Shown here in pieces: positions 1-64,000 of a stretch of 64,000 nt of DNA. Origin of the DNA: Tistrella mobilis KA081020-065. Its GTDB lineage: Bacteria > Pseudomonadota > Alphaproteobacteria > Tistrellales > Tistrellaceae. The notes below the pieces were generated by a model. It saw only the letters and a program-made list of their open reading frames with translations, was not told the origin of the DNA and made no database searches. Both the position numbers and the translations under genes were made by a program. The DNA lies in contig NC_017956.1 in the NCBI RefSeq assembly GCF_000264455.2, positions 2,834,001 through 2,898,000 on the forward strand, read 5' to 3'. Numbering within the stretch: position 1 is the stretch's first letter; each line of letters starts with the position of its first letter.

Positions 1-972
1 CAGCGGGCGGCCGTCATTGCCGGCGCGCATGAACATCCGGTGCAGATGCGCCGACAGATAGCGGCGGTTGTACAGCCCCGTCAGGCCGTCGGTGGCGGCC
101 AAGGCAATGGAGCGCTGATAATTCTGCCGCAGCCGGTCCTGATAGCGCTTGCGGCGGACCTGGGTACGCACCCGCGCGCCCAGTTCGTTCACGTCCAGCG
201 GCATCATCAGATAGTCGTTCACGCCCAGATCCAGCGCCTTGGCCATGCGCTCGACATCGTCATGGCCCACGATCACCAGGATCGGGGTCTGGCGGGTTTC
301 GTCGATCGCCCGCAGCTGGCTGCACAGGCGTAGCGGATCGAAGCTTTCGATCAGCAGGTTGATCACGATCAGGTCGAAACCGGCGGTGCGCGCCAGATCC
401 AGCGCCTCGGTCGCCGTGCCGACCGCCGAGACGCTGTGCGTGCGCTTCAGCCGGTCGGCCAGAAAGTCGCGCTCGATCTCGCTGTCGTCCACCACCAGCA
501 CGCGGGCATTGTCGCCGCTTTCGTCCAGCGGCAGCGGCGCCGCGGCACCGCCCCCGAAATCCGAGATGGTCTGCTCGCGCAGACGCAGCTCGTCGAGCAT
601 CATCTTGAGCCGGGTGAGAGAGCGCACGCGCGCGAAGAGCGCCAGATCGTTGATCGGCTTGGTCAGGAAATCATCGGCGCCGGCTTCCAGCGCCCGCACC
701 CGTTCCACGCTGTCGCTGAGGGCCGTGACCATCACCACGGGGATATGGGCGGTCTCGGGGTCGCTCTTCAGCCGGCGGCAGACCTCGTAGCCGTCCATGC
801 CCGGCATCATGATGTCGAGCAGAACGATGTCAGGGGGATGGGCATGGGCACGGGCAAGCGCCATCTCGCCGTTCTGCGCCAGATCGACGTCGTAATACTC
901 CGCCGCAAGCTTCGCTTCGAAGAGCTTGAGGTTGGGCAGGAGATCGTCGACCACCAGAACGCGACCGGGCAT
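1..972 (-). CDS. pleD: PleD-type response regulator/diguanylate cyclase (partial, C-terminus outside window)
   Basis: This is the N-terminal 324 residues of a REC-REC-GGDEF protein that would make cyclic di-GMP at the cell pole when phosphorylated. The first receiver (about 1-120) carries Asp53 in LLDIMMPGMDG and the Lys of TKP. In the second receiver (about 150-275) the phosphoacceptor position is Asn205 (DLIVINLL), so it is a pseudo-receiver, as known for Caulobacter PleD. The GGDEF domain has just begun (DGLTGLYNRRY) when the window ends. The start is the ATG six bases after the divK stop, so the two genes are co-transcribed as in Caulobacter. The catalytic GG(D/E)EF motif itself is not visible here, so cyclase activity is inferred from the family. 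Confidence 0.93.
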   Translation of the reverse strand, partial: MPGRVLVVDDLLPNLKLFEAKLAAEYYDVDLAQNGEMALARAHAHPPDIVLLDIMMPGMDGYEVCRRLKSDPETAHIPVVMVTALSDSVERVRALEAGADDFLTKPINDLALFARVRSLTRLKMMLDELRLREQTISDFGGGAAAPLPLDESGDNARVLVVDDSEIERDFLADRLKRTHSVSAVGTATEALDLARTAGFDLIVINLLIESFDPLRLCSQLRAIDETRQTPILVIVGHDDVERMAKALDLGVNDYLMMPLDVNELGARVRTQVRRKRYQDRLRQNYQRSIALAATDGLTGLYNRRYLSAHLHRMFMRAGNDGRPL

Positions 973-978
973 TGCCCC

Positions 979-1344
979 TCAATCCAGAAACTTGCGCACC
1001 GTTTCGAGGAACGGGGTCACCGAGATCGGCTTCGAGATATAGCCCTCACAGCCGGCATCCAGGATCTTCTCCTCGTCGCCCTTCATCGCGAAGGCCGTGA
1101 CCGCGATGATCGGGATCGTGCGGAGATCGTCGTCGGCCTTGATCCACTTGGTCACGTCCAGTCCTGACACTTCAGGCAACTGAATGTCCATCAGAATCAG
1201 ATCGGGATGCTGATCCCGTGCGATCTTCAGGGCCTCCATACCGTCACGGGTCTGCAGAGTCACGTAGCCGTTCGCCTCAAGGAGGTCATTGAACAGCTTC
1301 ATGTTCAGTTCGTTGTCTTCGACGATCAGAACCGTCTTCGGCAT
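979..1344 (-). CDS. divK: DivK single-domain response regulator
   Basis: This is a 121-residue stand-alone receiver domain. It has the acidic pair VEDNE, phosphoacceptor Asp53 ([10 protein letters not shown]), the Thr/Ala switch VTAFAMKG and Lys in YISKPIS. DivK proteins shuttle phosphate between PleC and DivJ-type kinases and control CtrA through DivL. I chose the ATG at 1344 (MPKTVLIV), which has a GGGGCGGA ribosome site upstream. A TTG two codons earlier is less likely. The gene leads a two-gene operon with pleD and diverges from the ROK kinase gene. I see no CtrA-type TTAA-N7-TTAA site in the 233-base divergent region. Confidence 0.95.
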
Positions 1345-1577
1345 GGCCAATTCCGCCCCGCGCCATCAGGAGGTCCCCTCGGCCGCCGCGGCGGCCCGAC
1401 CTCACGTCGAACGGCCCGCGACCGGCGGTTCGCCTCGTACCGGCGCACGATGCCCGGTTCCGATGACCGCAGCAATCATTTTGTGGCCATCCGTCAGGCG
1501 GTGCAACATCATGCGTGTCCGATGGGCCGTTTCCGATCATGCCCCGGCCCGGTCAAGCTGGAGGAGAACGGCCACAC

Positions 1578-2603
1578 ATGTTGGACCCGGCTGCCGCAAA
1601 CGATGGCTCCCGTATGCAGTCCCGGGTGCTTGTCGGCATCGATCTGGGCGGCACGAAGATTGCGGCAGTCGCCATCGAACGGGCAACAGGGCGAACGCTT
1701 GCACATTTACGCATGCCGACGCCGCGTGGCGACTATGATGCCACCATACGGACCATCGACGAGATTGCCGCCCGCGCGGAACAGGCGGCCGGAGTGACGG
1801 AGCGCCTGCCGCTGGGCATCGGCATGCCCGGCGCCATCAGCCCCAAAACCGGTCTGGTGAAGAACGCCAACTCCACCTGGCTGAACGGCCGGCCGCTGGA
1901 CCGCGATTTCACGGCACGCACCGGCAGGGCCGTGCGACTTGCCAATGATGCGAATTGCCTGGCGGTGTCGGAAGCCGTCGACGGGGCGGCGGCGGGGGCC
2001 CGTCTGGTCTTTGCCGCCATCCTGGGCACGGGCATCGGCGGCGGCATCGCCATCGATGGCCGGGTGCATGACGGCGCCGATGCGATCGCCGGCGAATGGG
2101 GCCACACCCCGATGCCCTGGGCCCAGCCCTGGAGCCGGGCCCCCGGCGAAACCCCGCCGCCGCAGGCCGCCGACCTGCCGGAACTGCCGGGCCCTGCCTG
2201 CTATTGCGGCCGGACGGGCTGCATCGAGACGCTGCTGTCGGGCCCCGGGCTTGCCCGCGATGGCGCCCGGCTGCGCGGGCTGGACGACGACGCCGCCGCC
2301 CTGGAACACAGCGCCGAGGCCGTGCTGGCGGCGGAACGGGCCGGCGCCCCCTGGGCGCTGGCGGCCGTGGCGCGCTGGCGCCATCGCTTCGGCCGGGCGC
2401 TGGCCATGATCGTCAACATCCTGGACCCGGATGTGATCGTGCTGGGTGGCGGGCTGTCGCAGGTGCCGGCACTGGTGGCGGATCCCGGGCCTCTGGTCGC
2501 GCCCTGGCTGTTTTCCGACCGGATGCGCACGCCGGTGCGCATTGCGCGCCATGGCGACGACAGCGGCGTGCGCGGCGCCGCCCGGCTGTGGGACAGCGCC
2601 TGA
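1578..2603 (+). CDS. ROK family sugar kinase
   Basis: This is a 341-residue ROK-fold kinase that likely phosphorylates glucose, fructose or N-acetylglucosamine in the cytoplasm. The N-terminal phosphate loop is IDLGGTK (about residues 21-27) and the acidic/GT block is ILGTGIGGG. The ROK signature EWGHTPM and the zinc-binding CYCGRTGCIE are both intact. The start is the ATG at 1578 because GGAGGAG precedes it by about ten bases. An in-frame ATG at 1515 would add 21 unconserved residues. It has no helix-turn-helix, so it is a kinase rather than a ROK repressor. It stands alone, divergent from divK. Substrate specificity cannot be read from the sequence. Confidence 0.9.
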   Translation: MLDPAAANDGSRMQSRVLVGIDLGGTKIAAVAIERATGRTLAHLRMPTPRGDYDATIRTIDEIAARAEQAAGVTERLPLGIGMPGAISPKTGLVKNANSTWLNGRPLDRDFTARTGRAVRLANDANCLAVSEAVDGAAAGARLVFAAILGTGIGGGIAIDGRVHDGADAIAGEWGHTPMPWAQPWSRAPGETPPPQAADLPELPGPACYCGRTGCIETLLSGPGLARDGARLRGLDDDAAALEHSAEAVLAAERAGAPWALAAVARWRHRFGRALAMIVNILDPDVIVLGGGLSQVPALVADPGPLVAPWLFSDRMRTPVRIARHGDDSGVRGAARLWDSA

Positions 2604-2702
2604 CCGCAGGATCGGCGGGCCGTGGCTCGGCACTGGACGCGAAGCCCGCCGCGTGGGAACATGACCGGAACATCCGGCCGTTCCTGGCGAGTGCCACAGC
2701 CC

Positions 2703-3962
2703 ATGTCCGCAGCCCCTGCCGCCGATGACGGCGGCACAGATCAGGCTTACCCACCCGCAGGCTGCGCCCCTGCATCGGCCGCGGGGTGGCTGTGCCGCGA
2801 CTGCGGATCCACCCGCATGGCCGAAGACGGCAACCGGCGCTGCCCGGCCTGCGGTTCGGCGCGGATCGTGATCCATCCCGAACTGCACCGGCTGACCATC
2901 GCCCATGTCGATTGCGATGCCTTCTACGCCTCGGTCGAAAAGCGCGACCGGCCCGATCTGGCGCAACGGCCGGTGATCGTGGGCGGCGGCCATCGCGGTG
3001 TCGTCGCCACCTGTTGCTATCTGGCCCGGATGAAGGGCGTGCGCTCGGCCATGCCGATGTTCAAGGCGCGCGAACTGTGCCCGGATGCGGTGGTGCTGCC
3101 GCCCGATATGGCGCGCTATCGCGAGGCGGGGCTGAAGATCCGCCGGCTGATGCGTGCCCTCACCCCGCTGGTCGAGCCCTTGTCGATCGACGAGGCCTAT
3201 CTGGATCTGGGGCCGGAGGCGGGGGCGCCCGACAGTCGGGCCAGCCCCGCCCAGCGCCTGGCCGCCCTGGCCCGCCGGGTGGAGCGCGAGGTGGGGGTCA
3301 CGGTCTCGGTCGGGCTCGGCCCCAACAAGTTTCTGGCCAAGCTGGCCTCGGAACTGGACAAGCCGCGCGGCTTTGCGGTGATCGGTACAGCCGAAGCCGC
3401 CGCCTTCCTGGCCGACAAGCCGGTGCGCATGCTGTGGGGGGTGGGCCCGGCCTTCGAACGCCGGCTTGCCACAGACGGCATCACCCGGATCGGCCAGCTG
3501 CAATCACTGGGGCCGCAGGCGCTGGCCCGCCGCTATGGCCGGATCGGCGCCCAGATCGCGGGCTTTGCCACGGGGCGCGACCCGCGGCGGGTGACGCCCT
3601 CGCGCCCGGCCAAAAGCGTGTCGGCCGAAACCACGCTGGCCCGCGACGAACGCGCCGCCGACCGCCTGGCAGAGCTGTTGCCGCCGCTGGCCGAACGGGT
3701 GGCGGCCCGTCTGGCCGGCAGCCGTCTGGTGGCCGAAGGCGTGGTGCTGAAGCTGAAGACCGCCGATTTTCAGACCCTGACCCGCAGCCGGCGGCTGAAG
3801 GCGCCGACCGATCGATCGGCGCCCCTGATCGCCGCGGCACAGGACCTGCTCGCCGCCGAGGCGACCGGCGATACCGCCTTCCGGCTGATCGGGCTGGGCG
3901 CCCAGCCGGTGCGCGACCGGGACGGCGACCCCGCCGCCCCGGATCTCTTCGGCACCGGCTGA
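2703..3962 (+). CDS. dinB: DNA polymerase IV (Y family) with N-terminal zinc-ribbon-like extension
   Basis: This is an error-prone translesion polymerase of about 419 residues. The palm carries the metal ligands in HVDCDAFYASVEKRD and SIDEAYLDL. The fingers, thumb (GVGPAFERRLATDGI, a helix-hairpin-helix) and little-finger domain follow. Ahead of the catalytic core is a CRDC...CPAC pair, a Cys4 ribbon seen in some alphaproteobacterial Pol IV proteins but absent from the E. coli enzyme. The start is uncertain. ATG 2703 keeps the whole ribbon, while ATG 2661 has a slightly better upstream GTGGGAA. The stop lies four bases from the converging thioesterase stop. I see no LexA box in the short upstream region. 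Confidence 0.93.
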   Translation: MSAAPAADDGGTDQAYPPAGCAPASAAGWLCRDCGSTRMAEDGNRRCPACGSARIVIHPELHRLTIAHVDCDAFYASVEKRDRPDLAQRPVIVGGGHRGVVATCCYLARMKGVRSAMPMFKARELCPDAVVLPPDMARYREAGLKIRRLMRALTPLVEPLSIDEAYLDLGPEAGAPDSRASPAQRLAALARRVEREVGVTVSVGLGPNKFLAKLASELDKPRGFAVIGTAEAAAFLADKPVRMLWGVGPAFERRLATDGITRIGQLQSLGPQALARRYGRIGAQIAGFATGRDPRRVTPSRPAKSVSAETTLARDERAADRLAELLPPLAERVAARLAGSRLVAEGVVLKLKTADFQTLTRSRRLKAPTDRSAPLIAAAQDLLAAEATGDTAFRLIGLGAQPVRDRDGDPAAPDLFGTG

Positions 3963-3966
3963 CGGA

Positions 3967-4404
3967 TCAGCCCGGCAGCGCGAAGGTCAGCGTGGTGTGG
4001 GCCACGGGCTCGTCGTCGCCGTCGGAATAGAGCGACACCTCGCCATAGGCCAGCCTGCGGCCGCACCGGATCAGCCGTGCTTCGGAAAGCACGTCGACCA
4101 TGGCCGGGCGGCGCAGGAAATTGATGGTCAGATTGCTGGTCACCGCCATCCGCGCCGGGCCCAGCCGGCCCATGATCGCGGCATAGAAGGTGACGTCGGC
4201 AAGCGTCGCCAGGGCCGGGCCGCTCAACGTGCCACCGGGGCGGATCAGCTGCACCGTGGCCGGAAGGCGGCCCCGGGCGCTACCGTCGTCGATCCGCTCG
4301 ATACGGATGCCGAGCAGCTCGGCCATGGGCAATTCATCACGAATGATCTGATTGAAGGCGTCGGGACGGATCCGGTCGAGGCCGGGTTCGACCATTACAG
4401 TCAT
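3967..4404 (-). CDS. PaaI/DUF4442-type hotdog thioesterase
   Basis: This 145-residue protein has the single hotdog-fold layout of PaaI-like acyl-CoA thioesterases. It has an N-terminal helix, the central helix segment GGTLSGPALATLADVTFYAA in place of the usual HGG...AD motif, and a strand TSNLTINFLRRP. It probably hydrolyses a cytoplasmic acyl-CoA, but the substrate is unknown. The classical HGG is replaced by LSGP, so the active site deviates from the type enzyme. The ATG at 4404 has GAGAGACG upstream. It is convergent with dinB and lies 45 bases downstream of eipB on the same strand. Confidence 0.8.
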   Translation of the reverse strand: MTVMVEPGLDRIRPDAFNQIIRDELPMAELLGIRIERIDDGSARGRLPATVQLIRPGGTLSGPALATLADVTFYAAIMGRLGPARMAVTSNLTINFLRRPAMVDVLSEARLIRCGRRLAYGEVSLYSDGDDEPVAHTTLTFALPG

Positions 4405-4449
4405 GCGTGGCGTCTCTCTGTTCGGAACGCACTGAGGGAACGGGTTCTA

Positions 4450-5379
4450 TCAGTCGCACTCTTCCGCCGTCGGCCGGTTTTCTACCGAGACGAGACGAGC
4501 AGATATCGCAAATTCACCGTAATCTATATCGAATCGCCGGACGACCCCGTTCGGCTGGATCTGGTAAAGAAGCTCATAGATCGGCGTCTCGGACCGATCG
4601 TCGGGCTTGAAGAAGGCCAGCCGCATCGGAATGACGGTCGCCGTGCGCAGCGCATCCGCCGCCTCCCCCGCCTGGACCGGCCAGTCCTGGTCGGCCGCGA
4701 TCTCCGTCGGCCGGCCGATATGGGCGCTCACGAAGGACAGGCTGTCCTGCCCCGATCCGGTCAGAACCTGGGCGCGGATGAAGGCCTCCCCGGCCTCCGC
4801 CGCCTGAAGCAGCCGCTCGGTATGGGCGGTGGGCAGCAGGGCACCGGCCGGCACGCTCTCGGTTACGCCCGGCGGATTGGCGAAACGAAGTTTCGAAGGA
4901 CGATCCGGTGACGTCCGATCGAGATGGGCGATGGCCAGTTCGACGCTCTCGCCGTTTTCTCGCTCTTCGTAACGAAACCGAAACCGTGTGCCGTCGTCCG
5001 ACTCCTCGGAATCGAACAGGATGTCCGACACCACCGGTTCCGCCTCGTCGAAATCGATCTCCATCCGGCTGGCCTGCAGCACCGACCAGCCGTCACAGGC
5101 CCGGTCGAAGATCACCGCCATATCACCCGCGACGCCGGCGATCGCGGCATCGGGCTGGGCTTTCAGCAGGCTCATCGCGTAATGCGCGCGGTGCGGCACC
5201 GAATGCGGGGCCGCCAGGGCCGCGGGCATCAGGGCCAGGACGGTTCCGGCCGCCGCCACGCATCCCAGGATCCCTTGCCCGATCCGGAACCGCCCTCCGG
5301 TTGCGATCAGGCGCGGCATCACGACCAGACGCGACATCACGGCTCGACGGGCGGCGGCGGAACGGCTGGGCAGAGGCAT
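4450..5379 (-). CDS. eipB: EipB family periplasmic envelope-integrity protein (DUF1849)
   Basis: This 309-residue exported protein begins with a basic stretch and a hydrophobic segment ending in ALMPAALAAP, which looks like a signal peptide. The mature part starts with the family pattern HRAHYAMSLL and contains FDRACDGW. A second Cys lies three residues from the end (EECD). In characterised EipB an equivalent pair forms a disulfide. EipB proteins adopt a spiral beta barrel in the periplasm and protect against envelope stress in alphaproteobacteria. The ATG at 5379 has GGAG upstream. A later ATG (5337) is also possible and would shorten the leader. No neighbour suggests a partner. Confidence 0.85.
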   Translation of the reverse strand: MPLPSRSAAARRAVMSRLVVMPRLIATGGRFRIGQGILGCVAAAGTVLALMPAALAAPHSVPHRAHYAMSLLKAQPDAAIAGVAGDMAVIFDRACDGWSVLQASRMEIDFDEAEPVVSDILFDSEESDDGTRFRFRYEERENGESVELAIAHLDRTSPDRPSKLRFANPPGVTESVPAGALLPTAHTERLLQAAEAGEAFIRAQVLTGSGQDSLSFVSAHIGRPTEIAADQDWPVQAGEAADALRTATVIPMRLAFFKPDDRSETPIYELLYQIQPNGVVRRFDIDYGEFAISARLVSVENRPTAEECD

Positions 5380-5505
5380 GGGCGAAAGCTCCGGGATCTG
5401 CGGTCGGGAAGACGTCTGCGGGGCGCAGGCCGCCGGCGCCGCGGGCGCAAGAGTGTGCCACGGGCGGAACCTGCCCGGAAGGCCCGCCCGCGCGGCCGGC
5501 TTCTC

Positions 5506-6387
5506 TCAGCGGCGGATCCCGCCATCCAGTGTTGCAACCGCGCCGTAAAGATCCGGACGGCGATCGCGGAACAGCCCCCACGAGGCTCTCAGCCGGCGCG
5601 CCATCGCCAGATCCAGCTCTGCGGTCACCACCGCATCGCCGCTGCGCCCGGCCTCGGCCAGGATCGCGCCGGTCGGGTCGGCCACGAAGCTGGATCCGTA
5701 GAAGGTGAGCGTGGCATCGCGGCCCGCCTCGGTCCCCACCCGGTTGGCGGCGATCACCGGCAAGATATTGGCGCCGGCATGGCCCTGCATCACCCGCCGC
5801 CAATGGTCGCGGCTGTCCCAGTCCGGGGCCTGAGGCTCGGACCCGATCGCCGTCGGATAGAGCAGCAGTTCGGCCCCAGCCAGCGCCATCGCCCGGGCTG
5901 CTTCGGGAAACCACTGGTCCCAGCAGATCGCGGCGCCGATCCGCCCCAGCTTCGTGTCGAACACCCTGAAGCCGGTGTCGCCGGGCGAGAAATAGAATTT
6001 CTCCTGATAGCCCGGCCCGTCGGGGATATGGCTCTTGCGGTAGAGGCCCAGCACCCGGCCGTCGGCATCGATCATCGCCAGGCTGTTGAAGAAGGCCTGG
6101 CCGGCGCGTTCGAAGAAGCTGACCGGGATCACCACCCCCAGTTCCGCCGCCAGGGCCGACAGCCGGGCGATCGCGGGATTGCCCTCATAGGGGCGTGCGG
6201 CATCGAACCAGGCCGGGTCCTGGTCCTTGCAGAAATAGGGCAGCTCGAACAGTTCCTGCGGCAGCACCAGCCGGGCGCCGGCCGCGGCGGCGGTGCGGAT
6301 CATCTCCTCGACCCGGTCGAGGTTCCGGTCACGGTCGTCGGCCACCGCCATCTGCAGGGCGGCAACCGTCAGCAGGCCGTCGGTCAT
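5506..6387 (-). CDS. aguB: N-carbamoylputrescine amidase
   Basis: This is a 293-residue nitrilase-superfamily enzyme that converts N-carbamoylputrescine to putrescine, CO2 and ammonia, the last step of the agmatine route to putrescine. The Glu-Lys-Cys triad is visible as PQELFELPYF, YRKSHIPDGPGY and AAICWDQWFPEAAR. The last two are diagnostic for AguB within the superfamily. The ATG at 6387 has ACGGAG about eight bases upstream. A longer in-frame stretch to 6525 is unconserved. The expected partner, agmatine deiminase, is represented nearby only by a degenerate relative (8119-9195). The gene diverges from the fadL-like gene across a 326-base AT-richer spacer. Confidence 0.93.
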   Translation of the reverse strand: MTDGLLTVAALQMAVADDRDRNLDRVEEMIRTAAAAGARLVLPQELFELPYFCKDQDPAWFDAARPYEGNPAIARLSALAAELGVVIPVSFFERAGQAFFNSLAMIDADGRVLGLYRKSHIPDGPGYQEKFYFSPGDTGFRVFDTKLGRIGAAICWDQWFPEAARAMALAGAELLLYPTAIGSEPQAPDWDSRDHWRRVMQGHAGANILPVIAANRVGTEAGRDATLTFYGSSFVADPTGAILAEAGRSGDAVVTAELDLAMARRLRASWGLFRDRRPDLYGAVATLDGGIRR

Positions 6388-6713
6388 GTCGGAACTCCGT
6401 CTGCGGCGTCTGAAATCCGGGACATATGATCCGCTCAGCCTATCCGGCCCCGGCCTCTCGCCGCAACCGAAGCCCTTGTGACAAGGCTGCGGCGCCGTGG
6501 CGGTTTCGCAACAGGTGGTTTCCAATCCTGGACATAATTCCTCTCATGATCGACGAGCAGTGCTTTCTATAATTGACGTTAACGTAAACGTTACTTAACC
6601 ATCGAGTGGTTCGAGGGAATTCAATCCGGGTTGTACACCCGCTTTGGATACCCACGACACATCCTGAAAGGGAATCTTTCCGGATCAAAAGAATCTTAAT
6701 GGGGAAACGTCCG
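6388..6713. other. Divergent intergenic region aguB / fadL-like
   Basis: This 326-base spacer is clearly AT-richer than its surroundings, especially 6530-6700. It holds a TATAAT hexamer at 6568-6573 and an overlapping palindrome at 6573-6588, described separately. A second imperfect dyad (GTAA-ACG-TTAC) runs into the first at 6584-6594. No open frame in it looks coding. If TATAAT is the fadL promoter, the transcript carries a leader of about 135 bases. Confidence 0.6.
6568..6588 (+). promoter_or_regulatory. TATAAT box overlapping a LiuR-like palindrome
   Basis: A perfect TATAAT (6568-6573) runs directly into TTGACGTTAACGTAAA (6573-6588). The latter is a 16-base palindrome with one asymmetric pair and an ACGTTAACGT core. 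From memory, MerR-family LiuR sites in proteobacteria have this ACGT-WW-ACGT layout. Overlap with the -10 box suggests operator control of the fadL-like gene downstream. No good -35 hexamer is visible 17 bases upstream. TTGACG inside the palindrome could alternatively be a -35 box with a poor -10. Confidence 0.45.
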
Positions 6714-8075
6714 ATGCACGCCCGTCCGCCCAGACGTCATCCGGGCCGCGCCGCCGCGGCCAGCCTGCCAACCCTTCTCGGCCTGCCCGCGCTTGCGGCG
6801 GCCCTGCTCGCCGCCGGCCCTGCCGGGGCTGCCGGCTTCTTCATCCAGGAACAGAGCGTCAAGGGCGTCGGCCGCGCCTTTGCCGGCGAAGCCGCCCTCG
6901 GTTCCGACGCCTCCACCATCTTCACCAACCCGGCGGGCATGACCCGGCTCGACGGTCGCCAGGTTCAACTGGGCGGCCATGTGCTGATCCTGAAGGCGGA
7001 TCTGACCGATGCCGGCTCCACCGCCACCACCCTCGGCACCGGCGGTGCCGCGGTGCGCTATGGCGGCGCCAATGGCGACCCCTTCGACACCACGCCGGTG
7101 CCGAATTTCTACGCCGCCATGCCGGTGGACGACGACCACCGGGTCTGGCTGGGTGTGGGCATCTCGGCCCCCTTCGGCCTGGTCGCCGACTATGGCGACG
7201 GCTGGTTCGGCCGCTACGATTCGACCAAGACCGAACTCAAGACCATCGACATCGCCCCCAGCATCGCCTTCAAGGCCAGCGACTGGCTGTCGGTGGGCGG
7301 CGGCCTCGACATCCAGTATGCCGAGGCGACGCTCGAAAATGCGGTCGCCAACGGCCTCGCCCCGGGCGGGCCCAGCCCCGCAACCGACGGCCATGCCCGC
7401 GTCGAGGGCGATGACTGGAGCGTGGGCTACAATCTGGGTGTGATCTTCACCCCGGTGCCTCAGGCGCGGATCGGCCTGCATTACCGCTCGGCCATTTCCC
7501 ACGACCTGAAGGGCACGGCCTCGCTCACCGATCTGACCGGCCCGCTGGCGGCGGCCAATTTCCGCTCCGATGGTCAGGCGGCGCTCGACCTGCCGGCCGT
7601 CGCCTCGGCAGCGGTGGCGGTGGATGTCACCGACCGGCTCACCCTGCTCGGCCAGGTGAACTTCTACGAATGGAGCCGGTTCGACGAGATCCGGGTGCAG
7701 TTCTCCAACGGCCTGCCGGATTCGGTGAAGACCCAGAATTACGAAGACAGCTGGGGTGTCAGCCTCGGTGCCGAATACCGGCTGGATCCGGCCTGGACGC
7801 TGCGCGGCGGCGTGCAGTGGGACCAGACGCCGACGGTCGATGAATACCGCACCACCCGCACCCCCGATGCCGACCGGCTGTGGCTGGCGGCCGGTGCCAG
7901 CTGGGAAGTCTCGGACTGGATCGGCATCGACATGGCCTATGCCCACATTTTCGTCGACGACACCCGGATCGACCTGATCGAGCCGGGCATCGGCGGCACC
8001 GGTCAGGTCAATGTCCGCGCCGATGTGGAAAGCAGCATCGATATCGTCAGCCTTCAGGCGCGCCTGAAGTTCTGA
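6714..8075 (+). CDS. OmpP1/FadL family outer-membrane transporter
   Basis: This 453-residue outer-membrane beta barrel of the long-chain fatty acid/hydrophobic substrate channel family has a signal peptide (about 1-40, ending PAGAAG). The FadL plug signature follows as GRAFAGEAALGSDASTIF and NPAGMTRL. The protein ends in KF preceded by alternating strands, as expected for a barrel recognised by the Bam complex. The ATG at 6714 has GGGGAAA eight bases upstream. An ATG at 6699 is also in frame. The palindrome upstream suggests control by a fatty-acid or branched-chain acyl-CoA regulator. It converges on the AguA-like gene with a perfect hairpin between them. Confidence 0.92.
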   Translation: MHARPPRRHPGRAAAASLPTLLGLPALAAALLAAGPAGAAGFFIQEQSVKGVGRAFAGEAALGSDASTIFTNPAGMTRLDGRQVQLGGHVLILKADLTDAGSTATTLGTGGAAVRYGGANGDPFDTTPVPNFYAAMPVDDDHRVWLGVGISAPFGLVADYGDGWFGRYDSTKTELKTIDIAPSIAFKASDWLSVGGGLDIQYAEATLENAVANGLAPGGPSPATDGHARVEGDDWSVGYNLGVIFTPVPQARIGLHYRSAISHDLKGTASLTDLTGPLAAANFRSDGQAALDLPAVASAAVAVDVTDRLTLLGQVNFYEWSRFDEIRVQFSNGLPDSVKTQNYEDSWGVSLGAEYRLDPAWTLRGGVQWDQTPTVDEYRTTRTPDADRLWLAAGASWEVSDWIGIDMAYAHIFVDDTRIDLIEPGIGGTGQVNVRADVESSIDIVSLQARLKF

Positions 8076-8100
8076 TCACCCGGCCCCTCTCGCCGCCCTC

Positions 8101-8139
8101 CCGGCCGACGACCTCCGTCTAGCGGAGGTCGTCGGCCGG
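8101..8139. terminator. Perfect 17-bp hairpin between convergent genes, stop codon in loop
   Basis: CCGGCCGACGACCTCCG (8101-8117) and its exact complement (8123-8139) flank the loop TCTAG. The right arm is also the last six sense codons of the AguA-like gene, and its TAG stop lies in the loop. The hairpin sits 26 bases after the fadL stop. There is no U-tract on either strand, so it is an unconventional terminator candidate or an mRNA-stabilising 3' structure for both transcripts. Confidence 0.6.
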
Positions 8140-9195
8140 GGCGGCCTCGATCAGGCCGGCGTCATCGGCCTCGGGCATCGGGGCCGGTTGCGGCAGGGCC
8201 ACGGCCAGGCGGGCGAAGCCGCCGAAGGGAGCCAGCGCCGGGCAGGGCACCTGCTCGATCGCCGCGGTGGGCAGGGCCCTGGACAGGGCCTTCAGCGCCG
8301 CTGCATCGTTGCCGTCTTCGAAGCCCGGCACCACCAGCCGGCGGCCGTCACGCAGCAGGCTCAGATAGCTTGCGGGCAGCAGCCGCCCGGCGTCGTCCCG
8401 CGGCCGGCGCTTCGGCAGGGGCACCGGCACCACGCTCATCGGCATGCCGTCGGCCAGGGTCACCACCTCCAGCCGGCGCCGGATCTCGGCCAGGGCGGCA
8501 TGATCCGGATCGCCTTCGGGCGCCACCGCCACGGCGACCACCCCCGGCGCCAGAAAACGGACCACGCCATCCAGATTGCCGGGCCGCTCGTCGCCCGAAA
8601 ATCCACCCGGCACCCAGACCACGCGGGTCGCGCCGAAGGTTGCGGCCAGATGCACGGCCATGGCCTCGCGGTCGGCCTCTCGCCCGCCGACCAGCACCTC
8701 GCTTGCTACCAGCACCCCGCCGCCATCGGCCGCGACCATGCCGGCCCGGCCGTCGATGTCGAGCAGGATGCGGCCCACCGTCTCGTCGCCGGCCAGCGCC
8801 AGCAGGCGGCCGGCCACGTCGCAATCGTCGTGATGGTGGCTGCGGTCGACCGGCCATTCCACCGCGCAGGGCGCGCCATCGGCCGTCCGCCCCATCGACG
8901 GGCGGCGATCGGCAAAGCAGGCCAGGCTGCCTTCCCAGGACGACACCCCCACCCCGGCGCCGCAGCGCATCGAGGCGTCGGCAAGATCGCCGGCGCGAGC
9001 CAGCATGGCGACCTGGGTGTCGCGGGCCAGAATGCGGGCGGCCTCGGCGATGGCGAGGCCGGCATCGCGGGGATCGCTGATGCCGTCGGCCGCCGACGGC
9101 CAGACGGCAAGCCACAGCCGGGCCGGCTGGTCGGGGGCCGGCAGGTGGCAGGAGGGGTGCGGCGGGGCACCCGGATGCATGAACATCTCGGACAT
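8119..9195 (-). CDS. Agmatine deiminase-like protein lacking catalytic motifs (probable pseudoenzyme)
   Basis: This 358-residue protein follows the agmatine/peptidyl-arginine deiminase fold order along its length. It has LWLAVWPS near the N-terminus, RVVWVPGGFSGDERPGNLDG in the middle and LLPASYLSLLRDGRRLVVPG followed by ALPQP near the end. The residues that do chemistry in AguA are missing. WMRD is WEGS (87-90), DGHVD is GNLDG (206-210) and the GGGNIHC cysteine motif is PFGGFARL (323-330). Function is unknown, possibly regulatory. The start ATG at 9195 has GGAG upstream. It is the last gene of a long minus-strand run, 1.7 kb from aguB. Confidence 0.75.
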   Translation of the reverse strand: MSEMFMHPGAPPHPSCHLPAPDQPARLWLAVWPSAADGISDPRDAGLAIAEAARILARDTQVAMLARAGDLADASMRCGAGVGVSSWEGSLACFADRRPSMGRTADGAPCAVEWPVDRSHHHDDCDVAGRLLALAGDETVGRILLDIDGRAGMVAADGGGVLVASEVLVGGREADREAMAVHLAATFGATRVVWVPGGFSGDERPGNLDGVVRFLAPGVVAVAVAPEGDPDHAALAEIRRRLEVVTLADGMPMSVVPVPLPKRRPRDDAGRLLPASYLSLLRDGRRLVVPGFEDGNDAAALKALSRALPTAAIEQVPCPALAPFGGFARLAVALPQPAPMPEADDAGLIEAAPADDLR

Positions 9196-9494
9196 GAGGG
9201 CGTCTCCGCTCCGGAGCGCCGGGATGCTGGCAGGGCGATCATGACCGGGGGCGGCCCGCTAAACAGGCGGGGCCGGTCCTGCCCGGCATGTCGGGCCGCA
9301 GTCTCCGGCGTGAGGGGGATCGATCGTCGCTGGTGCGGATGGCGTGCCGCCGAGGTCGGGCCTTGCCTCGTCTGGTGTTCCCGTCGTTGCCGACGGCACG
9401 TCTGGTCGTGTCCCGGATCCCATCCTAGCGCGTGTGGGGGAAGAGGTGCAATCCGCAGCAGCACCCCGCCCCCTCCTCCATCCGAAGCCCGCCC
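9196..9494. other. Intergenic spacer ackA / AguA-like gene
   Basis: This 299-base stretch has no convincing open frame. It contains a small perfect hairpin (CCGTCG-TTGC-CGACGG, 9381-9396) and a larger interrupted one (9243-9278, outer arms GACCGG/CCGGTC). Either may end or process the ackA transcript. No clear promoter for the AguA-like gene is visible. Confidence 0.4.
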
Positions 9495-10673
9495 CTATCC
9501 GAAGATCAGCCGCGCCGTTTCGCGCGCGATCACCGCCTCTTCATCGGTGTCGAGCGCCAGAACCAGCACCGGGCTCGCAGCGGCCGAAATCACCGGGCCG
9601 TGGGCGGCATTGGCCGCCGGATCGAGGGTCACGCCCAGAAAGCCCAGATGGGCGGCAATGCGCGCCCGCATGCCGGCTGAATACCGCCCGATGCCGGCGG
9701 TGAACACCAGCACGTCCAGTCCGCCGATCGCCACCGCCACCGAGCCCGCCTCGCGACCGGCACGATAGGCGAACAGGGCCATCGCCTCTTCGGCCTTCGG
9801 ATCCGATGAGGTCTCCAGCACGCGCATGTCGTCGGAGACGCCCGACACGCCGAGCAGACCCGAGCGGGCATTCAGCAGCCGGTCGACCTCGGCCGCCGTC
9901 ATGCCCCGGTCGCGGATCAGATGCAGCACCACGCCGGGGTCGATCGCCCCCGACCGCTTGCCCATCATCAGCCCGTCGAGTGCTGTAAAGCCCATGGTGG
10001 TCGCCACCGACCGCCGGGCGAGCATGCCGCAAAGGCTGGCGCCGTGGCCCAGATGCGCCACGATCACCCGCCCGTCGGCGCGCGGGCCGGCATGATCCGG
10101 CAGCACATGGGCGATATGGGCGTAAGACAGGCCGTGGAAGCCATAGCGCAGCACGCCCTCGTCGGTCAGCTCCCGCGGGATCGGCATGGTCTGGGCGATC
10201 CGGGGCTGGCTGCGGTGAAAGGCGGTGTCGAAACAGGCGACCTGCGGCAGATCCGGCCAGAGCTTCCGGGTCGCGGCAATCCCCGACAGATTGTGCGGCT
10301 GGTGATTGGGCGCCAGGGCCACGAAGCCCTCCAGCGCCGCGATCACCGCATCATCCACCACCACCGGCGCATCGAAGCGGGCACCGCCATGGACCACGCG
10401 ATGTCCCACCGCCGCCACCTCGCCCAGGTTGTGGACGACCGCCGCGATCCGGTCCAGCGCCCAGGCCGTCAGCCCGGCATGATCGGCCAGGCCCTCCGGT
10501 GGCTGGCCGATCTCCTCCAGATGCGCGCCGCGCCCCTTGGCCGACGGGCCCCTCAGCGTGCCGATGGATTCGACCTCGGCCCGGCCGATCTCCTCCATGT
10601 CCGACAGGCGGACGACGCCGAATTTCAGGCTCGACGAGCCGGCATTCACGGTGATGATCAGCTGCTCGGTCAT
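9495..10673 (-). CDS. ackA: Acetate kinase
   Basis: This 392-residue ASKHA-fold kinase interconverts acetyl phosphate plus ADP with acetate plus ATP. Family blocks are present in order: VNAGSSSLKF, GHRVVHGG, CFDTAFH, RYGFHGLSY, HLGHGASL and VFTAGIG. The length matches the family. The start ATG (10673) overlaps the stop of the Pta-like gene by four bases (ATGA), so translation is coupled and the two enzymes form an acetyl-CoA to acetate module. Placement below leucine dehydrogenase and the liu genes suggests disposal of acetyl-CoA from amino-acid breakdown. Confidence 0.96.
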   Translation of the reverse strand: MTEQLIITVNAGSSSLKFGVVRLSDMEEIGRAEVESIGTLRGPSAKGRGAHLEEIGQPPEGLADHAGLTAWALDRIAAVVHNLGEVAAVGHRVVHGGARFDAPVVVDDAVIAALEGFVALAPNHQPHNLSGIAATRKLWPDLPQVACFDTAFHRSQPRIAQTMPIPRELTDEGVLRYGFHGLSYAHIAHVLPDHAGPRADGRVIVAHLGHGASLCGMLARRSVATTMGFTALDGLMMGKRSGAIDPGVVLHLIRDRGMTAAEVDRLLNARSGLLGVSGVSDDMRVLETSSDPKAEEAMALFAYRAGREAGSVAVAIGGLDVLVFTAGIGRYSAGMRARIAAHLGFLGVTLDPAANAAHGPVISAAASPVLVLALDTDEEAVIARETARLIFG

Positions 10674-12073
10674 GGCCGTGCCCCACGATGGACGAAGATC
10701 TGCGCCAGTGCCGCCGAGGCGAGGCGGGCGGCCGGGCCGTCGGCACGGCTGGTCAGCATGATGGGCACGCGCGCGCCCAGCACCAGGCCTGCGGCCTCGG
10801 CGCCGGCCAGATGGATCAGCTGCTTGGCGACCATATTGCCGGCTTCCAGATCCGGGGTGACCAGGATGTCGGCATCGCCCGCCACCTCGGACACGATACC
10901 CTTGGCCTTGGCCGCCGCCTTCGAGACCGCATTGTCGAAGGCGAGCGGGCCGTCGAGCAGGCCGCCGGTGATCTGGCCGCGATCGGCCATCTTGCACAGC
11001 GCCGCCGCTTCCAGCGTCGAGGCGATGGCCGGATAGACCGTCTCTACCGCCGACAGGATCGCGACCTTGGGCCGATCGGTCCCCAGCGCCCGGACCAGAT
11101 CGATGGCGTTCTGGACGATGTCGCGCTTGGCGGCGAGATCCGGATAGATGTTGATCGCCGCATCGGTCACGAACAGCGGCTTGGGATAGGCCGGCACGTC
11201 CAGCGCGAAGACATGGCTCATCCGCCGGCCGGTGCGCAGACCCGTCACCTTGTCGACGGCGGCGGCCATCACCTCGTCGGTGTGCAGCGCGCCCTTCATG
11301 ATCGCCGCGGCCTCGCCCTCGCGCACCAGCGCCACCGCCCGTTCGGCGGCGGCATGGCTGTGTGGCTGGTCGACGATGCGGATGCCCGACAGGCTGCGCC
11401 CGGCGGCCTCTGCCGCCGCCCGGATCTTGGCCTCGGGGCCGATCAGGATCGGCTGGATCAGCCCGGCCGCCGCCGCATCCAGCGCGCCCTCGATCGAATT
11501 GGCATCGACCGGATGGACCACGGCGGTCGCGATCGGCGGCAGATCGGCGGTGGCCGCCAGCAGGCGGCGATAGACCGGCCGGTTCTCGGGCGCCGCCGCC
11601 TCGGCGGCGACGGTCGCCTGCGGGGTCACGACGAAGGGCCGGTCGACACGGGCCTCTGCGGCACGGACCTCGGCCGATCCGGTCGCGACCAGCCGGCCAT
11701 CGGCCGCGACCACGGTCGCATCCAGCGTCAGGCGGCGATCGGCGCCCAGCGTCCGGACCACCAGCTTTGCCGTCAGCCGGTCACCGGCCGCCACCTGGCC
11801 GGTGCGGTCCAGCCGCGAGCCCAGGATTTCGGCGCCGGGGCCGGGCAGTTCGGCCGCGATCAGCAGGTCGATCATCAGCCCCGGCAGAGCGGTGAAGGCG
11901 GCGACGCCGCGAAAGCCGGCATCGGCCGCGAGTGCCGGGTCGATATGGGCGGGGTCGATCTCGCGGGCGATCTCGCCCAGCCGGTCGGCAAGCGGCTGGC
12001 CTGCCTCGTGAACCAGGCAGGCGCTGTCGCCGGCACGGATATCCTCGAACGGTCGGTTGGCGATCCTGAGCAT
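10670..12073 (-). CDS. MaoC-like hydratase/phosphate acetyltransferase fusion
   Basis: This 467-residue protein has two parts. Residues about 1-145 resemble the MaoC/hotdog dehydratase fold (AGDSACLVHEAGQPLADRLGE, then GDRLTAKLVVRTL). The rest is a phosphate acetyl/butyryl-transferase domain (HPVDANSIEGALDAAAAGLI, MKGALHTDEVM, KVTGLRTGRRMSHVF, PDLEAGNMVAKQL). Such fusions are annotated as bifunctional enoyl-CoA hydratase/phosphate acetyltransferase. The C-terminal part would make acetyl phosphate from acetyl-CoA for AckA, with which it overlaps by four bases. The role of the N-terminal domain is unproved. The start ATG is at 12073, with 136 bases separating it from the upstream dehydrogenase gene. 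Confidence 0.9.
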   Translation of the reverse strand: MLRIANRPFEDIRAGDSACLVHEAGQPLADRLGEIAREIDPAHIDPALAADAGFRGVAAFTALPGLMIDLLIAAELPGPGAEILGSRLDRTGQVAAGDRLTAKLVVRTLGADRRLTLDATVVAADGRLVATGSAEVRAAEARVDRPFVVTPQATVAAEAAAPENRPVYRRLLAATADLPPIATAVVHPVDANSIEGALDAAAAGLIQPILIGPEAKIRAAAEAAGRSLSGIRIVDQPHSHAAAERAVALVREGEAAAIMKGALHTDEVMAAAVDKVTGLRTGRRMSHVFALDVPAYPKPLFVTDAAINIYPDLAAKRDIVQNAIDLVRALGTDRPKVAILSAVETVYPAIASTLEAAALCKMADRGQITGGLLDGPLAFDNAVSKAAAKAKGIVSEVAGDADILVTPDLEAGNMVAKQLIHLAGAEAAGLVLGARVPIMLTSRADGPAARLASAALAQIFVHRGARP

Positions 12074-12209
12074 GGGAACGGTCGGTTTCCGGGCCTCGTG
12101 TGGACGGACGCTTGGCTTGTTGCTTTGCACCATCCTCGCCGGAATGCGTGACGATTGCGACCTCGAGTTTGCCCCCGCGGCCGATCGTCCCGCCGCCCAT
12201 GGCGCCCGG

Positions 12210-13277
12210 TCAGGCCGCGTCGGCCGCCTTCTTCTTCGCGGCAGCCGCCCGGATGCGCGCCTCGGCCATGGCATCCGCCACTTCGGCGGTGGTGCGGCCC
12301 GTCCTCGCCGCTTCGGCGAAGATGCGCGACATGGTGTCGCCGATACCCCGAACCAGCGCCGTCGCCCGCGCCACGTCATAGCCCGCCGGCCCGTGCTCGA
12401 CCGCGATGTTGATCACGCCGCCGGCATTGATCACGTAATCGGGGGCATAAAGCACGCCCCGATCGGCCAGCATCCGGGCATGGCGCGGCTCCGCCAGCTG
12501 GTTGTTGGCGGCACCGGCGACGATGCCGGCCTTGATCTCGGGGATGGTGCGGTCGTTCAGCACCGCGCCCAGCGCGCAGGGGGCATAGACATCGACCGGC
12601 TCGGCATGGATCACCGCCGGGTCGACGACGCGGGCGCCGGTCGCGGCCGCCACGCGGTCGGTGGCATCGCGGTGAATATCGGCCACCACCAGCCGGGCAC
12701 CGGACTCGTGCAGCCGCCGGGCCAGATCGGCCCCCACATGGCCCAGCCCCTGAACCGCCACGGTCACGCCGGTCAGCTCGTCGCTGCCGCGGGCATGGGC
12801 CAGGGCCGCGCGGATGCCCAGAAAAACGCCCAGTGCCGTGAAGGGCGACGGGTCGCCGCTGGTCTCGGCCAGGCCCAGAACATGGCCGGTTTCGCGCCGC
12901 ACATGGGCCATATCGTCGGTGCCGATGCCGACATCCTCGGCCGTGATGTAGCGGCCGGCCAGGCTTTCGACGAAGCGGCCGAAGGCGCGCATCATCGCCG
13001 GTGTCTTGTCGCGGCGGGCATCGCCCAGAATGACGGCCTTGGCCCCGCCAAAATCCAGCCCCGCCATGGCGTTCTTATAGGTCATGCCGCGGGCCAGCCG
13101 CAGCACATCGGTCACGGCGGCGGCCTCGTCGGGGTAGGCCCACATCCGGCAGCCGCCGACACCGGGGCCCAGCACGGTGGAATGGAGGGCCACGATCGCC
13201 TTCAGCCCGGTTTCGGGATCATGGCCGAAGATCACCTGCTCGTGACCGTCGAACGCGGCACAAGAAAATACGGACAT
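12210..13277 (-). CDS. Leucine (Leu/Val/Phe-type) dehydrogenase
   Basis: This 355-residue NAD-dependent amino-acid dehydrogenase oxidatively deaminates branched-chain amino acids to keto acids. The substrate domain has GPGVGGCRMW and the catalytic lysine region ARGMTYKNAMAGLDFGGAK. The Rossmann domain has VQGLGHVGADLA. YVINAGGVINIAVEH near the C-terminus is typical of leucine dehydrogenases. The C-terminus is lysine/alanine rich. The ATG at 13277 has GGGGAGA upstream. Being on the same strand just below the liu genes, it provides the first step of leucine catabolism. Two dyad elements upstream (13472-13498) may regulate it. Confidence 0.92.
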   Translation of the reverse strand: MSVFSCAAFDGHEQVIFGHDPETGLKAIVALHSTVLGPGVGGCRMWAYPDEAAAVTDVLRLARGMTYKNAMAGLDFGGAKAVILGDARRDKTPAMMRAFGRFVESLAGRYITAEDVGIGTDDMAHVRRETGHVLGLAETSGDPSPFTALGVFLGIRAALAHARGSDELTGVTVAVQGLGHVGADLARRLHESGARLVVADIHRDATDRVAAATGARVVDPAVIHAEPVDVYAPCALGAVLNDRTIPEIKAGIVAGAANNQLAEPRHARMLADRGVLYAPDYVINAGGVINIAVEHGPAGYDVARATALVRGIGDTMSRIFAEAARTGRTTAEVADAMAEARIRAAAAKKKAADAA

Positions 13278-13471
13278 GTTTTCTCCCCTTCGGCCATCTT
13301 CCCAAGATGGCCGACTGTCTTCGCCGAAGCGAATTCTGTTGCTGTTGGGAGTCAATCTGTCACCGCGCCGCAGGGCTTTCAATCGCCCACCGCACGCCCG
13401 TCTGAAATAGAGGGAAAGTTGCTGGCCGCCAATTCGACGTCATTTTCCCTTCGAAAGCACCCGGAAGAATT

Positions 13472-13498
13472 GGTAATAAAATTACCTGTCGTGACAGG
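13472..13498. promoter_or_regulatory. Two adjacent dyad elements between marR and leucine dehydrogenase
   Basis: GGTAATAAAATTACC (13472-13486) and CCTGTC-GT-GACAGG (13485-13498) share two bases and lie in an AT-rich island. On the minus strand the second dyad followed by TAATTTTATT could be the marR terminator. Equally, the pair could be an operator for the dehydrogenase gene starting about 195 bases further on. A weaker AGGGAAA/TTTCCCT inverted repeat flanks the island (13411-13450). Confidence 0.45.
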
Positions 13499-13512
13499 GG
13501 GATTCGGGGCGC

Positions 13513-14082
13513 TCAGCTCCCGCGATCGGCGATCTCGTCCTCGACCGCCTCGGGGTCGGCGCCGCGTTCGGCGATGTCGCGATCCAGATTGGCGATCACC
13601 CGCACCAGCAGGTCGCGCAGACCGTAAATCTCATCGCTGGCAAGGCCGTCGATGGCGGCGATATTGGTTTCGGCCGCACGGGGCAGCAATTCGTGACGCA
13701 GCGCCCGGCCGCGATCGGTCAGGTAGACCAGGCTGCGGCGGCGGTCATGCACGTCGCGCTCACGGCGCACCAGACCGCGTCGCTCCATCAGCCGGAGCGC
13801 CGTCACCGTCGTCGGCTCCATCATCCGGATGCGCCGGCTGAGGTCGCGCTGGGTGATCCCCTCTTCCTGCCACAGGATGCGCAGGAAAAACCACATGCCC
13901 ATGGTGACTTCGGTATCCGCCACCCGCATCTGCATGGCACGCAGATAGGCCCGATGGGCATCACGCACCAGGTAGCCGATGCTCTCCAGCAGGGGGAAAT
14001 CCGCCCCGGCCATGGCCTGCTCGTAGACTTCGGCGGCCGGTCGCGCGCCATGACCGGGTCTTCGAGGATCCGACGACACCAT
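13513..14082 (-). CDS. MarR family transcriptional regulator
   Basis: This 189-residue winged-helix regulator has an N-terminal dimer helix. The helix-turn-helix is GITQRDLSRRIRMMEPTTVTA and the wing RRERDVHDRRRSLVYLT carries the conserved DxR. It probably binds DNA as a dimer and responds to a small ligand, perhaps a CoA thioester or aromatic acid, though no ligand can be deduced. The ATG at 14082 has GGAAG upstream. It follows the SLC13 carrier gene on the same strand after 110 bases and precedes leucine dehydrogenase, so it may regulate either. Its acidic C-terminal tail is unremarkable. Confidence 0.9.
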   Translation of the reverse strand: MVSSDPRRPGHGARPAAEVYEQAMAGADFPLLESIGYLVRDAHRAYLRAMQMRVADTEVTMGMWFFLRILWQEEGITQRDLSRRIRMMEPTTVTALRLMERRGLVRRERDVHDRRRSLVYLTDRGRALRHELLPRAAETNIAAIDGLASDEIYGLRDLLVRVIANLDRDIAERGADPEAVEDEIADRGS

Positions 14083-14192
14083 CAGTTGCTTCCGATCGTA
14101 AACAATGTCGCATTACGATTGAAGCATACCACGGCTATCGCCCCCGCCAAGGGCCTGGGCGCGTTCATTCTGCCGCCGGAAACGGCTCCCCG

Positions 14193-15614
14193 TCAGATCC
14201 GGCCCAGAACAGTCCACCATACGAGATCAAGCGGCCAGAGCAGCAGCATTGCCGCCAACCCGAGCGCGATCATCGCCCGCGCCGCCGCGCCCTGACCGAT
14301 GCCCGACAGGCCAAGCGCCACGATCACCGGCGGCGACTGATAGGGCAGCAGGGCGGTGGAAAAGCCCAGCGCCTGTGTCATCAGCACGGTGTCGAGCGAC
14401 AGCCCGGTCGCCTCCGCCAGCCGGGCGGCCAGCGGTGTCATGATCGCCGGTGTGCCATGCAGAGAGCCCAGCAGCCCGACCACGGTCGAGATCAGCCCCA
14501 GCTTGTAGACGTTGAGCGCATCGGCCCCGGGCTCGAAGCCGGCAAGGTCGATCATCACCCCGCCCATGGCATCGCCCAGCCCCGCGGCCGAGATCACGGC
14601 CCCCAGCGACAGCATGGCGGCGATGAAGATCAGCGTGCCGACCGGCAGGCCGGTGCGGATGAAATCCGCCGGCACCAGGCGCAGGCCGGGGGTCAGGATC
14701 AGGGCCGCGGCCGAAAGCCCGACCCAGGCCGGCTTCAACCCGTGCAGCCAGTCGGTTGCCCAAAGCGCCAACGTGGCCCCCAGAATCAACGCCAGCCGGC
14801 CCAGCGCCCGCGGGTCGGCCGCCACACCCGGCGCCATGGCCCCGGCCTCACGCGCCCCGGCCTCACGCGGGGGCGGGGCGGGAAACAGCCGCACCAGCAG
14901 CACCACCAGCAGCACCGCCTTCAGGATGCCCAGCACCGGGAAATGCAGCGCCAGCCAGCCGCCATAGCTGAAATGATGGTCGTAGAGCGTTTCCGCCGCG
15001 CCGGTCAGGATCATGTTCGGCACATTGGCCGGCAGAATGCCGAAGGGTGGAAAGAAGGTGCCCAGCGCCGCCGCCATCACCAGCCCGGTGCGGCCGGGAT
15101 GGCCGGCGTCATAGCCCGCGCGCTCGGCCAGGGCCAGCGCGATCGGCACCAGCAGCGCCACCCGCCCCACCGCGGCCGGCACCAGAAAGGCGAGCAGCAC
15201 GCCCGCCGCCACCATGCCGGCGATCAGCGCCGCGTAAGAGGTGCCGAACACGCCCGCCGCCTGGCGGGCCAGACGGTCGGCCAGCCCCGCATGGCGCGCC
15301 GCCGCCCCGAAGACGAGGCCCGAGAGCACCAGCCAGAAGGCGCCGGAATGGAAGCCCGAGAACACCGTATCGGGTGGTGCCACCCCCAGGATGGCGGCCC
15401 CGGCGAAGAACAGGATCGCGGCATAGGCCTCGGGTGCGGCGGCAGTCGCCACCAGAACCAGCATGGCGAGGGCGAGCCCGCCCGCCTGCCAGGCCGGGGC
15501 CACATCCCCGAACATCCAGGGGGCGATCACGGCAAGCAGAAGCCCTGCCGCCGAGACGATCGGCGGCAGGGCGGCTGATATCAGGCCCGGCATTCTGCGT
15601 GGAGCGGCGGACAC
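14193..15614 (-). CDS. SLC13/DASS-type anion permease
   Basis: This 473-residue, very hydrophobic protein has roughly twelve membrane segments and two-fold repeated halves, as in the ion-transporter superfamily (SLC13, CitT, ArsB). Motifs such as PPFGILPANVPNMIL and SLHGTPAIMTPLAARLAE occupy the places of the two substrate-binding SNT-like loops. It likely moves a carboxylate, plausibly acetoacetate or another product of the leucine pathway, because it follows mvaB by only six bases. The GTG at 15614 is given as start. The ATG at 15593 is an equal alternative. The substrate is inferred only from neighbourhood. Confidence 0.82.
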   Translation of the reverse strand: MSAAPRRMPGLISAALPPIVSAAGLLLAVIAPWMFGDVAPAWQAGGLALAMLVLVATAAAPEAYAAILFFAGAAILGVAPPDTVFSGFHSGAFWLVLSGLVFGAAARHAGLADRLARQAAGVFGTSYAALIAGMVAAGVLLAFLVPAAVGRVALLVPIALALAERAGYDAGHPGRTGLVMAAALGTFFPPFGILPANVPNMILTGAAETLYDHHFSYGGWLALHFPVLGILKAVLLVVLLVRLFPAPPPREAGAREAGAMAPGVAADPRALGRLALILGATLALWATDWLHGLKPAWVGLSAAALILTPGLRLVPADFIRTGLPVGTLIFIAAMLSLGAVISAAGLGDAMGGVMIDLAGFEPGADALNVYKLGLISTVVGLLGSLHGTPAIMTPLAARLAEATGLSLDTVLMTQALGFSTALLPYQSPPVIVALGLSGIGQGAAARAMIALGLAAMLLLWPLDLVWWTVLGRI

Positions 15615-15620
15615 GGCCGG

Positions 15621-16532
15621 TCAGGCCGCCTCGCATTTCGCGCGTAGGGCGCGCGACACCCGCCCTGCCGGCGGCCGGCCCAACTGATCCGAGATGAACC
15701 AGCCGGCCTGCAGCACCGCATCGAAATCGATGCCGGTACGGATGCCCATGCCGTTCAGCATATAGAGCACGTCCTCGGTCGCGACATTGCCGGTCGCCCC
15801 CTTGGCATAGGGGCAGCCGCCGAGACCCGCGACCGAGGCATCGACCACGGCGATGCCTTCTTCCAGCGCCGCCAGGATATTGGCCAGGGCCTGGCCATAG
15901 GTGTCGTGGAAATGCACCGCCAGCTTCTCGCGCGGCACCACGGCCGCGACGGTGTCGATCAGCGTCTTCACCTTGCCGGCGGTGCCGGTGCCGATCGTGT
16001 CGCCCAGCGAGACCTCGTAGCAGCCCATCTCGTAGAGCGCCTTCGACACCTCGGCCACCTTCGCGGGGTCGATCTCGCCCTCATAGGGGCAGCCGAGCAC
16101 GCAGGAGACATAGCCGCGCACCTGGGCGCCGGCCTCGCGCGCCCGCTCCACCACCGGGCGGAAGCGCTCCAGGCTTTCGGCGATGGTGCAGTTGATGTTG
16201 CGCTTGCTGAAGGCTTCCGATGCGGCGCCGAACACCGCAACCTCGTCGGCCCCCACTTCCAGCGCCAATTCCAGCCCCTTCAGATTGGGGGTCAGCACGG
16301 GGTAGCGGGTGCCCGGGCGCCGGGTCAGGCCGCGCATCACCTCGGCATGATCGGCCATCTGCGGCACCCATTTCGGGCTGACGAAGGCGGTCGCCTCCAC
16401 CGCCGGCAGGCCGGCGGCGGCCAGACGCTCGATCAGCTCGATCTTCACGGCCGTGGGCACGACCTCCTTCTCGTTCTGCAGGCCGTCGCGCGCGCCGACC
16501 TCGACGATCCGGACCTCGGAAGGCAGGGCCAT
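15621..16532 (-). CDS. mvaB: Hydroxymethylglutaryl-CoA lyase
   Basis: This 303-residue TIM-barrel lyase splits 3-hydroxy-3-methylglutaryl-CoA into acetoacetate and acetyl-CoA, the last step of leucine breakdown. Visible motifs are EVGARDGLQNE, AFVSPKWVPQMAD, the metal site VHFHDTYGQALAN and the catalytic-cysteine signature GLGGCPYAKGATGN. The ATG at 16532 has a strong GGAGGA nine bases upstream. It lies 26 bases after the mccA stop. Because of a one-base frameshift in mccA, the mccA frame runs on without a stop into this gene. The good ribosome site shows the two are separate proteins. Confidence 0.95.
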   Translation of the reverse strand: MALPSEVRIVEVGARDGLQNEKEVVPTAVKIELIERLAAAGLPAVEATAFVSPKWVPQMADHAEVMRGLTRRPGTRYPVLTPNLKGLELALEVGADEVAVFGAASEAFSKRNINCTIAESLERFRPVVERAREAGAQVRGYVSCVLGCPYEGEIDPAKVAEVSKALYEMGCYEVSLGDTIGTGTAGKVKTLIDTVAAVVPREKLAVHFHDTYGQALANILAALEEGIAVVDASVAGLGGCPYAKGATGNVATEDVLYMLNGMGIRTGIDFDAVLQAGWFISDQLGRPPAGRVSRALRAKCEAA

Positions 16533-16558
16533 GATCTCGTCCTCCGTCTGGAATTGCC

Positions 16559-18581
16559 TCACGCCTTGGCCTCGGCGGGGGCGAAGGCGATCAGCTCCGC
16601 CCCGTCCTCGACCAGGTCGCCCGCGGCATAATGGACCGCATCGACCGTTCCGTCGACCGGAGCCGAGATGGTGTGTTCCATCTTCATCGCCTCCAGCACG
16701 ATCAGCGGCGTACCCTTGGTGACCGCGGCCCCCGCCTCGGTCAGCACCTGCACCACCTTGCCCGGCATCGGCGCCACCAGCCGGCCGCCGCCCGCCCCCT
16801 CGTCGCCCGTGAAGGCGAAGGGGTCGAAGCGCTCGACCGCGGCATGCCTCCCCCGCCGCCCAGACATGCACCCGCGCCCCGACCTCGGCGACCCGGGCGG
16901 TGAAGCGATGACCGTCCAGATCGACGATCATCCGGCCGTCGGCCTCGATCGTGGCGCGGACCGGCTGCTCCGGCCCCTCGCCCACCGACACGCCATAGCC
17001 GGCCGCATGGAAATGCACCCGCACCGCGATTTCGCGCTCGCCGTCGCGGAAATGGTCATCGACATGGCTGACCGCGTTCATCCGCCAGCCATCGGCGATC
17101 GCCCATGGGCTGTGCGGATCGCTGGATGCCGCCGCCCGCTCCGCCGTGGCGCCGGCCAGCACCAGCAGCCGGTGGAGCGCCGCCGTCGCCAGCACCCGGT
17201 CCGAGACCGGCACCGGCCCGGGCAGCAGATCGGCGCGGTGCCGCTCGATGAAGCGGGTGTCGAGTTCCGCGGCGGCGAAGGCCGGATGGGCCGCCACCCG
17301 GCGCAGGAAGGCGAGATTGGTCTTCAGGCCGGCGACTTCGTAATCGGCCAGCGCCGCCTGCAGCCGCCGGATCGCCTCGGCCCGGTCGGCGCCGTGGACG
17401 ATCAGCTTGGCGATCATCGGGTCGTAATGGATCGACACCTCGTCGCCGGCGCGGACACCGCTGTCGACCCGGACCCCGGGCCCGATGGGCGGCACCAGGT
17501 GGGCCAGCCGGCCGGTCGCCGGCAGGAAGTCGCCGTCGGGATCCTCGGCATAGAGCCGGACCTCGATCGCATGGCCGTTGATGGTCAGCTCGTCCTGGGC
17601 CAGCGGCAGCGGCCGGCCATCGGCCACCTGCAGCTGCCAGTCGACCAGATCCTGGCCGGTGATCGCCTCGGTCACCGGATGCTCGACCTGCAGACGGGTG
17701 TTCATCTCCATGAAGTAGAAGGCACCCTTGCCCTCGGGCGAGGCATCGACGATGAACTCGACCGTACCGGCGCCGACATAGCCGATCGCCTGGGCAGCCT
17801 TCACCGCCGCCTCGCCCATCGCACGGCGGGTCGCCTCGTCCATGCCGGGTGCCGGGGCCTCTTCCACCACCTTCTGATGGCGGCGCTGGATCGAACAGTC
17901 GCGCTCGAACAGATAGACCGCCTGGCCGCTCTGATCGGCGAAGACCTGGATTTCGATATGGCGCGGCGTCACCAGATACTTCTCGATCAGCACCCGGTCG
18001 TCGCCGAAACTCGCCGCCGCCTCGCGCTTGGCACCGGCCAGGGCCGCGGGGAATTCCGCCTCGGAATGCACCGCGCGCATACCCTTGCCGCCGCCGCCGG
18101 CGGTCGCCTTGATCAGCACCGGCCAGCCGATCCGGCGGGCTTCCGACAGCAGCAGCTCCGGATCCTGATCCTCGCCGTGATAGCCGGGCACCAGCGGTAC
18201 GCCGGCCTTTTCCATGATCCGCTTGGCGGCGCTCTTCGATCCCATCGCCCGGATGGCATCGGCGGGCGGGCCGATGAACACCACCCCGGCCGCGGCGCAG
18301 GCCTCGGCGAAGGCATCATTTTCGGACAGGAAGCCATAGCCCGGGTGGATCGCCTGGGCGCCGGTGTCGCGGGCCGCCTTCAGGATCAGATCCGCCTTCA
18401 GGTAGCTGTCGCGCGCCGGCGCGGGCCCGAGCAGCACCGCCTCGTCGGCCATTTCGACATGGGCGGCGTTGCGGTCGGCCTCGGAACAGACCGCCACCGT
18501 GGCGATGCCGAGCCGGCGGCAGGTGCGGATCACGCGGCAGGCGATCTCACCGCGGTTGGCGATCAGGACTTTGCCGAACAT
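16559..18581 (-). CDS. mccA: Methylcrotonyl-CoA carboxylase biotin-containing subunit, interrupted by a one-base frameshift
   Basis: This is the ATP-dependent biotin carboxylase plus biotin carrier subunit (LiuD) that carboxylates 3-methylcrotonyl-CoA together with mccB. The start ATG 18581 (MFGKVLIANRGEIACRVIRT) opens a complete carboxylase domain with FLSENDAFAEAC, GGGGKGMR and EMNTRLQVEHPVTE. At about 16850-16854 a run of five C on the plus strand breaks the frame. The biotin domain with EAMKMEH and MPGK continues in the next frame to a stop at 16559. Removing one base gives 673 residues, the normal family length. A sequencing error or recent mutation is possible. Everything after the break is intact. 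Confidence 0.9.
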
Positions 18582-18644
18582 GCGTGTCGGTCCCCGGTTC
18601 TGAAGTCTTGGCGTGAATGACGGAAGCGGAAGGTTTTTCGGGCG

Positions 18645-19442
18645 TCAGCCGCGCCAGGACGGCGTGCGCTTCTCAAGGAAGGCCGTCAGCCCCTCGCGCC
18701 CCTCGTCCGAGGCACGCCGGTCGGCAATGCGGGCGGCGGTATCGGCCACCACCGCATCGTCGATCGGCCGGCCGGCCACGGCGAAGGCGAGATCCTTGGC
18801 GGCGGCCATGGCCTCGGGGCCGTTGGCGAGCATCAGCTGCACCAGCCGCTCGCCCGCCGCCTCCAGTTCCTCGGCGGCCACCACCTCGTGGATCAGCCCG
18901 ATCTCGCGCGCCCGGTCGGCATCGATCGCCTCGGCGGTCACGAACAGCCGCCGGGCCCAGCGCAGGCCGATCGCGTTGATCACATAGGGGCTGATCACCG
19001 CCGGGATGATGCCGAGCTTGACCTCGGTCAGCGCGAATTTGGCCCGCGGGGTGGCGATCGCGATGTCGCAGGCTGCCACCAGTCCGACCCCGCCGCCATA
19101 GGCCGCCCCCTGCACCAGGGCCAGGGTCGGCTTCGACAGATCGTTCAGCGCCCGGACCATGGCCCCCAGCGCGCCCGCATCGGTCAGGTTCTCGTCCCGG
19201 CTGTATCCGGCCATGCGCCGCATCCAGTTCAGGTCGGCACCGGCCGAGAAGCTCTTGCCTTCGGCGGCCAGCACCACCACCCGCACCGCGGGATCGTCGT
19301 CGAGCGCCCGGAAGATCCGGGTCAGTTCCGCGATCAGCTTGTCGTCGAAGGCGTTGTGGATCTCGGGCCGCGCCATGGTGACGCGTGCGACACCCCGGTC
19401 ATCGGTCGAGACGACCACGGCAACGGGAGAGGTATCGGTCAT
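18645..19442 (-). CDS. liuC: Methylglutaconyl-CoA hydratase (enoyl-CoA hydratase family)
   Basis: This 265-residue crotonase-fold protein would hydrate 3-methylglutaconyl-CoA to HMG-CoA. The oxyanion-hole and signature segments are SFSAGADLNWMRRM (typical of LiuC/AUH members) and GAAYGGGVGLVAACDIAIA. Position in the operon between the two carboxylase subunits supports the assignment. The ATG at 19442 lies 60 bases after the mccB stop. The family also contains ordinary enoyl-CoA hydratases, but motif and context together make the leucine role very likely. Confidence 0.9.
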   Translation of the reverse strand: MTDTSPVAVVVSTDDRGVARVTMARPEIHNAFDDKLIAELTRIFRALDDDPAVRVVVLAAEGKSFSAGADLNWMRRMAGYSRDENLTDAGALGAMVRALNDLSKPTLALVQGAAYGGGVGLVAACDIAIATPRAKFALTEVKLGIIPAVISPYVINAIGLRWARRLFVTAEAIDADRAREIGLIHEVVAAEELEAAGERLVQLMLANGPEAMAAAKDLAFAVAGRPIDDAVVADTAARIADRRASDEGREGLTAFLEKRTPSWRG

Positions 19443-19502
19443 CGTCCGGGCATCCTCGATTGGCTGTCTGGCAGGGACGGAGGCAGGAAGGGAGGGCGTC
19501 CG

Positions 19503-21110
<1,608 letters not shown>

Positions 21111-21135
21111 GGCAGGCAGGTTCCCGGACGTCTAG

Positions 21136-21203
21136 GACTGAGGACGGAGACGGACTGAAGACGGGGTCCGACTGAAGACGGAGCCAGACTGAAGACGGAA
21201 TCA
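21136..21203. repeat. Four 17-base tandem repeats
   Basis: Four consecutive 17-base units begin at 21136, 21153, 21170 and 21187. All start GACTGARGACGG and differ mainly in the last five bases. The block lies in the 128-base spacer between the isomerase-like gene and mccB, immediately before the mccB leader on the minus strand. A period of 17 keeps the copies at changing helical faces, which argues against a simple multi-site operator. Slippage-generated minisatellite DNA is the plain reading. Confidence 0.85.
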
Positions 21204-21238
21204 GGCAGCCGTGGCCGGATGGCGGTGGTCGGGCATGC

Positions 21239-21841
21239 TCACCAGCCGCCGGTTTCCAGCCAGCGATCCACCTGCGGCAGACGGTCGGCCCCGAAGAAGG
21301 GCTCGCCATCGACCAGGAAGAAGGGGCTGCCGAAAACCCCGCGCGCCACCGCGGCATCGCCGGCGGCGCGGAGCTTCGCCTTGATCTCGTCGGAGCCGAG
21401 GGCTGAAAGGCAGGCCTCGCGGTCGAACCCGGCTTCGGCGGCGGTATCGGCAACGGCTTCCGGCGTCACCGGGCCGGTATCGGTCACGAAGACCTTGTCG
21501 TAGATCTTCAGCGCCAGACGCTTCGCGCCCTCCTGGTCGATCGCATCGGCCCAATAGAAGGCGCGCGAGGCGGCGACCGGATTGAAGGGGAAGGTCGACG
21601 GCATGTTGAAGGGCAGACCGGCAAGCTTCGCCGAGCGCACGAAATCGCGCCGGGCGTAGCCGCCCTTCAGCGGATCCTCGATCGCGGCGCGGGTGCCGGT
21701 CAGCTTGAACACCGCGCCCACCAGGAAGGGATGCCAGCGCACCGCCCGGCCGTGGCGGCCGGCCACGTCCTCGATCCGGTGGGCGGCGATATAGCCATAG
21801 GGCGAGGTGAAGTCGAAATAGAAGTCGATCGGCTCGGCCAT
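21239..21841 (-). CDS. DsbA-fold glutathione-dependent isomerase (2-hydroxychromene-2-carboxylate isomerase family)
   Basis: This 200-residue kappa-class GST/DsbA-fold protein opens with DFYFDFTSPYGYIA, where the Ser of SPY activates glutathione in place of a CXXC pair. It ends with the family block GVFGSPFFLVDGEPFFGADRL. Known members isomerise a double bond in naphthalene breakdown using glutathione. Here it sits inside a leucine-catabolism operon, between an acyl-CoA dehydrogenase and mccB, with no aromatic pathway gene nearby. The substrate is therefore unknown, and cis/trans isomerisation of a branched enoyl-CoA is one possibility. The ATG at 21841 has GGAGGAG upstream. There is no signal peptide, so it is cytoplasmic. 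Confidence 0.88.
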   Translation of the reverse strand: MAEPIDFYFDFTSPYGYIAAHRIEDVAGRHGRAVRWHPFLVGAVFKLTGTRAAIEDPLKGGYARRDFVRSAKLAGLPFNMPSTFPFNPVAASRAFYWADAIDQEGAKRLALKIYDKVFVTDTGPVTPEAVADTAAEAGFDREACLSALGSDEIKAKLRAAGDAAVARGVFGSPFFLVDGEPFFGADRLPQVDRWLETGGW

Positions 21842-21920
21842 GGTCGGGGCGTCTCCTCCGCACCGGTGGCGCCGGGTCTTCTGCGGCCCGGTCGCCCCCT
21901 CGTTTCGATCAGTCCGGCAC

Positions 21921-23054
21921 TCAGGCGGCGAGCGCGCGGGCAATCACCAGCCGCTGAATGTCGCTGGTGCCCTCGTAAATCTGGCAGACGCGGACATCAC
22001 GGTAAATCCGCTCCACCGGATACTCGGCCAGATAGCCATAGCCGCCCAGCGTCTGGATCGCCGACGAGCACACCCGTTCCGCCATCTCGGAGGCGAAAAG
22101 CTTGGCCATCGAGGCTTCCTTCAGGCAGGGCAGGCCGGCATCGCGCATCTGGGCCGCGCGCACCACCATCAGCCGCGCCGCTTCCACCTGGGTCGCCATA
22201 TCGGCCAGGCGGAACGACACCGCCTGATGCTCGAAGATCTTCACGCCGAAGCTCTCGCGCTCCTGGGCGTACTGCACCGCATAGTCCAGCGCCGCCCGCG
22301 CCATGCCGACCGACTGGGACGCGATGCCGATGCGGCCGCCTTCCAGGTTCGACAGCGCGATTCTGTACCCCTCGCCCGGCTTGCCGAGCATCAGATCGGG
22401 GGTGAGCTTCAGATCCTCGAAGATGATCTGGCAGGTGTCTGAGGCGTGCTGGCCCAGCTTTTCCTCCACCCGTCCGACCTTGTAGCCGGGGGTGTCGGTC
22501 GGCACGATGAAGGCCGAGATGCCCTTCTTGCCCGCCGCCGGATCGGTCACCGCAAACACGATGGCGACATCGGCATTGGCGCCCGAGGTGATGAACTGCT
22601 TGGTGCCGTTCAGCGACCAGACGCCGTTCTCGAACACCGCCCGGGTCTTGAGCGCGCTCGCATCCGATCCGGCCTGGGGCTCGGTCAGGCAGAAGGCGCC
22701 GATCTTGCGCCCCTTGGCCATGTCGGGCAGGAAGCGGCGCTTCTGATCTTCGGTGCCGAATTTCAGGATCGGCATGCAGCCGACCGAGGTATGCACGCTC
22801 ATGATGGTCGAGGTGGCGCCGTCACCGGCGGCGATCTCTTCGATCGCCAGCGCATAGGACACGTTGTCGGCGCCGGCCCCGCCCCATTCCTCGGGCACGA
22901 TCATGCCGAGCAGGCCAAGTTCGCCCATCTTGGCCAGCGCCTCGCGCGGGAAGGCGTGTTCGCGGCTCCACTCGGCGGCATGGGGGAGCAGTTCGCCCTG
23001 GGCGAAGTCCCGCGCCATGTCGCGGATCATCTTCTGCTCTTCGGTGAGGATCAT
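21921..23054 (-). CDS. Acyl-CoA dehydrogenase, short/branched-chain type
   Basis: This 377-residue FAD enzyme introduces the alpha-beta double bond in an acyl-CoA and passes electrons to ETF. FAD-binding segments [15 protein letters not shown] and [11 protein letters not shown] are present. The catalytic glutamate lies in the C-terminal YEGTSDIQR, the position used by short-chain and 2-methyl-branched dehydrogenases but not by isovaleryl-CoA dehydrogenase. It therefore complements the ivd gene in this operon, perhaps acting on isobutyryl-, 2-methylbutyryl- or butyryl-CoA. The ATG at 23054 is preceded by a GC-rich spacer with two strong hairpins. Confidence 0.93.
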
Positions 23055-23152
23055 CGAAAGCGCTCCGGCAGATGGTCTGGTCGGGCTTGACCGCCGCCAC
23101 CGGCCAGTGGGGACCGGGGGTCGGGCCGCATCGGACGGCGGCGGCGGGGCCG

Positions 23153-23194
23153 GCGGCGACAGGCTGGAGAGGGGGTGGGGATGCCTGTCGCCGC
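23153..23194 (-). other. 12-bp perfect hairpin in thiolase / acyl-CoA dehydrogenase spacer
   Basis: The arms 23153-23164 (GCGGCGACAGGC) and 23183-23194 are exact complements around an 18-base loop. It lies between co-directional genes of the leucine operon and lacks a U-tract, so an mRNA-processing or stability element is as likely as a partial terminator. Confidence 0.5.
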
Positions 23195-23201
23195 AATCGG
23201 A

Positions 23202-23232
23202 TCCGGCCGGCCGCATCCCTGCGGCGGCCGGA
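23202..23232 (-). other. Second hairpin in thiolase / acyl-CoA dehydrogenase spacer
   Basis: TCCGGCC (23202-23208) pairs with GGCCGGA (23226-23232), and GCCGC pairs with GCGGC inside, leaving one bulged G and a six-base loop. It begins 13 bases after the thiolase stop on the minus strand, the usual place of a terminator stem, but no run of T follows. Confidence 0.45.
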
Positions 23233-23244
23233 CATGGCGTCTGG

Positions 23245-24438
23245 TCAGTTCATCAGCTCGACGGCCATGGCGGTCGCTTCGCCGCCGCCGATGCACAGGC
23301 TGGCCACGCCACGGGTCATGCCGTTGCGCTTCAGGCCGTTGAGCAGGGTCACCAGGATGCGCGCGCCCGAGGCCCCGATCGGGTGGCCGAGGGCGCAGGC
23401 GCCGCCATAGATGTTCACCCGCTCGTGGTCGAGATCCAGCTCCTTCATCGCCGCCATGGTGACGACCGCGAAGGCCTCGTTGATCTCGTAGAGGTCGACA
23501 TCCTTCGCCGACCAGCCGGTCCTGGCGAAGAGCTTGTTCATGGCGCCGATCGGCGCGGTGGTGAACCAGGCCGGCTCCTGGGCATGGGTCGCATGGCCGA
23601 GGATCCGGGCGAGCGGGGTCAGGCCGCGACGCTCGGCTTCCGAGGCCCGCATCAGCACCAGCGCCGCGGCCCCGTCGGAAATCGACGACGAATTCGCGGC
23701 CGTCACCGTGCCGTCCTTGGCGAAGGCCGGGCGCAGGGTCGGGATCTTGTCGAGATTGGCCTTGCGCGGCTGCTCGTCGATGCCGATCTCGGCCGTGCCG
23801 CTGCGGGTCTTGACGCTGACCGGGGTGATCTCGACGGCGGCGCTGCCGTCCTCGCCAGCCTTCTGGGCGCGCTTCAGCGAGGTGATCGCGAAGTCGTCCT
23901 GCGATTCGCGGGTGAACTGGTAATGGCGAGCGGTGTCCTCGGCGAAGGTGCCCATCAGGCGGCCCTTGTCGTAGGCATCCTCCAGCCCGTCCAGGAACAT
24001 GTGATCCATCACCCGGCCATGGCCCATGCGATAGCCGCCGCGGGCCTTGTCGAGCAGATAGGGGGCGTTGGTCATGCTCTCCATGCCGCCGGCCACCATC
24101 ACGGTGTTGGACCCGGCCAGCAGCTGGTCATGGGCGAACATCGCGGCCTTCATGCCCGAGCCGCACATCTTGTTGATGGTGGTGCAGCCGGCATCCAGCG
24201 GCAGGCCGGCGCCGAGCGAGGCCTGACGGGCGGGCGCCTGGCCCTGGCCGGCGGGCAGCACGCAGCCCATCACCACTTCCTCGACATCGGCGGCATCGAC
24301 GCCGGCGCGGGTCAGGGCCGCGCGGATCGCCGAAGCGCCCAGTTCGGAAGCGGTCAGGTCCTTAAGCTCGCCCTGGAAGCCGCCCATGGGCGTGCGGGCG
24401 GCGCCGACGATGACGATCGGATCGGTGGCGGTGGTCAT
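23245..24438 (-). CDS. Acetyl-CoA acetyltransferase/beta-ketothiolase
   Basis: This 397-residue thiolase has the nucleophilic cysteine in [11 protein letters not shown], the histidine in [10 protein letters not shown] and the second cysteine in [10 protein letters not shown]. It would cleave or form acetoacetyl-CoA and thereby connect acetoacetate from HMG-CoA lyase to acetyl-CoA. The length is typical. The start ATG 24438 lies 95 bases from the ivd stop across a spacer with a strong hairpin. No CoA-transferase for acetoacetate activation is seen in the window. Confidence 0.95.
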
Positions 24439-24481
24439 GACGTCTGCTCTCCTCGATCTCTCTTATCGCGGGCCCCTGCAC

Positions 24482-24526
24482 GGGCAGCGCGCCCCGCCGG
24501 CCGTCATCGGCCGGCGCGGGCTGCCC
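24482..24526 (-). other. Hairpin in ivd / thiolase spacer
   Basis: An inner nine-base stem CGCCGGCCG-TCAT-CGGCCGGCG is enclosed by GGGCAGC/GCTGCCC arms with an asymmetric internal loop. It fills nearly half of the 95-base spacer between two co-directional leucine-operon genes. There is no U-tract. Confidence 0.5.
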
Positions 24527-24533
24527 CCATCGG

Positions 24534-25703
24534 TCACGCCGTCTCGCCGAACAGCTCGCGGCCGATCAGCATGCGGCGGATCTCGGACGTGCCGGCGCCG
24601 ATCTCGTAGAGCTTGGCGTCGCGCAGCAGGCGCCCCGTGGGATAATCGTTGATATAGCCGTTGCCGCCCAGGGCCTGGATCGCTTCCAGCGCCATCCAGG
24701 TCGCCTTTTCCGCCGCGTAGAGGATGGCGCCGGCGGCATCCTTGCGCGTGGTCTCACCCCGGTCGCAGGCTTTGGCCACAGCGTAGACATAGGCGCGGGT
24801 GGCGCTCAGCGTCACATACATGTCCGCGAGCTTGCCCTGCATCAGCTGGAATTCGCCGATCGGGCGGCCGAACTGCTTGCGCTCGTGGACATAGGGCAGC
24901 ACCACGTCCATGCAGGACTGCATGATGCCGAGGGGGCCTGCGGCCAGCACCGCGCGCTCGTAATCGAGCCCGCTCATCAGCACATGGACGCCCTTGTTCA
25001 CGCCGCCCAGCACGTTCTCTTCCGGCACCTCGCAATCCTCGAACACCAGCTCGCCGGTGTTGGAGCCGCGCATGCCCAGCTTGTCGAGCTTCTGGGCGAC
25101 CGAGAAGCCCTTGAAGCCCTTCTCGATCAGGAAGGCGGTGATGCCGCGCGGGCCCGCTTCCGGATCGGTCTTGGCATAGACCACCAGCGTGTCGGCATCG
25201 GGGCCGTTGGTGATCCACATCTTGGTGCCGTTCAGGATGTAGCGGTCGCCCTTCTTCTCGGCCTTCAGCCGCATCGAGACGACGTCGGAGCCGGCGCCGG
25301 GCTCGCTCATCGCCAGGGCGCCGACATGATCGCCCGAGATCAGCTTGGGCAGATAGCGCCGCTTCTGTTCTTCATTGCCGTTGCGGCTGATCTGGTTGAC
25401 GCAGAGATTGCTGTGCGCACCGTAAGACAGACCCACCGAGGCCGAGCCGCGGCTGATCTCTTCCATCGCGATCACATGTTCCAGATAGCCGAGACCGGTG
25501 CCGCCGTATTCCTCTTCGGCGGTCATGCCGAGCAGGCCCAGATCGCCCATCTTCTTCCACAGGTCGGCCGGGAAGTCGTTGGTCTGGTCGATCTCCGCCG
25601 CGCGCGGCGCGATCTCCTGGGCCGAGAAGCTGGTCACGGTCTGACGCAGCATGTCGGCGGTCTCGCCCAGATCGAAGTTCAGCGTCGGATAGTTCGACAG
25701 CAT
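24534..25703 (-). CDS. ivd: Isovaleryl-CoA dehydrogenase
   Basis: This 389-residue FAD acyl-CoA dehydrogenase converts isovaleryl-CoA to 3-methylcrotonyl-CoA. The catalytic glutamate is in [15 protein letters not shown]. The usual C-terminal glutamate position reads [12 protein letters not shown], the combination that marks isovaleryl-CoA dehydrogenase. [15 protein letters not shown] and [11 protein letters not shown] bind flavin and substrate. The ATG at 25703 ([14 protein letters not shown]) has GGGAGA upstream. This is the diagnostic gene (LiuA) of the leucine cluster, second after the thioesterase. Confidence 0.96.
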
Positions 25704-25761
25704 CTGGATCGTCTCCCTTGGATCCCGGTCCGGCGCCGCGGGCGGCACTGCCGGAGCAGAC

Positions 25762-26250
25762 TCAGATTTCGCTCACCTCGATGAGGGTCGACTGCGAGGC
25801 GGCACAGAAGATCGGCCGGCCGTCGCGGTCGCCGAACACGTCGCATTGCGCGACCGACAGCGTCCGCCCGGACCGGAGCACCCGGGCACGCGCGATCAGC
25901 TTGCGGCCGACCGCCGGCGCCATCAGGTTCAGCTTGTATTCGACCGTCAGCACGCGGGTCTGGGGCCGCATCAGGGTGTGGCAGGCATAGCCGCAGGCAC
26001 TGTCGGCAACCGCGCCGACGATGCCGCCATGATAGAAACCGTCCTGCTGGGTCACCATCTCGGACCAGGGCAGCTCGATCTCGCAGAGACCCGGCGCACA
26101 GAGGGTCATGACCGCACCAATGGTGCGCATGATCGCCTGCGCGTCGAAGCTCGCCCGGACGCGCGCCTCGAAATCGGGATCCTGGACCCGGAACTCCGGC
26201 AGCTCATGTGCCGGCAAAAGGCGCTCGGCCTCGGCCAGGGTGATGGTCAT
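25762..26250 (-). CDS. PaaI-type hotdog thioesterase, first gene of the leucine operon
   Basis: This 162-residue hotdog protein has the thioesterase signature [20 protein letters not shown] (HGG then Asp about seven residues on) and the strand [13 protein letters not shown]. It would release free acids from short acyl-CoAs and might prevent trapping of CoA as isovaleryl- or methylcrotonyl-CoA. It is 58 bases ahead of ivd and heads the run, so it is expressed with it. The ATG is at 26250. The divergent LysR gene begins 356 bases away. Confidence 0.88.
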
Positions 26251-26606
26251 GGGCGGTCACTCCCTCTTCCCTCGGGATCGTTCCGACATGCCCGGCCGGC
26301 ACCCGCTGGTGCGGCCGCGTGTTCCCGGCATGGAAGATCGTGTCCATCGAGGCTTCCCGGGCCTCCGTCTTAAGGTGCGGCAGCTCCGGTTCGGGTCGAA
26401 CCATAGCAGTGGCTCGGCCATAGACGAAATTGTATCTTTTCATGCGACGCATCGATAGCGTCTATGTGTATGGCCCTCGCCGGGCGGGCGCTGCCGCGCC
26501 CTTGGCCGCCGCCGCAATGGCGGCTGGGGGAGGCTCGCGCCTCCCCGGGCTGGTTAGCGGGGCCTGATCATGCCATCGCAGTGGCAGCTTCCATCGGACG
26601 GGTAGC
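26251..26606. other. Divergent control region leucine operon / lysR
   Basis: This 356-base spacer becomes AT-richer around 26400-26470, where paired half-sites lie (26419-26466). On the minus strand TACAAT within GATACAAT (about 26428-26435) is a -10 candidate for the leucine operon. No strong -35 hexamer accompanies it. The remainder, 26467-26600, is GC-rich with no evident signal. Confidence 0.45.
26419..26466. promoter_or_regulatory. Paired inverted half-sites, probable LysR-type operator
   Basis: CATAGACG (26419-26426) is mirrored exactly by CGTCTATG (26459-26466), with centres 40 bases apart, about four helical turns. A shorter dyad GACGC-ATCGATA-GCGTC (26446-26462) is nested at the right side. 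LysR-type tetramers commonly bridge two such sites in divergent promoters. The binding protein is inferred to be the adjacent LysR gene product. Confidence 0.5.
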
Positions 26607-27512
26607 GTGGACCTGTATCAGATCCGGTATTTTCTGGCGGTGGCGGAGACCGGCAGCTTTACCAAGGCGGCGGAGCGGGTGTTCGTGACCCAGCCGACCC
26701 TGTCGGCCGGCATCCGCAAGCTCGAGGACGGGCTCGGCACGCCGCTCTTCATCCGCCGGGCGCGGCGGGTGGAGTTGACCGAGGCGGGGCAGCGGTTTCA
26801 GCCCCATGCGCGGGTGATCCTGCAGGAGGCCGCGATCGCCGAGCAGGCGGCGCGGCGCGGTGCCGATCGGCAGGGTTTCCGGCTGGGCGTACTCAAGACC
26901 CTGCCGGTGGAGCGGATCGCGGCCCTGCTCACCCAGTTCGCCGACGGCCAGCGCGATGTCGATGTCGACCTGTTCGAGGGCACGGTGCCCGAGATCGACG
27001 AGGCGCTCACCGCCGGCCGGATCGATGCCGCCATCACCCGCATCGCCGATGATGCCGACCGCGCCCAGGCGGCGCCCCTGTTCCGCGACCGCTATCGCAT
27101 CGCCGTGTCGGAGCGCAACCCGCTCGCCCGGCGCAGCCAGCTGCGCATTCCCGAACTCGACGGCCTGCCCTTCATCCTCAGGCGGCATTGCGAGCTGATG
27201 GGCGACATCCGGCGCAATTTCCTGGCCGGCGGCGCCCGTCCGCGCATCGTCCACCGCTCCACCCAGGACGAATGGACCGTAGCCCTGGTCGCCGCCGATC
27301 TGGGGCTCGCTTTGATGCCGCAGAGCTTCGAGCGGCCGGGGATCGCCATGATCCCGATCATCGATTACGAGCCGACCCGGCTGATCGGCCTGGCCTGGCA
27401 TGGCGCGCCCGACGAGGCGACCACCCTGTTCCGCGCCTTCGCCGCCTCTCACGACTGGCATGCCGGCAGTTCGGCGCCGGTGCCGCAGGTGGCCGCCGGG
27501 TGGATGCGCTGA
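26607..27512 (+). CDS. LysR family transcriptional regulator
   Basis: This 301-residue regulator has the N-terminal winged helix DLYQIRYFLAVAETGSFTKA, then RVFVTQPTLSAGIRKLE, and a linker helix. A periplasmic-binding-like effector domain starts near residue 90 (GVLKTLPVERI). It starts with GTG at 26607. It is transcribed divergently from the leucine operon and is therefore its likely regulator, in place of the MerR- or TetR-type regulators (LiuR, LiuQ) usual for liu genes in other proteobacteria. The effector is unknown. It ends 21 bases from the converging small exported protein gene. Confidence 0.92.
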   Translation: MDLYQIRYFLAVAETGSFTKAAERVFVTQPTLSAGIRKLEDGLGTPLFIRRARRVELTEAGQRFQPHARVILQEAAIAEQAARRGADRQGFRLGVLKTLPVERIAALLTQFADGQRDVDVDLFEGTVPEIDEALTAGRIDAAITRIADDADRAQAAPLFRDRYRIAVSERNPLARRSQLRIPELDGLPFILRRHCELMGDIRRNFLAGGARPRIVHRSTQDEWTVALVAADLGLALMPQSFERPGIAMIPIIDYEPTRLIGLAWHGAPDEATTLFRAFAASHDWHAGSSAPVPQVAAGWMR

Positions 27513-27533
27513 AGCCCCCACCCGGCATGCCGG

Positions 27534-27863
27534 TCACTCAGTGATCGTATAGGTGCCGAGGTCGCAGAGATTCTGCGTGTCTTCCAGCGGTTCCAGATCG
27601 CCACCGCCGAATTCGAACCGCATGTCGTATTTGCAGACATTGCGGTCGTCCTTGAAGCGGATGGTCTTCTGCTTGCCCGGGGCGATCACCTCGTCGCCCA
27701 GCATGTCTTCCTCCCAGTCGTCCTCGCCCACCGGCGAGGTGTAGAACGCCTCCACCACCGACCTCGTCTTGTTCACAATCGTCAGAGAGAAGGTGTTGGC
27801 GGCTGCCGTCCCGCTCCAGGCGGTCAGGGCCATCAGCGCCGCAATGCGCAGCACGGTCTTCAT
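27534..27863 (-). CDS. Small exported protein of unknown function
   Basis: This 109-residue protein has a clear signal peptide (MKTVLRIAALMALTAWSGTA, then AAN). The mature domain of about 86 residues reads as beta-strand alternation (TFSLTIVNKTRSVVEAFYTS). Two cysteines (NVCKYD, NLCDLG) near the middle and end could form a disulfide. Acidic and tryptophan residues in GEDDWEEDMLG recall small secreted proteins common in alphaproteobacteria and usually annotated hypothetical. I do not recognise a named function. The ATG is at 27863. It lies between convergent lysR and the 3' end of the GlxA-like gene. Confidence 0.8.
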   Translation of the reverse strand: MKTVLRIAALMALTAWSGTAAANTFSLTIVNKTRSVVEAFYTSPVGEDDWEEDMLGDEVIAPGKQKTIRFKDDRNVCKYDMRFEFGGGDLEPLEDTQNLCDLGTYTITE

Positions 27864-27931
27864 GTCGTCCTCGATTCTGTCTCACGAGGTTTCGGAAGGC
27901 GGCGCCGATATGCGGTGCCGCATGCCGCACG

Positions 27932-28942
27932 TTACAGCCTTGTCCCACCGGCCGCCATCCCGCGATTTTCATGGCCGTTTCCGAAACGTGACCGGTATGC
28001 CTCAGGCGTCACACCCAGCCGCCTGAGGAAGGCGCGGCGCATCCGCTCGTCATCGCCGAAACCGCTGCGGACCGCCACGGATTTGATCGAGGCGGCCCCC
28101 GCCTCCAGCGCCCGGCGGGCCGCATCCAGCCGCATGCCCTCCACCCAGCGCGCCGGCGTCTCGCCCACTTCCGCAAGGAAGGCGCGCGAAAAGGCCCTGA
28201 GGCTCATCCCCGCCCGTTCGGCCAGCGCCGGCACCGTCAGGTCGGCGGCCGGATCGGCGGTCGCCTGGATGCGCAGCTGCAGGAAGCCGCCTTCGGGCGC
28301 GGTCACCGGTTCCGGCACCAGCGGGCTGAACTGCGACTGGCCGCCCGGCCTGCGCAGGAACACCACCAGCTGGCGCGCCACGGCCCGGGCCAGGGCCTGG
28401 CCTTCATCCGCCTCCACCAGGGCCAGCGCCAGATCGATGCCAGCGGTGATGCCGGCCGAGGTCCAGACCGGCCCGTCCTGCACCCAGATCTGATCAGGCT
28501 CCAGCCGGACCGCCGGGAAGCGCCGCCGGAACTCCGCCGTCCGGCACCAGTGGGTGGTGGCGCGCCGCCCCTCCAGCAGGCCGGCCGCCGCCAGCAGCAA
28601 GGCGCCCGAACAGACCGAGGCCACCCGCTCCGCCCGTCTCGCCCCGGTTTTCAGCAGGTCGAGGAAATCCGCATCCCGCCCGGCCGCATTCACCCCGTCG
28701 CCGCCGGCGACGACCAGGGTATGCGGCCGGGCCTCTCTCAGCACCGCGGCCGGCTCTGCCAGCAGCTGCATGCCCGATGTGGTCTCGACCGCCCCGCCCG
28801 CCCCCGCCGCATGGCGCAGCCGGTAGGGCGCCGCCCGCCCGCCCAGCCGGGCCAGATCATTGGCGGTCGCAAAAACCTGGAAGGGGCCGGTCACGTCCAG
28901 AAGCTGGGCGCCGGGGAAGCTCAGGAACAGGATCTCGCGCAT
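27932..28942 (-). CDS. GlxA family AraC-type regulator with DJ-1/PfpI domain
   Basis: This 336-residue regulator has an N-terminal DJ-1/PfpI-like sensor domain of about 200 residues (LLDVTGPFQVFATANDLAR, VASVCSGALLLAAAGLLEG, ATTHW). A C-terminal AraC helix-turn-helix pair follows (LTVPALAERAGMSLRAFSRA, AVRSGFGDDERMRRAF). Such proteins sense amine- or nitrogen-containing ligands, though the ligand here is unknown. It diverges from a second DJ-1 gene across 134 bases, and the sensor domain resembles that neighbour, so the neighbour's substrate may be its signal. The ATG is at 28942. Confidence 0.92.
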   Translation of the reverse strand: MREILFLSFPGAQLLDVTGPFQVFATANDLARLGGRAAPYRLRHAAGAGGAVETTSGMQLLAEPAAVLREARPHTLVVAGGDGVNAAGRDADFLDLLKTGARRAERVASVCSGALLLAAAGLLEGRRATTHWCRTAEFRRRFPAVRLEPDQIWVQDGPVWTSAGITAGIDLALALVEADEGQALARAVARQLVVFLRRPGGQSQFSPLVPEPVTAPEGGFLQLRIQATADPAADLTVPALAERAGMSLRAFSRAFLAEVGETPARWVEGMRLDAARRALEAGAASIKSVAVRSGFGDDERMRRAFLRRLGVTPEAYRSRFGNGHENRGMAAGGTRL

Positions 28943-29076
28943 CGGCGCCCTCCGCGAACAGGCCGTCGACCGAGCTTACACCATGCGCCTGCCGAAAAGG
29001 AGGCGTTGATGACCTTTCGGCCAGGGCGTCGCCGCGGCAGCATGACGGCACCCGTCCCTGAAGGAGTGCCCCATCC

Positions 29077-29775
29077 ATGACCGACACCGCCATCCGCCGC
29101 CGCGCCGGGCTGCTGATCTTCCCCGGCCTCACCGCCCTCGACATGATCGGCCCGTGGGAGGTGTTTCTGCGCCTGCCCGGCTGGGCGCCGGTCGCCATCG
29201 GGCTCGACGATCAGCCGATCGCGGCCGATGGCGGGCTGATGATCACGCCGCAGGCCACCATCGCCGACTGCCCGCCGCTCGACCTGCTGATCGTGCCCGG
29301 CGGCGGCGGCGTCGATGCCCTGCTCGACCTCCCGGAGGTGCTGGATTTTGTCCGCGGCCGTGCCGAAGCGGCACAGTATGGCGTGGCGTCGGTCTGCACC
29401 GGCGCGCTGGTTCTGGGGGCAGCCGGGCTGCTCCGCGGCAGGCGAGCCGCCACCCACTGGGCCTCGCGCCCGCTACTGGCGGCGCTGGGAGCCGAACCCT
29501 CGGCCGATCGGGTGGTGATCGACGGGCCGGTCGCCACCGGCGGCGGCGTCACCGCCGGCATCGACATCGCCCTCGCCCTCGCCGCCCGGATCGCCGGCCC
29601 CGACATCGCCGCCGCCGCCGAGCTTGCCATCGAATACGCGCCGGAACCGCCGATGGGCGCCGGCCGGCCGGAACTGGCCCCGCCCGCCGTGCTGGCCATG
29701 GTCGAGACCGCTTTCGCCGACCGGATCGCCGCCCGGCGCCGGCTGGTGGAGGCGGCGGCCGCCCGCCTCGCCTGA
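29077..29775 (+). CDS. DJ-1/PfpI family protein, isonitrile hydratase-like
   Basis: This 232-residue protein resembles cyclohexyl-isocyanide hydratase (InhA). It has LLIFPGLTALDMIGPWEVF with the early Asp, ADCPPLDLLIVPGGGG, the nucleophile elbow SVCTGALVLGAAGLL, and ATHW followed by GGGVTAGIDIALAL. The Asp-Cys-Thr set used by isonitrile hydratases is present (Asp of TALD, Cys-Thr of VCTG). It may hydrate an isonitrile to an N-formamide, but other DJ-1 activities are possible. The ATG at 29077 has AAGGAG ten bases upstream. It is divergent from a GlxA-like regulator and followed by an exporter. Confidence 0.85.
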   Translation: MTDTAIRRRAGLLIFPGLTALDMIGPWEVFLRLPGWAPVAIGLDDQPIAADGGLMITPQATIADCPPLDLLIVPGGGGVDALLDLPEVLDFVRGRAEAAQYGVASVCTGALVLGAAGLLRGRRAATHWASRPLLAALGAEPSADRVVIDGPVATGGGVTAGIDIALALAARIAGPDIAAAAELAIEYAPEPPMGAGRPELAPPAVLAMVETAFADRIAARRRLVEAAAARLA

Positions 29776-29872
29776 CCCTGTCCGCCGCCCGGCTTGTCGG
29801 CCGGGGAGGCCTGCGGCTATCGTCAGGGGCTCCGGCGGGATCGCCCCGCCGGACCTCATCGCCGGAGCCCCG

Positions 29873-31057
29873 ATGCCGCCCTCCCCCGACCGCGCCGCCA
29901 GCTGGGCCTTCTGGATCGTGATCGGCGCCGTGATCGTCGGCCAGGGCGCCGGGACGATCCATCTGCCGTCACTGGCGGCGCTGGCCGCCGATCTCGACAC
30001 CGATACCGCCACGGCGCAGCTCACCCTCGCCATCTGCCTGATCGGCAATGGTGCCGGCCAGCTGCTCTACGGCCCGATCGCCGACCGCGCCGGCCGGCGG
30101 CCGGCGCTGCTCATCGGCCTGGGCCTGCTGACGCTCGGCTCGGTCGGCGCCACCTTCGCCGCCGATGCCGGCCAGCTGCTCGTCTGCCGCTTCATCCAGG
30201 GCCTGGGGGCCGCCGCCGGGCCGGTGGTCGGGCGCGGCGTGCTGCGCGATGCCGTGCCGCCCGAACGGCTCGTGGTGGCGATGTCGTCGCTGGGTCTGGC
30301 GCTGGCACTCGCCCCCGGCAGCGCGCCGGTGATCGGCGGGGTGATCGAGCGCCTGGGCGGCTGGCGCTGGAGCTTCGGCCTGATCGCGCTTGCCGCCGTC
30401 GCCGCCTGGATTACCTGCCGGCTGCATCTGCCGGAAACCCTGTCGGCCGCCGACCGCAGCCGCGCGCGCCATACCGGTGTGATTTCGGGCTATGGCGTCT
30501 TCCTGCGTATGCCGGCCTTCTGGGGCTACGGGCTGACCTTGACCTTCACTTTCGGCGGGCTGTTCATCTTCGTCGGCCTCGCCCCCGTGCTGCTGATCGG
30601 CACGCTCGGCATCCGCGCCGACCATTACGGCTTCTGGTCGCTTCTGCCCTCTCTGGGCTTCCTGGCCGGCACCCAGGTGGTGCGCCGGGCGGGGCTGCGC
30701 CTCGGCGGCCGCCGGATGATCCGGATCGGCACGCTGGTGCTGGTCGCGGCCGGCATCGCCATGGCCGCCGCCGCCCTGCTGCTACCGCTCTCGGCCATCG
30801 CCCTGATGGCGCCCATGGCCCTGTTCGGCGCCGGGCTCGGCATCCAGGTGCCCAATGTCATGACCCGGGCGGTACAGCTGGAACCGATGCTGGCCGGCAC
30901 TGCCTCGTCTCTGCTCGGCCTGTTTCAACTCGGCGGATCGGCGGTGATCGCGGCCAGCGCCGCCCTGCTGCCCCATGACGATGCCGCCGGCCTCGGCCTC
31001 GCCCTCGCCGCCTGCGCCCTTGCCGCCCTCGCCTGCCTGAAGCTGATCCCGCGCTGA
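29873..31057 (+). CDS. MFS exporter, Bcr/CflA drug-resistance type
   Basis: This is a 394-residue, 12-helix major facilitator. The loop 2-3 motif GPIADRAGRRPALLIG and the Bcr/CflA-type helix 4-5 region RFIQGLGAAAGPVVGRGVLRD are present. It would export a hydrophobic toxic compound by proton antiport. The ATG at 29873 has GGAG five bases upstream. Upstream in-frame sequence is not conserved in type. It follows the isonitrile-hydratase-like gene by 97 bases and may share its transcript, suggesting a joint detoxification role. Confidence 0.9.
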   Translation: MPPSPDRAASWAFWIVIGAVIVGQGAGTIHLPSLAALAADLDTDTATAQLTLAICLIGNGAGQLLYGPIADRAGRRPALLIGLGLLTLGSVGATFAADAGQLLVCRFIQGLGAAAGPVVGRGVLRDAVPPERLVVAMSSLGLALALAPGSAPVIGGVIERLGGWRWSFGLIALAAVAAWITCRLHLPETLSAADRSRARHTGVISGYGVFLRMPAFWGYGLTLTFTFGGLFIFVGLAPVLLIGTLGIRADHYGFWSLLPSLGFLAGTQVVRRAGLRLGGRRMIRIGTLVLVAAGIAMAAAALLLPLSAIALMAPMALFGAGLGIQVPNVMTRAVQLEPMLAGTASSLLGLFQLGGSAVIAASAALLPHDDAAGLGLALAACALAALACLKLIPR

Positions 31058-31066
31058 AGCATGGCA

Positions 31067-31083
31067 TTGAGAATCAGTCGCAA
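31067..31083. promoter_or_regulatory. Fur-like box before the FecI-type sigma gene
   Basis: TTGAGAATCAGTCGCAA is an imperfect 7-3-7 dyad resembling proteobacterial Fur boxes of the TGAGAAT-ATTCTCA kind, with two mismatches between arms. It lies 24 bases before the sigma-factor ATG. This supports iron repression of the sigma/anti-sigma/receptor set. Confidence 0.5.
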
Positions 31084-31107
31084 TATGGCTGCAGCTCGTG
31101 CTATGGA

Positions 31108-31656
31108 ATGCCGGTCACCCTTCCTGCCACAGGCTGCGGCTTGGATCAGAACCCCGACCGGCTCGACACCTTTCTGGCCCATCGCGGCGCGCTGGTGAGC
31201 TATGCCACGCGTATCGTCGGCGAACGCGCCGATGCCGAGGATGTCGTCCAGGATGCCTATCTGCGTTTCGAGGCGGCCGAGCCCGAACGGCGGCTCGACG
31301 CGCCGCGCGCCTATCTGTTCCGGATCGTCCGCAATCTGGCGCTGGATCTGCGTCGCCGCGTCGGCCGCGATCATCTGCGCCGGGCGGCCGATCCCGGCGC
31401 GGCCCTGGCCGGGCTCGCCACCGACGATCCGTCGCCCGAGACGGAGGCCGAGGCGCGCTCGGATCTCCGGCGCCTCTCCGAGGCGATGGCGGAACTGCCG
31501 GCACGCACCCGCCAGGCACTGGAGCTGCACCGCATGCAGGGGCTGACCATCCGCGAGATCGCAACCCGGCTCGGCATCTCCACCGGCCTCGCCCATGCCC
31601 TGGTCACCGACGGGCTGGAACACTGCCGGCAGCGGCTGCGGGGGCGGGATCAATGA
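31108..31656 (+). CDS. ECF sigma factor, FecI type
   Basis: This 182-residue sigma factor has region 2 (LVSYATRIVGERADAEDVVQ, then DAYLRF) and region 4 (MAELPARTRQALELHRMQG and TIREIATRLGISTGLAHAL). It has the FecI layout with an FecR-like gene 70 bases downstream and a TonB receptor after that. It would transcribe the receptor gene when the receptor reports bound substrate. The ATG is at 31108. A Fur-like box immediately upstream points to iron-responsive expression. Confidence 0.92.
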   Translation: MPVTLPATGCGLDQNPDRLDTFLAHRGALVSYATRIVGERADAEDVVQDAYLRFEAAEPERRLDAPRAYLFRIVRNLALDLRRRVGRDHLRRAADPGAALAGLATDDPSPETEAEARSDLRRLSEAMAELPARTRQALELHRMQGLTIREIATRLGISTGLAHALVTDGLEHCRQRLRGRDQ

Positions 31657-31726
31657 CCTTTCATCTGAACAGAAGCCCCGTCTCGAACGTCTCTGTCTCG
31701 AAGGTCTGTTCTTCCGGGAGCCGCAG

Positions 31727-32692
31727 ATGAACGGGAAGGCGTCGATGCGCGGAGACGAGAAACCGGTCCGGGCCTCGGACTGGCTGGTGCGCCTGCACGA
31801 CGCACCCGGCGATGCCGGATTGCGGGAACGCTTCGACGCCTGGCTGGCCGCCAACCCCGATCATCAGCGCGACTGGGCAGAAATCTCCCGGACCTACAGG
31901 CTGATGGGCCAGGTGCTGCCCGCACCTGGCGCGGCGCCAGCCCGCAAGGCGGAGCTGCACAGCCTCCGCCCGCGTCGGCGGATGCGGATGGCGGTTGCCG
32001 GCCTTGCCCTCGCAGCCGGCATCGCCGCCATCGCCGTCCTGCCGGGCCAGCTGCGAAGCGGCCTTGCCGACCAGTCGACCGGCAGCGCCGAAACCCGGCA
32101 GGTCGCGCTGGCTGATGGCAGCCGCATGGATCTGGCGCCACGAAGTGCCGCCGATGTCGAGATCGACGCCATCGGCCGCCGGATCCGCCTGATCCAGGGC
32201 CGGGCCTATTTCGAGGTCGCAACCGATCCCACACGCCCCTTCGTGGTCTCGGCCGGCCCGGCGACGGTCACCGTCCGCGGCACCGGTTTCGAGGTCGCGG
32301 AGACCGATACCGGTCTGGAAGTGGCGGTACGCCATGGCCGGGTGGAGGTGGCGGCCGGCGGCGCATCCCGCCTGCTGGAAGCCGGTGACCGGCTGACCAT
32401 CCGCACCAATGGCGACATCATGGAGGATCGGTCGCGCGCCGACGAGGTCGCAGCCTGGACCTCTGGCCAGCTGATCGCGCGCGATCGCCCGGTTGCCGAG
32501 GTGGTGGCGGCCCTTCGTCCCTATGCCGCGCAGGTGATCGTCCTCTCCGATGACGACCTTGCCCGTCAGCCGCTGACCGGCATCTACGACCTGCGCCGCC
32601 CCCGCGCCGCGCTCGACGCCATCGCCGCCGCCCAGGGCGCCCGCGTCGTCGAGATCACGCCCTGGATCCTGCTGCTCTCGAAAAAAATCTGA
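31727..32692 (+). CDS. FecR-type anti-sigma/sigma regulator
   Basis: This 321-residue inner-membrane regulator has an N-terminal cytoplasmic DUF4880 segment (WLVRLHDAPGDAGLRERFDA) that contacts the sigma factor. A membrane helix follows (MAVAGLALAAGIAAIAVLPG). A periplasmic FecR domain comes next (VALADGSRMDLAPRSAADVE, GRAYFEVATDPTRPFVV, VRGTGFEV). The C-terminal part receives the signal from the receptor's N-terminal domain. The ATG at 31727 has CGGGAG upstream. It is the middle gene of a sigma-FecR-receptor operon. Confidence 0.92.
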   Translation: MNGKASMRGDEKPVRASDWLVRLHDAPGDAGLRERFDAWLAANPDHQRDWAEISRTYRLMGQVLPAPGAAPARKAELHSLRPRRRMRMAVAGLALAAGIAAIAVLPGQLRSGLADQSTGSAETRQVALADGSRMDLAPRSAADVEIDAIGRRIRLIQGRAYFEVATDPTRPFVVSAGPATVTVRGTGFEVAETDTGLEVAVRHGRVEVAAGGASRLLEAGDRLTIRTNGDIMEDRSRADEVAAWTSGQLIARDRPVAEVVAALRPYAAQVIVLSDDDLARQPLTGIYDLRRPRAALDAIAAAQGARVVEITPWILLLSKKI

Positions 32693-32809
32693 ACACCCGG
32701 CCCGGCCCCGTCGTCAAGGCTTCGACATCTGCAATTGCGTCGCACGCGCAAGAAGCCATGGCGCACATGGCGGGCGACGCCTGAGATCGCATCCGAAGGG
32801 TCGGGGCTT

Positions 32810-35065
32810 ATGGACAAGGCGACGAACAGGACGGCCGGACGGGCCGTCGCGGCGGCACTGATGCTGGGCACGGCCCTGGCGACCGGCGGTATCCTCTGGC
32901 CGGCAGGGGCACAGGCCCAGACGGCGGCACAGGACGCCCTGCACGATTTCGACATTCCGGCCCAGAGGCTGGGCGACGCCCTGCCCGCCTTCGGTCGCCA
33001 GGCCGGCATCCAGGTCTCGGCCCATGGCGATGTCGTGCGCGAGGCCATGACCGCTGGCGTCTCGGGGCGGCTGAGTGTCCCGGCGGCGCTCGACCGTCTG
33101 CTCGCCGGCACGGGGCTCGCCCACCGACAGGACGCCGGCGGTGTGGTGATCTTTGAGACGGGCGATACGGCGGCCGGCACTACCACCCTCGATCCGCTGA
33201 TGGTCCAGGGTGCCCGCAGCGCCGATGCTTTCGCCGGCGCCGCCGACCGCGCCGGATCGCTGACCGTCACCCGCGAGGATCTGGAACGGCGCAACCCGGC
33301 CACCCTCAAGGACGTCTTCGCGGGCGAGGCCACGGTCTCGGTCGGCGGCGGCCAGCCGGTCGCACAGAAGATCTATGTCCAGGGCATCGAAGAGACCAAT
33401 CTGGCGGTCACCATCGACGGCGCCCGCCAGAACAACAAGGTCTTCCACCACAACGCCACCACGCTGATCGACCCGGCCCTGCTCAAGGCCGTGCGGGTGG
33501 ATCCGGGCGTCGCCCCCGCCGATGCCGGGCCGGGTGCGCTGGGGGGTGCCATCGTCTATGAAACCGCCGATGCCGCCGACCTGCTCGACCCGGGCGAGAT
33601 GGCCGGCGGCTATGTCTCGACCAGCTGGGACAGCAACGGCAACACCTTCACCAAGGGCGGCTCGGTCTATGGCCGCACCACCGACGGATTCGAAGGGCTC
33701 GCCTTCTTCAAACAGGCCGATGGCGACGACTACGAAGCCGGCAATGGCCGCGAGGTTTCGGGCACCGGCGCCGGGCTGCAGAGCATCCTGCTGAAGGGCG
33801 CCTGGGAAAGCACCGACGGCCACCGCCTGGAGCTGTCGGGCGAGCAGGTGCAGGATGATTCGGTTCGCCCCTTCCGCGCCAATATCGGCCGTCTGACCAA
33901 CCGCCCCGCCGACAACCGGCTCTACGATCTCCGCCGCCGCAATCTGGTCGCGACCTACGAAGACACAACCCGCGAGGGGATGTGGAACCCGCGCTTGGTG
34001 CTGGGCTGGAACGAAACCGATCTGGGCGTCCCCAGCCCGGACGACACGGTCGTCTACAGCCATGGCGAGACCACCAGCCTGTCGGGCCGGATCGAAAACC
34101 GGATGTTCTTCACCCCCGATGACAGCGTCACCGCCGGTGTCGATTTCTACGACGACGAGGCCGCCTACAAAGACCGCAGCAGCGACATGTCCGAGACGGC
34201 GACCAATGTCGGCGTCTATGCCCAGGCTCGCCTGCAGCCGATCGACCCGCTGCGTCTCTCCTTCGGCCTGCGCGGCGACCAGCAGTGGTTCGAGGGTGTG
34301 AACGGCACCGAAATCGACCATGCCGGCCTCAGCGGCAATGCCTCGGTGGCCTGGGACCTGCGCGACGATCTGACGCTGAAAGCGGGCTATTCCAACGTCT
34401 TCGGCGGCGTCGCTCTGGCCGAGAATTTCGTCATGAATTCGGGGTGGGACTATTTCGGCGGCATCAAGCCGGTCCGATCGAACAATGTGACCCTCGGCGC
34501 CGAGTACCGGCTCGACGGCTTCACTTTCGGTGCCGGCATGTTCCGCAGCCGGTTCGAAGATGCCCGCAACGAAAGCTGGCGTGACGGCCCGGCCGGCAAT
34601 CTCGACTTCGAGACCGAGGGCTACGTCCTGTCGGCCGCCTATAACTGGGGGCCCGGTTTCGCACGCATCTCTTACACCGACACCCGGTTGACCATCGAAG
34701 GCAAGCCGGGCGATTCGGACATCGGCCTCTATCTGGGCAGCCCGGTCGGACAGTTGATCGCAGCCGAAATCGCCCATCGCTTCGAGACCACCGGCCTCCT
34801 GGTCGGCGCCACCGTCGAAGCCGGCTTCGAAAACGACGACCTGGTTTCAGAAGGTTATGAAACGCTCGAAGCCTATCAGTCGCTGAACCTTTATGCGGAA
34901 TACACCCCGGATATCGTGCGCGGGCTGACGCTCCGGGGCGAGGTCAACAACGTCTTCGACCAGGCCTATGCCGACCGTACGACCTATGGCCAGGAATTCT
35001 CGAACGTCGACCCGATCTACGAGCCGGGCCGGTCCTTCCTGATCAAGGCGACCATGGCCTTCTGA
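32810..35065 (+). CDS. TonB-dependent outer-membrane receptor with signalling domain, heme/hemoglobin type
   Basis: This 751-residue receptor has a signal peptide ending AGAQAQ, then a secretin/TonB short N-terminal domain (about 40-110, FDIPAQRLGDALPAFGRQAG) that signals to FecR. The plug (LMVQGARSADAFAG, VYVQG-like KIYVQGIEETN, DGARQNNKVFHHN) and a 22-strand barrel ending in MAF follow. The plug segment GVAPADAGPGALGGAIVYET matches receptors of the hemoglobin/heme family more than siderophore receptors. The ligand remains unproved, and no heme-degradation or ABC transport gene is adjacent. The ATG at 32810 has GAAGGG upstream. A bidirectional terminator follows. Confidence 0.9.
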   Translation: MDKATNRTAGRAVAAALMLGTALATGGILWPAGAQAQTAAQDALHDFDIPAQRLGDALPAFGRQAGIQVSAHGDVVREAMTAGVSGRLSVPAALDRLLAGTGLAHRQDAGGVVIFETGDTAAGTTTLDPLMVQGARSADAFAGAADRAGSLTVTREDLERRNPATLKDVFAGEATVSVGGGQPVAQKIYVQGIEETNLAVTIDGARQNNKVFHHNATTLIDPALLKAVRVDPGVAPADAGPGALGGAIVYETADAADLLDPGEMAGGYVSTSWDSNGNTFTKGGSVYGRTTDGFEGLAFFKQADGDDYEAGNGREVSGTGAGLQSILLKGAWESTDGHRLELSGEQVQDDSVRPFRANIGRLTNRPADNRLYDLRRRNLVATYEDTTREGMWNPRLVLGWNETDLGVPSPDDTVVYSHGETTSLSGRIENRMFFTPDDSVTAGVDFYDDEAAYKDRSSDMSETATNVGVYAQARLQPIDPLRLSFGLRGDQQWFEGVNGTEIDHAGLSGNASVAWDLRDDLTLKAGYSNVFGGVALAENFVMNSGWDYFGGIKPVRSNNVTLGAEYRLDGFTFGAGMFRSRFEDARNESWRDGPAGNLDFETEGYVLSAAYNWGPGFARISYTDTRLTIEGKPGDSDIGLYLGSPVGQLIAAEIAHRFETTGLLVGATVEAGFENDDLVSEGYETLEAYQSLNLYAEYTPDIVRGLTLRGEVNNVFDQAYADRTTYGQEFSNVDPIYEPGRSFLIKATMAF

Positions 35066-35087
35066 ACGATCGCGCTACCGGACATGC

Positions 35088-35117
35088 AAAACGCCGGCCC
35101 CACGAGGCCGGCGTTTT
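35088..35117. terminator. Bidirectional rho-independent terminator
   Basis: AAAACGCCGGCC and GGCCGGCGTTTT form a 12-base perfect stem around a six-base loop. T4 ends it on both strands. It serves the TonB receptor gene on the plus strand and the converging YbjN gene on the minus strand. Confidence 0.9.
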
Positions 35118-35124
35118 CATTTGC

Positions 35125-35613
35125 TCAGTTGGCGTCGATCACCTGGTCGCGGAAATCGAGCATGACGGTCTTCCACCAGTCCAGCGTGTCGTCGAAATTG
35201 CGCCGGCTCACGCCGCTTTTCAGGTTCACGTCGAACTCGATCACCGGGTCGCCCTCGTCGTCGATATAGGCGCGGCTGAAGCGCTTGGTCCGGTTCCACT
35301 CCGCGACATGGGCCTCGGTCACGTTGGTGTCCGTCCAGCCGGCATAGAAGCCCAGCGTGTCGCAATTGCGGTTGTTCGTGCAGTCGTTGAAGAAGATCGC
35401 ATAGCCGACACCGTCGATGCGGCCGCGGATCAGCGGATCGCCGTTGTCCGATTTTTCAAGATTGGCAGAGCCGTAGCCGCGGGCCAGATTCAGGATCTGG
35501 TCGGGGTCGGAACCGTCGATCATCTGTTGCGCGGCCACCGCCTGCGGCGCCAGCATTATCATGCCCAGTGCGGCGGCGACCACCACCCCGCGGATCGACG
35601 TCATGCCAGTCAT
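35125..35613 (-). CDS. Exported YbjN domain protein
   Basis: This 162-residue protein has a signal peptide (about 1-28, ending AVAAQQ) followed by a YbjN fold (DPDQILNLARGYGSANLEKS, YAIFFNDCTNNRNCDTLGFY, WNRTKRFSRAYIDDEGDPVI). YbjN domains resemble secretion-chaperone folds, and periplasmic versions have no settled role. Two cysteines in NDCTNNRNCD could pair. The ATG at 35613 is chosen. A second ATG lies at 35604. It converges on the TonB receptor gene with a shared terminator. Confidence 0.85.
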   Translation of the reverse strand: MTGMTSIRGVVVAAALGMIMLAPQAVAAQQMIDGSDPDQILNLARGYGSANLEKSDNGDPLIRGRIDGVGYAIFFNDCTNNRNCDTLGFYAGWTDTNVTEAHVAEWNRTKRFSRAYIDDEGDPVIEFDVNLKSGVSRRNFDDTLDWWKTVMLDFRDQVIDAN

Positions 35614-35733
35614 GCCTGAACCTGCCTTCCGGTTTTGATGTCACGAAACCGGAGCCTACGGGATGGCGCCGGCAGCGGCAAGCTGGCACAAGATCAGAGC
35701 CGCCCCTCGACACCTGCCGATGAAAAGCCCCGC

Positions 35734-36780
35734 ATGCCGACCGCACCTCTTCGGATCGACGCTCTCCAGATCCTCCGCTTCATCGCTGCGGGGCTGATCG
35801 TTCTGCACCACACGATCAGCATCCTTCACAGCCGGAACATCGACGGCATCCCACGGATCCCCGGACTGATCGCGGGCGTCGACATATTCTTTGTGCTGTC
35901 GGGCTTCATCATGGTGCATGCCTTCAGCCCGAATGGCCGTCGATCCGCCTTCATGCTGAAACGCATCTTCCGCATCGTACCGCTCTACTGGCTGCTCACC
36001 ACTCTCCTCTGGGGGATGGCCGTCGCGGCGCCGCAGCGCTTCAATACCGTTGATGCCGATCCCTCAGCCTGGCTGATGGCACTCTCATTCCTGCCACAGA
36101 CGCTGTCAGGGAGGATCGTGGAGCCCGTGCTTCATGTCGGCTGGACCCTCAATTACGAAATGGCCTTCTACACCCTCTTCGCCGCCTGCTTCGCGGGGAC
36201 GGCCAGCCGCACAGCCGGTCGCTGTGCCGGCGTTCTCGTCGGGCTGGTCATTGCCGGGCAGATCTTCGATCCGGCCGATCCGGTCATCGCCTTCTATACC
36301 AGCCCCCTGCTGCTCGAATTCGCTGCCGGCATGGGGGCGGCCCTTCTCTGTCGGCACAGGGCGGAGCATCTGCGCCCAGGCGGGCCCTGGCTGCTGGCGG
36401 CAGGTATCCTGTTGCTGGTTTTGCAGGGGATCTGGCCGGTGGGCGGCCATCGGGCCCTGATCTACGGCGTGCCCGGCCTCGGCATAGTCCTCGGCACCGC
36501 GCTGCTCCACGTTCCCCACGGGTGGTGCTCCCGCGCGGCCATCCGTCTGGGCGACGCCTCTTATGCCCTCTATCTCGTTCACCCACTGGTGCTGGCAACG
36601 GTCGCGAAGCTGCTTATCGATACCGGCCATCTCCGCCAGGCCCTGCCGCTCGCCCTGATCATGATGACGCTCTCGGTCCTGGCGGCTTTCCCCTGCCGCC
36701 ATCTCGTCGAGCGTCCCGCGCAGGCCTGGTTGCAACGTCGCCTGAACCACAGAGACAGGGTTCAGAGCAGAACCAGCTGA
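35734..36780 (+). CDS. Acyltransferase family 3 membrane protein (OafA/YrhL type)
   Basis: This 348-residue integral membrane protein of about ten helices has the family opening RIDALQILRFIAAGLIVLHH. The following GVDIFFVLSGFIMVHAF and RRSAFMLKRIFRIVPLYWLL carry the conserved Arg residues. The histidine pair HH is the presumed acyl-transfer base. Family members acetylate surface glycans or exopolysaccharide, and the target here is unknown. The ATG is at 35734. The last 19 bases overlap the 3' end of mgtE on the other strand. No polysaccharide genes are adjacent, so context does not help. Confidence 0.88.
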   Translation: MPTAPLRIDALQILRFIAAGLIVLHHTISILHSRNIDGIPRIPGLIAGVDIFFVLSGFIMVHAFSPNGRRSAFMLKRIFRIVPLYWLLTTLLWGMAVAAPQRFNTVDADPSAWLMALSFLPQTLSGRIVEPVLHVGWTLNYEMAFYTLFAACFAGTASRTAGRCAGVLVGLVIAGQIFDPADPVIAFYTSPLLLEFAAGMGAALLCRHRAEHLRPGGPWLLAAGILLLVLQGIWPVGGHRALIYGVPGLGIVLGTALLHVPHGWCSRAAIRLGDASYALYLVHPLVLATVAKLLIDTGHLRQALPLALIMMTLSVLAAFPCRHLVERPAQAWLQRRLNHRDRVQSRTS

Positions 36781-38171
36781 GCCAGCCCCAGAAAGGCGAA
36801 GAAGCCGACCACATCGGTGACCGCGGTCAGGAACACGCCGGCCGAGACCGCCGGGTCGACCTTCAGCCGGTCGAGGGCGAGCGGGATCAGCATCCCCGCC
36901 AGGCCCGCCGTCACCAGATTGGCGAGCAGGGCGCAGAACAGCACGCCGCCGATGAAGGGGTCGAAGATCACCGCCGCCACGGCGCCGACCGCGATGCCGA
37001 AGACCAGGCCGTTGATCGTGCCCACCCCCACCTCGCGGGTCAGGATGCGCATGGCGTTGGACGGCGTCAGTTCCTTCAGCGCCAGCGCCCTGACCGCCAC
37101 GGTCAGGGTCTGGGTGCCGGCATTACCGCCCATCGAGGCCACGATCGGCATCAGCACCGCCAGGGCGACGATCTGTTCGATCGTCGCCTCGAACAGCGAG
37201 ATCACCGAGCTGACCATCAGCGCCGTGCCGAGATTGACCCCGAGCCAGGCGATGCGCTGGCGCACCACCGAAACCAGGCCGGCATTCACGTCGACCTCGG
37301 ATCCGACACCGGCCATCAGGGCCATGTCCTCTTCGGCCTCTTCCTGAATGACGTCGACCACGTCGTCGAAGGTGATCACGCCGATCAGCCGGCCCTGATC
37401 GTCCACGACCGGGGCGGAGGCCAGCGAATAGTGCCGGAACAGCCGGGCCACCTCTTCCTGATCGGTGGCGGCGGCGATGGCATCGACGTCGCGGTCCATG
37501 ATGTCGCGCAGCAGCACCTTGCGCGGATGGCGCAGCATGCGGGCCAGCGGCACCGATCCGATCGGCTTGTGCCGCGGGTCGACCACGAAGATTTCGTAGA
37601 ATTCCTCGGGCAGGTCCGGGGTTTCGCGCAGGAAGTCGATGGCGCGCCCCACCGTCCAGAAGGCCGGCATCGCGATCAGATCGCGCTGCATCAGGCGGCC
37701 GGCGGAATATTCCGGATAGGCGAGGCTTTCCTCCAGCGCCCGCCGGGTGGCGGGGGGCACCGCCGCCAGCAATGCCGCCTGGATGTCGTCGTCCAGATCC
37801 TCGATCAGATAGATCGCATCGTCGCTGTCCAGTTCCGACAGCGCTTCGGCCAGCGCCCGGGGGCCCAGCTGGGCGATGACCTGATCGCGGACATTGCCGC
37901 CCAGATGCGGCAGGATTTCAGGGTCGAAGCCGTCGCGCTGCAGCTCCACCAGCGCGCGGCGTTCCTCTCCCGACAGCCGTTCCAGCAGATCGGCGATGTC
38001 GGCGGCATGCAGTTCGGCGACCAGCATGCGCGCCGTGGGCGCGTCCCCCTCGTCCAGGGCATCGGCCACCCGCCGGACCAGTTCGTCCGAGACGCCGTAA
38101 AGCGCCTCGGCCTCGCCCGCCGCGGTGGCCGTCTCACCGTCGCGTCCCTGGATGTCGTCGTCGTCGCGCAA
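36762..38171 (-). CDS. mgtE: Magnesium transporter MgtE
   Basis: This is a 469-residue magnesium channel. The N-terminal superhelical domain (DIADLLERLSGEERRALVEL) is followed by two CBS domains (about 145-270, with VVDPRHKPIGSVPLARML and DDQGRLIGVITFDDVVDVI) that sense cytoplasmic magnesium. A five-helix membrane domain comes last (LMPIVASMGGNAGTQTLTVA, which lines the pore). The start appears to be TTG at 38171 with GGAG ten bases upstream. No ATG or GTG fits without losing conserved sequence. It follows maeB on the same strand. Confidence 0.94.
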   Translation of the reverse strand: MRDDDDIQGRDGETATAAGEAEALYGVSDELVRRVADALDEGDAPTARMLVAELHAADIADLLERLSGEERRALVELQRDGFDPEILPHLGGNVRDQVIAQLGPRALAEALSELDSDDAIYLIEDLDDDIQAALLAAVPPATRRALEESLAYPEYSAGRLMQRDLIAMPAFWTVGRAIDFLRETPDLPEEFYEIFVVDPRHKPIGSVPLARMLRHPRKVLLRDIMDRDVDAIAAATDQEEVARLFRHYSLASAPVVDDQGRLIGVITFDDVVDVIQEEAEEDMALMAGVGSEVDVNAGLVSVVRQRIAWLGVNLGTALMVSSVISLFEATIEQIVALAVLMPIVASMGGNAGTQTLTVAVRALALKELTPSNAMRILTREVGVGTINGLVFGIAVGAVAAVIFDPFIGGVLFCALLANLVTAGLAGMLIPLALDRLKVDPAVSAGVFLTAVTDVVGFFAFLGLAQLVLL

Positions 38172-38257
38172 GCTGTCGGATCTCCGGGGATCGGGAAGGG
38201 GGGTCGGGGAATGCCGGCCGGCATCCCGTCCCCGGAAAGCCGGCCGCTCAGATCATG

Positions 38258-40567
38258 TCAGGCAGGTTCCGCCGGGATCGGGCACCAGGGCGTGTCGCGC
38301 GACTTTTCGATCGCGTCCACGACCACCAGGGCCGACAGGTTGACGATACCGCGCACCGACACCGCGGGGGTCAGAATATGGGCCGGATGGTTGAGCCCGA
38401 TCAGCACCGGCCCGACCGAGGTGCCGCTGGTCAGCGCCTTGGCGAGATTAAAGGCGATGTTGCCGGAATCAAGGTCCGGCGTGATCAGCAGATTGGCCGA
38501 GCCCTGAAGCAGCGAGCCCGGGAAGACCCGATGGCGCACCTCTTCCGAGATGGCGGCATCGGCCTGCATCTCACCCTCGACCTCCAGCTCCGGCGCCTGC
38601 TCGCGGACCAGTGCGAAGGCATCGCGCATCATCTGCGCCGACGGCGTCTCGCCGGTTCCGTAGCTCGACGACGACAGCAACGCGATCTTGGGCGTGATGC
38701 CGAAGCGGCGGACCTCCTCGGCGCACATGATCGTCATCTCGGCGATCTGCTCGGGGCTGCGCTTGTGCTCCACCTGGGTGTCGGCCACGAAGATGGTCTT
38801 GGTGGGCAGGATCAGCGCCTGCATGGCGCAGGGCTCACTCACCCCCCGGCGCACCCCGAAGATCTCCTTCAGGTGGCGCAGGTTCTTCACGAACCGGCTG
38901 ACCGGGCCGCAGATCAGGGCGTCGGCCTCGCCGATATGGACCATCAGCGCGCCGATCACCGTCGCCCGGGTGCGCACCACGGTGCGGGCGCTTTCGGGCG
39001 TGACGCCGCGGCGGCACATCAGCCGGTGGTATTCCGACCAATAGGTGTTGTAGCGCGGATCATCCTCGGGGTCGCACAGCTCGATATCCTTGTCGAGCTT
39101 GAGCCGCAGACCCAGCCGCTCGATGCGCCGCTGCACCACCGCGCGGCGGCCGATCAGGATCGGCTGGGCGAAGCCTTCGTCGACCACGATCTGGGCGGCA
39201 CGCAGCACGCGCTCATCCTCGCCATCGGCATAGACCACGCGTTTGGGCTGCGCCTTCGCGCGCTCGAACACGGTCCGCATGACCAGGCCCGAGCGGAAGA
39301 AATAGGACGACAGTACCTGGCGATAGGCGTCGAAATCCTCGATCGGCCGGGTGGCGACGCCGCTTTCCATCGCGGCCCGGGCCACCGCCGACGACACCTC
39401 GACCACCAGCCGGGGATCGAACGGCTTGGGGATCAGGTAGTCCGGGCCGAAGCGCAGTTCCTGGCCGCCATAGGCCTGCGCCACTTCCGACGAGGGCTCG
39501 GCCATGGCCAGATCGGCGATCGCCTGGGCGGCCGCCTTCTTCATCTCGATGTTGATCGTGGTCGCGCCCACATCCAGCGCGCCGCGGAACACGAAGGGGA
39601 AGCAGAGGACGTTGTTGACCTGGTTGGGGAAGTCCGACCGGCCGGTGGCGATGATCGCATCGGGGCGCACCCGGCGCGCCTCGTCGGGCAGGATCTCGGG
39701 CGTCGGGTTGGCCAGCGCCATGATGATCGGCTGCGGCGCCATGGTCTTGACCATCTCGGCCGTCAGCACCCGCGGGGCCGACAGGCCCAGGAAGATGTCG
39801 GCGCCCGAAATCACCTCGGCCAGCGTCCGCGCGTCGGTCTCGACCGCATAGGTCTCCTTGCGCGGATCCATCTGCTCGTTGCGGCCCTTCCAGACCACGC
39901 CGACGATGTCGGTGACGGTGATGTTGGCGCGCGGCAGACCCAGCTCGACCAGCAGGTCCAGGCAGGCCAGCGCCGCGGCACCGGCGCCCGAGGCCACCAG
40001 CTTCACCTGATCCAGCGGCTTGCCCACCACGCGCAGCGCGTTCAGCATCGCGGCCGAAACCACGATCGCGGTGCCGTGCTGGTCGTCGTGGAAGACCGGG
40101 ATCTTCATCCGGTCCTTCAGCCGTTCCTCGATCTCGAAGCATTCCGGCGCCTTGATGTCCTCAAGGTTGATCGCGCCGAAAGACGGCTCAAGGCTGGCGA
40201 TGATCTCGACCAGCTTGTCGGGGTCGCGTTCGTCGATCTCGATGTCCACCGCGTCGATGCCGGCGAACTTCTTGAACAGGACCGCCTTGCCTTCCATCAC
40301 CGGCTTGGCCGCCAGCGGGCCGATCGCGCCCAGGCCCAGAACGGCGGTGCCGTTGGTCACCACCGCGACCATGTTGCCGCGGGTGGTATAGAGCGAGGCG
40401 TTGAGCGGGTCCTCGACGATCGCCTCGCAGGCATAGGCCACGCCCGGAGAATAGGCGAGCGCGAGGTCGCGCTGGTTGGCGAGCGGCTTGGTCGGCTCGA
40501 TGCTGAACTTGCCCGGTTTCGGCAGGCGGTGATATTCGAGCGCGCCGTCGCGCAGTTCCTTCGACAT
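38258..40567 (-). CDS. maeB: NADP-dependent malic enzyme with C-terminal Pta-like domain
   Basis: This 769-residue two-domain enzyme decarboxylates malate to pyruvate. The malic domain (about 1-430) has [14 protein letters not shown], the lysine region [16 protein letters not shown], the metal site [20 protein letters not shown] and [16 protein letters not shown]. The C-terminal half resembles phosphate acetyltransferase ([20 protein letters not shown]) but in MaeB serves regulation by acetyl-CoA. The ATG at 40567 has GGGGAG upstream. Together with the Pta-like protein at 10670, this window holds two separate Pta-domain proteins. It diverges from lipB. Confidence 0.96.
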
Positions 40568-40842
40568 TCGCGGTCGTCTCCCCCGGTATCTTACGCCGCG
40601 GGCCCGGGCTGCGGCCTCTTCATCCGCGCCCTTTTCCCGCGTGCGGGCACAGTATAGCCGCCACGCCCCGAAAGGCCACCGGCACCCGGCCGCAGCCGCC
40701 GGAGGTCCGGTTTGCAACCATCGCATGGGCGGGGCCTCGCCGCACCATCGTGCGGGATGTCGCCCGATATGGCGCAACCGGCCCCGGCGCACTAGATTGG
40801 GGCCAGCTGTCGCTGACGAAGATGAAGACGAGGACGAGACGG

Positions 40843-41538
40843 ATGGCGGGAACGCTGCAGGGTGACGGGATCAGACCGGTCGAATGGGTCATCGCCCCCG
40901 GCCTGACCGACTACGAGGCCGCCGTCGCCGAGATGGAGGCGCGCGCCGCCCGGATCCGCGAGGGCACGGCGGCAGAGCGGGTGTGGCTGGTCGAGCATCC
41001 GCCGATCCTGACCGCCGGCACCAGTGCGCAGCAGGATCGCGACCTGCTGGTGCCGCCGCGTTTCCCGGTCTACCGGACCGGCCGCGGCGGCCAGATCACC
41101 TATCACGGCCCCGGCCAGCGCGTGGCCTATGTCATGCTCGACCTCAAGGCCCGCGGCGCCGATATCCGGGCCTATGTGCACGGGCTGGAAAACTGGGTGA
41201 TCCGGGCGCTCGACCGCTTCAACGTCAAGGGCCTCACCCGCGACGACCGGGTGGGGGTCTGGGTGGAACGCGGCGACGGGTTCGACGACAAGATCGCCGC
41301 CATCGGCGTGCGCGTGCGCCGCTGGGTCAGCTTCCACGGCATTTCGCTGAATGTGGAGCCGGATCTCGGCCACTATGCCGGCATCGTGCCCTGCGGCGTG
41401 CAGGGCCACGGCATCACCTCGCTGGTGGCGCTGGGCCGGCCGGTGGGCATGGTCGAGGCCGACATGGCGCTGCGCGAAGCCTTCGAGGAGGTTTTCGGCC
41501 CCACCACCGACGCGGGCGACGACGGTCGCGGCAGCTGA
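40843..41538 (+). CDS. lipB: Lipoyl(octanoyl) transferase
   Basis: This 231-residue enzyme transfers octanoyl from acyl carrier protein to lipoyl domains of dehydrogenase complexes. The signature [20 protein letters not shown], the catalytic lysine in [19 protein letters not shown] and the acyl-accepting cysteine in [14 protein letters not shown] are intact. I chose the ATG at 40843. Upstream ATGs at 40822 and 40750 are in frame but add unconserved residues. The gene supports 2-oxo acid dehydrogenases such as the branched-chain complex that must feed the leucine pathway. It converges on bioY. Confidence 0.95.
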
Positions 41539-41555
41539 TCACCGTCGAAGGCCGA

Positions 41556-42104
41556 TCACCATCGAAGAGGCATCGCGGTCGACCGGCCGCGGTCGCGGAG
41601 GGTGACGGCGATCGCGGCCGCCGTGACCGCCTTGATCAGGTCGCCGGGCAGGAAGGCCATGCTGCCGGTCAGCACCTGCCAGGGCGACAGCGTGGTCACC
41701 ATCGCAGCCCAGGGTACGCCGATCAGATAGACCACGCCGATGCCGCCGGTGATCGTCGCCAGGATGAAGCGCAGCCAGCCGGCGCGCCCCGCCTCTGCCA
41801 GCAGCCCGATGACGAAGGCCGCCGGGATCCAGCCGATCAGAAAACCGCCGGTCGGCCCGGTCAGAATGCCCATGCCGCCGCGGCCGCCGGCGAGCAACGG
41901 TGCGCCGGCCATCACCAGCGCCACGAATACCATCTGGGCCAGCGCCGCCCGCCACGAGCCCAGCACCAGGCCCGAGAGCATCACGCCCAATGTCTGGGCC
42001 GTGATCGGCACGCCCATCAGCGGCACATCCAGCGGTGGGAACAGGCCCAGCACGGCCGTCAGCGCCGTAAAAAACAGAATGTGGAAGACATCGCGGGCGC
42101 GCAT
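41556..42104 (-). CDS. bioY: Biotin transporter BioY (S component)
   Basis: This 182-residue, six-helix protein binds biotin in the membrane and works alone or with an ECF ATPase module. Family segments VPITAQTLGVMLSGLVLGSW and GILTGPTGGFLIGWIPAAFV match BioY. Biotin supply is relevant because MccA and PccA in this window are biotin enzymes. No bioM/bioN genes accompany it. The start ATG 42104 is preceded by a good promoter (42169-42197). It ends 17 bases from the converging lipB stop. Confidence 0.94.
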   Translation of the reverse strand: MRARDVFHILFFTALTAVLGLFPPLDVPLMGVPITAQTLGVMLSGLVLGSWRAALAQMVFVALVMAGAPLLAGGRGGMGILTGPTGGFLIGWIPAAFVIGLLAEAGRAGWLRFILATITGGIGVVYLIGVPWAAMVTTLSPWQVLTGSMAFLPGDLIKAVTAAAIAVTLRDRGRSTAMPLRW

Positions 42105-42168
42105 CGGGTCGATCCTCCTGCCGCCGGTCTCCTCTCTTCAGGACGGGAGAGCCGAAGGCGCTGACTCC

Positions 42169-42197
42169 CTTATCGGTTATGTTTGTACCTTCGTCAA
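42169..42197 (-). promoter_or_regulatory. Sigma70-type promoter of bioY
   Basis: On the minus strand TTGACG (42192-42197) is followed after 17 bases by GATAAG (42169-42174). The start point would lie near 42162, giving a 58-base leader. A GGT-N9-ACC dyad lies in the spacer and could bind a biotin regulator, but it is too short to assign. Confidence 0.6.
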
Positions 42198-42223
42198 TCG
42201 CCCATGGCGCGGGCATGACGGCA

Positions 42224-42700
42224 TCACCCGGCGCGGCGCCGAAAGGGCCAGGCGATCAGCCCGGTAATCGCGTCATAGACCAGCCACGCCACCACCATGC
42301 CCAGCAGGCCATAGGTCAGGCTGGCCGGCTCCACCGGCAGGGTCGGCACGTAATCGGCCCAGGTCGCCCGGGCGATCTCGGGATCGACCCGCCGCAGCAG
42401 CTCCAGCGGCCTGAGGAAGGGGTCGGCCGCGGCCACGGCATCGCGCGCGACGGCAAGCTCGTCCACCCGCGCCGCGGCGGCCGCCTCCAGCGCCGCCCGG
42501 GCCGGCTGTGCCACCTGGTCATAGGGGGCCACGCCGATGCGGATCTGATCCAGCAACCGGCGCGCCTCGTCCAGATGGCCGCCCAGGCGCTGCAGATAGG
42601 CCAGCGCGAAGCCCTGCGCCTGTGCCGCGCCAAGCCCCAGAACCAGGGCGCAGATGCTGCCGGCCAGGCGGTCTATGCGGCCCAGAAGCCAGCGTCCCAT
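42224..42700 (-). CDS. DUF2937 family membrane protein
   Basis: This 158-residue protein has a hydrophobic N-terminal segment (LAGSICALVLGLGAAQAQGF) and the DUF2937 hallmark YLQRLGGHLDEARRLLD. A second membrane helix lies near the C-terminus (LTYGLLGMVVAWLVYDAITG). The alanine-rich middle (about 65-105) is probably helical and periplasmic. No function is known for the family. The ATG at 42700 is chosen over an upstream TTG. It is 38 bases downstream of the acylphosphatase gene on the same strand. Confidence 0.85.
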   Translation of the reverse strand: MGRWLLGRIDRLAGSICALVLGLGAAQAQGFALAYLQRLGGHLDEARRLLDQIRIGVAPYDQVAQPARAALEAAAAARVDELAVARDAVAAADPFLRPLELLRRVDPEIARATWADYVPTLPVEPASLTYGLLGMVVAWLVYDAITGLIAWPFRRRAG

Positions 42701-42738
42701 GAATGGCAGTGTCCCATTTTTCAGACGGTCGGCCCGGT

Positions 42739-43104
42739 TCAAACGGTTGGCTTACGGCGAAAGCCGGGCCCATCGGGTGCCTCGGCCGGGCTGCTCCGCA
42801 CGGCTTCGACCCGTGCCGCGGGCGGCCCGTCCTGGGCGCGGCGGATCACGGTCTGCACCGCGGCGCGCGGCCCGGAAATCAGCGCCTCCACCGATCCGTC
42901 CCGGCGGTTGCGCACCCAGCCGTCCAGCCCGTAGCGGCGGGCCTGGCCCTCGAACCACCAGCGATAGCCCACCCCCTGCACCCGGCCGGTGATGGCGAGC
43001 GCCATGGTCACCCGGTCGCCCGGCGCCGTGCCGGCGACAGGTGCCGGCGCATCCCGGGCCGCGGGGGCGGACATGTCCTCGTCAGGGGATCGATCGTCGG
43101 TCAT
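42739..43104 (-). CDS. acyP: Acylphosphatase
   Basis: This 121-residue protein hydrolyses carboxyl-phosphate bonds such as acetyl phosphate. The catalytic Arg lies in ITGRVQGVGYRWWFEGQA and the catalytic Asn in DGWVRNRRDGSVEALISG. The first 30 residues before the fold are Pro/Ala rich and may be disordered. The ATG at 43104 (MTDDRSPDED) is favoured. A later ATG at MSAPAARD would also leave the domain whole. Its possible substrate, acetyl phosphate, is made by the Pta-AckA module elsewhere in the window. It follows the flavoprotein gene by 66 bases. Confidence 0.92.
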   Translation of the reverse strand: MTDDRSPDEDMSAPAARDAPAPVAGTAPGDRVTMALAITGRVQGVGYRWWFEGQARRYGLDGWVRNRRDGSVEALISGPRAAVQTVIRRAQDGPPAARVEAVRSSPAEAPDGPGFRRKPTV

Positions 43105-43170
43105 GGCGCGTCCGTATGTGCCGTGGGCCTGCCTTAAGCCTAGCCCAGCCACCGGCTGCACGGAAGCGGT

Positions 43171-44610
43171 TCAGGGCAGCAGCCGGCCCGGATTCAGGAT
43201 GCCGTGCGGGTCCAGCACCGCCTTCAGCATCTGCATGGTCCGGATCTCGGCGGCAGAGCGGTTGCGGTCCAGATAGGCCCGCTTCACCTGGCCGATGCCG
43301 TGTTCGGCGGAAATCGAGCCGCGATACTGGCCGACCAGGTCGAACACCGCCTCGTCGATTGGCGCCTGCAGGGCGCGGTAGCCCTCGGCCGACATGCCCT
43401 GCGGCGCCATCACGTTGACATGGACATTGCCGTCGGCGACATGGCCGAAATAGATCGGCCGCAGCCCGCGGGCGACCCGGGCCAGCGCCAGATCGCAATC
43501 GGCGATGAAATGGCCGATATCGCCCACCGCAAAGGTCAGGTCGTATTTGTGCACCGGCGCGGTGCGGCCCACCGCCTCGGGCACGCCTTCGCGCAGCAGC
43601 CAGAGCGCTTCGGCCTGGGCCTCGCTCTGGGCGATGATCGCATCGGCCACATGCTCGTCTTCGATCAGCCGGCCGATCACCGTCTCCAGCCGCTCGCGCT
43701 CGGCGGCGGCGGCGGCATCGTCGCTGCCCACCTCGATCAGCACCGCATAGGTGTGGGTGTCGGCAAAGGGGCTGCGGGCCCCGTCGAGCGCCGTGGCGAC
43801 CAGCGTCACCGCATCGGCGCCGATCAGCTCCACGGAATTCAGCCGGCCCGGGAAGGTGCTGCGCACCGCCCCCAGCACCCGGGTCACGTCCTCGAAACGG
43901 TCGACCGCGACCATGGCGACGGCGCGCCCGGCTTCGGCCGGGTGCAGCTTCAGGCTGGCGGCGGTCACCACGCCCAGCGTGCCTTCGGCGCCGATGAAAA
44001 CCTGCTTCAGGTCGTAGCCGGTATTGTTCTTGCGCAGCGTCGTCAGCCCGTCGAGCACCGTGCCGTCGGCCAACACCACTTCCAGCCCCAGCACCTGGTC
44101 GCGGATATGGCCGTAGCGCAGCACCTTCAGCCCGCCGGCATTGGTCGAGATGTTGCCGCCGATCCGGCAGGATCCCTTGGATCCCAGATCCAGCGCCAGC
44201 ATCAGCCCCGCCTCGCGCGCCGCCGCCTGGGCGGTCTCCAGCACCACACCTGCATCCATGGTGATGCTGGCGCCCACGGTGTCGACCTCGCGGATGCGGG
44301 TCATCCGCTCGACGCTCAGCACGAAAGCGCCGGCGGCATCGGGCACCGAGCCGCCGACCAGGCCGGTATTGCCCGCCTGGGGCACCACGGCCAGGCGATG
44401 GGTGTTCAGATAGGACAGCAGCCGCGAGACGGCGGCGGTGTCGCGCGGGCGCAGCACCGCGAAGGCCCGCCCCTGGAACTTGCCCATCCAGTCGCGCTCA
44501 TAGGCCGCCATCTGCGCCGGGTCCGTGATCAGACCGGCCGTATCGACCAGGCTGCCGAGCTGTTCGACATGGCGTTCCAGATCGGCGACGGACGGCGGAC
44601 GACGGGTCAT
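43171..44610 (-). CDS. FAD-linked 2-hydroxy acid dehydrogenase (GlcD/D2HGDH/DLD type)
   Basis: This 479-residue flavoprotein has a PCMH-type FAD domain (VVPQAGNTGLVGGSVPDAAG, then IGGNISTNAGGLKVLRYGHI). Its C-terminal FAD-oxidase domain ends with HVADGNVHVNV and SAEHGIGQVKRAYLDRN. Relatives oxidise D-2-hydroxyglutarate or D-lactate and pass electrons to a cytochrome or ETF. The exact substrate cannot be read. The ATG is at 44610. It is separated from pccA upstream by a strong terminator, so it is independently expressed. Confidence 0.9.
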   Translation of the reverse strand: MTRRPPSVADLERHVEQLGSLVDTAGLITDPAQMAAYERDWMGKFQGRAFAVLRPRDTAAVSRLLSYLNTHRLAVVPQAGNTGLVGGSVPDAAGAFVLSVERMTRIREVDTVGASITMDAGVVLETAQAAAREAGLMLALDLGSKGSCRIGGNISTNAGGLKVLRYGHIRDQVLGLEVVLADGTVLDGLTTLRKNNTGYDLKQVFIGAEGTLGVVTAASLKLHPAEAGRAVAMVAVDRFEDVTRVLGAVRSTFPGRLNSVELIGADAVTLVATALDGARSPFADTHTYAVLIEVGSDDAAAAAERERLETVIGRLIEDEHVADAIIAQSEAQAEALWLLREGVPEAVGRTAPVHKYDLTFAVGDIGHFIADCDLALARVARGLRPIYFGHVADGNVHVNVMAPQGMSAEGYRALQAPIDEAVFDLVGQYRGSISAEHGIGQVKRAYLDRNRSAAEIRTMQMLKAVLDPHGILNPGRLLP

Positions 44611-44760
44611 GCGGCACTCCGGTCGGACGGGATGGGATCTGTCGGGGATCTCTCAGGGCGAGAGTGGGGATGATTCTGTCGCCGGTTTGCGATCACGACA
44701 ACGGCCATGGGCGGCGGGGCAGCCATGCACGGGCTGCGGTCCGGCCCCCTCTCAGACAGG

Positions 44761-44795
44761 AAAAACCCCGCCGGACACGCGGCCCGGCGGGGTTT
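44761..44795 (-). terminator. Rho-independent terminator of the pcc operon
   Basis: A 12-base perfect stem AAACCCCGCCGG/CCGGCGGGGTTT with a nine-base loop is followed by further T residues on the minus strand. It lies 27 bases after the pccA stop. Confidence 0.92.
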
Positions 44796-44821
44796 CGAAG
44801 AGACGGCGGAGATGTCGGCGA

Positions 44822-46804
<1,983 letters not shown>

Positions 46805-46826
46805 GGGAGCGCGTCTCGACTGGAAA

Positions 46827-47123
46827 TCAGGAAGAGGATGACGGCGGTTGCGGCGGTTCGGCCCCGCCTCCCGTCCGCCCCCGGCCCCACGACAGCACGC
46901 CGTAGGCCCAGAGACCGTGGAGGACCACCGCACCTGCCCAGATCGCGAGCGCGAAGCCGATCCGACCTTCGGGGTCGTCGATCTTCAGCAGCTGCGTCAG
47001 CAGGGCGATCAGGCCGTTCGCCGCCGCGAAGCCGAAGCCGTGGAGATAGAAGCCGGTCAGGCGCCGCGCGCGTCGTGCATGCGCCGCCTTCACCAGATCC
47101 GTCTCCTGCTCCGGCCCGCTCAC
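46827..47123 (-). CDS. 2TM domain protein between pccB and pccA
   Basis: This 98-residue protein has two membrane helices (FYLHGFGFAAANGLIALLTQ and FALAIWAGAVVLHGLWAYGV) with a short basic N-terminus and a Pro/Ser-rich tail, the layout of the 2TM domain family. It starts with GTG at 47123, ten bases after the pccB stop, and ends 22 bases before pccA, so it is co-expressed with both carboxylase subunits. Its role is unknown. It might tether or modulate the carboxylase at the membrane, which is speculation from position alone. Confidence 0.8.
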   Translation of the reverse strand: MSGPEQETDLVKAAHARRARRLTGFYLHGFGFAAANGLIALLTQLLKIDDPEGRIGFALAIWAGAVVLHGLWAYGVLSWGRGRTGGGAEPPQPPSSSS

Positions 47124-47133
47124 GGCTGCCCGG

Positions 47134-48666
<1,533 letters not shown>

Positions 48667-48851
48667 CTCCGGTCTTCTTCATCCTCGAATGGTAGGGCGC
48701 CGTCCGCGGACGGCCCCCCCGGACCGGATGCGGCACGCAAAGCGCCTTACACGGCGTTTCCTTGTTCGCCTGTGCTGATAGCATGACGAACCCGGCTGCG
48801 CCACATCCTTTGCCGTGAACAGGGCTTTTGCGGCAAGGCTTTGGCAAATTC

Positions 48852-48909
48852 TTGCCGCATATGCGAAAGGTGTGCGACATCGCACGCCCGGTTGCGCAAC
48901 TTTGCGCAA
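48852..48909. promoter_or_regulatory. Array of four dyad elements upstream of pccB
   Basis: Within 58 bases lie TTGCCGCATATGCGAAA (core CGCATATGCG), GTGCGA-CA-TCGCAC, TTGCGCAA and a second TTGCGCAA. Their centres are about 18, 17 and 10 bases apart, and all share a TGCG half-element. A further TTTGGCAAA lies at 48840-48848. Short-chain fatty acyl-CoA regulators (PccR/MccR/RamB group) are known to bind TTTGCAAA-like boxes before such genes, and these resemble them. The regulator gene is not in the window. Confidence 0.5.
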
Positions 48910-48941
48910 CGGCCATCTGCAGCTGCGGAATTAGACCGACC

Positions 48942-49679
48942 CTACCCTGCGTTGAGCGCGTCGCGGATCCGTGCCAGATCATCCAGGTCGCGGCGGAGCA
49001 GCGCGAGGCGCTCGGCCTGCTCGGCATCCTCGCCCCAGCGGGCGATCTGGAAATGTTCGTCGGCGAAGGCGGCATCATATGCCGTCGCGGGATCGATTCC
49101 CGCCTCGGCCAGCGCCAGGCCGATCACCACCGATCCGGCGGTGGTCACCGCGCCATGCAGCACCGCCAGTCGCCAGGGGTCGGCGGCCTCGATCGCGCGC
49201 GTCAGCCTTTCCACCGTCGCGGGTGGCTGGTCCACGGCCAGAAGGCCGGTGGTGGTCACCAGATGGATATCGTAGCGGGTGCGGGCCCAGTCCACCAGGG
49301 GATCCCAGTGCCGGGCCTGAAGGGCCGCCAGTTCCTTCGGATTGTCGGCGCGATAGCACACCAGATCCGTACCGATATAGCCGGCAAGCTCGGCCGCGAT
49401 CTGCGCCCGGTGCGGCACCACCCGGTCGATCACCACATTGGCGAGCTTCGTCGCCGGCATGGTCTCGGGCGCGATATGGGTCTCCTGCGCCGCCCATTCA
49501 TCGGCAATCAGCTGGGCCAGCGCCCGGCCGGGCACCACCAGCGGTGCCTTGGCCGGGGTGCGCAGGCCGCGGCCGTCGAGCAGAACGGCCCAGCCGCCGC
49601 CCGCGGCCCCCTCCCCTGCCGATGGTGCGGCCTCGGCCGCCTTGTAGAAACGCTTGCGGCGCGTGACGGCGTCGCTCAT
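48942..49679 (-). CDS. ATP12 family F1-ATPase assembly chaperone
   Basis: This 245-residue protein is related to mitochondrial Atp12, which chaperones the F1 alpha subunit. Family features are the N-terminal KRFYKAAEA, WAVLLDGRGLRTPAKAPLVV, the AEWAAQ-like segment IADEWAAQETHIAPETMPAT, and CYRADNPKELAALQ. It is characteristic of alphaproteobacteria and mitochondria. The ATG at 49679 overlaps the upstream HAD-gene stop by four bases (ATGA). It is the last gene of a tightly coupled five-gene operon. Confidence 0.93.
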   Translation of the reverse strand: MSDAVTRRKRFYKAAEAAPSAGEGAAGGGWAVLLDGRGLRTPAKAPLVVPGRALAQLIADEWAAQETHIAPETMPATKLANVVIDRVVPHRAQIAAELAGYIGTDLVCYRADNPKELAALQARHWDPLVDWARTRYDIHLVTTTGLLAVDQPPATVERLTRAIEAADPWRLAVLHGAVTTAGSVVIGLALAEAGIDPATAYDAAFADEHFQIARWGEDAEQAERLALLRRDLDDLARIRDALNAG

Positions 49680-50392
49680 GCCCCGATCCTCCGTTCCGGC
49701 GCAAGCGGCGCCCCGATCAGGGTCGCGATCGCGGCATCCAGCTCGGCCGCCGCCGTCACCACCAGATCGGCCCCCGCATCCAGCAGGTCCTGATGGGCAT
49801 GGCAGCCCCAGGCCACCCCGATTGCCCTGGCACCCGCCGCCCGCGCCATTTCCATGTCGTAGCTGGTATCGCCGATCAGCACGCTGCGCGCCGGATCGGC
49901 CCCGGTTTCGTCCATCGCAGCCAGCATCATCGCCGGATGCGGCTTGCTCGGATGGGTGTCGGCGGTCTGTATGGTCACGAACAGCCGCTCGAAGCCGAAG
50001 CGGGCCACCGTGCGCTCCACGCCGCGGATCGATTTGCCGGTCGCCATGCCCAGCACATAGCCCGCCCCGTCGAGCCGCTTCAGCGCCGCCTCCACGCCAT
50101 CGAACAGCCGCTCGTCGCCCATCAGCCCGGCCGCCAGCCGGCGGCGATAGGCATCGCGATAGCCCCGGGCCAGATCATGGCAGGCAAGATCGTCCAGATG
50201 CGGCAGCAGCCGGCCGATCGCGATCGGCAGCGACAGGCCGATGATCTGCGCCACCTCGGCCGGTGTCGGGGCTGCAATGCCGGCGGCGAGGAAGCAATCC
50301 GCCATGGTGTCGGCGATATGCCCGGCGCTGTCGACCAGCGTGCCGTCGCAGTCGAACACCACCAGCCCGATCCCGTCCGCCGTCATCGTCAT
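49676..50392 (-). CDS. HAD superfamily phosphatase (phosphoglycolate phosphatase-like)
   Basis: This 238-residue HAD-IA hydrolase has motif I VVFDCDGTLVDS, motif II MATGKS, motif III lysine in HPSKPHPAM and motif IV VLIGDTSYDMEMARAAG. The alpha-helical cap lies between motifs I and II. It likely removes phosphate from a small metabolite, and phosphoglycolate is the best-known substrate of its relatives. The ATG is at 50392, with a second ATG at 50386. Both its ends overlap neighbours by ATGA. Confidence 0.9.
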   Translation of the reverse strand: MTMTADGIGLVVFDCDGTLVDSAGHIADTMADCFLAAGIAAPTPAEVAQIIGLSLPIAIGRLLPHLDDLACHDLARGYRDAYRRRLAAGLMGDERLFDGVEAALKRLDGAGYVLGMATGKSIRGVERTVARFGFERLFVTIQTADTHPSKPHPAMMLAAMDETGADPARSVLIGDTSYDMEMARAAGARAIGVAWGCHAHQDLLDAGADLVVTAAAELDAAIATLIGAPLAPERRIGA

Positions 50393-51369
50393 CCATCCAT
50401 CTCCGGATCAAAGCCCAGCCGGTCGAAACTCTGTGCCATATGGGGCGGAATGGCGGCGCGCACCGAAATCCGCCGCCCGTCCGGCCCGTCCAGGGTCAGG
50501 CGCCGTGCATGCAGATGCAGCCGCCGCGGCAACCCCTGCCCCCGCAGATCCACCGCCTGTCCGCCATATTTCAGGTCGCCCACGATCGGCGTGCCGATCG
50601 CCGCCAGATGGGCGCGGATCTGATGGGTGCGGCCGGTCAGCGGCTTCAGCGCCACCAGGGCGCAGGGTCCGCCCGCCGCCAGCACCTCGTATTCGGTGAC
50701 CGCCGTCTGGCCGTCGCCCTCGTCCACCGCCACCATGCGTTCGCCGCCGCGTTCCACCTGGCGCTTGGCCAGCGGCAGGTCGATCACGCCCCGCGCCGGC
50801 CGCGGCACGCCCAGCGTCACCGCCCAGTAGATCTTGGTGGTGGTGCGCTCGCGGAAGGCCCGGGTCGCCCAGGCGGCGGCGCGGGCATTGCGCGCCAGTG
50901 CCAGCACGCCCGAGGTGTCGCGATCCAGCCGGTGCACCAGCCGCGGCCGCTCGTCGTCCGGGTGGCGCTTCAGCGCATCCAGCATACCGTCCAGATGCCG
51001 GTCGGTGCCGCTGCCGCCCTGCACCGCCAGCCCCGAGGGCTTGTCGATCAGGATCAGGTCGGCGGTTTCCAGCAGCACCCGCCCGCGCAGGAAATCCGCC
51101 TCCTCGGCCGTGGTCTGGCGGGCCCCGACCCGGCCCTCGGCCTTTGCCTCCAGCATCGGCAGGGCCGGCGGCGGCAGGCGGACCACGGCACCGGCCGTCA
51201 GCCGCTGATCGGCCTTGGCGCGTTTGCCGTCCACCCGCACCTGGCCGGTGCGGGCCCAGCGCTGGGCCTCGCCGAAACTCAGCGCCGGCAGGTGTTTGCG
51301 CAGCCAGCGGTCCAGCCGCTGGCCGTCCTCGTCGGGCCCGACTTCCCTATGCAGCGGATCGACGCTCAT
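50389..51369 (-). CDS. RluA family 23S rRNA pseudouridine synthase (RluC/RluD-like)
   Basis: This 326-residue enzyme has an N-terminal S4 RNA-binding domain (RLDRWLRKHLPALSFGEAQR, VRVDGKRAKADQRLTAG). The synthase domain carries the catalytic Asp in LVHRLDRDTSGVLALA, with KPLTGRTHQIRAHLAAIG and GDLKYGG following. It modifies uridines in 23S rRNA. RluC is the closest standard label, but site specificity cannot be fixed. Its start overlaps the crcB stop and its stop overlaps the HAD start (ATGA both times). Confidence 0.93.
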   Translation of the reverse strand: MSVDPLHREVGPDEDGQRLDRWLRKHLPALSFGEAQRWARTGQVRVDGKRAKADQRLTAGAVVRLPPPALPMLEAKAEGRVGARQTTAEEADFLRGRVLLETADLILIDKPSGLAVQGGSGTDRHLDGMLDALKRHPDDERPRLVHRLDRDTSGVLALARNARAAAWATRAFRERTTTKIYWAVTLGVPRPARGVIDLPLAKRQVERGGERMVAVDEGDGQTAVTEYEVLAAGGPCALVALKPLTGRTHQIRAHLAAIGTPIVGDLKYGGQAVDLRGQGLPRRLHLHARRLTLDGPDGRRISVRAAIPPHMAQSFDRLGFDPEMDG

Positions 51370-51761
51370 CCGGCGATCATCCTGACGGTCGCAAGCCCGG
51401 CCAGCAGGGCAAGCGCGCCCGCCACCACCGATCCCAGCACGTAAAGCGCCGCGGCCATGGTTTCGCCGCGCTGCCAGAGCGAGACCGCATCCAGCGAGAA
51501 GGTCGAAAAGGTCGTGAACGCCCCCAGAAATCCGGTCGCGATCAGGGTGCGGGCATGGGGGAACATCGGCAGGCCATGGGCGGCGGCGCCGGCGATCGCG
51601 CCCATCAGGAACGAGCCCAGGATGTTCACGATCACCGTGCCCCAGGGGAAGCCCAGGCCGAAGGCCGCCGCACTCCAGGTGTTGACGCCGTGACGGGCCA
51701 GCGCGCCCGCGGCCCCGCCGATGGCGATCACCGCCAGCGTCGCCGGTGCGAATGCGGTCAT
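51366..51761 (-). CDS. crcB: Fluoride ion channel CrcB/Fluc
   Basis: This is a 131-residue, four-helix channel that exports fluoride as an antiparallel dimer. The family motifs GAAGALARHGVNTW, WGTVIVNILGSFLMG and ATGFLGAFTTFSTFSLDAV contain the pore Asn and Phe residues. The ATG at 51761 overlaps the rarA stop. No fluoride riboswitch is visible because the gene is internal to an operon. Confidence 0.95.
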   Translation of the reverse strand: MTAFAPATLAVIAIGGAAGALARHGVNTWSAAAFGLGFPWGTVIVNILGSFLMGAIAGAAAHGLPMFPHARTLIATGFLGAFTTFSTFSLDAVSLWQRGETMAAALYVLGSVVAGALALLAGLATVRMIAG

Positions 51762-53095
51762 GCCTCTCCCTCTTCGTCCCTGGATCTGCGGGCGGCGGCC
51801 CGCATCTCCGCCTGGCGCTCGGCTCTCAGCTTCGACCAATATTCCAGCCGCTTGGCGATGTCACGCTCGAACCCCCGCGGCCGGGGCTCATAGATCACCC
51901 GCGCGCCCATGCCCTCGGGCCAGTAGTCGCGGCCTGAAAACGCGTCCGGCGCGTCATGGTCGTAGTCATAGCCATGGCCATAGCCCAGCTGCTTCATCAG
52001 TTTGGTCGGCGCGTTCAGGATGTGCATCGGCGGCATCAGCGAACCGGTTTCCTTGGCCAGCCGGCGCGCGGTCTTGTAGGCCATATAGACCCCGTTCGAC
52101 TTGGGCGCGGTCGCAAGATAGACGACCGCCTGGGCAATGGCGAGTTCGCCCTCGGGGCTGCCCAGGGTCTCGTAGGCGCGCTGGGCCGCCAGCGCCTGTT
52201 CCACCGCGCGCGGATCGGCCATGCCGATATCCTCGACCGCGAAGCGGATCAGCCGGCGGACGACATAGAGCGGATCCTCGCCGCCATCCAGCATGCGCGC
52301 GAACCAGTAGAGCGCCGCATCGACATCCGATCCGCGCAGCGATTTGTGCAGCGCGCTGATCAGGTTGTAATGGCCTTCCTGCGCCTTGTCGTAGAGCGGC
52401 AGCCGGCGCTGCAGCAGCTGGCCCAGCCGCACCGTATCCAGCCGCTCGCCCTCGGGCAGGGCATAGAGCGTGTCGGCCAGGTTCAGCAGAAAGCGGCCGT
52501 CGCCGTCGGCCATGCCGACCAGCACGGCCCGGGCCTCGTCGTCCACCGGCAGCGGCCGGCCTTCCGCCGCCTCGGCGCGGATCAGAAGCTCGCCCAGCGC
52601 CGCCTCGTCCAGCCGCCGCAGCACCAGAACCTGGGTGCGCGACAACAGCGCGCCGTTCAGTTCGAAAGACGGGTTCTCGGTCGTAGCACCGATCAGCGTG
52701 ACCGTCCCATCCTCCACATAGGGCAGGAAACTGTCCTGCTGGGCGCGGTTGAAGCGGTGGATCTCGTCGACGAACAGCAGGGTCTGGCGGCCGGTATCGC
52801 GCAGCGCCGCCGCCTCGGCAAAGGCCTTGCGCAGATCGGCGACGGTCGAGAACACGGCCGAAAGTGCCGCGAAGCGCATGCCGGTCGCCTCGGCCAGCAG
52901 CCGCGCCAGCGTGGTCTTGCCGGTGCCCGGCGGCCCCCACAGGATCAGCGAGGCCAGCCGCTTCGCCTGGACCATCCGGGTCACCGGCCCGTCGGGGCCG
53001 AACAGATGGTCCTGGCCAACGATCTCGCCGATCCGGCCCGGACGGAGCCGGTCGGCAAGCGGACGTGGGGCGGCGGCATCGAACAGCGTGGCCAT
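51758..53095 (-). CDS. rarA: Replication-associated recombination protein RarA (MgsA)
   Basis: This 445-residue AAA+ ATPase acts at stalled replication forks. Walker A is GPPGTGKTTLARLLAE, Walker B LLFVDEIHRFNRAQQD and sensor 1 IGATTENPSF. The C-terminal tetramerisation region has NLISALHKSLRGSDVDAALY and YMAYKTARRLA. The ATG is at 53095. It is the first gene of the five-gene chain and ends with ATGA onto crcB. A Do-type protease gene lies upstream on the same strand, 60 bases away. Confidence 0.96.
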   Translation of the reverse strand: MATLFDAAAPRPLADRLRPGRIGEIVGQDHLFGPDGPVTRMVQAKRLASLILWGPPGTGKTTLARLLAEATGMRFAALSAVFSTVADLRKAFAEAAALRDTGRQTLLFVDEIHRFNRAQQDSFLPYVEDGTVTLIGATTENPSFELNGALLSRTQVLVLRRLDEAALGELLIRAEAAEGRPLPVDDEARAVLVGMADGDGRFLLNLADTLYALPEGERLDTVRLGQLLQRRLPLYDKAQEGHYNLISALHKSLRGSDVDAALYWFARMLDGGEDPLYVVRRLIRFAVEDIGMADPRAVEQALAAQRAYETLGSPEGELAIAQAVVYLATAPKSNGVYMAYKTARRLAKETGSLMPPMHILNAPTKLMKQLGYGHGYDYDHDAPDAFSGRDYWPEGMGARVIYEPRPRGFERDIAKRLEYWSKLRAERQAEMRAAARRSRDEEGEA

Positions 53096-53155
53096 GGGGG
53101 TCGGGCGGGCTCCGGGGGGCTGACGTAAGGGCAGAGAGCGCGGGAGGGCCCGCGA

Positions 53156-54637
53156 TCAGCCCATCAGATCCAAGGTGAGTTCGCGGCCCTCGCGGCGCAA
53201 GGTCAGCTGCCAGCGGCGCTGGCCCTGCATCTGCTTCAGGGTCGTCTCGACATCGGCGGTACGCGACAGGCGCTTGCCGTTCACCGCCAGCACCATGTCG
53301 CCGGGCTTGAGGCCGATCGAGGCCGCGGCGGAATTGCGGGTGATGTCGACCACGATCACCCCTTCCTCGAAGCCGTCGATCCCCAGCTCCTCGGCCAGGG
53401 CGGGCGAGAGATTGGCGATCCGCGCGCCGGCAAGCGGGTTGCTGCCGGTGATCTCGCGCTCGTCGCGGGCCACCGTCTCGGGTGCGGCGACCAGCGGCAG
53501 CGACACGGTCTGCCGGCGGCCCTCGCGCCAGATGGTGACCGCGGTCTCGCCGCCGATCCCGGCGGCCGCCAGACGGAAGCGCAGTGCCCGCGGGTCGTCG
53601 ACCGGCTTGCCGCCGATCTCCAGGATCACGTCACCCCGCTTCAGCACACCCTTGGCGGGACCTTCGGGATGTACGTCGCTCACCAGCACGCCGGTGGGCC
53701 GCGGCATGCCCAGGCTTTCGGCGATCTCCTGCGTCACCGGCTGGCCGCGGGCGCCGAGCCAGGCGCGCGCCACCGGCCGGCCCTCGATCGCCGCCTGCAC
53801 CACCGTTTTCACCAGGGTGGCGGGGATCGCAAAGCCGATGCCGTTGGAGCCGCCGGAGCGGCTGAAGATCGCGGTGTTCACGCCGATCAGCTCGCCGTTC
53901 ACCGTCACCAGTGCGCCGCCCGAATTGCCGGGGTTGATCGCCGCATCGGTCTGGATGAAGGACTGGAAGTCCGAGACCCCGACCATGGTGCGGGCAAGCG
54001 CCGAGACGATGCCGCTGGTCACCGTCTGCCCCACCCCGAAGGGATTTCCGATCGCCAGCACCAGATCGCCGACCTCGATCGAGTCGCTGTCGCCGAAGCT
54101 CAGCGCCGGCAGGGTCTGGCCCTCGGTGTCGATCTTCAGCACCGCCAGATCGGTCTGCGGGTCCAGCCGCACCACCTCGGCCGCGAATTCGCGGCGGTCG
54201 TTCAGCACCACGGTGATCTGGTCGGCGCCGTCGATCACATGGTTGTTGGTGACGATATAGCCGCGGCCGTCGACGATGACGCCCGATCCGAGCGCGTTCT
54301 GCACCCGCTCCGACGGCTTGCCGATGCCCATCCGGTCGCCGAAGAAGCGGCGGAAGAACGGGTCGTCGAAGAACGGAGAGCGCTGCTGCACCACCACCGT
54401 GCGGCGGGTGTAGATGTTCACCACCGCCGGCGCCGCCTGACGCACCACGGGCGCGAAGGACAGCTGCATTTCGCTCCGGCTTTCCGGCACCCGCCGTTCG
54501 GCATCGGCCGCCACCGCCGGCGGCACCTGCAATGCCGCCAGGGCCAGCACCAGCGCCAGCATCCTCGACCGCAGGCCGCCGCGGATCGCCGCGGCCAGGT
54601 CTGCATCCCGTTCAGGCAGTCGGTTCATCACTCTCAT
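53156..54637 (-). CDS. Do/DegP-type periplasmic serine protease
   Basis: This is a 493-residue HtrA-family protease. The signal sequence is near residues 20-45 (MLALVLALAALQVPPAVAAD). The catalytic triad is His in GYIVTNNHVIDGAD, Asp in DPQTDLAVLKID and Ser in INPGNSGGALV. Two PDZ domains follow (about 275-370 and 395-490, with GVLVSDVHPEGPAKGVLKRG and AASIGLKPGDMVLAVNGK). It degrades or refolds periplasmic proteins. The ATG at 54637 is favoured, with an ATG three codons later as an alternative. It follows the ribosomal block after a hairpin. Confidence 0.94.
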   Translation of the reverse strand: MRVMNRLPERDADLAAAIRGGLRSRMLALVLALAALQVPPAVAADAERRVPESRSEMQLSFAPVVRQAAPAVVNIYTRRTVVVQQRSPFFDDPFFRRFFGDRMGIGKPSERVQNALGSGVIVDGRGYIVTNNHVIDGADQITVVLNDRREFAAEVVRLDPQTDLAVLKIDTEGQTLPALSFGDSDSIEVGDLVLAIGNPFGVGQTVTSGIVSALARTMVGVSDFQSFIQTDAAINPGNSGGALVTVNGELIGVNTAIFSRSGGSNGIGFAIPATLVKTVVQAAIEGRPVARAWLGARGQPVTQEIAESLGMPRPTGVLVSDVHPEGPAKGVLKRGDVILEIGGKPVDDPRALRFRLAAAGIGGETAVTIWREGRRQTVSLPLVAAPETVARDEREITGSNPLAGARIANLSPALAEELGIDGFEEGVIVVDITRNSAAASIGLKPGDMVLAVNGKRLSRTADVETTLKQMQGQRRWQLTLRREGRELTLDLMG

Positions 54638-54727
54638 TCCCGCCCGGTTGTCTCGTCCAGGTCCGACAGCATAGTCCCCGCCGCCCGGACCACAAGTGAC
54701 CAGAGCCACGCACGCGCCCCGAACGCA

Positions 54728-54763
54728 GAACGGGCGGTGCGCCTTGCGGCACACCGCCCGTTC
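54728..54763 (-). terminator. Hairpin after rplQ
   Basis: GAACGGGCGGTG (54728-54739) and CACCGCCCGTTC (54752-54763) form a 12-base perfect stem around a 12-base loop, 45 bases past the rplQ stop. There is no proper T-run, so termination strength is uncertain. It is the natural end of the alpha operon. Confidence 0.65.
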
Positions 54764-54807
54764 CCAAGGGTCCCGTCGCGATGCCGATACCGGCACCGCC
54801 GCCCGGA

Positions 54808-55227
54808 TCAATCCTCGGCGCCGTCCTCGGCAACCTGCTTCGGGCCCGAATCCTGGCCCTTGGCGGCAAGGTTGCGGTCGACCAGCTCGATGATCGCCAT
54901 CGGGGCCGCATCGCCATAGCGGAAGCCGGCCTTCAGCACGCGGGTATAACCGCCAGCGCGGGCCTGGTAGCGCTCGGCCAGCTCGCCGAACAGCTTCTGC
55001 ACGATCACGCCGTCGGGCAGGCGCGAGGCGGCCTGACGGCGGGCGTGGAGGTCGCCGCGCTTGCCGAGGGTGATCAGGCGCTCCACCACCGGGCGCAGTT
55101 CCTTCGCCTTCGGCAGCGTGGTCTTGATCTGCTCGTGCTTCAGCAGCGCGACCGCCATGTTGGCGAGCATCGCCTTGCGGTGGGCGGTGGTGCGGTTCAG
55201 CTTGCGCTGGTTCATGCCATGACGCAT
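54808..55227 (-). CDS. rplQ: Ribosomal protein L17
   Basis: This 139-residue 50S protein begins [20 protein letters not shown] and contains [20 protein letters not shown], both diagnostic for L17. It has an acidic C-terminal tail (QVAEDGAED) beyond the E. coli length. The ATG at 55227 is preceded by AGGAG. It is the last gene of the alpha operon, 157 bases after rpoA. The spacer has a small hairpin GGCCCGG-TCT-CCGGGCC at 55282-55298. Confidence 0.98.
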
Positions 55228-55384
55228 GAGGGGAACTCCTGCCTTGGCATCATCCGCATGCGGGGGCCATCCGCGGTGCGGGGCCCGGTCTCCGGGCCTT
55301 GATGCTGTTCTGACGGGGCGGACGTGCGCAGGCACTACCCGCCCCCTGGGATGTCGTCCGGTGCCGCGAGGCGCCCGAAGAGGC

Positions 55385-56401
55385 TCAGTACGGCTCTTCG
55401 AGCTTCTTCGCCAGCTCTTCGATGTTCTCCGGTGGCCAGTTGCTGATCTGCATGCCGAGCTTCAGACCCATGGAGGACAGAACCTCCTTGATCTCGTTCA
55501 GCGACTTGCGACCAAAATTCGGCGTCCGGAGCATCTCGGCCTCGGTCTTCTGGACCAGGTCGCCGATGTAGACGATGTTGTCGTTCTTCAGGCAATTCGC
55601 CGAACGCACCGACAGCTCCAGTTCCTCGACCTTGCGGAGGAGGTTGGGGTTGAACGGCAGCTCGTCCTGCTCCTCGCGCTCCGTCGGCATTTCCGGCTCT
55701 TCGAAGTTGATGAAGAGCTGGAACTGGTCCTGCAGGATGCGCGCGGCCAGCGCGATCGAGTCTTCCGGCGTGATGGCGCCGTTGGTCTCGACATAGAGCG
55801 AGAGACGGTCATAGTCGGTGTACGAACCGACGCGGCTGTTCTCGACCTTGTACGAGACCTTCTTGATCGGGCTGAACAGGGCATCGACCGGGATCAGGCC
55901 GATCGGCGCGTCCTCGGGCCGGTTGGCCGAGGCCGGGACATAGCCCTTACCCGTGTTGACGACGAATTCCATGTTCAGCACCGCGCCCTCGTCGAGGGTG
56001 CAGAGCACCAGATCCGGATCCAGGATCCCGATATCGGGCCCGGTCTGGATCATCGACGCCTTCACCTCGCAGGGGCCGGTCGCCTTCAGCGTCATCCGCT
56101 TCGGGCCGTCGGCATGCATGGTCAGCGACATGGTCTTCACGTTCAGCACGATGTCGGTCACGTCCTCGCGCACGCCGGGGACGGACGAGAACTCGTGCAG
56201 AACGCCGTCGATCTTGATGGCGGTCACAGCGGCGCCCTGGAGCGACGACAGCAGCACCCGGCGGAGGGCATTGCCGAGCGTCATGCCGAAGCCGCGCTCA
56301 AGCGGCTCGGCAACCACGGTCGCCTGACGGGCCGGATTGGCGCCGGGCTCGATTTCGAGCTTGTTCGGCTTAATCAGGTCCTGCCAATTCTTATGGATCA
56401 C
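55385..56401 (-). CDS. rpoA: RNA polymerase alpha subunit
   Basis: This 338-residue subunit has an N-terminal assembly domain ([34 protein letters not shown]) and the C-terminal promoter-contact domain ([20 protein letters not shown], then [18 protein letters not shown]). It starts with GTG at 56401 (reading [18 protein letters not shown]), with GAGAGG nine bases upstream. The length is normal. It lies 198 bases after rpsK, an unusually long spacer for this operon. Confidence 0.98.
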
Positions 56402-56599
56402 GTGAACGACCTCTCGTTGCTCGCGCCGCAAGTGGTGGATGCCGGTCGTTGCGGGGATCCGGCGTTGCGGTGATACGGCGGGCATATGGCACCCGCCGTG
56501 CCGGTGACGCGGAACCAGACAGGCTTACGCCGGCCGGTGCGCGCCCCGCTCATCGGGGCTGGCGCGTCCGACCGGCGGGGGCGCGTGCGGTCCTGGACG

Positions 56600-56992
<393 letters not shown>

Positions 56993-57001
56993 GGTGCGTC
57001 C

Positions 57002-57370
57002 TTACTTCTTCTTGCCCGCAATCGGCTTCGCCGGGCCCTTGCGGGTCCGCGCGTTGGTGTGGGTGCGCTGGCCGCGCACCGGCAGGCCGCGACGATGGCG
57101 CAGGCCGCGATAGCAGCCGAGGTCCATCAGGCGCTTGATGTTCATCGCGACTTCGCGGCGGAGGTCACCCTCGACCGTATAGTCGCTGTCGATCACTTCA
57201 CGGATGCGGATAACATCGGCATCCGACAGCTCGTTCACACGCCGCTCGGCGGGGATACCGACCTTGCCGCAGATCTCCTGCGACTTCGCCCGGCCGATGC
57301 CGTGAATGTAGGTCAGCGCGATCTCGACTCGCTTCGCGGTCGGGATATTCACACCTGCAATACGCGCCAC
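57002..57370 (-). CDS. rpsM: Ribosomal protein S13
   Basis: This 122-residue 30S head protein starts with GTG at 57370 ([19 protein letters not shown]). It contains [20 protein letters not shown] and [13 protein letters not shown], and ends in the basic tail AGKKK. It is the first gene of the alpha operon here and is preceded by its own near-consensus promoter, 60 bases from the predicted start point. Confidence 0.98.
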
Positions 57371-57436
57371 GCTTGATTCTCCTTCGTCGACCGACGGTCT
57401 GCGCCCGCACGCGCCCACTCGGCGCGGAGGGGCGCG

Positions 57437-57464
57437 ATTATAGGATGACCGTCGCTCAAGTCAA
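57437..57464 (-). promoter_or_regulatory. Near-consensus sigma70 promoter for rpsM-rpsK-rpoA-rplQ
   Basis: On the minus strand TTGACT (57459-57464), a 16-base spacer and TATAAT (57437-57442) lie between adk and rpsM. It is the best-looking promoter in the window. It would give the alpha operon independent expression with a leader of about 60 bases. Confidence 0.8.
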
Positions 57465-57474
57465 CACTCAGATG

Positions 57475-58128
57475 TCAGGATCCGGCGTCCAAAATGGCCT
57501 TCAGCGCCCGGGTCACATCATCGATGTCTGCCATGCCGTCCACCGTCCGCAGCAGCCCCTTCGCTTCGTAATAGGGCAGCAGCGGTGCGGTCTGGGCGTG
57601 ATACGCCTCGAGCCGGCTCTTCACCGTCTCGGCATTGTCGTCCTTACGGCGGGTGAACTCGGTCGACCCGCACACGTCGCAGACGCCCTCGATCTTGGGC
57701 TTCTGGAAGGTGTCGTGATAGCCGGCACCGCATTTGGCGCAGGCGAAACGGCCGGTGATGCGCTCGACCAGCGCACCGTCGTCGACCTTCATCTCGATCA
57801 CGTGATCGAGCTTCAGGCCCTGAGAGGCGAGCATCCCGTCCAGCGCCTCGGCCTGGGCCACGGTGCGCGGGAAACCGTCGAGGATGAAGCCGTTGCTGCA
57901 ATCGTCCTGGCCGATGCGGCCGGCGATCATGTCGATGATCGCCTGGTCCGGCACCAGTTGGCCGGCATCCATGATCGCCTTCACGCGGTTGCCGAGCGCG
58001 CTGCCCGACTTCACTTCGGCGCGGAGCATGTCGCCGGTGGACAGCTGCACGATGCCGTAGGCGTCGACCAGACGCTGCGACTGGGTGCCCTTGCCGGCAC
58101 CGGGAGGTCCGAGGAGGATCAGGATCAC
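57475..58128 (-). CDS. adk: Adenylate kinase
   Basis: This 217-residue long-form enzyme equilibrates ATP, ADP and AMP. It has P-loop LLGPPGAGKGTQS, AMP-site DGFPRTVAQAEAL, and a zinc-binding LID with two CXXC pairs (CAKCGAGYHD, CDVCGS). It starts with GTG at 58128, overlapping the secY stop by four bases (GTGA). The zinc LID distinguishes it from E. coli Adk, which lacks the cysteines. Confidence 0.97.
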   Translation of the reverse strand: MILILLGPPGAGKGTQSQRLVDAYGIVQLSTGDMLRAEVKSGSALGNRVKAIMDAGQLVPDQAIIDMIAGRIGQDDCSNGFILDGFPRTVAQAEALDGMLASQGLKLDHVIEMKVDDGALVERITGRFACAKCGAGYHDTFQKPKIEGVCDVCGSTEFTRRKDDNAETVKSRLEAYHAQTAPLLPYYEAKGLLRTVDGMADIDDVTRALKAILDAGS

Positions 58129-59468
58129 GACCGCCGTCCTTTGAGTCGGGCCTTCTTGATCAGCCCTTCATACTGGTGTGCCAGCAGGTGGGACTGGATC
58201 TGGGCCACGGTGTCGATGGTGACGTTGACCACGATCAGCAGGCTGGTGCCGCCGAAATAGAACGGAACCGAGTACTCGCTGATCAGAATTTCGGGGAGCG
58301 CGCAGACCGCTGCGATATAGGCCGCGCCGATCACGGTCAGACGGGTGAGGACGTGATCGAGGTAATCTGCCGTGTTCTTGCCCGGCCGGATGCCCGGAAT
58401 GAAGCCGCCATGCTTGCGCAGGTTGTCGGCCGTCTCTTCCGGGTTGAAGACGATGGCGGTGTAGAAGAAGCAGAAGAACAGGATCGCGCCGACATAGAGC
58501 GCCAGGTAGAGCGGCTGGCCATGGGCCAGGTTCGCCGTCAGCCAGGTCAGCCATGCGGGACCGCCGGTGGCGTTGAAGCTCGCGATGGTGGTCGGCAGCA
58601 ACAGGATCGAGCTGGCGAAGATCGGCGGGATCACGCCGGCGGTGTTGAGCTTCAGCGGCAGATGCGAGCTCTCGCCACCATAGATCCGGTTGCCGACCTG
58701 GCGCTTGGGATACTGCACCACGATCCGGCGCTGGGCCCGCTCCATGAACACGATGAAGGTGATCACGGCGACCGACATGATCAGCAGCGCCAGGATGAAG
58801 CCGGTCGACAGCGCGCCGGTGCGGCCCAGTTCCAGCATGCGGGCCAGCGCGCCGGGCAGCTCGGCCACAATGCCGGTGAAGATGATCAGAGAGATGCCGT
58901 TGCCGACGCCACGGGCGGTGATCTGCTCGCCCAGCCACATCAGGAACATCGTGCCGCCGACCAGCGTGATCACGGTCGCGGCGCGGAAATAGGCGCCGGG
59001 GTCGGCCACGGCGGACATGCCGCCGGCCTGCAGCCCTTCAAGGCCCACCGAGATGCCGTAGGCCTGCACGATCGCCAGCGCCACCGTGCCGTAGCGGGTG
59101 TACTGGTTCAGCAGCTTGCGCCCGCTCTCGCCCTCCTTCTTCAAGGCCGCGAAACTCGGCAGAACCGCGGTCAGCAGCTGCACGATGATCGAGGCCGAGA
59201 TGTAGGGCATCACGGTGAGCGCGAAGATGGTCATGCGACCGAGCGCGCCGCCGGCGAAGACGTTGAACATGCCGAGAATGCCGCCGGCGTTCTGATTGAA
59301 CACGTCGGCGAGCACGGCGGGATTGATCCCCGGCACCGGGATATAGGTGCCCAGGCGATAGACCAGCAGCGCGCCCAGGGTGAACCAGAGCCGCTTCTTC
59401 AGTTCCGTGGCCTTGCCGAAGGCCGCGAAATTCAGGCTGCCCGCAAGTTGGTCGGCGGAGGACGCCAT
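58125..59468 (-). CDS. secY: Protein translocase subunit SecY
   Basis: This 447-residue, ten-helix core of the Sec channel begins after a short N-terminus with NFAAFGKATELKKRLWFTLG. The lateral-gate and plug regions have YIPVPGINPAVL. The cytoplasmic loop has NPEETADNLRKHGGFIPGIR, a family hallmark. The ATG at 59468 has GGGAG upstream. A 229-base spacer with two hairpins separates it from rplO. Confidence 0.98.
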   Translation of the reverse strand: MASSADQLAGSLNFAAFGKATELKKRLWFTLGALLVYRLGTYIPVPGINPAVLADVFNQNAGGILGMFNVFAGGALGRMTIFALTVMPYISASIIVQLLTAVLPSFAALKKEGESGRKLLNQYTRYGTVALAIVQAYGISVGLEGLQAGGMSAVADPGAYFRAATVITLVGGTMFLMWLGEQITARGVGNGISLIIFTGIVAELPGALARMLELGRTGALSTGFILALLIMSVAVITFIVFMERAQRRIVVQYPKRQVGNRIYGGESSHLPLKLNTAGVIPPIFASSILLLPTTIASFNATGGPAWLTWLTANLAHGQPLYLALYVGAILFFCFFYTAIVFNPEETADNLRKHGGFIPGIRPGKNTADYLDHVLTRLTVIGAAYIAAVCALPEILISEYSVPFYFGGTSLLIVVNVTIDTVAQIQSHLLAHQYEGLIKKARLKGRRS

Positions 59469-59551
59469 CGCGGATGCGCTCCCGGCTTGAAGATGGGGAT
59501 CAGGAATGTCGCGGCCGGGGTCGTCCCCCGTCCGCGGACACACAGGTCGTC

Positions 59552-59617
59552 GAGTGGTCCATGGCGTCGCCCGGGCCACTCACATTCCAGGGCCGCGGCT
59601 ACCGCGGTCCGGGAATG
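59552..59617 (-). other. Tandem hairpins in the rplO-secY spacer
   Basis: A nine-base stem (59552-59560 with 59573-59581, one G-U pair) is followed at once by a 16-base stem around a CTA loop (59583-59598 with 59602-59617, one mismatch and one G-U). Both are in the only long gap of the spc operon. They may set secY level through attenuation or RNA processing. Confidence 0.55.
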
Positions 59618-59697
59618 CGAGCGCGGGCAACCATCCCCCGGTCAGGACCGGCGGACGGTCACCCGTCAAGCCTGCTCGACGCAAGCCCCGGCCTGGA

Positions 59698-60180
59698 TCA
59701 GGCCTGGGCCTCGTCGGCCACCGGCGCCGCCGGCAGCTCGACCTTGCCGCCGGCCTTCTCCACCGCTTCCACGGCCGCCGCAGAGGCGCCGCTGACGCGG
59801 ATGGTGACGGCTGCGGTGATCTCGCCCTTGGCGAGGAGGCGCACGCCGTCGCGGATGCGACGCACGAGGCCCGCCTCGATCAGGGCCGCTTCGGTGATCT
59901 CGGTGCCGAGCTTGCCGGCATCGATCGCCTTCTGGATGCGACCCAGATTGACATGGACGAAATCGTTACGGAAGGGCGCATTGGTGAAACCACGGCGCGG
60001 AAGGCGACGATGCAGCGGCATCTGACCGCCCTCGAAGCCCTTGATCGCCACGCCGCTGCGCGCCTTCGCACCCTTGTGGCCCTTGCCGGCAGTCTTGCCG
60101 GTGCCGGAGCCGGGGCCGCGACCGATGCGCTTGCGGTCCTTGGTCGCGCCGGGATTGTCCCTGAGCTCGTTGAGCTTCAT
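59698..60180 (-). CDS. rplO: Ribosomal protein L15
   Basis: This 160-residue 50S protein has [20 protein letters not shown], then [20 protein letters not shown] and [17 protein letters not shown]-terminal extension VADEAQA is slightly longer than usual. The ATG is at 60180, with 56 bases after rpmD. Confidence 0.98.
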
Positions 60181-60236
60181 GACACGGCTGTTCCTTGCGT
60201 TCGTGTGTCTGGGGAAGGAAGCCCGGGGTCACCCCC

Positions 60237-60431
60237 TCAGGCCACCTCCTCCACCACCACGAGATGGGCCACCTTGGCGATCATGCCGCGCACCGAGGGG
60301 GTATCCTCGAGCACCCGGCTGCGATGCCGCTTGTTGAGGCCCAGACCGATCAGCGTCTGGCGCTGGTAGTCGGGACGGCCGATCGGGCTGCCGATCTGGG
60401 TCACCTTCACCTGCTTCTTCGCCTCGGACAT
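60237..60431 (-). CDS. rpmD: Ribosomal protein L30
   Basis: This 64-residue 50S protein has [20 protein letters not shown] and [20 protein letters not shown]. The start ATG 60431 lies five bases after the rpsE stop. The nine-residue upstream frame extension is disregarded. Confidence 0.97.
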
Positions 60432-60436
60432 GGATC

Positions 60437-61000
60437 TCACTCCTTGCCCGCGGCAGCAGCGGCGGCCTGGCCGTCGCGGCGCCCGATGATGTCGCTGACC
60501 TTGCGGCCGCGGCGGCGGGCAACCTCACGCGGCGACTGCACGGCCTTGAGGCCGTCGAAGGTCGCCTTGATGAGATTGTAGGGGTTCGAGGTGCCGTGGC
60601 TCTTCGCCACGACGTCCGCGACACCCAGACTCTCCAGCACCGCGCGCATCGGGCCGCCGGCGATGATGCCGGTGCCCGGAGGGGCCGCGCGCATCAGGAT
60701 CCGGCCGGCACCGAAATGCCCGTCGATGTCGTGGTGGAGCGTGCGGCCCTCGCGAAGCGGAACGCGGATCATGCCGCGCTTCGCCTTCTCGGTGGCCTTG
60801 CGGATTGCCTCGGGGACCTCGCGGGCCTTGCCCTGGCCGAAACCGACCCGGCCACGACCGTCACCGACAACCACCAGCGCGGCAAAGCCGAACCGGCGAC
60901 CGCCCTTCACCACCTTCGCGACGCGATTGATGGTGACGAGCTTGTCGATGAACTCGCCATCTTCCTCGCGAGGCTTGCGCTCGTTTTCCGTGCGTGCCAT
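60437..61000 (-). CDS. rpsE: Ribosomal protein S5
   Basis: This 187-residue 30S protein has its double-stranded-RNA-like N-terminal half ([20 protein letters not shown]) and [20 protein letters not shown]. The C-terminal half has [20 protein letters not shown] and [20 protein letters not shown]. The ATG is at 61000, 13 bases after rplR. Confidence 0.98.
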
Positions 61001-61013
61001 GCGTTCGGCCCCC

Positions 61014-61373
61014 TCAGAACGACAGCCCGCCCTCGCGGGCGGCGTCGGCCAGCGCCTTCACGCGGCCATGATAGATGTAGCCACCGCGGTCGAAGACCAC
61101 CTCGGTCACGCCGCTTGCCGCGGCGCGCGAGGCGATCAGCTTGCCGACCGCCTTGGCGGCTTCGATGCCCGCACCGTTCTTCAGCTCGCCCTTGAGCTCG
61201 CTGTCGAGGGTGGAGGCCGAAGCCAGGGTCACGCCCTGCACATCGTCGATGATCTGGGCGTAGATATTCAGATTGGAGCGGTAGACGCTCAGCCGCGGAC
61301 GGCCGTGCGACTTCTTGCGCAGCTGCGTACGCACACGCCGCTTGCGCCGCTCGAAGAGCGAATTCGCGTTCAT
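61014..61373 (-). CDS. rplR: Ribosomal protein L18
   Basis: This 119-residue 5S-rRNA-binding protein has [35 protein letters not shown] and the C-terminal [20 protein letters not shown] with REGGLSF. The ATG is at 61373, 14 bases after rplF. Confidence 0.98.
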
Positions 61374-61387
61374 GCCCCTGCGGCTCC

Positions 61388-61921
61388 TTACTTCTTCTTG
61401 CCTTCCTTGCGGACGATGATCTCGTCCTCGTACTTGACGCCCTTGCCCTTATAGGGCTCGGGCGACCGGAAGGACCGGATCTCGGCGGCAATCTGACCGA
61501 CGCGCTGCTTGTCGATGCCAGAGATGGCGAGCGCGGTCGGCTTTTCAGCCTTGATCTCGATGTCCGCCGGAACGGCGTACTTGATGTCGTGGCTGTAGCC
61601 GAGCTGCAGGGTCAGCAGCTTGCCGTCAACAGCGGCGCGGTAACCGACGCCGTTGATGTCGAGCTTCACGGTGAAGCCTTCCGACACACCCTTCACCATA
61701 TTGGCGACGAGGGTGCGCGAGAGGCCCCACATGGCGCGGCCGCGGCGTTCGTCGTTGGCCGGCGCGACGACGACCTTGCCGTCCTCGAGCGCGACGTTCA
61801 CGTCCGACGGCAGGGTCCGCTCGAGCGCGCCGAGCTTGCCCTTCACGCGGACGGTGTTGCCGTCGACGGCCACTTCGACGCCCTGGGGCACCGCAACCGG
61901 ATTCTTACCGATACGCGACAT
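61388..61921 (-). CDS. rplF: Ribosomal protein L6
   Basis: This 177-residue 50S protein begins [16 protein letters not shown]. It has [20 protein letters not shown] and the C-terminal family block [19 protein letters not shown]. The ATG is at 61921, 11 bases after rpsH. Confidence 0.98.
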
Positions 61922-61932
61922 GGGACGTCTCC

Positions 61933-62331
61933 TCAGAACACCTTGCAGAGAACCTCACCGCCAACATTGGCGGTGCGGGCCTCCGCGTCGGACATGACGC
62001 CACGGGGGGTCGAGAGGATCTGGATGCCGAGGCCGTTATAGTGCTTCGGCAGGGCCTTGATCGACGAATAGACGCGGCGACCGGGGCGGGAAACGCGGCC
62101 GATTTCGCGGATGGCGGGCTCGCCGTCCACATACTTCAGCGCGATCTCGAACACCGGCTTGCCTTCAGACGACTCGCTGCGCTCGTAGCCACGGATGTAG
62201 CCCTCGCGGGTCAGCACGTCGAGCACCCAACCGCGCAGCTTCGAGGCCGGGCACAGAGTCGTCGACTTGCGCGCCAGCTGAGCGTTGCGGATACGGGTGA
62301 TCATATCGCCGAGGGGATCGGTCATGGACAT
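61933..62331 (-). CDS. rpsH: Ribosomal protein S8
   Basis: This 132-residue 30S protein begins with [20 protein letters not shown]. The C-terminus has [19 protein letters not shown] with GGEVLCKVF, as expected. The ATG at 62331 is taken as start. A second ATG two codons later (62325) is equally possible. S8 proteins can repress their own operon by binding spc mRNA near rplE, and I did not find a confident mimic site. Confidence 0.98.
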
Positions 62332-62347
62332 ATCCGGTCCTCCTCTC

Positions 62348-62653
62348 TTACCAGCTCGACTTCGTCATGCCGGGGATCTGCCCCTGCGACGCCAGGTCGC
62401 GGAGCGCCACGCGGCACAGCTGCAGCTTGCGGTACACCGCACGGGGGCGGCCGGTCAGCGCGCACCGGTTCCGGATGCGGGTCTTCGAGCCGTTGCGCGG
62501 GAGGGCGGCGAGCTTCAGGGTCGCCGCGAAACGCTCCTCGGGCGACAGCTCACGATCGTCAACCACCGCCTTCAGGGCAGCGCGCTTGTTCGCAAAACGC
62601 GCAACCAGCTGCTCGCGGTGCTTGTTCTTCTGGACGGCACTGGTCTTGGCCAT
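62348..62653 (-). CDS. rpsN: Ribosomal protein S14, long zinc-free form
   Basis: This 101-residue 30S protein has [20 protein letters not shown] and [20 protein letters not shown]. It lacks the CXXC pairs of the short zinc-binding form. The ATG is at 62653, 21 bases after rplE. Confidence 0.98.
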
Positions 62654-62674
62654 AATCGCCTCGCTTGCCGTTGC

Positions 62675-63214
62675 TCAGTTCACGAAGGGCATCTTGAAGG
62701 CGGCAAGAAGCGCCTTCGCCTCGGCATCCGTCTTGGCCGTCGTCGCGAAGACGATGTCCATGCCCCGGACGGTATCGACCTTGTCGTACTCGATCTCGGG
62801 GAAGACGATCTGCTCTTTGAGGCCCATGGCATAATTGCCACGCCCGTCGAACGACTTGCCGTTCAGCCCGCGGAAGTCGCGGACGCGCGGCAGAGCGATG
62901 GTGACGAGACGATCCAGGAACTCGTACATCCGATCGCGGCGCAGCGTCACCTTGACGCCGATCGCCATGCCCTCGCGCAGCTTGAAGCCGGCGATCGACT
63001 TCGAGGCGCGGGTCACGACGGGCTTCTGGCCGGTGATCTTGGCCAGATCGGTCACGACGCCGTTGATCTTCTTCTGATCGCCAACCGCCTCGCCGACGCC
63101 CACATTCAGGACGATCTTATCGAGACGGGGGATCTCCATGACGTTCGCGTAGCTGAACTGCTCGCGCAGCTGCGGGCGAACCTCGTTAACGTAGTACTCG
63201 TACAAGCGTGCCAT
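62675..63214 (-). CDS. rplE: Ribosomal protein L5
   Basis: This 179-residue 5S-rRNA-associated protein begins [20 protein letters not shown]. It has [20 protein letters not shown] and [20 protein letters not shown]. The ATG at 63214 gives the standard length. A TTG seven codons upstream would extend it into rplX and is rejected. Confidence 0.98.
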
Positions 63215-63231
63215 TTTGGGCTGCTCCGCCG

Positions 63232-63549
63232 TCAACGATCGATCTGCTCGCCGGACCGCTTGGCGACGCGCACCTTACGGCCATCTTCGAGCGTGGTAAA
63301 ACCGACGCGGGTCGGCTTGCCGTCCTTGGGGTCGGCGATCGCGACGTTCGACAGGTGCAGCGACGCTTCCTTCTCCACGATACCGCCGGGATTGCCCGGC
63401 TTGGGAGCGGTGTGCCGCTTGACGAGGTTAACGCCCTGAACGACGACGCGGTTCTCCTTGGGGAGAACCTGCGCAACCGTCCCGGCCTTGCCCTTGTCAC
63501 GCCCGGTCAAAACGACGACGTTGTCGCCTTTCTTGATCTTGGCTGCCAT
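63232..63549 (-). CDS. rplX: Ribosomal protein L24
   Basis: This 105-residue 50S assembly initiator has a KOW motif, [20 protein letters not shown], followed by [20 protein letters not shown]. The ATG at 63549 shares one base with the rplN stop (TGATG). Confidence 0.98.
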
Positions 63550-63917
63550 CAGAGGACCTCGGGGGCCAGAGAGATGATCTTCATGAACTTCTTGCCGCGG
63601 AGCTCGCGGGTGACCGGCCCGAAGATACGGGTACCGATCGGCTCGCCATGCTTGTTGATGAGCACGGCGGCATTGCGGTCGAAGCGGATGGCGGTGCCGT
63701 CCGGACGACGCAGCTCCTTGGCGGTACGAACGACCACCGCACGGTGGACGTCGCCCTTCTTCACCTTACCACGCGGAATCGCCTCCTTCACGGAGACGAC
63801 GATCACGTCGCCGACACGCGCGACGCGGCGACGCGAACCGCCGAGAACGCGGATGCACATCACACGCCGGGCGCCGCTGTTGTCCGCCACTTCCAGATTG
63901 GTTTCGGTCTGGATCAC
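63549..63917 (-). CDS. rplN: Ribosomal protein L14
   Basis: This 122-residue 50S protein starts with GTG at 63917 ([20 protein letters not shown]). It has [20 protein letters not shown] and ends [12 protein letters not shown]. The stop overlaps the rplX start by one base. It follows rpsQ by 32 bases. Confidence 0.98.
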
Positions 63918-63949
63918 GGGACCGTTCCTTAATCAGCAGGGGCCGGGCT

Positions 63950-64000
63950 TCATTCGCCGTCAGCGACGACCGTCCAGCGCTTGCGCTTGGAGATCGGAGC
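63950..64000 (-). CDS. rpsQ: Ribosomal protein S17 (C-terminal fragment, gene runs off the window)
   Basis: The last 16 codons and a TGA stop are present, reading PISKRKRWTVVADGE, which fits the C-terminal tail of S17. Position directly before rplN in the spc order confirms it. The start lies beyond the window end. Confidence 0.85.
   Translation of the reverse strand, partial: APISKRKRWTVVADGE

Follow-up and report, generated by a model that had tools for sequence, protein, structure and literature searches.

We have analyzed a window of 64,000 nucleotides from the genome of Tistrella mobilis KA081020-065 (NC_017956.1, positions 2,834,001 to 2,898,000). At positions 8119-9195 of this window, on the minus strand, lies an intact frame of 358 codons with a GC3 of 0.88, the values for the adjoining aguB and ackA being 0.87 and 0.86. 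The gene and its surroundings are as follows (the dinB, ROK and divK names were assigned from the sequences and should be taken as presumptive).

979..1350, minus strand: DivK-like single response regulator; part of the ancestral neighbourhood
1515..2603, plus strand: ROK-type sugar-kinase-like gene; part of the ancestral neighbourhood
2622..3962, plus strand: dinB-like gene; part of the ancestral neighbourhood
4450..5379, minus strand: eipB-like gene, start uncertain (PF08904, 235 bits); part of the ancestral neighbourhood
5506..6387, minus strand: aguB, N-carbamoylputrescine amidase (TIGR03381, 458.7 bits, cut-off 410.25)
6606..8075, plus strand: FadL/OmpP1 outer-membrane protein (PF03349, 333.9 bits), which in this genus separates aguB from the dead gene
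8119..9195, minus strand: catalytically dead agmatine-deiminase-like protein of 358 amino acids (PF04371, alignment, dN/dS)
9196..9494, minus strand: leader between ackA and the dead gene, with blocks common to three genomes

Within one of the blocks common to the three genomes the leader has the arrangement TTGCAC-18-TAGGAT, read by eye, a possible promoter. A consensus scan of positions 8050-9600 gave neither promoter nor terminator, and Rfam over the window gave no family at gathering score, only 16 weak, sub-threshold matches around the gene.

The protein matches PF04371 over residues 23-326 with 109.5 bits (2.7e-31). The curated gathering threshold of the family is only 25 bits, so that the gene could get named agmatine deiminase, and we point this out as a warning for annotation. 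With the AguA equivalog model TIGR03380 it scores 66.6 bits and does not reach the cut-off of 381.8, and its identity to 57 relatives is 27-34%. The best solved relatives by sequence were agmatine deiminases, some of them putative (1xkn, 1.3e-14; 1zbr; 3hvm; 2cmu). An AF2 model built from the protein and 57 members of a set of 80 relatives (see below) predicted a pentein propeller fold (pLDDT 86.9, pTM 0.86). When this model was used as query, the top Foldseek matches were agmatine deiminases (2jer, E 3.6e-23, TM about 0.8), and VIA-align placed both 6nib and 2jer at Z 36.4, with rmsd of 2.7 and 2.9 over 319 and 327 aligned positions, respectively. Since the family match, the solved relatives, the model and both structural searches agree, a true agmatine-deiminase fold is a safe assignment for this protein, as a prediction. 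The first-pass annotation, made from the sequence alone, had described an AguA-like fold nearly throughout an intact frame and had proposed a comparison with PF04371. Frame and fold are both borne out, and the similarity to PF04371 is present in the profile score as well as in the model.

Gene order and origin of the gene

We compared the neighbourhood in two sets of relatives. The first was drawn from a search of 385 genomes of the class, 106 of which, counting the three of the genus, had a match. Leaving the genus aside, we took the 41 best matches except one on a short contig (G306), with up to 6 kb on each side of the remaining 40; 8 of the 40 flanking regions end at contig ends. The second comprised the best 80 of at least 521 relatives, with up to 8 kb on each side, and leans to intact proteins because it was ranked by likeness to the intact L026. 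Among the 40 class relatives there are 9 with eipB and 6 with aguB in the flanking 6 kb or so. In the best 80 of at least 521, 58 of which extend downstream for 6 kb or more, the genes found downstream in the orientation of the window were dinB (22), divK (20), ROK (18), eipB (15) and aguB (15). Twenty of these 80 had dinB together with aguB or eipB, and four (L137, L156, L179 and L184) had aguB, eipB and dinB. The gene order in this set, again the best 80 of at least 521, agrees with that of the window, L152 having eipB on the other side of aguA. The complete divK-ROK-dinB-eipB-aguB-aguA order is found in L074, where aguA is intact.

The window has this same order and orientation save two additions: fadL separates the dead gene from aguB, and eipB and dinB have a small gene (3967-4404) between them. 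Judged by gene order, aguA-aguB-eipB-dinB-ROK-divK is met again in other Alphaproteobacteria, where an intact aguA occupies the slot; most of the 80 relatives are without it, so the arrangement is not general. The first-pass annotation had placed aguB 1.7 kb from the gene, which the TIGR03381 score confirms, and had taken this proximity as a hint of an action on the AguB step. That suggestion is weakened, since the same slot holds an intact aguA elsewhere; the nearness to aguB appears to be inherited and gives no evidence for a new link. Its question of whether the gene is conserved beside aguB or ackA has a divided answer. The neighbourhood is conserved in the three genomes of the order, but ackA, like fadL, is near none of the 40 class relatives and none of the best 80 of at least 521. 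In one of the three genomes (G001, L049:16274-17422) there is also a transposase-like frame between dinB and ROK, presumably of ISAs1 type, which is not in the window.

The genome has another PF04371 gene (L001; G000:C1:1493189), with 348.8 bits and located 1.35 Mb away, that retains every catalytic residue. Both copies, dead and intact, are found in all three genomes of the order examined, and they share only 25.8 bits. In the tree the intact copy groups with L015, L018 and L021 (support 100), and the alignment adds L094. The subfamily is marked by a common insertion some 20 residues long (TAEEAAG...) and by a shorter one after FNAWG, absent in L018; the dead protein has neither. As to other genes of the pathway, an arginine decarboxylase of speA type, the only type searched for, was over the cut-off in none of the three genomes, and the arginase family PF00491 gave two matches in each.

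Trees were built from 67 and then 62 chosen rows, the quick tree having many weak forks. The window protein and its sister share a long branch, with a stem of 3.69 changes per column, to which these trees assign no place. The AU tests rejected neither a tree that joins the protein to the genome's own AguA (p 0.64) nor one that joins it to the subfamily of that AguA (p 0.88). These two constrained trees had log-likelihoods 5.5 and 15.7 above the free tree, whose quick search had passed them over. Because the trees leave the dead protein unplaced, the case for a native origin rests on the neighbourhood, the profile scores and the missing insertions. A profile of 77 intact native-type proteins scores the dead protein at 131.8 bits. 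When the profiles were reduced to six rows, the native ones gave 116.5-144.7 bits (20 draws) and that of the other subfamily 59.3. Control proteins scored with these profiles gave (native/other subfamily) 527.3/327.3 for L026, 388.8/228.0 for L083 and 299.3/647.5 for L001. The native profile also scores higher for the dead relatives L083, L075, L068 and L057, as it does for the intact L026. The gene is thus likely, although not proven, to be the native AguA of the slot. If the gene were instead a copy of the intact AguA elsewhere in the genome that has since diverged, this would agree with the AU test that did not reject that grouping, and we hold such an origin to be rather improbable: the protein shares up to 118.2 bits with native-type relatives (best 80 of at least 521) against the 25.8 with its own AguA, scores 59.3 against 131.8 bits with the two profiles, lacks the insertions of the subfamily and is encoded in the native slot.

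Catalytic positions and selection

We have examined the catalytic positions in an alignment with 57 relatives, 54 of which keep the Cys. The positions concerned are:

8908..8910, minus strand: D96, kept (Asp in 57/57)
8917..8919, minus strand: C93, for the Trp of WxRD (Trp in 57/57)
8746..8748, minus strand: R150, for the Glu of EGG (Glu in 57/57)
8575..8577, minus strand: N207, for the His of GHVD (His in 56/57)
8569..8571, minus strand: D209, kept (Asp in 55/57)
8203..8205, minus strand: A331, for the catalytic Cys (Cys in 54/57)

A331 lies within FGGFARLAVALPQP, which is without the nucleophile of GGGxIHC; one extra residue adjoins it in the alignment, and the segment contains no Cys or His at all. 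Besides the Trp, the Arg of WxRD (also in 57/57) has been replaced, by A95, while D96 remains aligned with the Asp of that motif. D209 is the Asp of GHVD, and E203, four residues before the former His, is also retained (Glu in 44 and Asp in 6 of the 57 relatives). The Trp of FNAWG is deleted. Overall, the dead protein keeps 44 of the 90 columns in which the relatives show 90% conservation or more. There is a new stretch rich in His, Cys and Asp, HHHDDCD (residues 120-126), identical across the three genomes. No displaced Cys or His was found in the catalytic motifs: the His residues are at 7, 13, 17, 120-122, 182 and 232 and the Cys residues at 16, 78, 93, 110, 125 and 318, C318 being the nearest to the former catalytic Cys.

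Of the five residues, Glu among them, that we take to be catalytic in AguA, as in the Enterococcus enzyme, the alignment indicates that Cys, His and Glu are lost and the two Asp remain. Because the nucleophile and the His are missing, deiminase chemistry of the known kind is very unlikely. The protein shares with AguA (TIGR03380; PF04371; e.g. 2jer, 6nib) the near-full-length fold, the slot by aguB and the two guanidine-site Asp, and differs from it in having no active-site Cys, His or Glu, besides the identity and the TIGR03380 score given above. The first-pass annotation spoke of an AguA stripped of its catalytic residues. This is right for the Cys and the His, and extends to the Glu, but with D96 and D209 in place the wording was too strong. 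Specifically, its pairing of WEGS with WMRD was a misalignment, the aligned segment being C93-F-A-D96, with Trp and Arg lost and Asp kept. In GNLDG, compared with DGHVD, the His has indeed become Asn (N207) and the Asp is kept (D209), and FGGFARL does lack the catalytic Cys, with A331 at its position. A displaced catalytic Cys or His, which would have counted against that reading, is not found nearby.

For reference, the excerpts of a study of the Medicago enzyme (PMC6447857) give the triad as Cys366, Asp226 and His224, place Trp91, Trp125, Asp89, Asp94 and Asp220 around the substrate, and describe two acidic guanidine-binding residues in penteins.

The dN/dS of the dead gene was 0.096 against G001 and 0.047 against the same-species genome G058, with no gaps in either comparison. 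The corresponding values were 0.137 and 0.178 for the intact aguA and 0.047 and 0.026 for aguB, and ackA had 0.083 against G001. The whole set of nine other genes, in which the fadL, eipB and dinB frames were not begun at their true starts, ranged over 0.047-0.137 against G001 and 0.026-0.178 against G058. Actually, the low ratio against G001 comes partly from the dS of the dead gene, the highest of the ten genes (0.50, the others having 0.19-0.36), while in dN (0.048) it is level with the intact aguA and above the other eight (0.013-0.035). The differences from G001 are unevenly spread along the protein and leave two unchanged blocks:

8785..9012, minus strand: residues 62-137, 30 silent codon changes and 0 replacements against G001
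8179..8391, minus strand: residues 269-339, 16 silent codon changes and 0 replacements against G001

Together the blocks have 46 silent changes and 0 replacements, against 50 and 30 in the rest (Fisher p 1.3e-7, an optimistic value because both blocks were chosen after the differences were known). When the changes were placed at random in 50,000 draws, the two longest unchanged runs (76 and 71 residues) together had p 6e-5; the intact AguA differs at 28 positions, and its two longest runs have 41 residues each. HHHDDCD and the ends that once carried WxRD and the Cys are in the blocks, and the former EGG and GHVD positions fall outside, in a less constrained middle.

The gene is kept by purifying selection and is not decaying. 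A gene caught in decay before its frame breaks might be suspected from the very long stem, and this is scarcely conceivable given the dN/dS of 0.05-0.10 with no gaps and the absence of a stop in all three genomes, by which decay is refuted for the time since they parted. The earlier statement that this is not simple decay thus stands, and so does the idea of a fold retained without known chemistry, supported by the model (Z 36), the loss of Cys, His and Glu and the low dN/dS. On the alignment, conserved catalytic motifs have been lost and the protein has been kept by selection, as in a pseudoenzyme. The unchanged blocks could also point to a new enzyme, in which the fold was re-used for a different reaction by residues such as C93, H120-H122, C125 or D96/D209: the first of the two blocks, identical at the amino-acid level between species, includes C93, D96, H120-H122 and C125, and all three genomes have the same HHHDDCD. 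We think this unlikely, since by eye no known motif was recognised there, and of the conserved guanidine-modifying triad of His, Asp and Cys described in the excerpts of PMC6447857 two members are lost in the dead protein.

Relatives without the cysteine

Among 385 genomes of the class and 398 of the phylum there was no close relative outside the genus, and the gene was found in three genomes only; the best match outside the genus in that search was L026, of intact type, with 115.9 bits and 34% identity. A contig scan with the dead protein itself, from which records near that of the window were possibly excluded, gave 87 pattern matches and no relative, and an alignment of 20 rows had no stretch conserved enough for scanning. 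In the literature listed on inactive agmatine deiminases and pentein deiminases, and on agmatine or polyamines in Tistrella, the titles and the opening parts of abstracts mention no dead AguA.

More distant proteins without the Cys were found in both sets. It is missing in 9 of the 40 class relatives (L062, L063, L065, L068, L057, L076, L075, L083 and L088) and in 3 of the best 80 of at least 521 (L149, L169 and L185). On the quick tree of 62 rows the presence of the Cys changes at least five times, the window lineage included, with loss and gain not distinguished. As read from these alignments, the loss of the Cys recurs in the class. L083 and L088 occupy the same eipB-dinB slot and have lost His and Asp besides Cys; the genome of L088 (G010) also has an intact copy. 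The loss is not always backed by a second AguA, since in G165, G262 and G339 the only PF04371 match is a gene without the Cys, two of these genomes having aguB at E 1e-60 or below. The relatives without the Cys (e.g. L062, L083, L088, L169 and L185) share the loss of the nucleophile with the dead protein but are far less diverged, keep WxRD and EGG, and branch separately from the window lineage, itself unplaced by the tree.

Some variants deserve a separate mention. In L062, L063, L065, L068, L169 and L185 GGGIHC reads GGGIHS or IHA (FHS in L062), four of them have GHVE, and the five of these six that were in the tree form one clade. For L062, L063, L065 and L068, the gene without the Cys is the only PF04371 gene in three of the four genomes. 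L101 (G280) keeps the Cys, but its His and Asp are replaced by Gln and Asn (GQVNK). L112 and L113 were considered as further dead copies and rejected, as they belong to another PF04371 branch and keep the Cys.

Possible roles of the retained fold

We consider it probable that the gene is the native AguA of the ancestral slot, retired from catalysis in the genus and now a non-catalytic pentein-fold protein under purifying selection, most likely one that binds. An AguA of another subfamily, with all catalytic residues present, would have relieved the native copy of its catalytic role. A burst of change would have removed Cys, His and Glu from it, and the remainder would be held by purifying selection. 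The binding face may be made up of the two blocks, with the old WxRD and Cys ends, and of HHHDDCD, and the ligand is more probably a partner protein or a non-guanidine compound than agmatine. We infer the order of events, the expression and the action by binding. A new non-catalytic job seems probable because the residues were lost and yet the ancestral neighbourhood was kept and selection preserves the gene. The binding of a partner or of another ligand is favoured because the Glu has become Arg150, the Trp of WxRD and that of FNAWG are lost, neither nucleophile nor His is left, and RESC5 offers a parallel.

According to the excerpts of its description (PMC9980740), RESC5 of Trypanosoma brucei (8dpk) is a pentein pseudoenzyme with Ala for Cys, Pro for His, the acidic pocket residues kept and an intruding Arg, for which the authors left open a binding to methylated proteins. 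As far as those excerpts go, it resembles the dead protein in the pentein fold, the Ala in place of Cys, the replaced His and the remaining acidic pocket residues; it differs in being eukaryotic, DDAH-like, part of an RNA-editing complex and outside an aguA locus. Foldseek with our model had RESC5 among its matches (E 5.1e-6). Another case is PADI6, a PAD-fold protein that is inactive and structural in the cytoplasmic lattice of the mammalian egg. The VIA matches included 9xrl, from the mouse lattice (Z 18.4), and unlike the dead protein PADI6 is an animal protein with extra domains.

The first-pass annotation had proposed a role towards agmatine or guanidino compounds, as a sensor, an inhibitor or a decoy. 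D96, D209 and E203 remain, and Asp94, Asp226 and Asp220 of the Medicago enzyme, taken as the matching positions, contact the substrate in the excerpts of PMC6447857. We see such a role as quite improbable because the pocket gained an arginine (Arg150 for the Glu of EGG); the Trp of WxRD is Cys93, that of FNAWG is deleted, and thermal shift detected neither citrulline nor dimethylarginine as a ligand of RESC5, in spite of its retained pocket residues (PMC9980740, excerpts).

The most interesting rival would be a prozyme-like role, in which the dead protein pairs with the intact AguA (or with AguB) and switches its activity. Both copies are found in 3/3 genomes of the order, solved bacterial agmatine deiminases include dimers, tetramers and one monomer (PMC6447857, excerpts), and in trypanosome polyamine synthesis dead paralogues activate AdoMetDC and deoxyhypusine synthase, as outlined in literature extracts. 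These trypanosomatid proteins, the prozyme and the dead deoxyhypusine synthase subunit, are similarly dead paralogues of polyamine metabolism beside an active copy. In the same extracts they belong to other enzyme families and have their activation of the partner shown. Still, we would give this role a low probability, since with only 25.8 bits in common a shared interface of the dead and intact proteins is not expected, and there are relatives without the Cys in genomes with no intact AguA detected, e.g. G165, G262 and G339 (one PF04371 match each). By the same analogy, a broader proposal, that Alphaproteobacteria repeatedly retire AguA and that here it became a dedicated binding subunit controlling polyamine synthesis or an unrelated process, like the dead paralogues of trypanosomes, is speculative and on balance doubtful.

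In the reading that we prefer, a retired native AguA that probably binds, the protein is a pseudoenzyme known in kind, and what is unusual is the clarity of its readable history. This is a clean case of chemistry lost in place, with the ancestral order, the intact relatives, a likely substitute enzyme and the selection on the remainder all visible. Since the nucleophile has gone missing repeatedly within a single class, one can ask why the pentein fold persists after catalysis.

Elsewhere in the window, at 15621-18581 on the minus strand, the frame of what we take to be a biotin carboxylase gene continues into a presumably HMG-CoA-lyase-like gene, and the biotinyl segment (EAMKM; 16559-16867, minus strand) is in another frame. 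In G001 (L049) and G058 (L052) DGHRF and EAMKM are read in a single frame, which suggests that the copy in the window carries a frameshift, either real or a sequence error.
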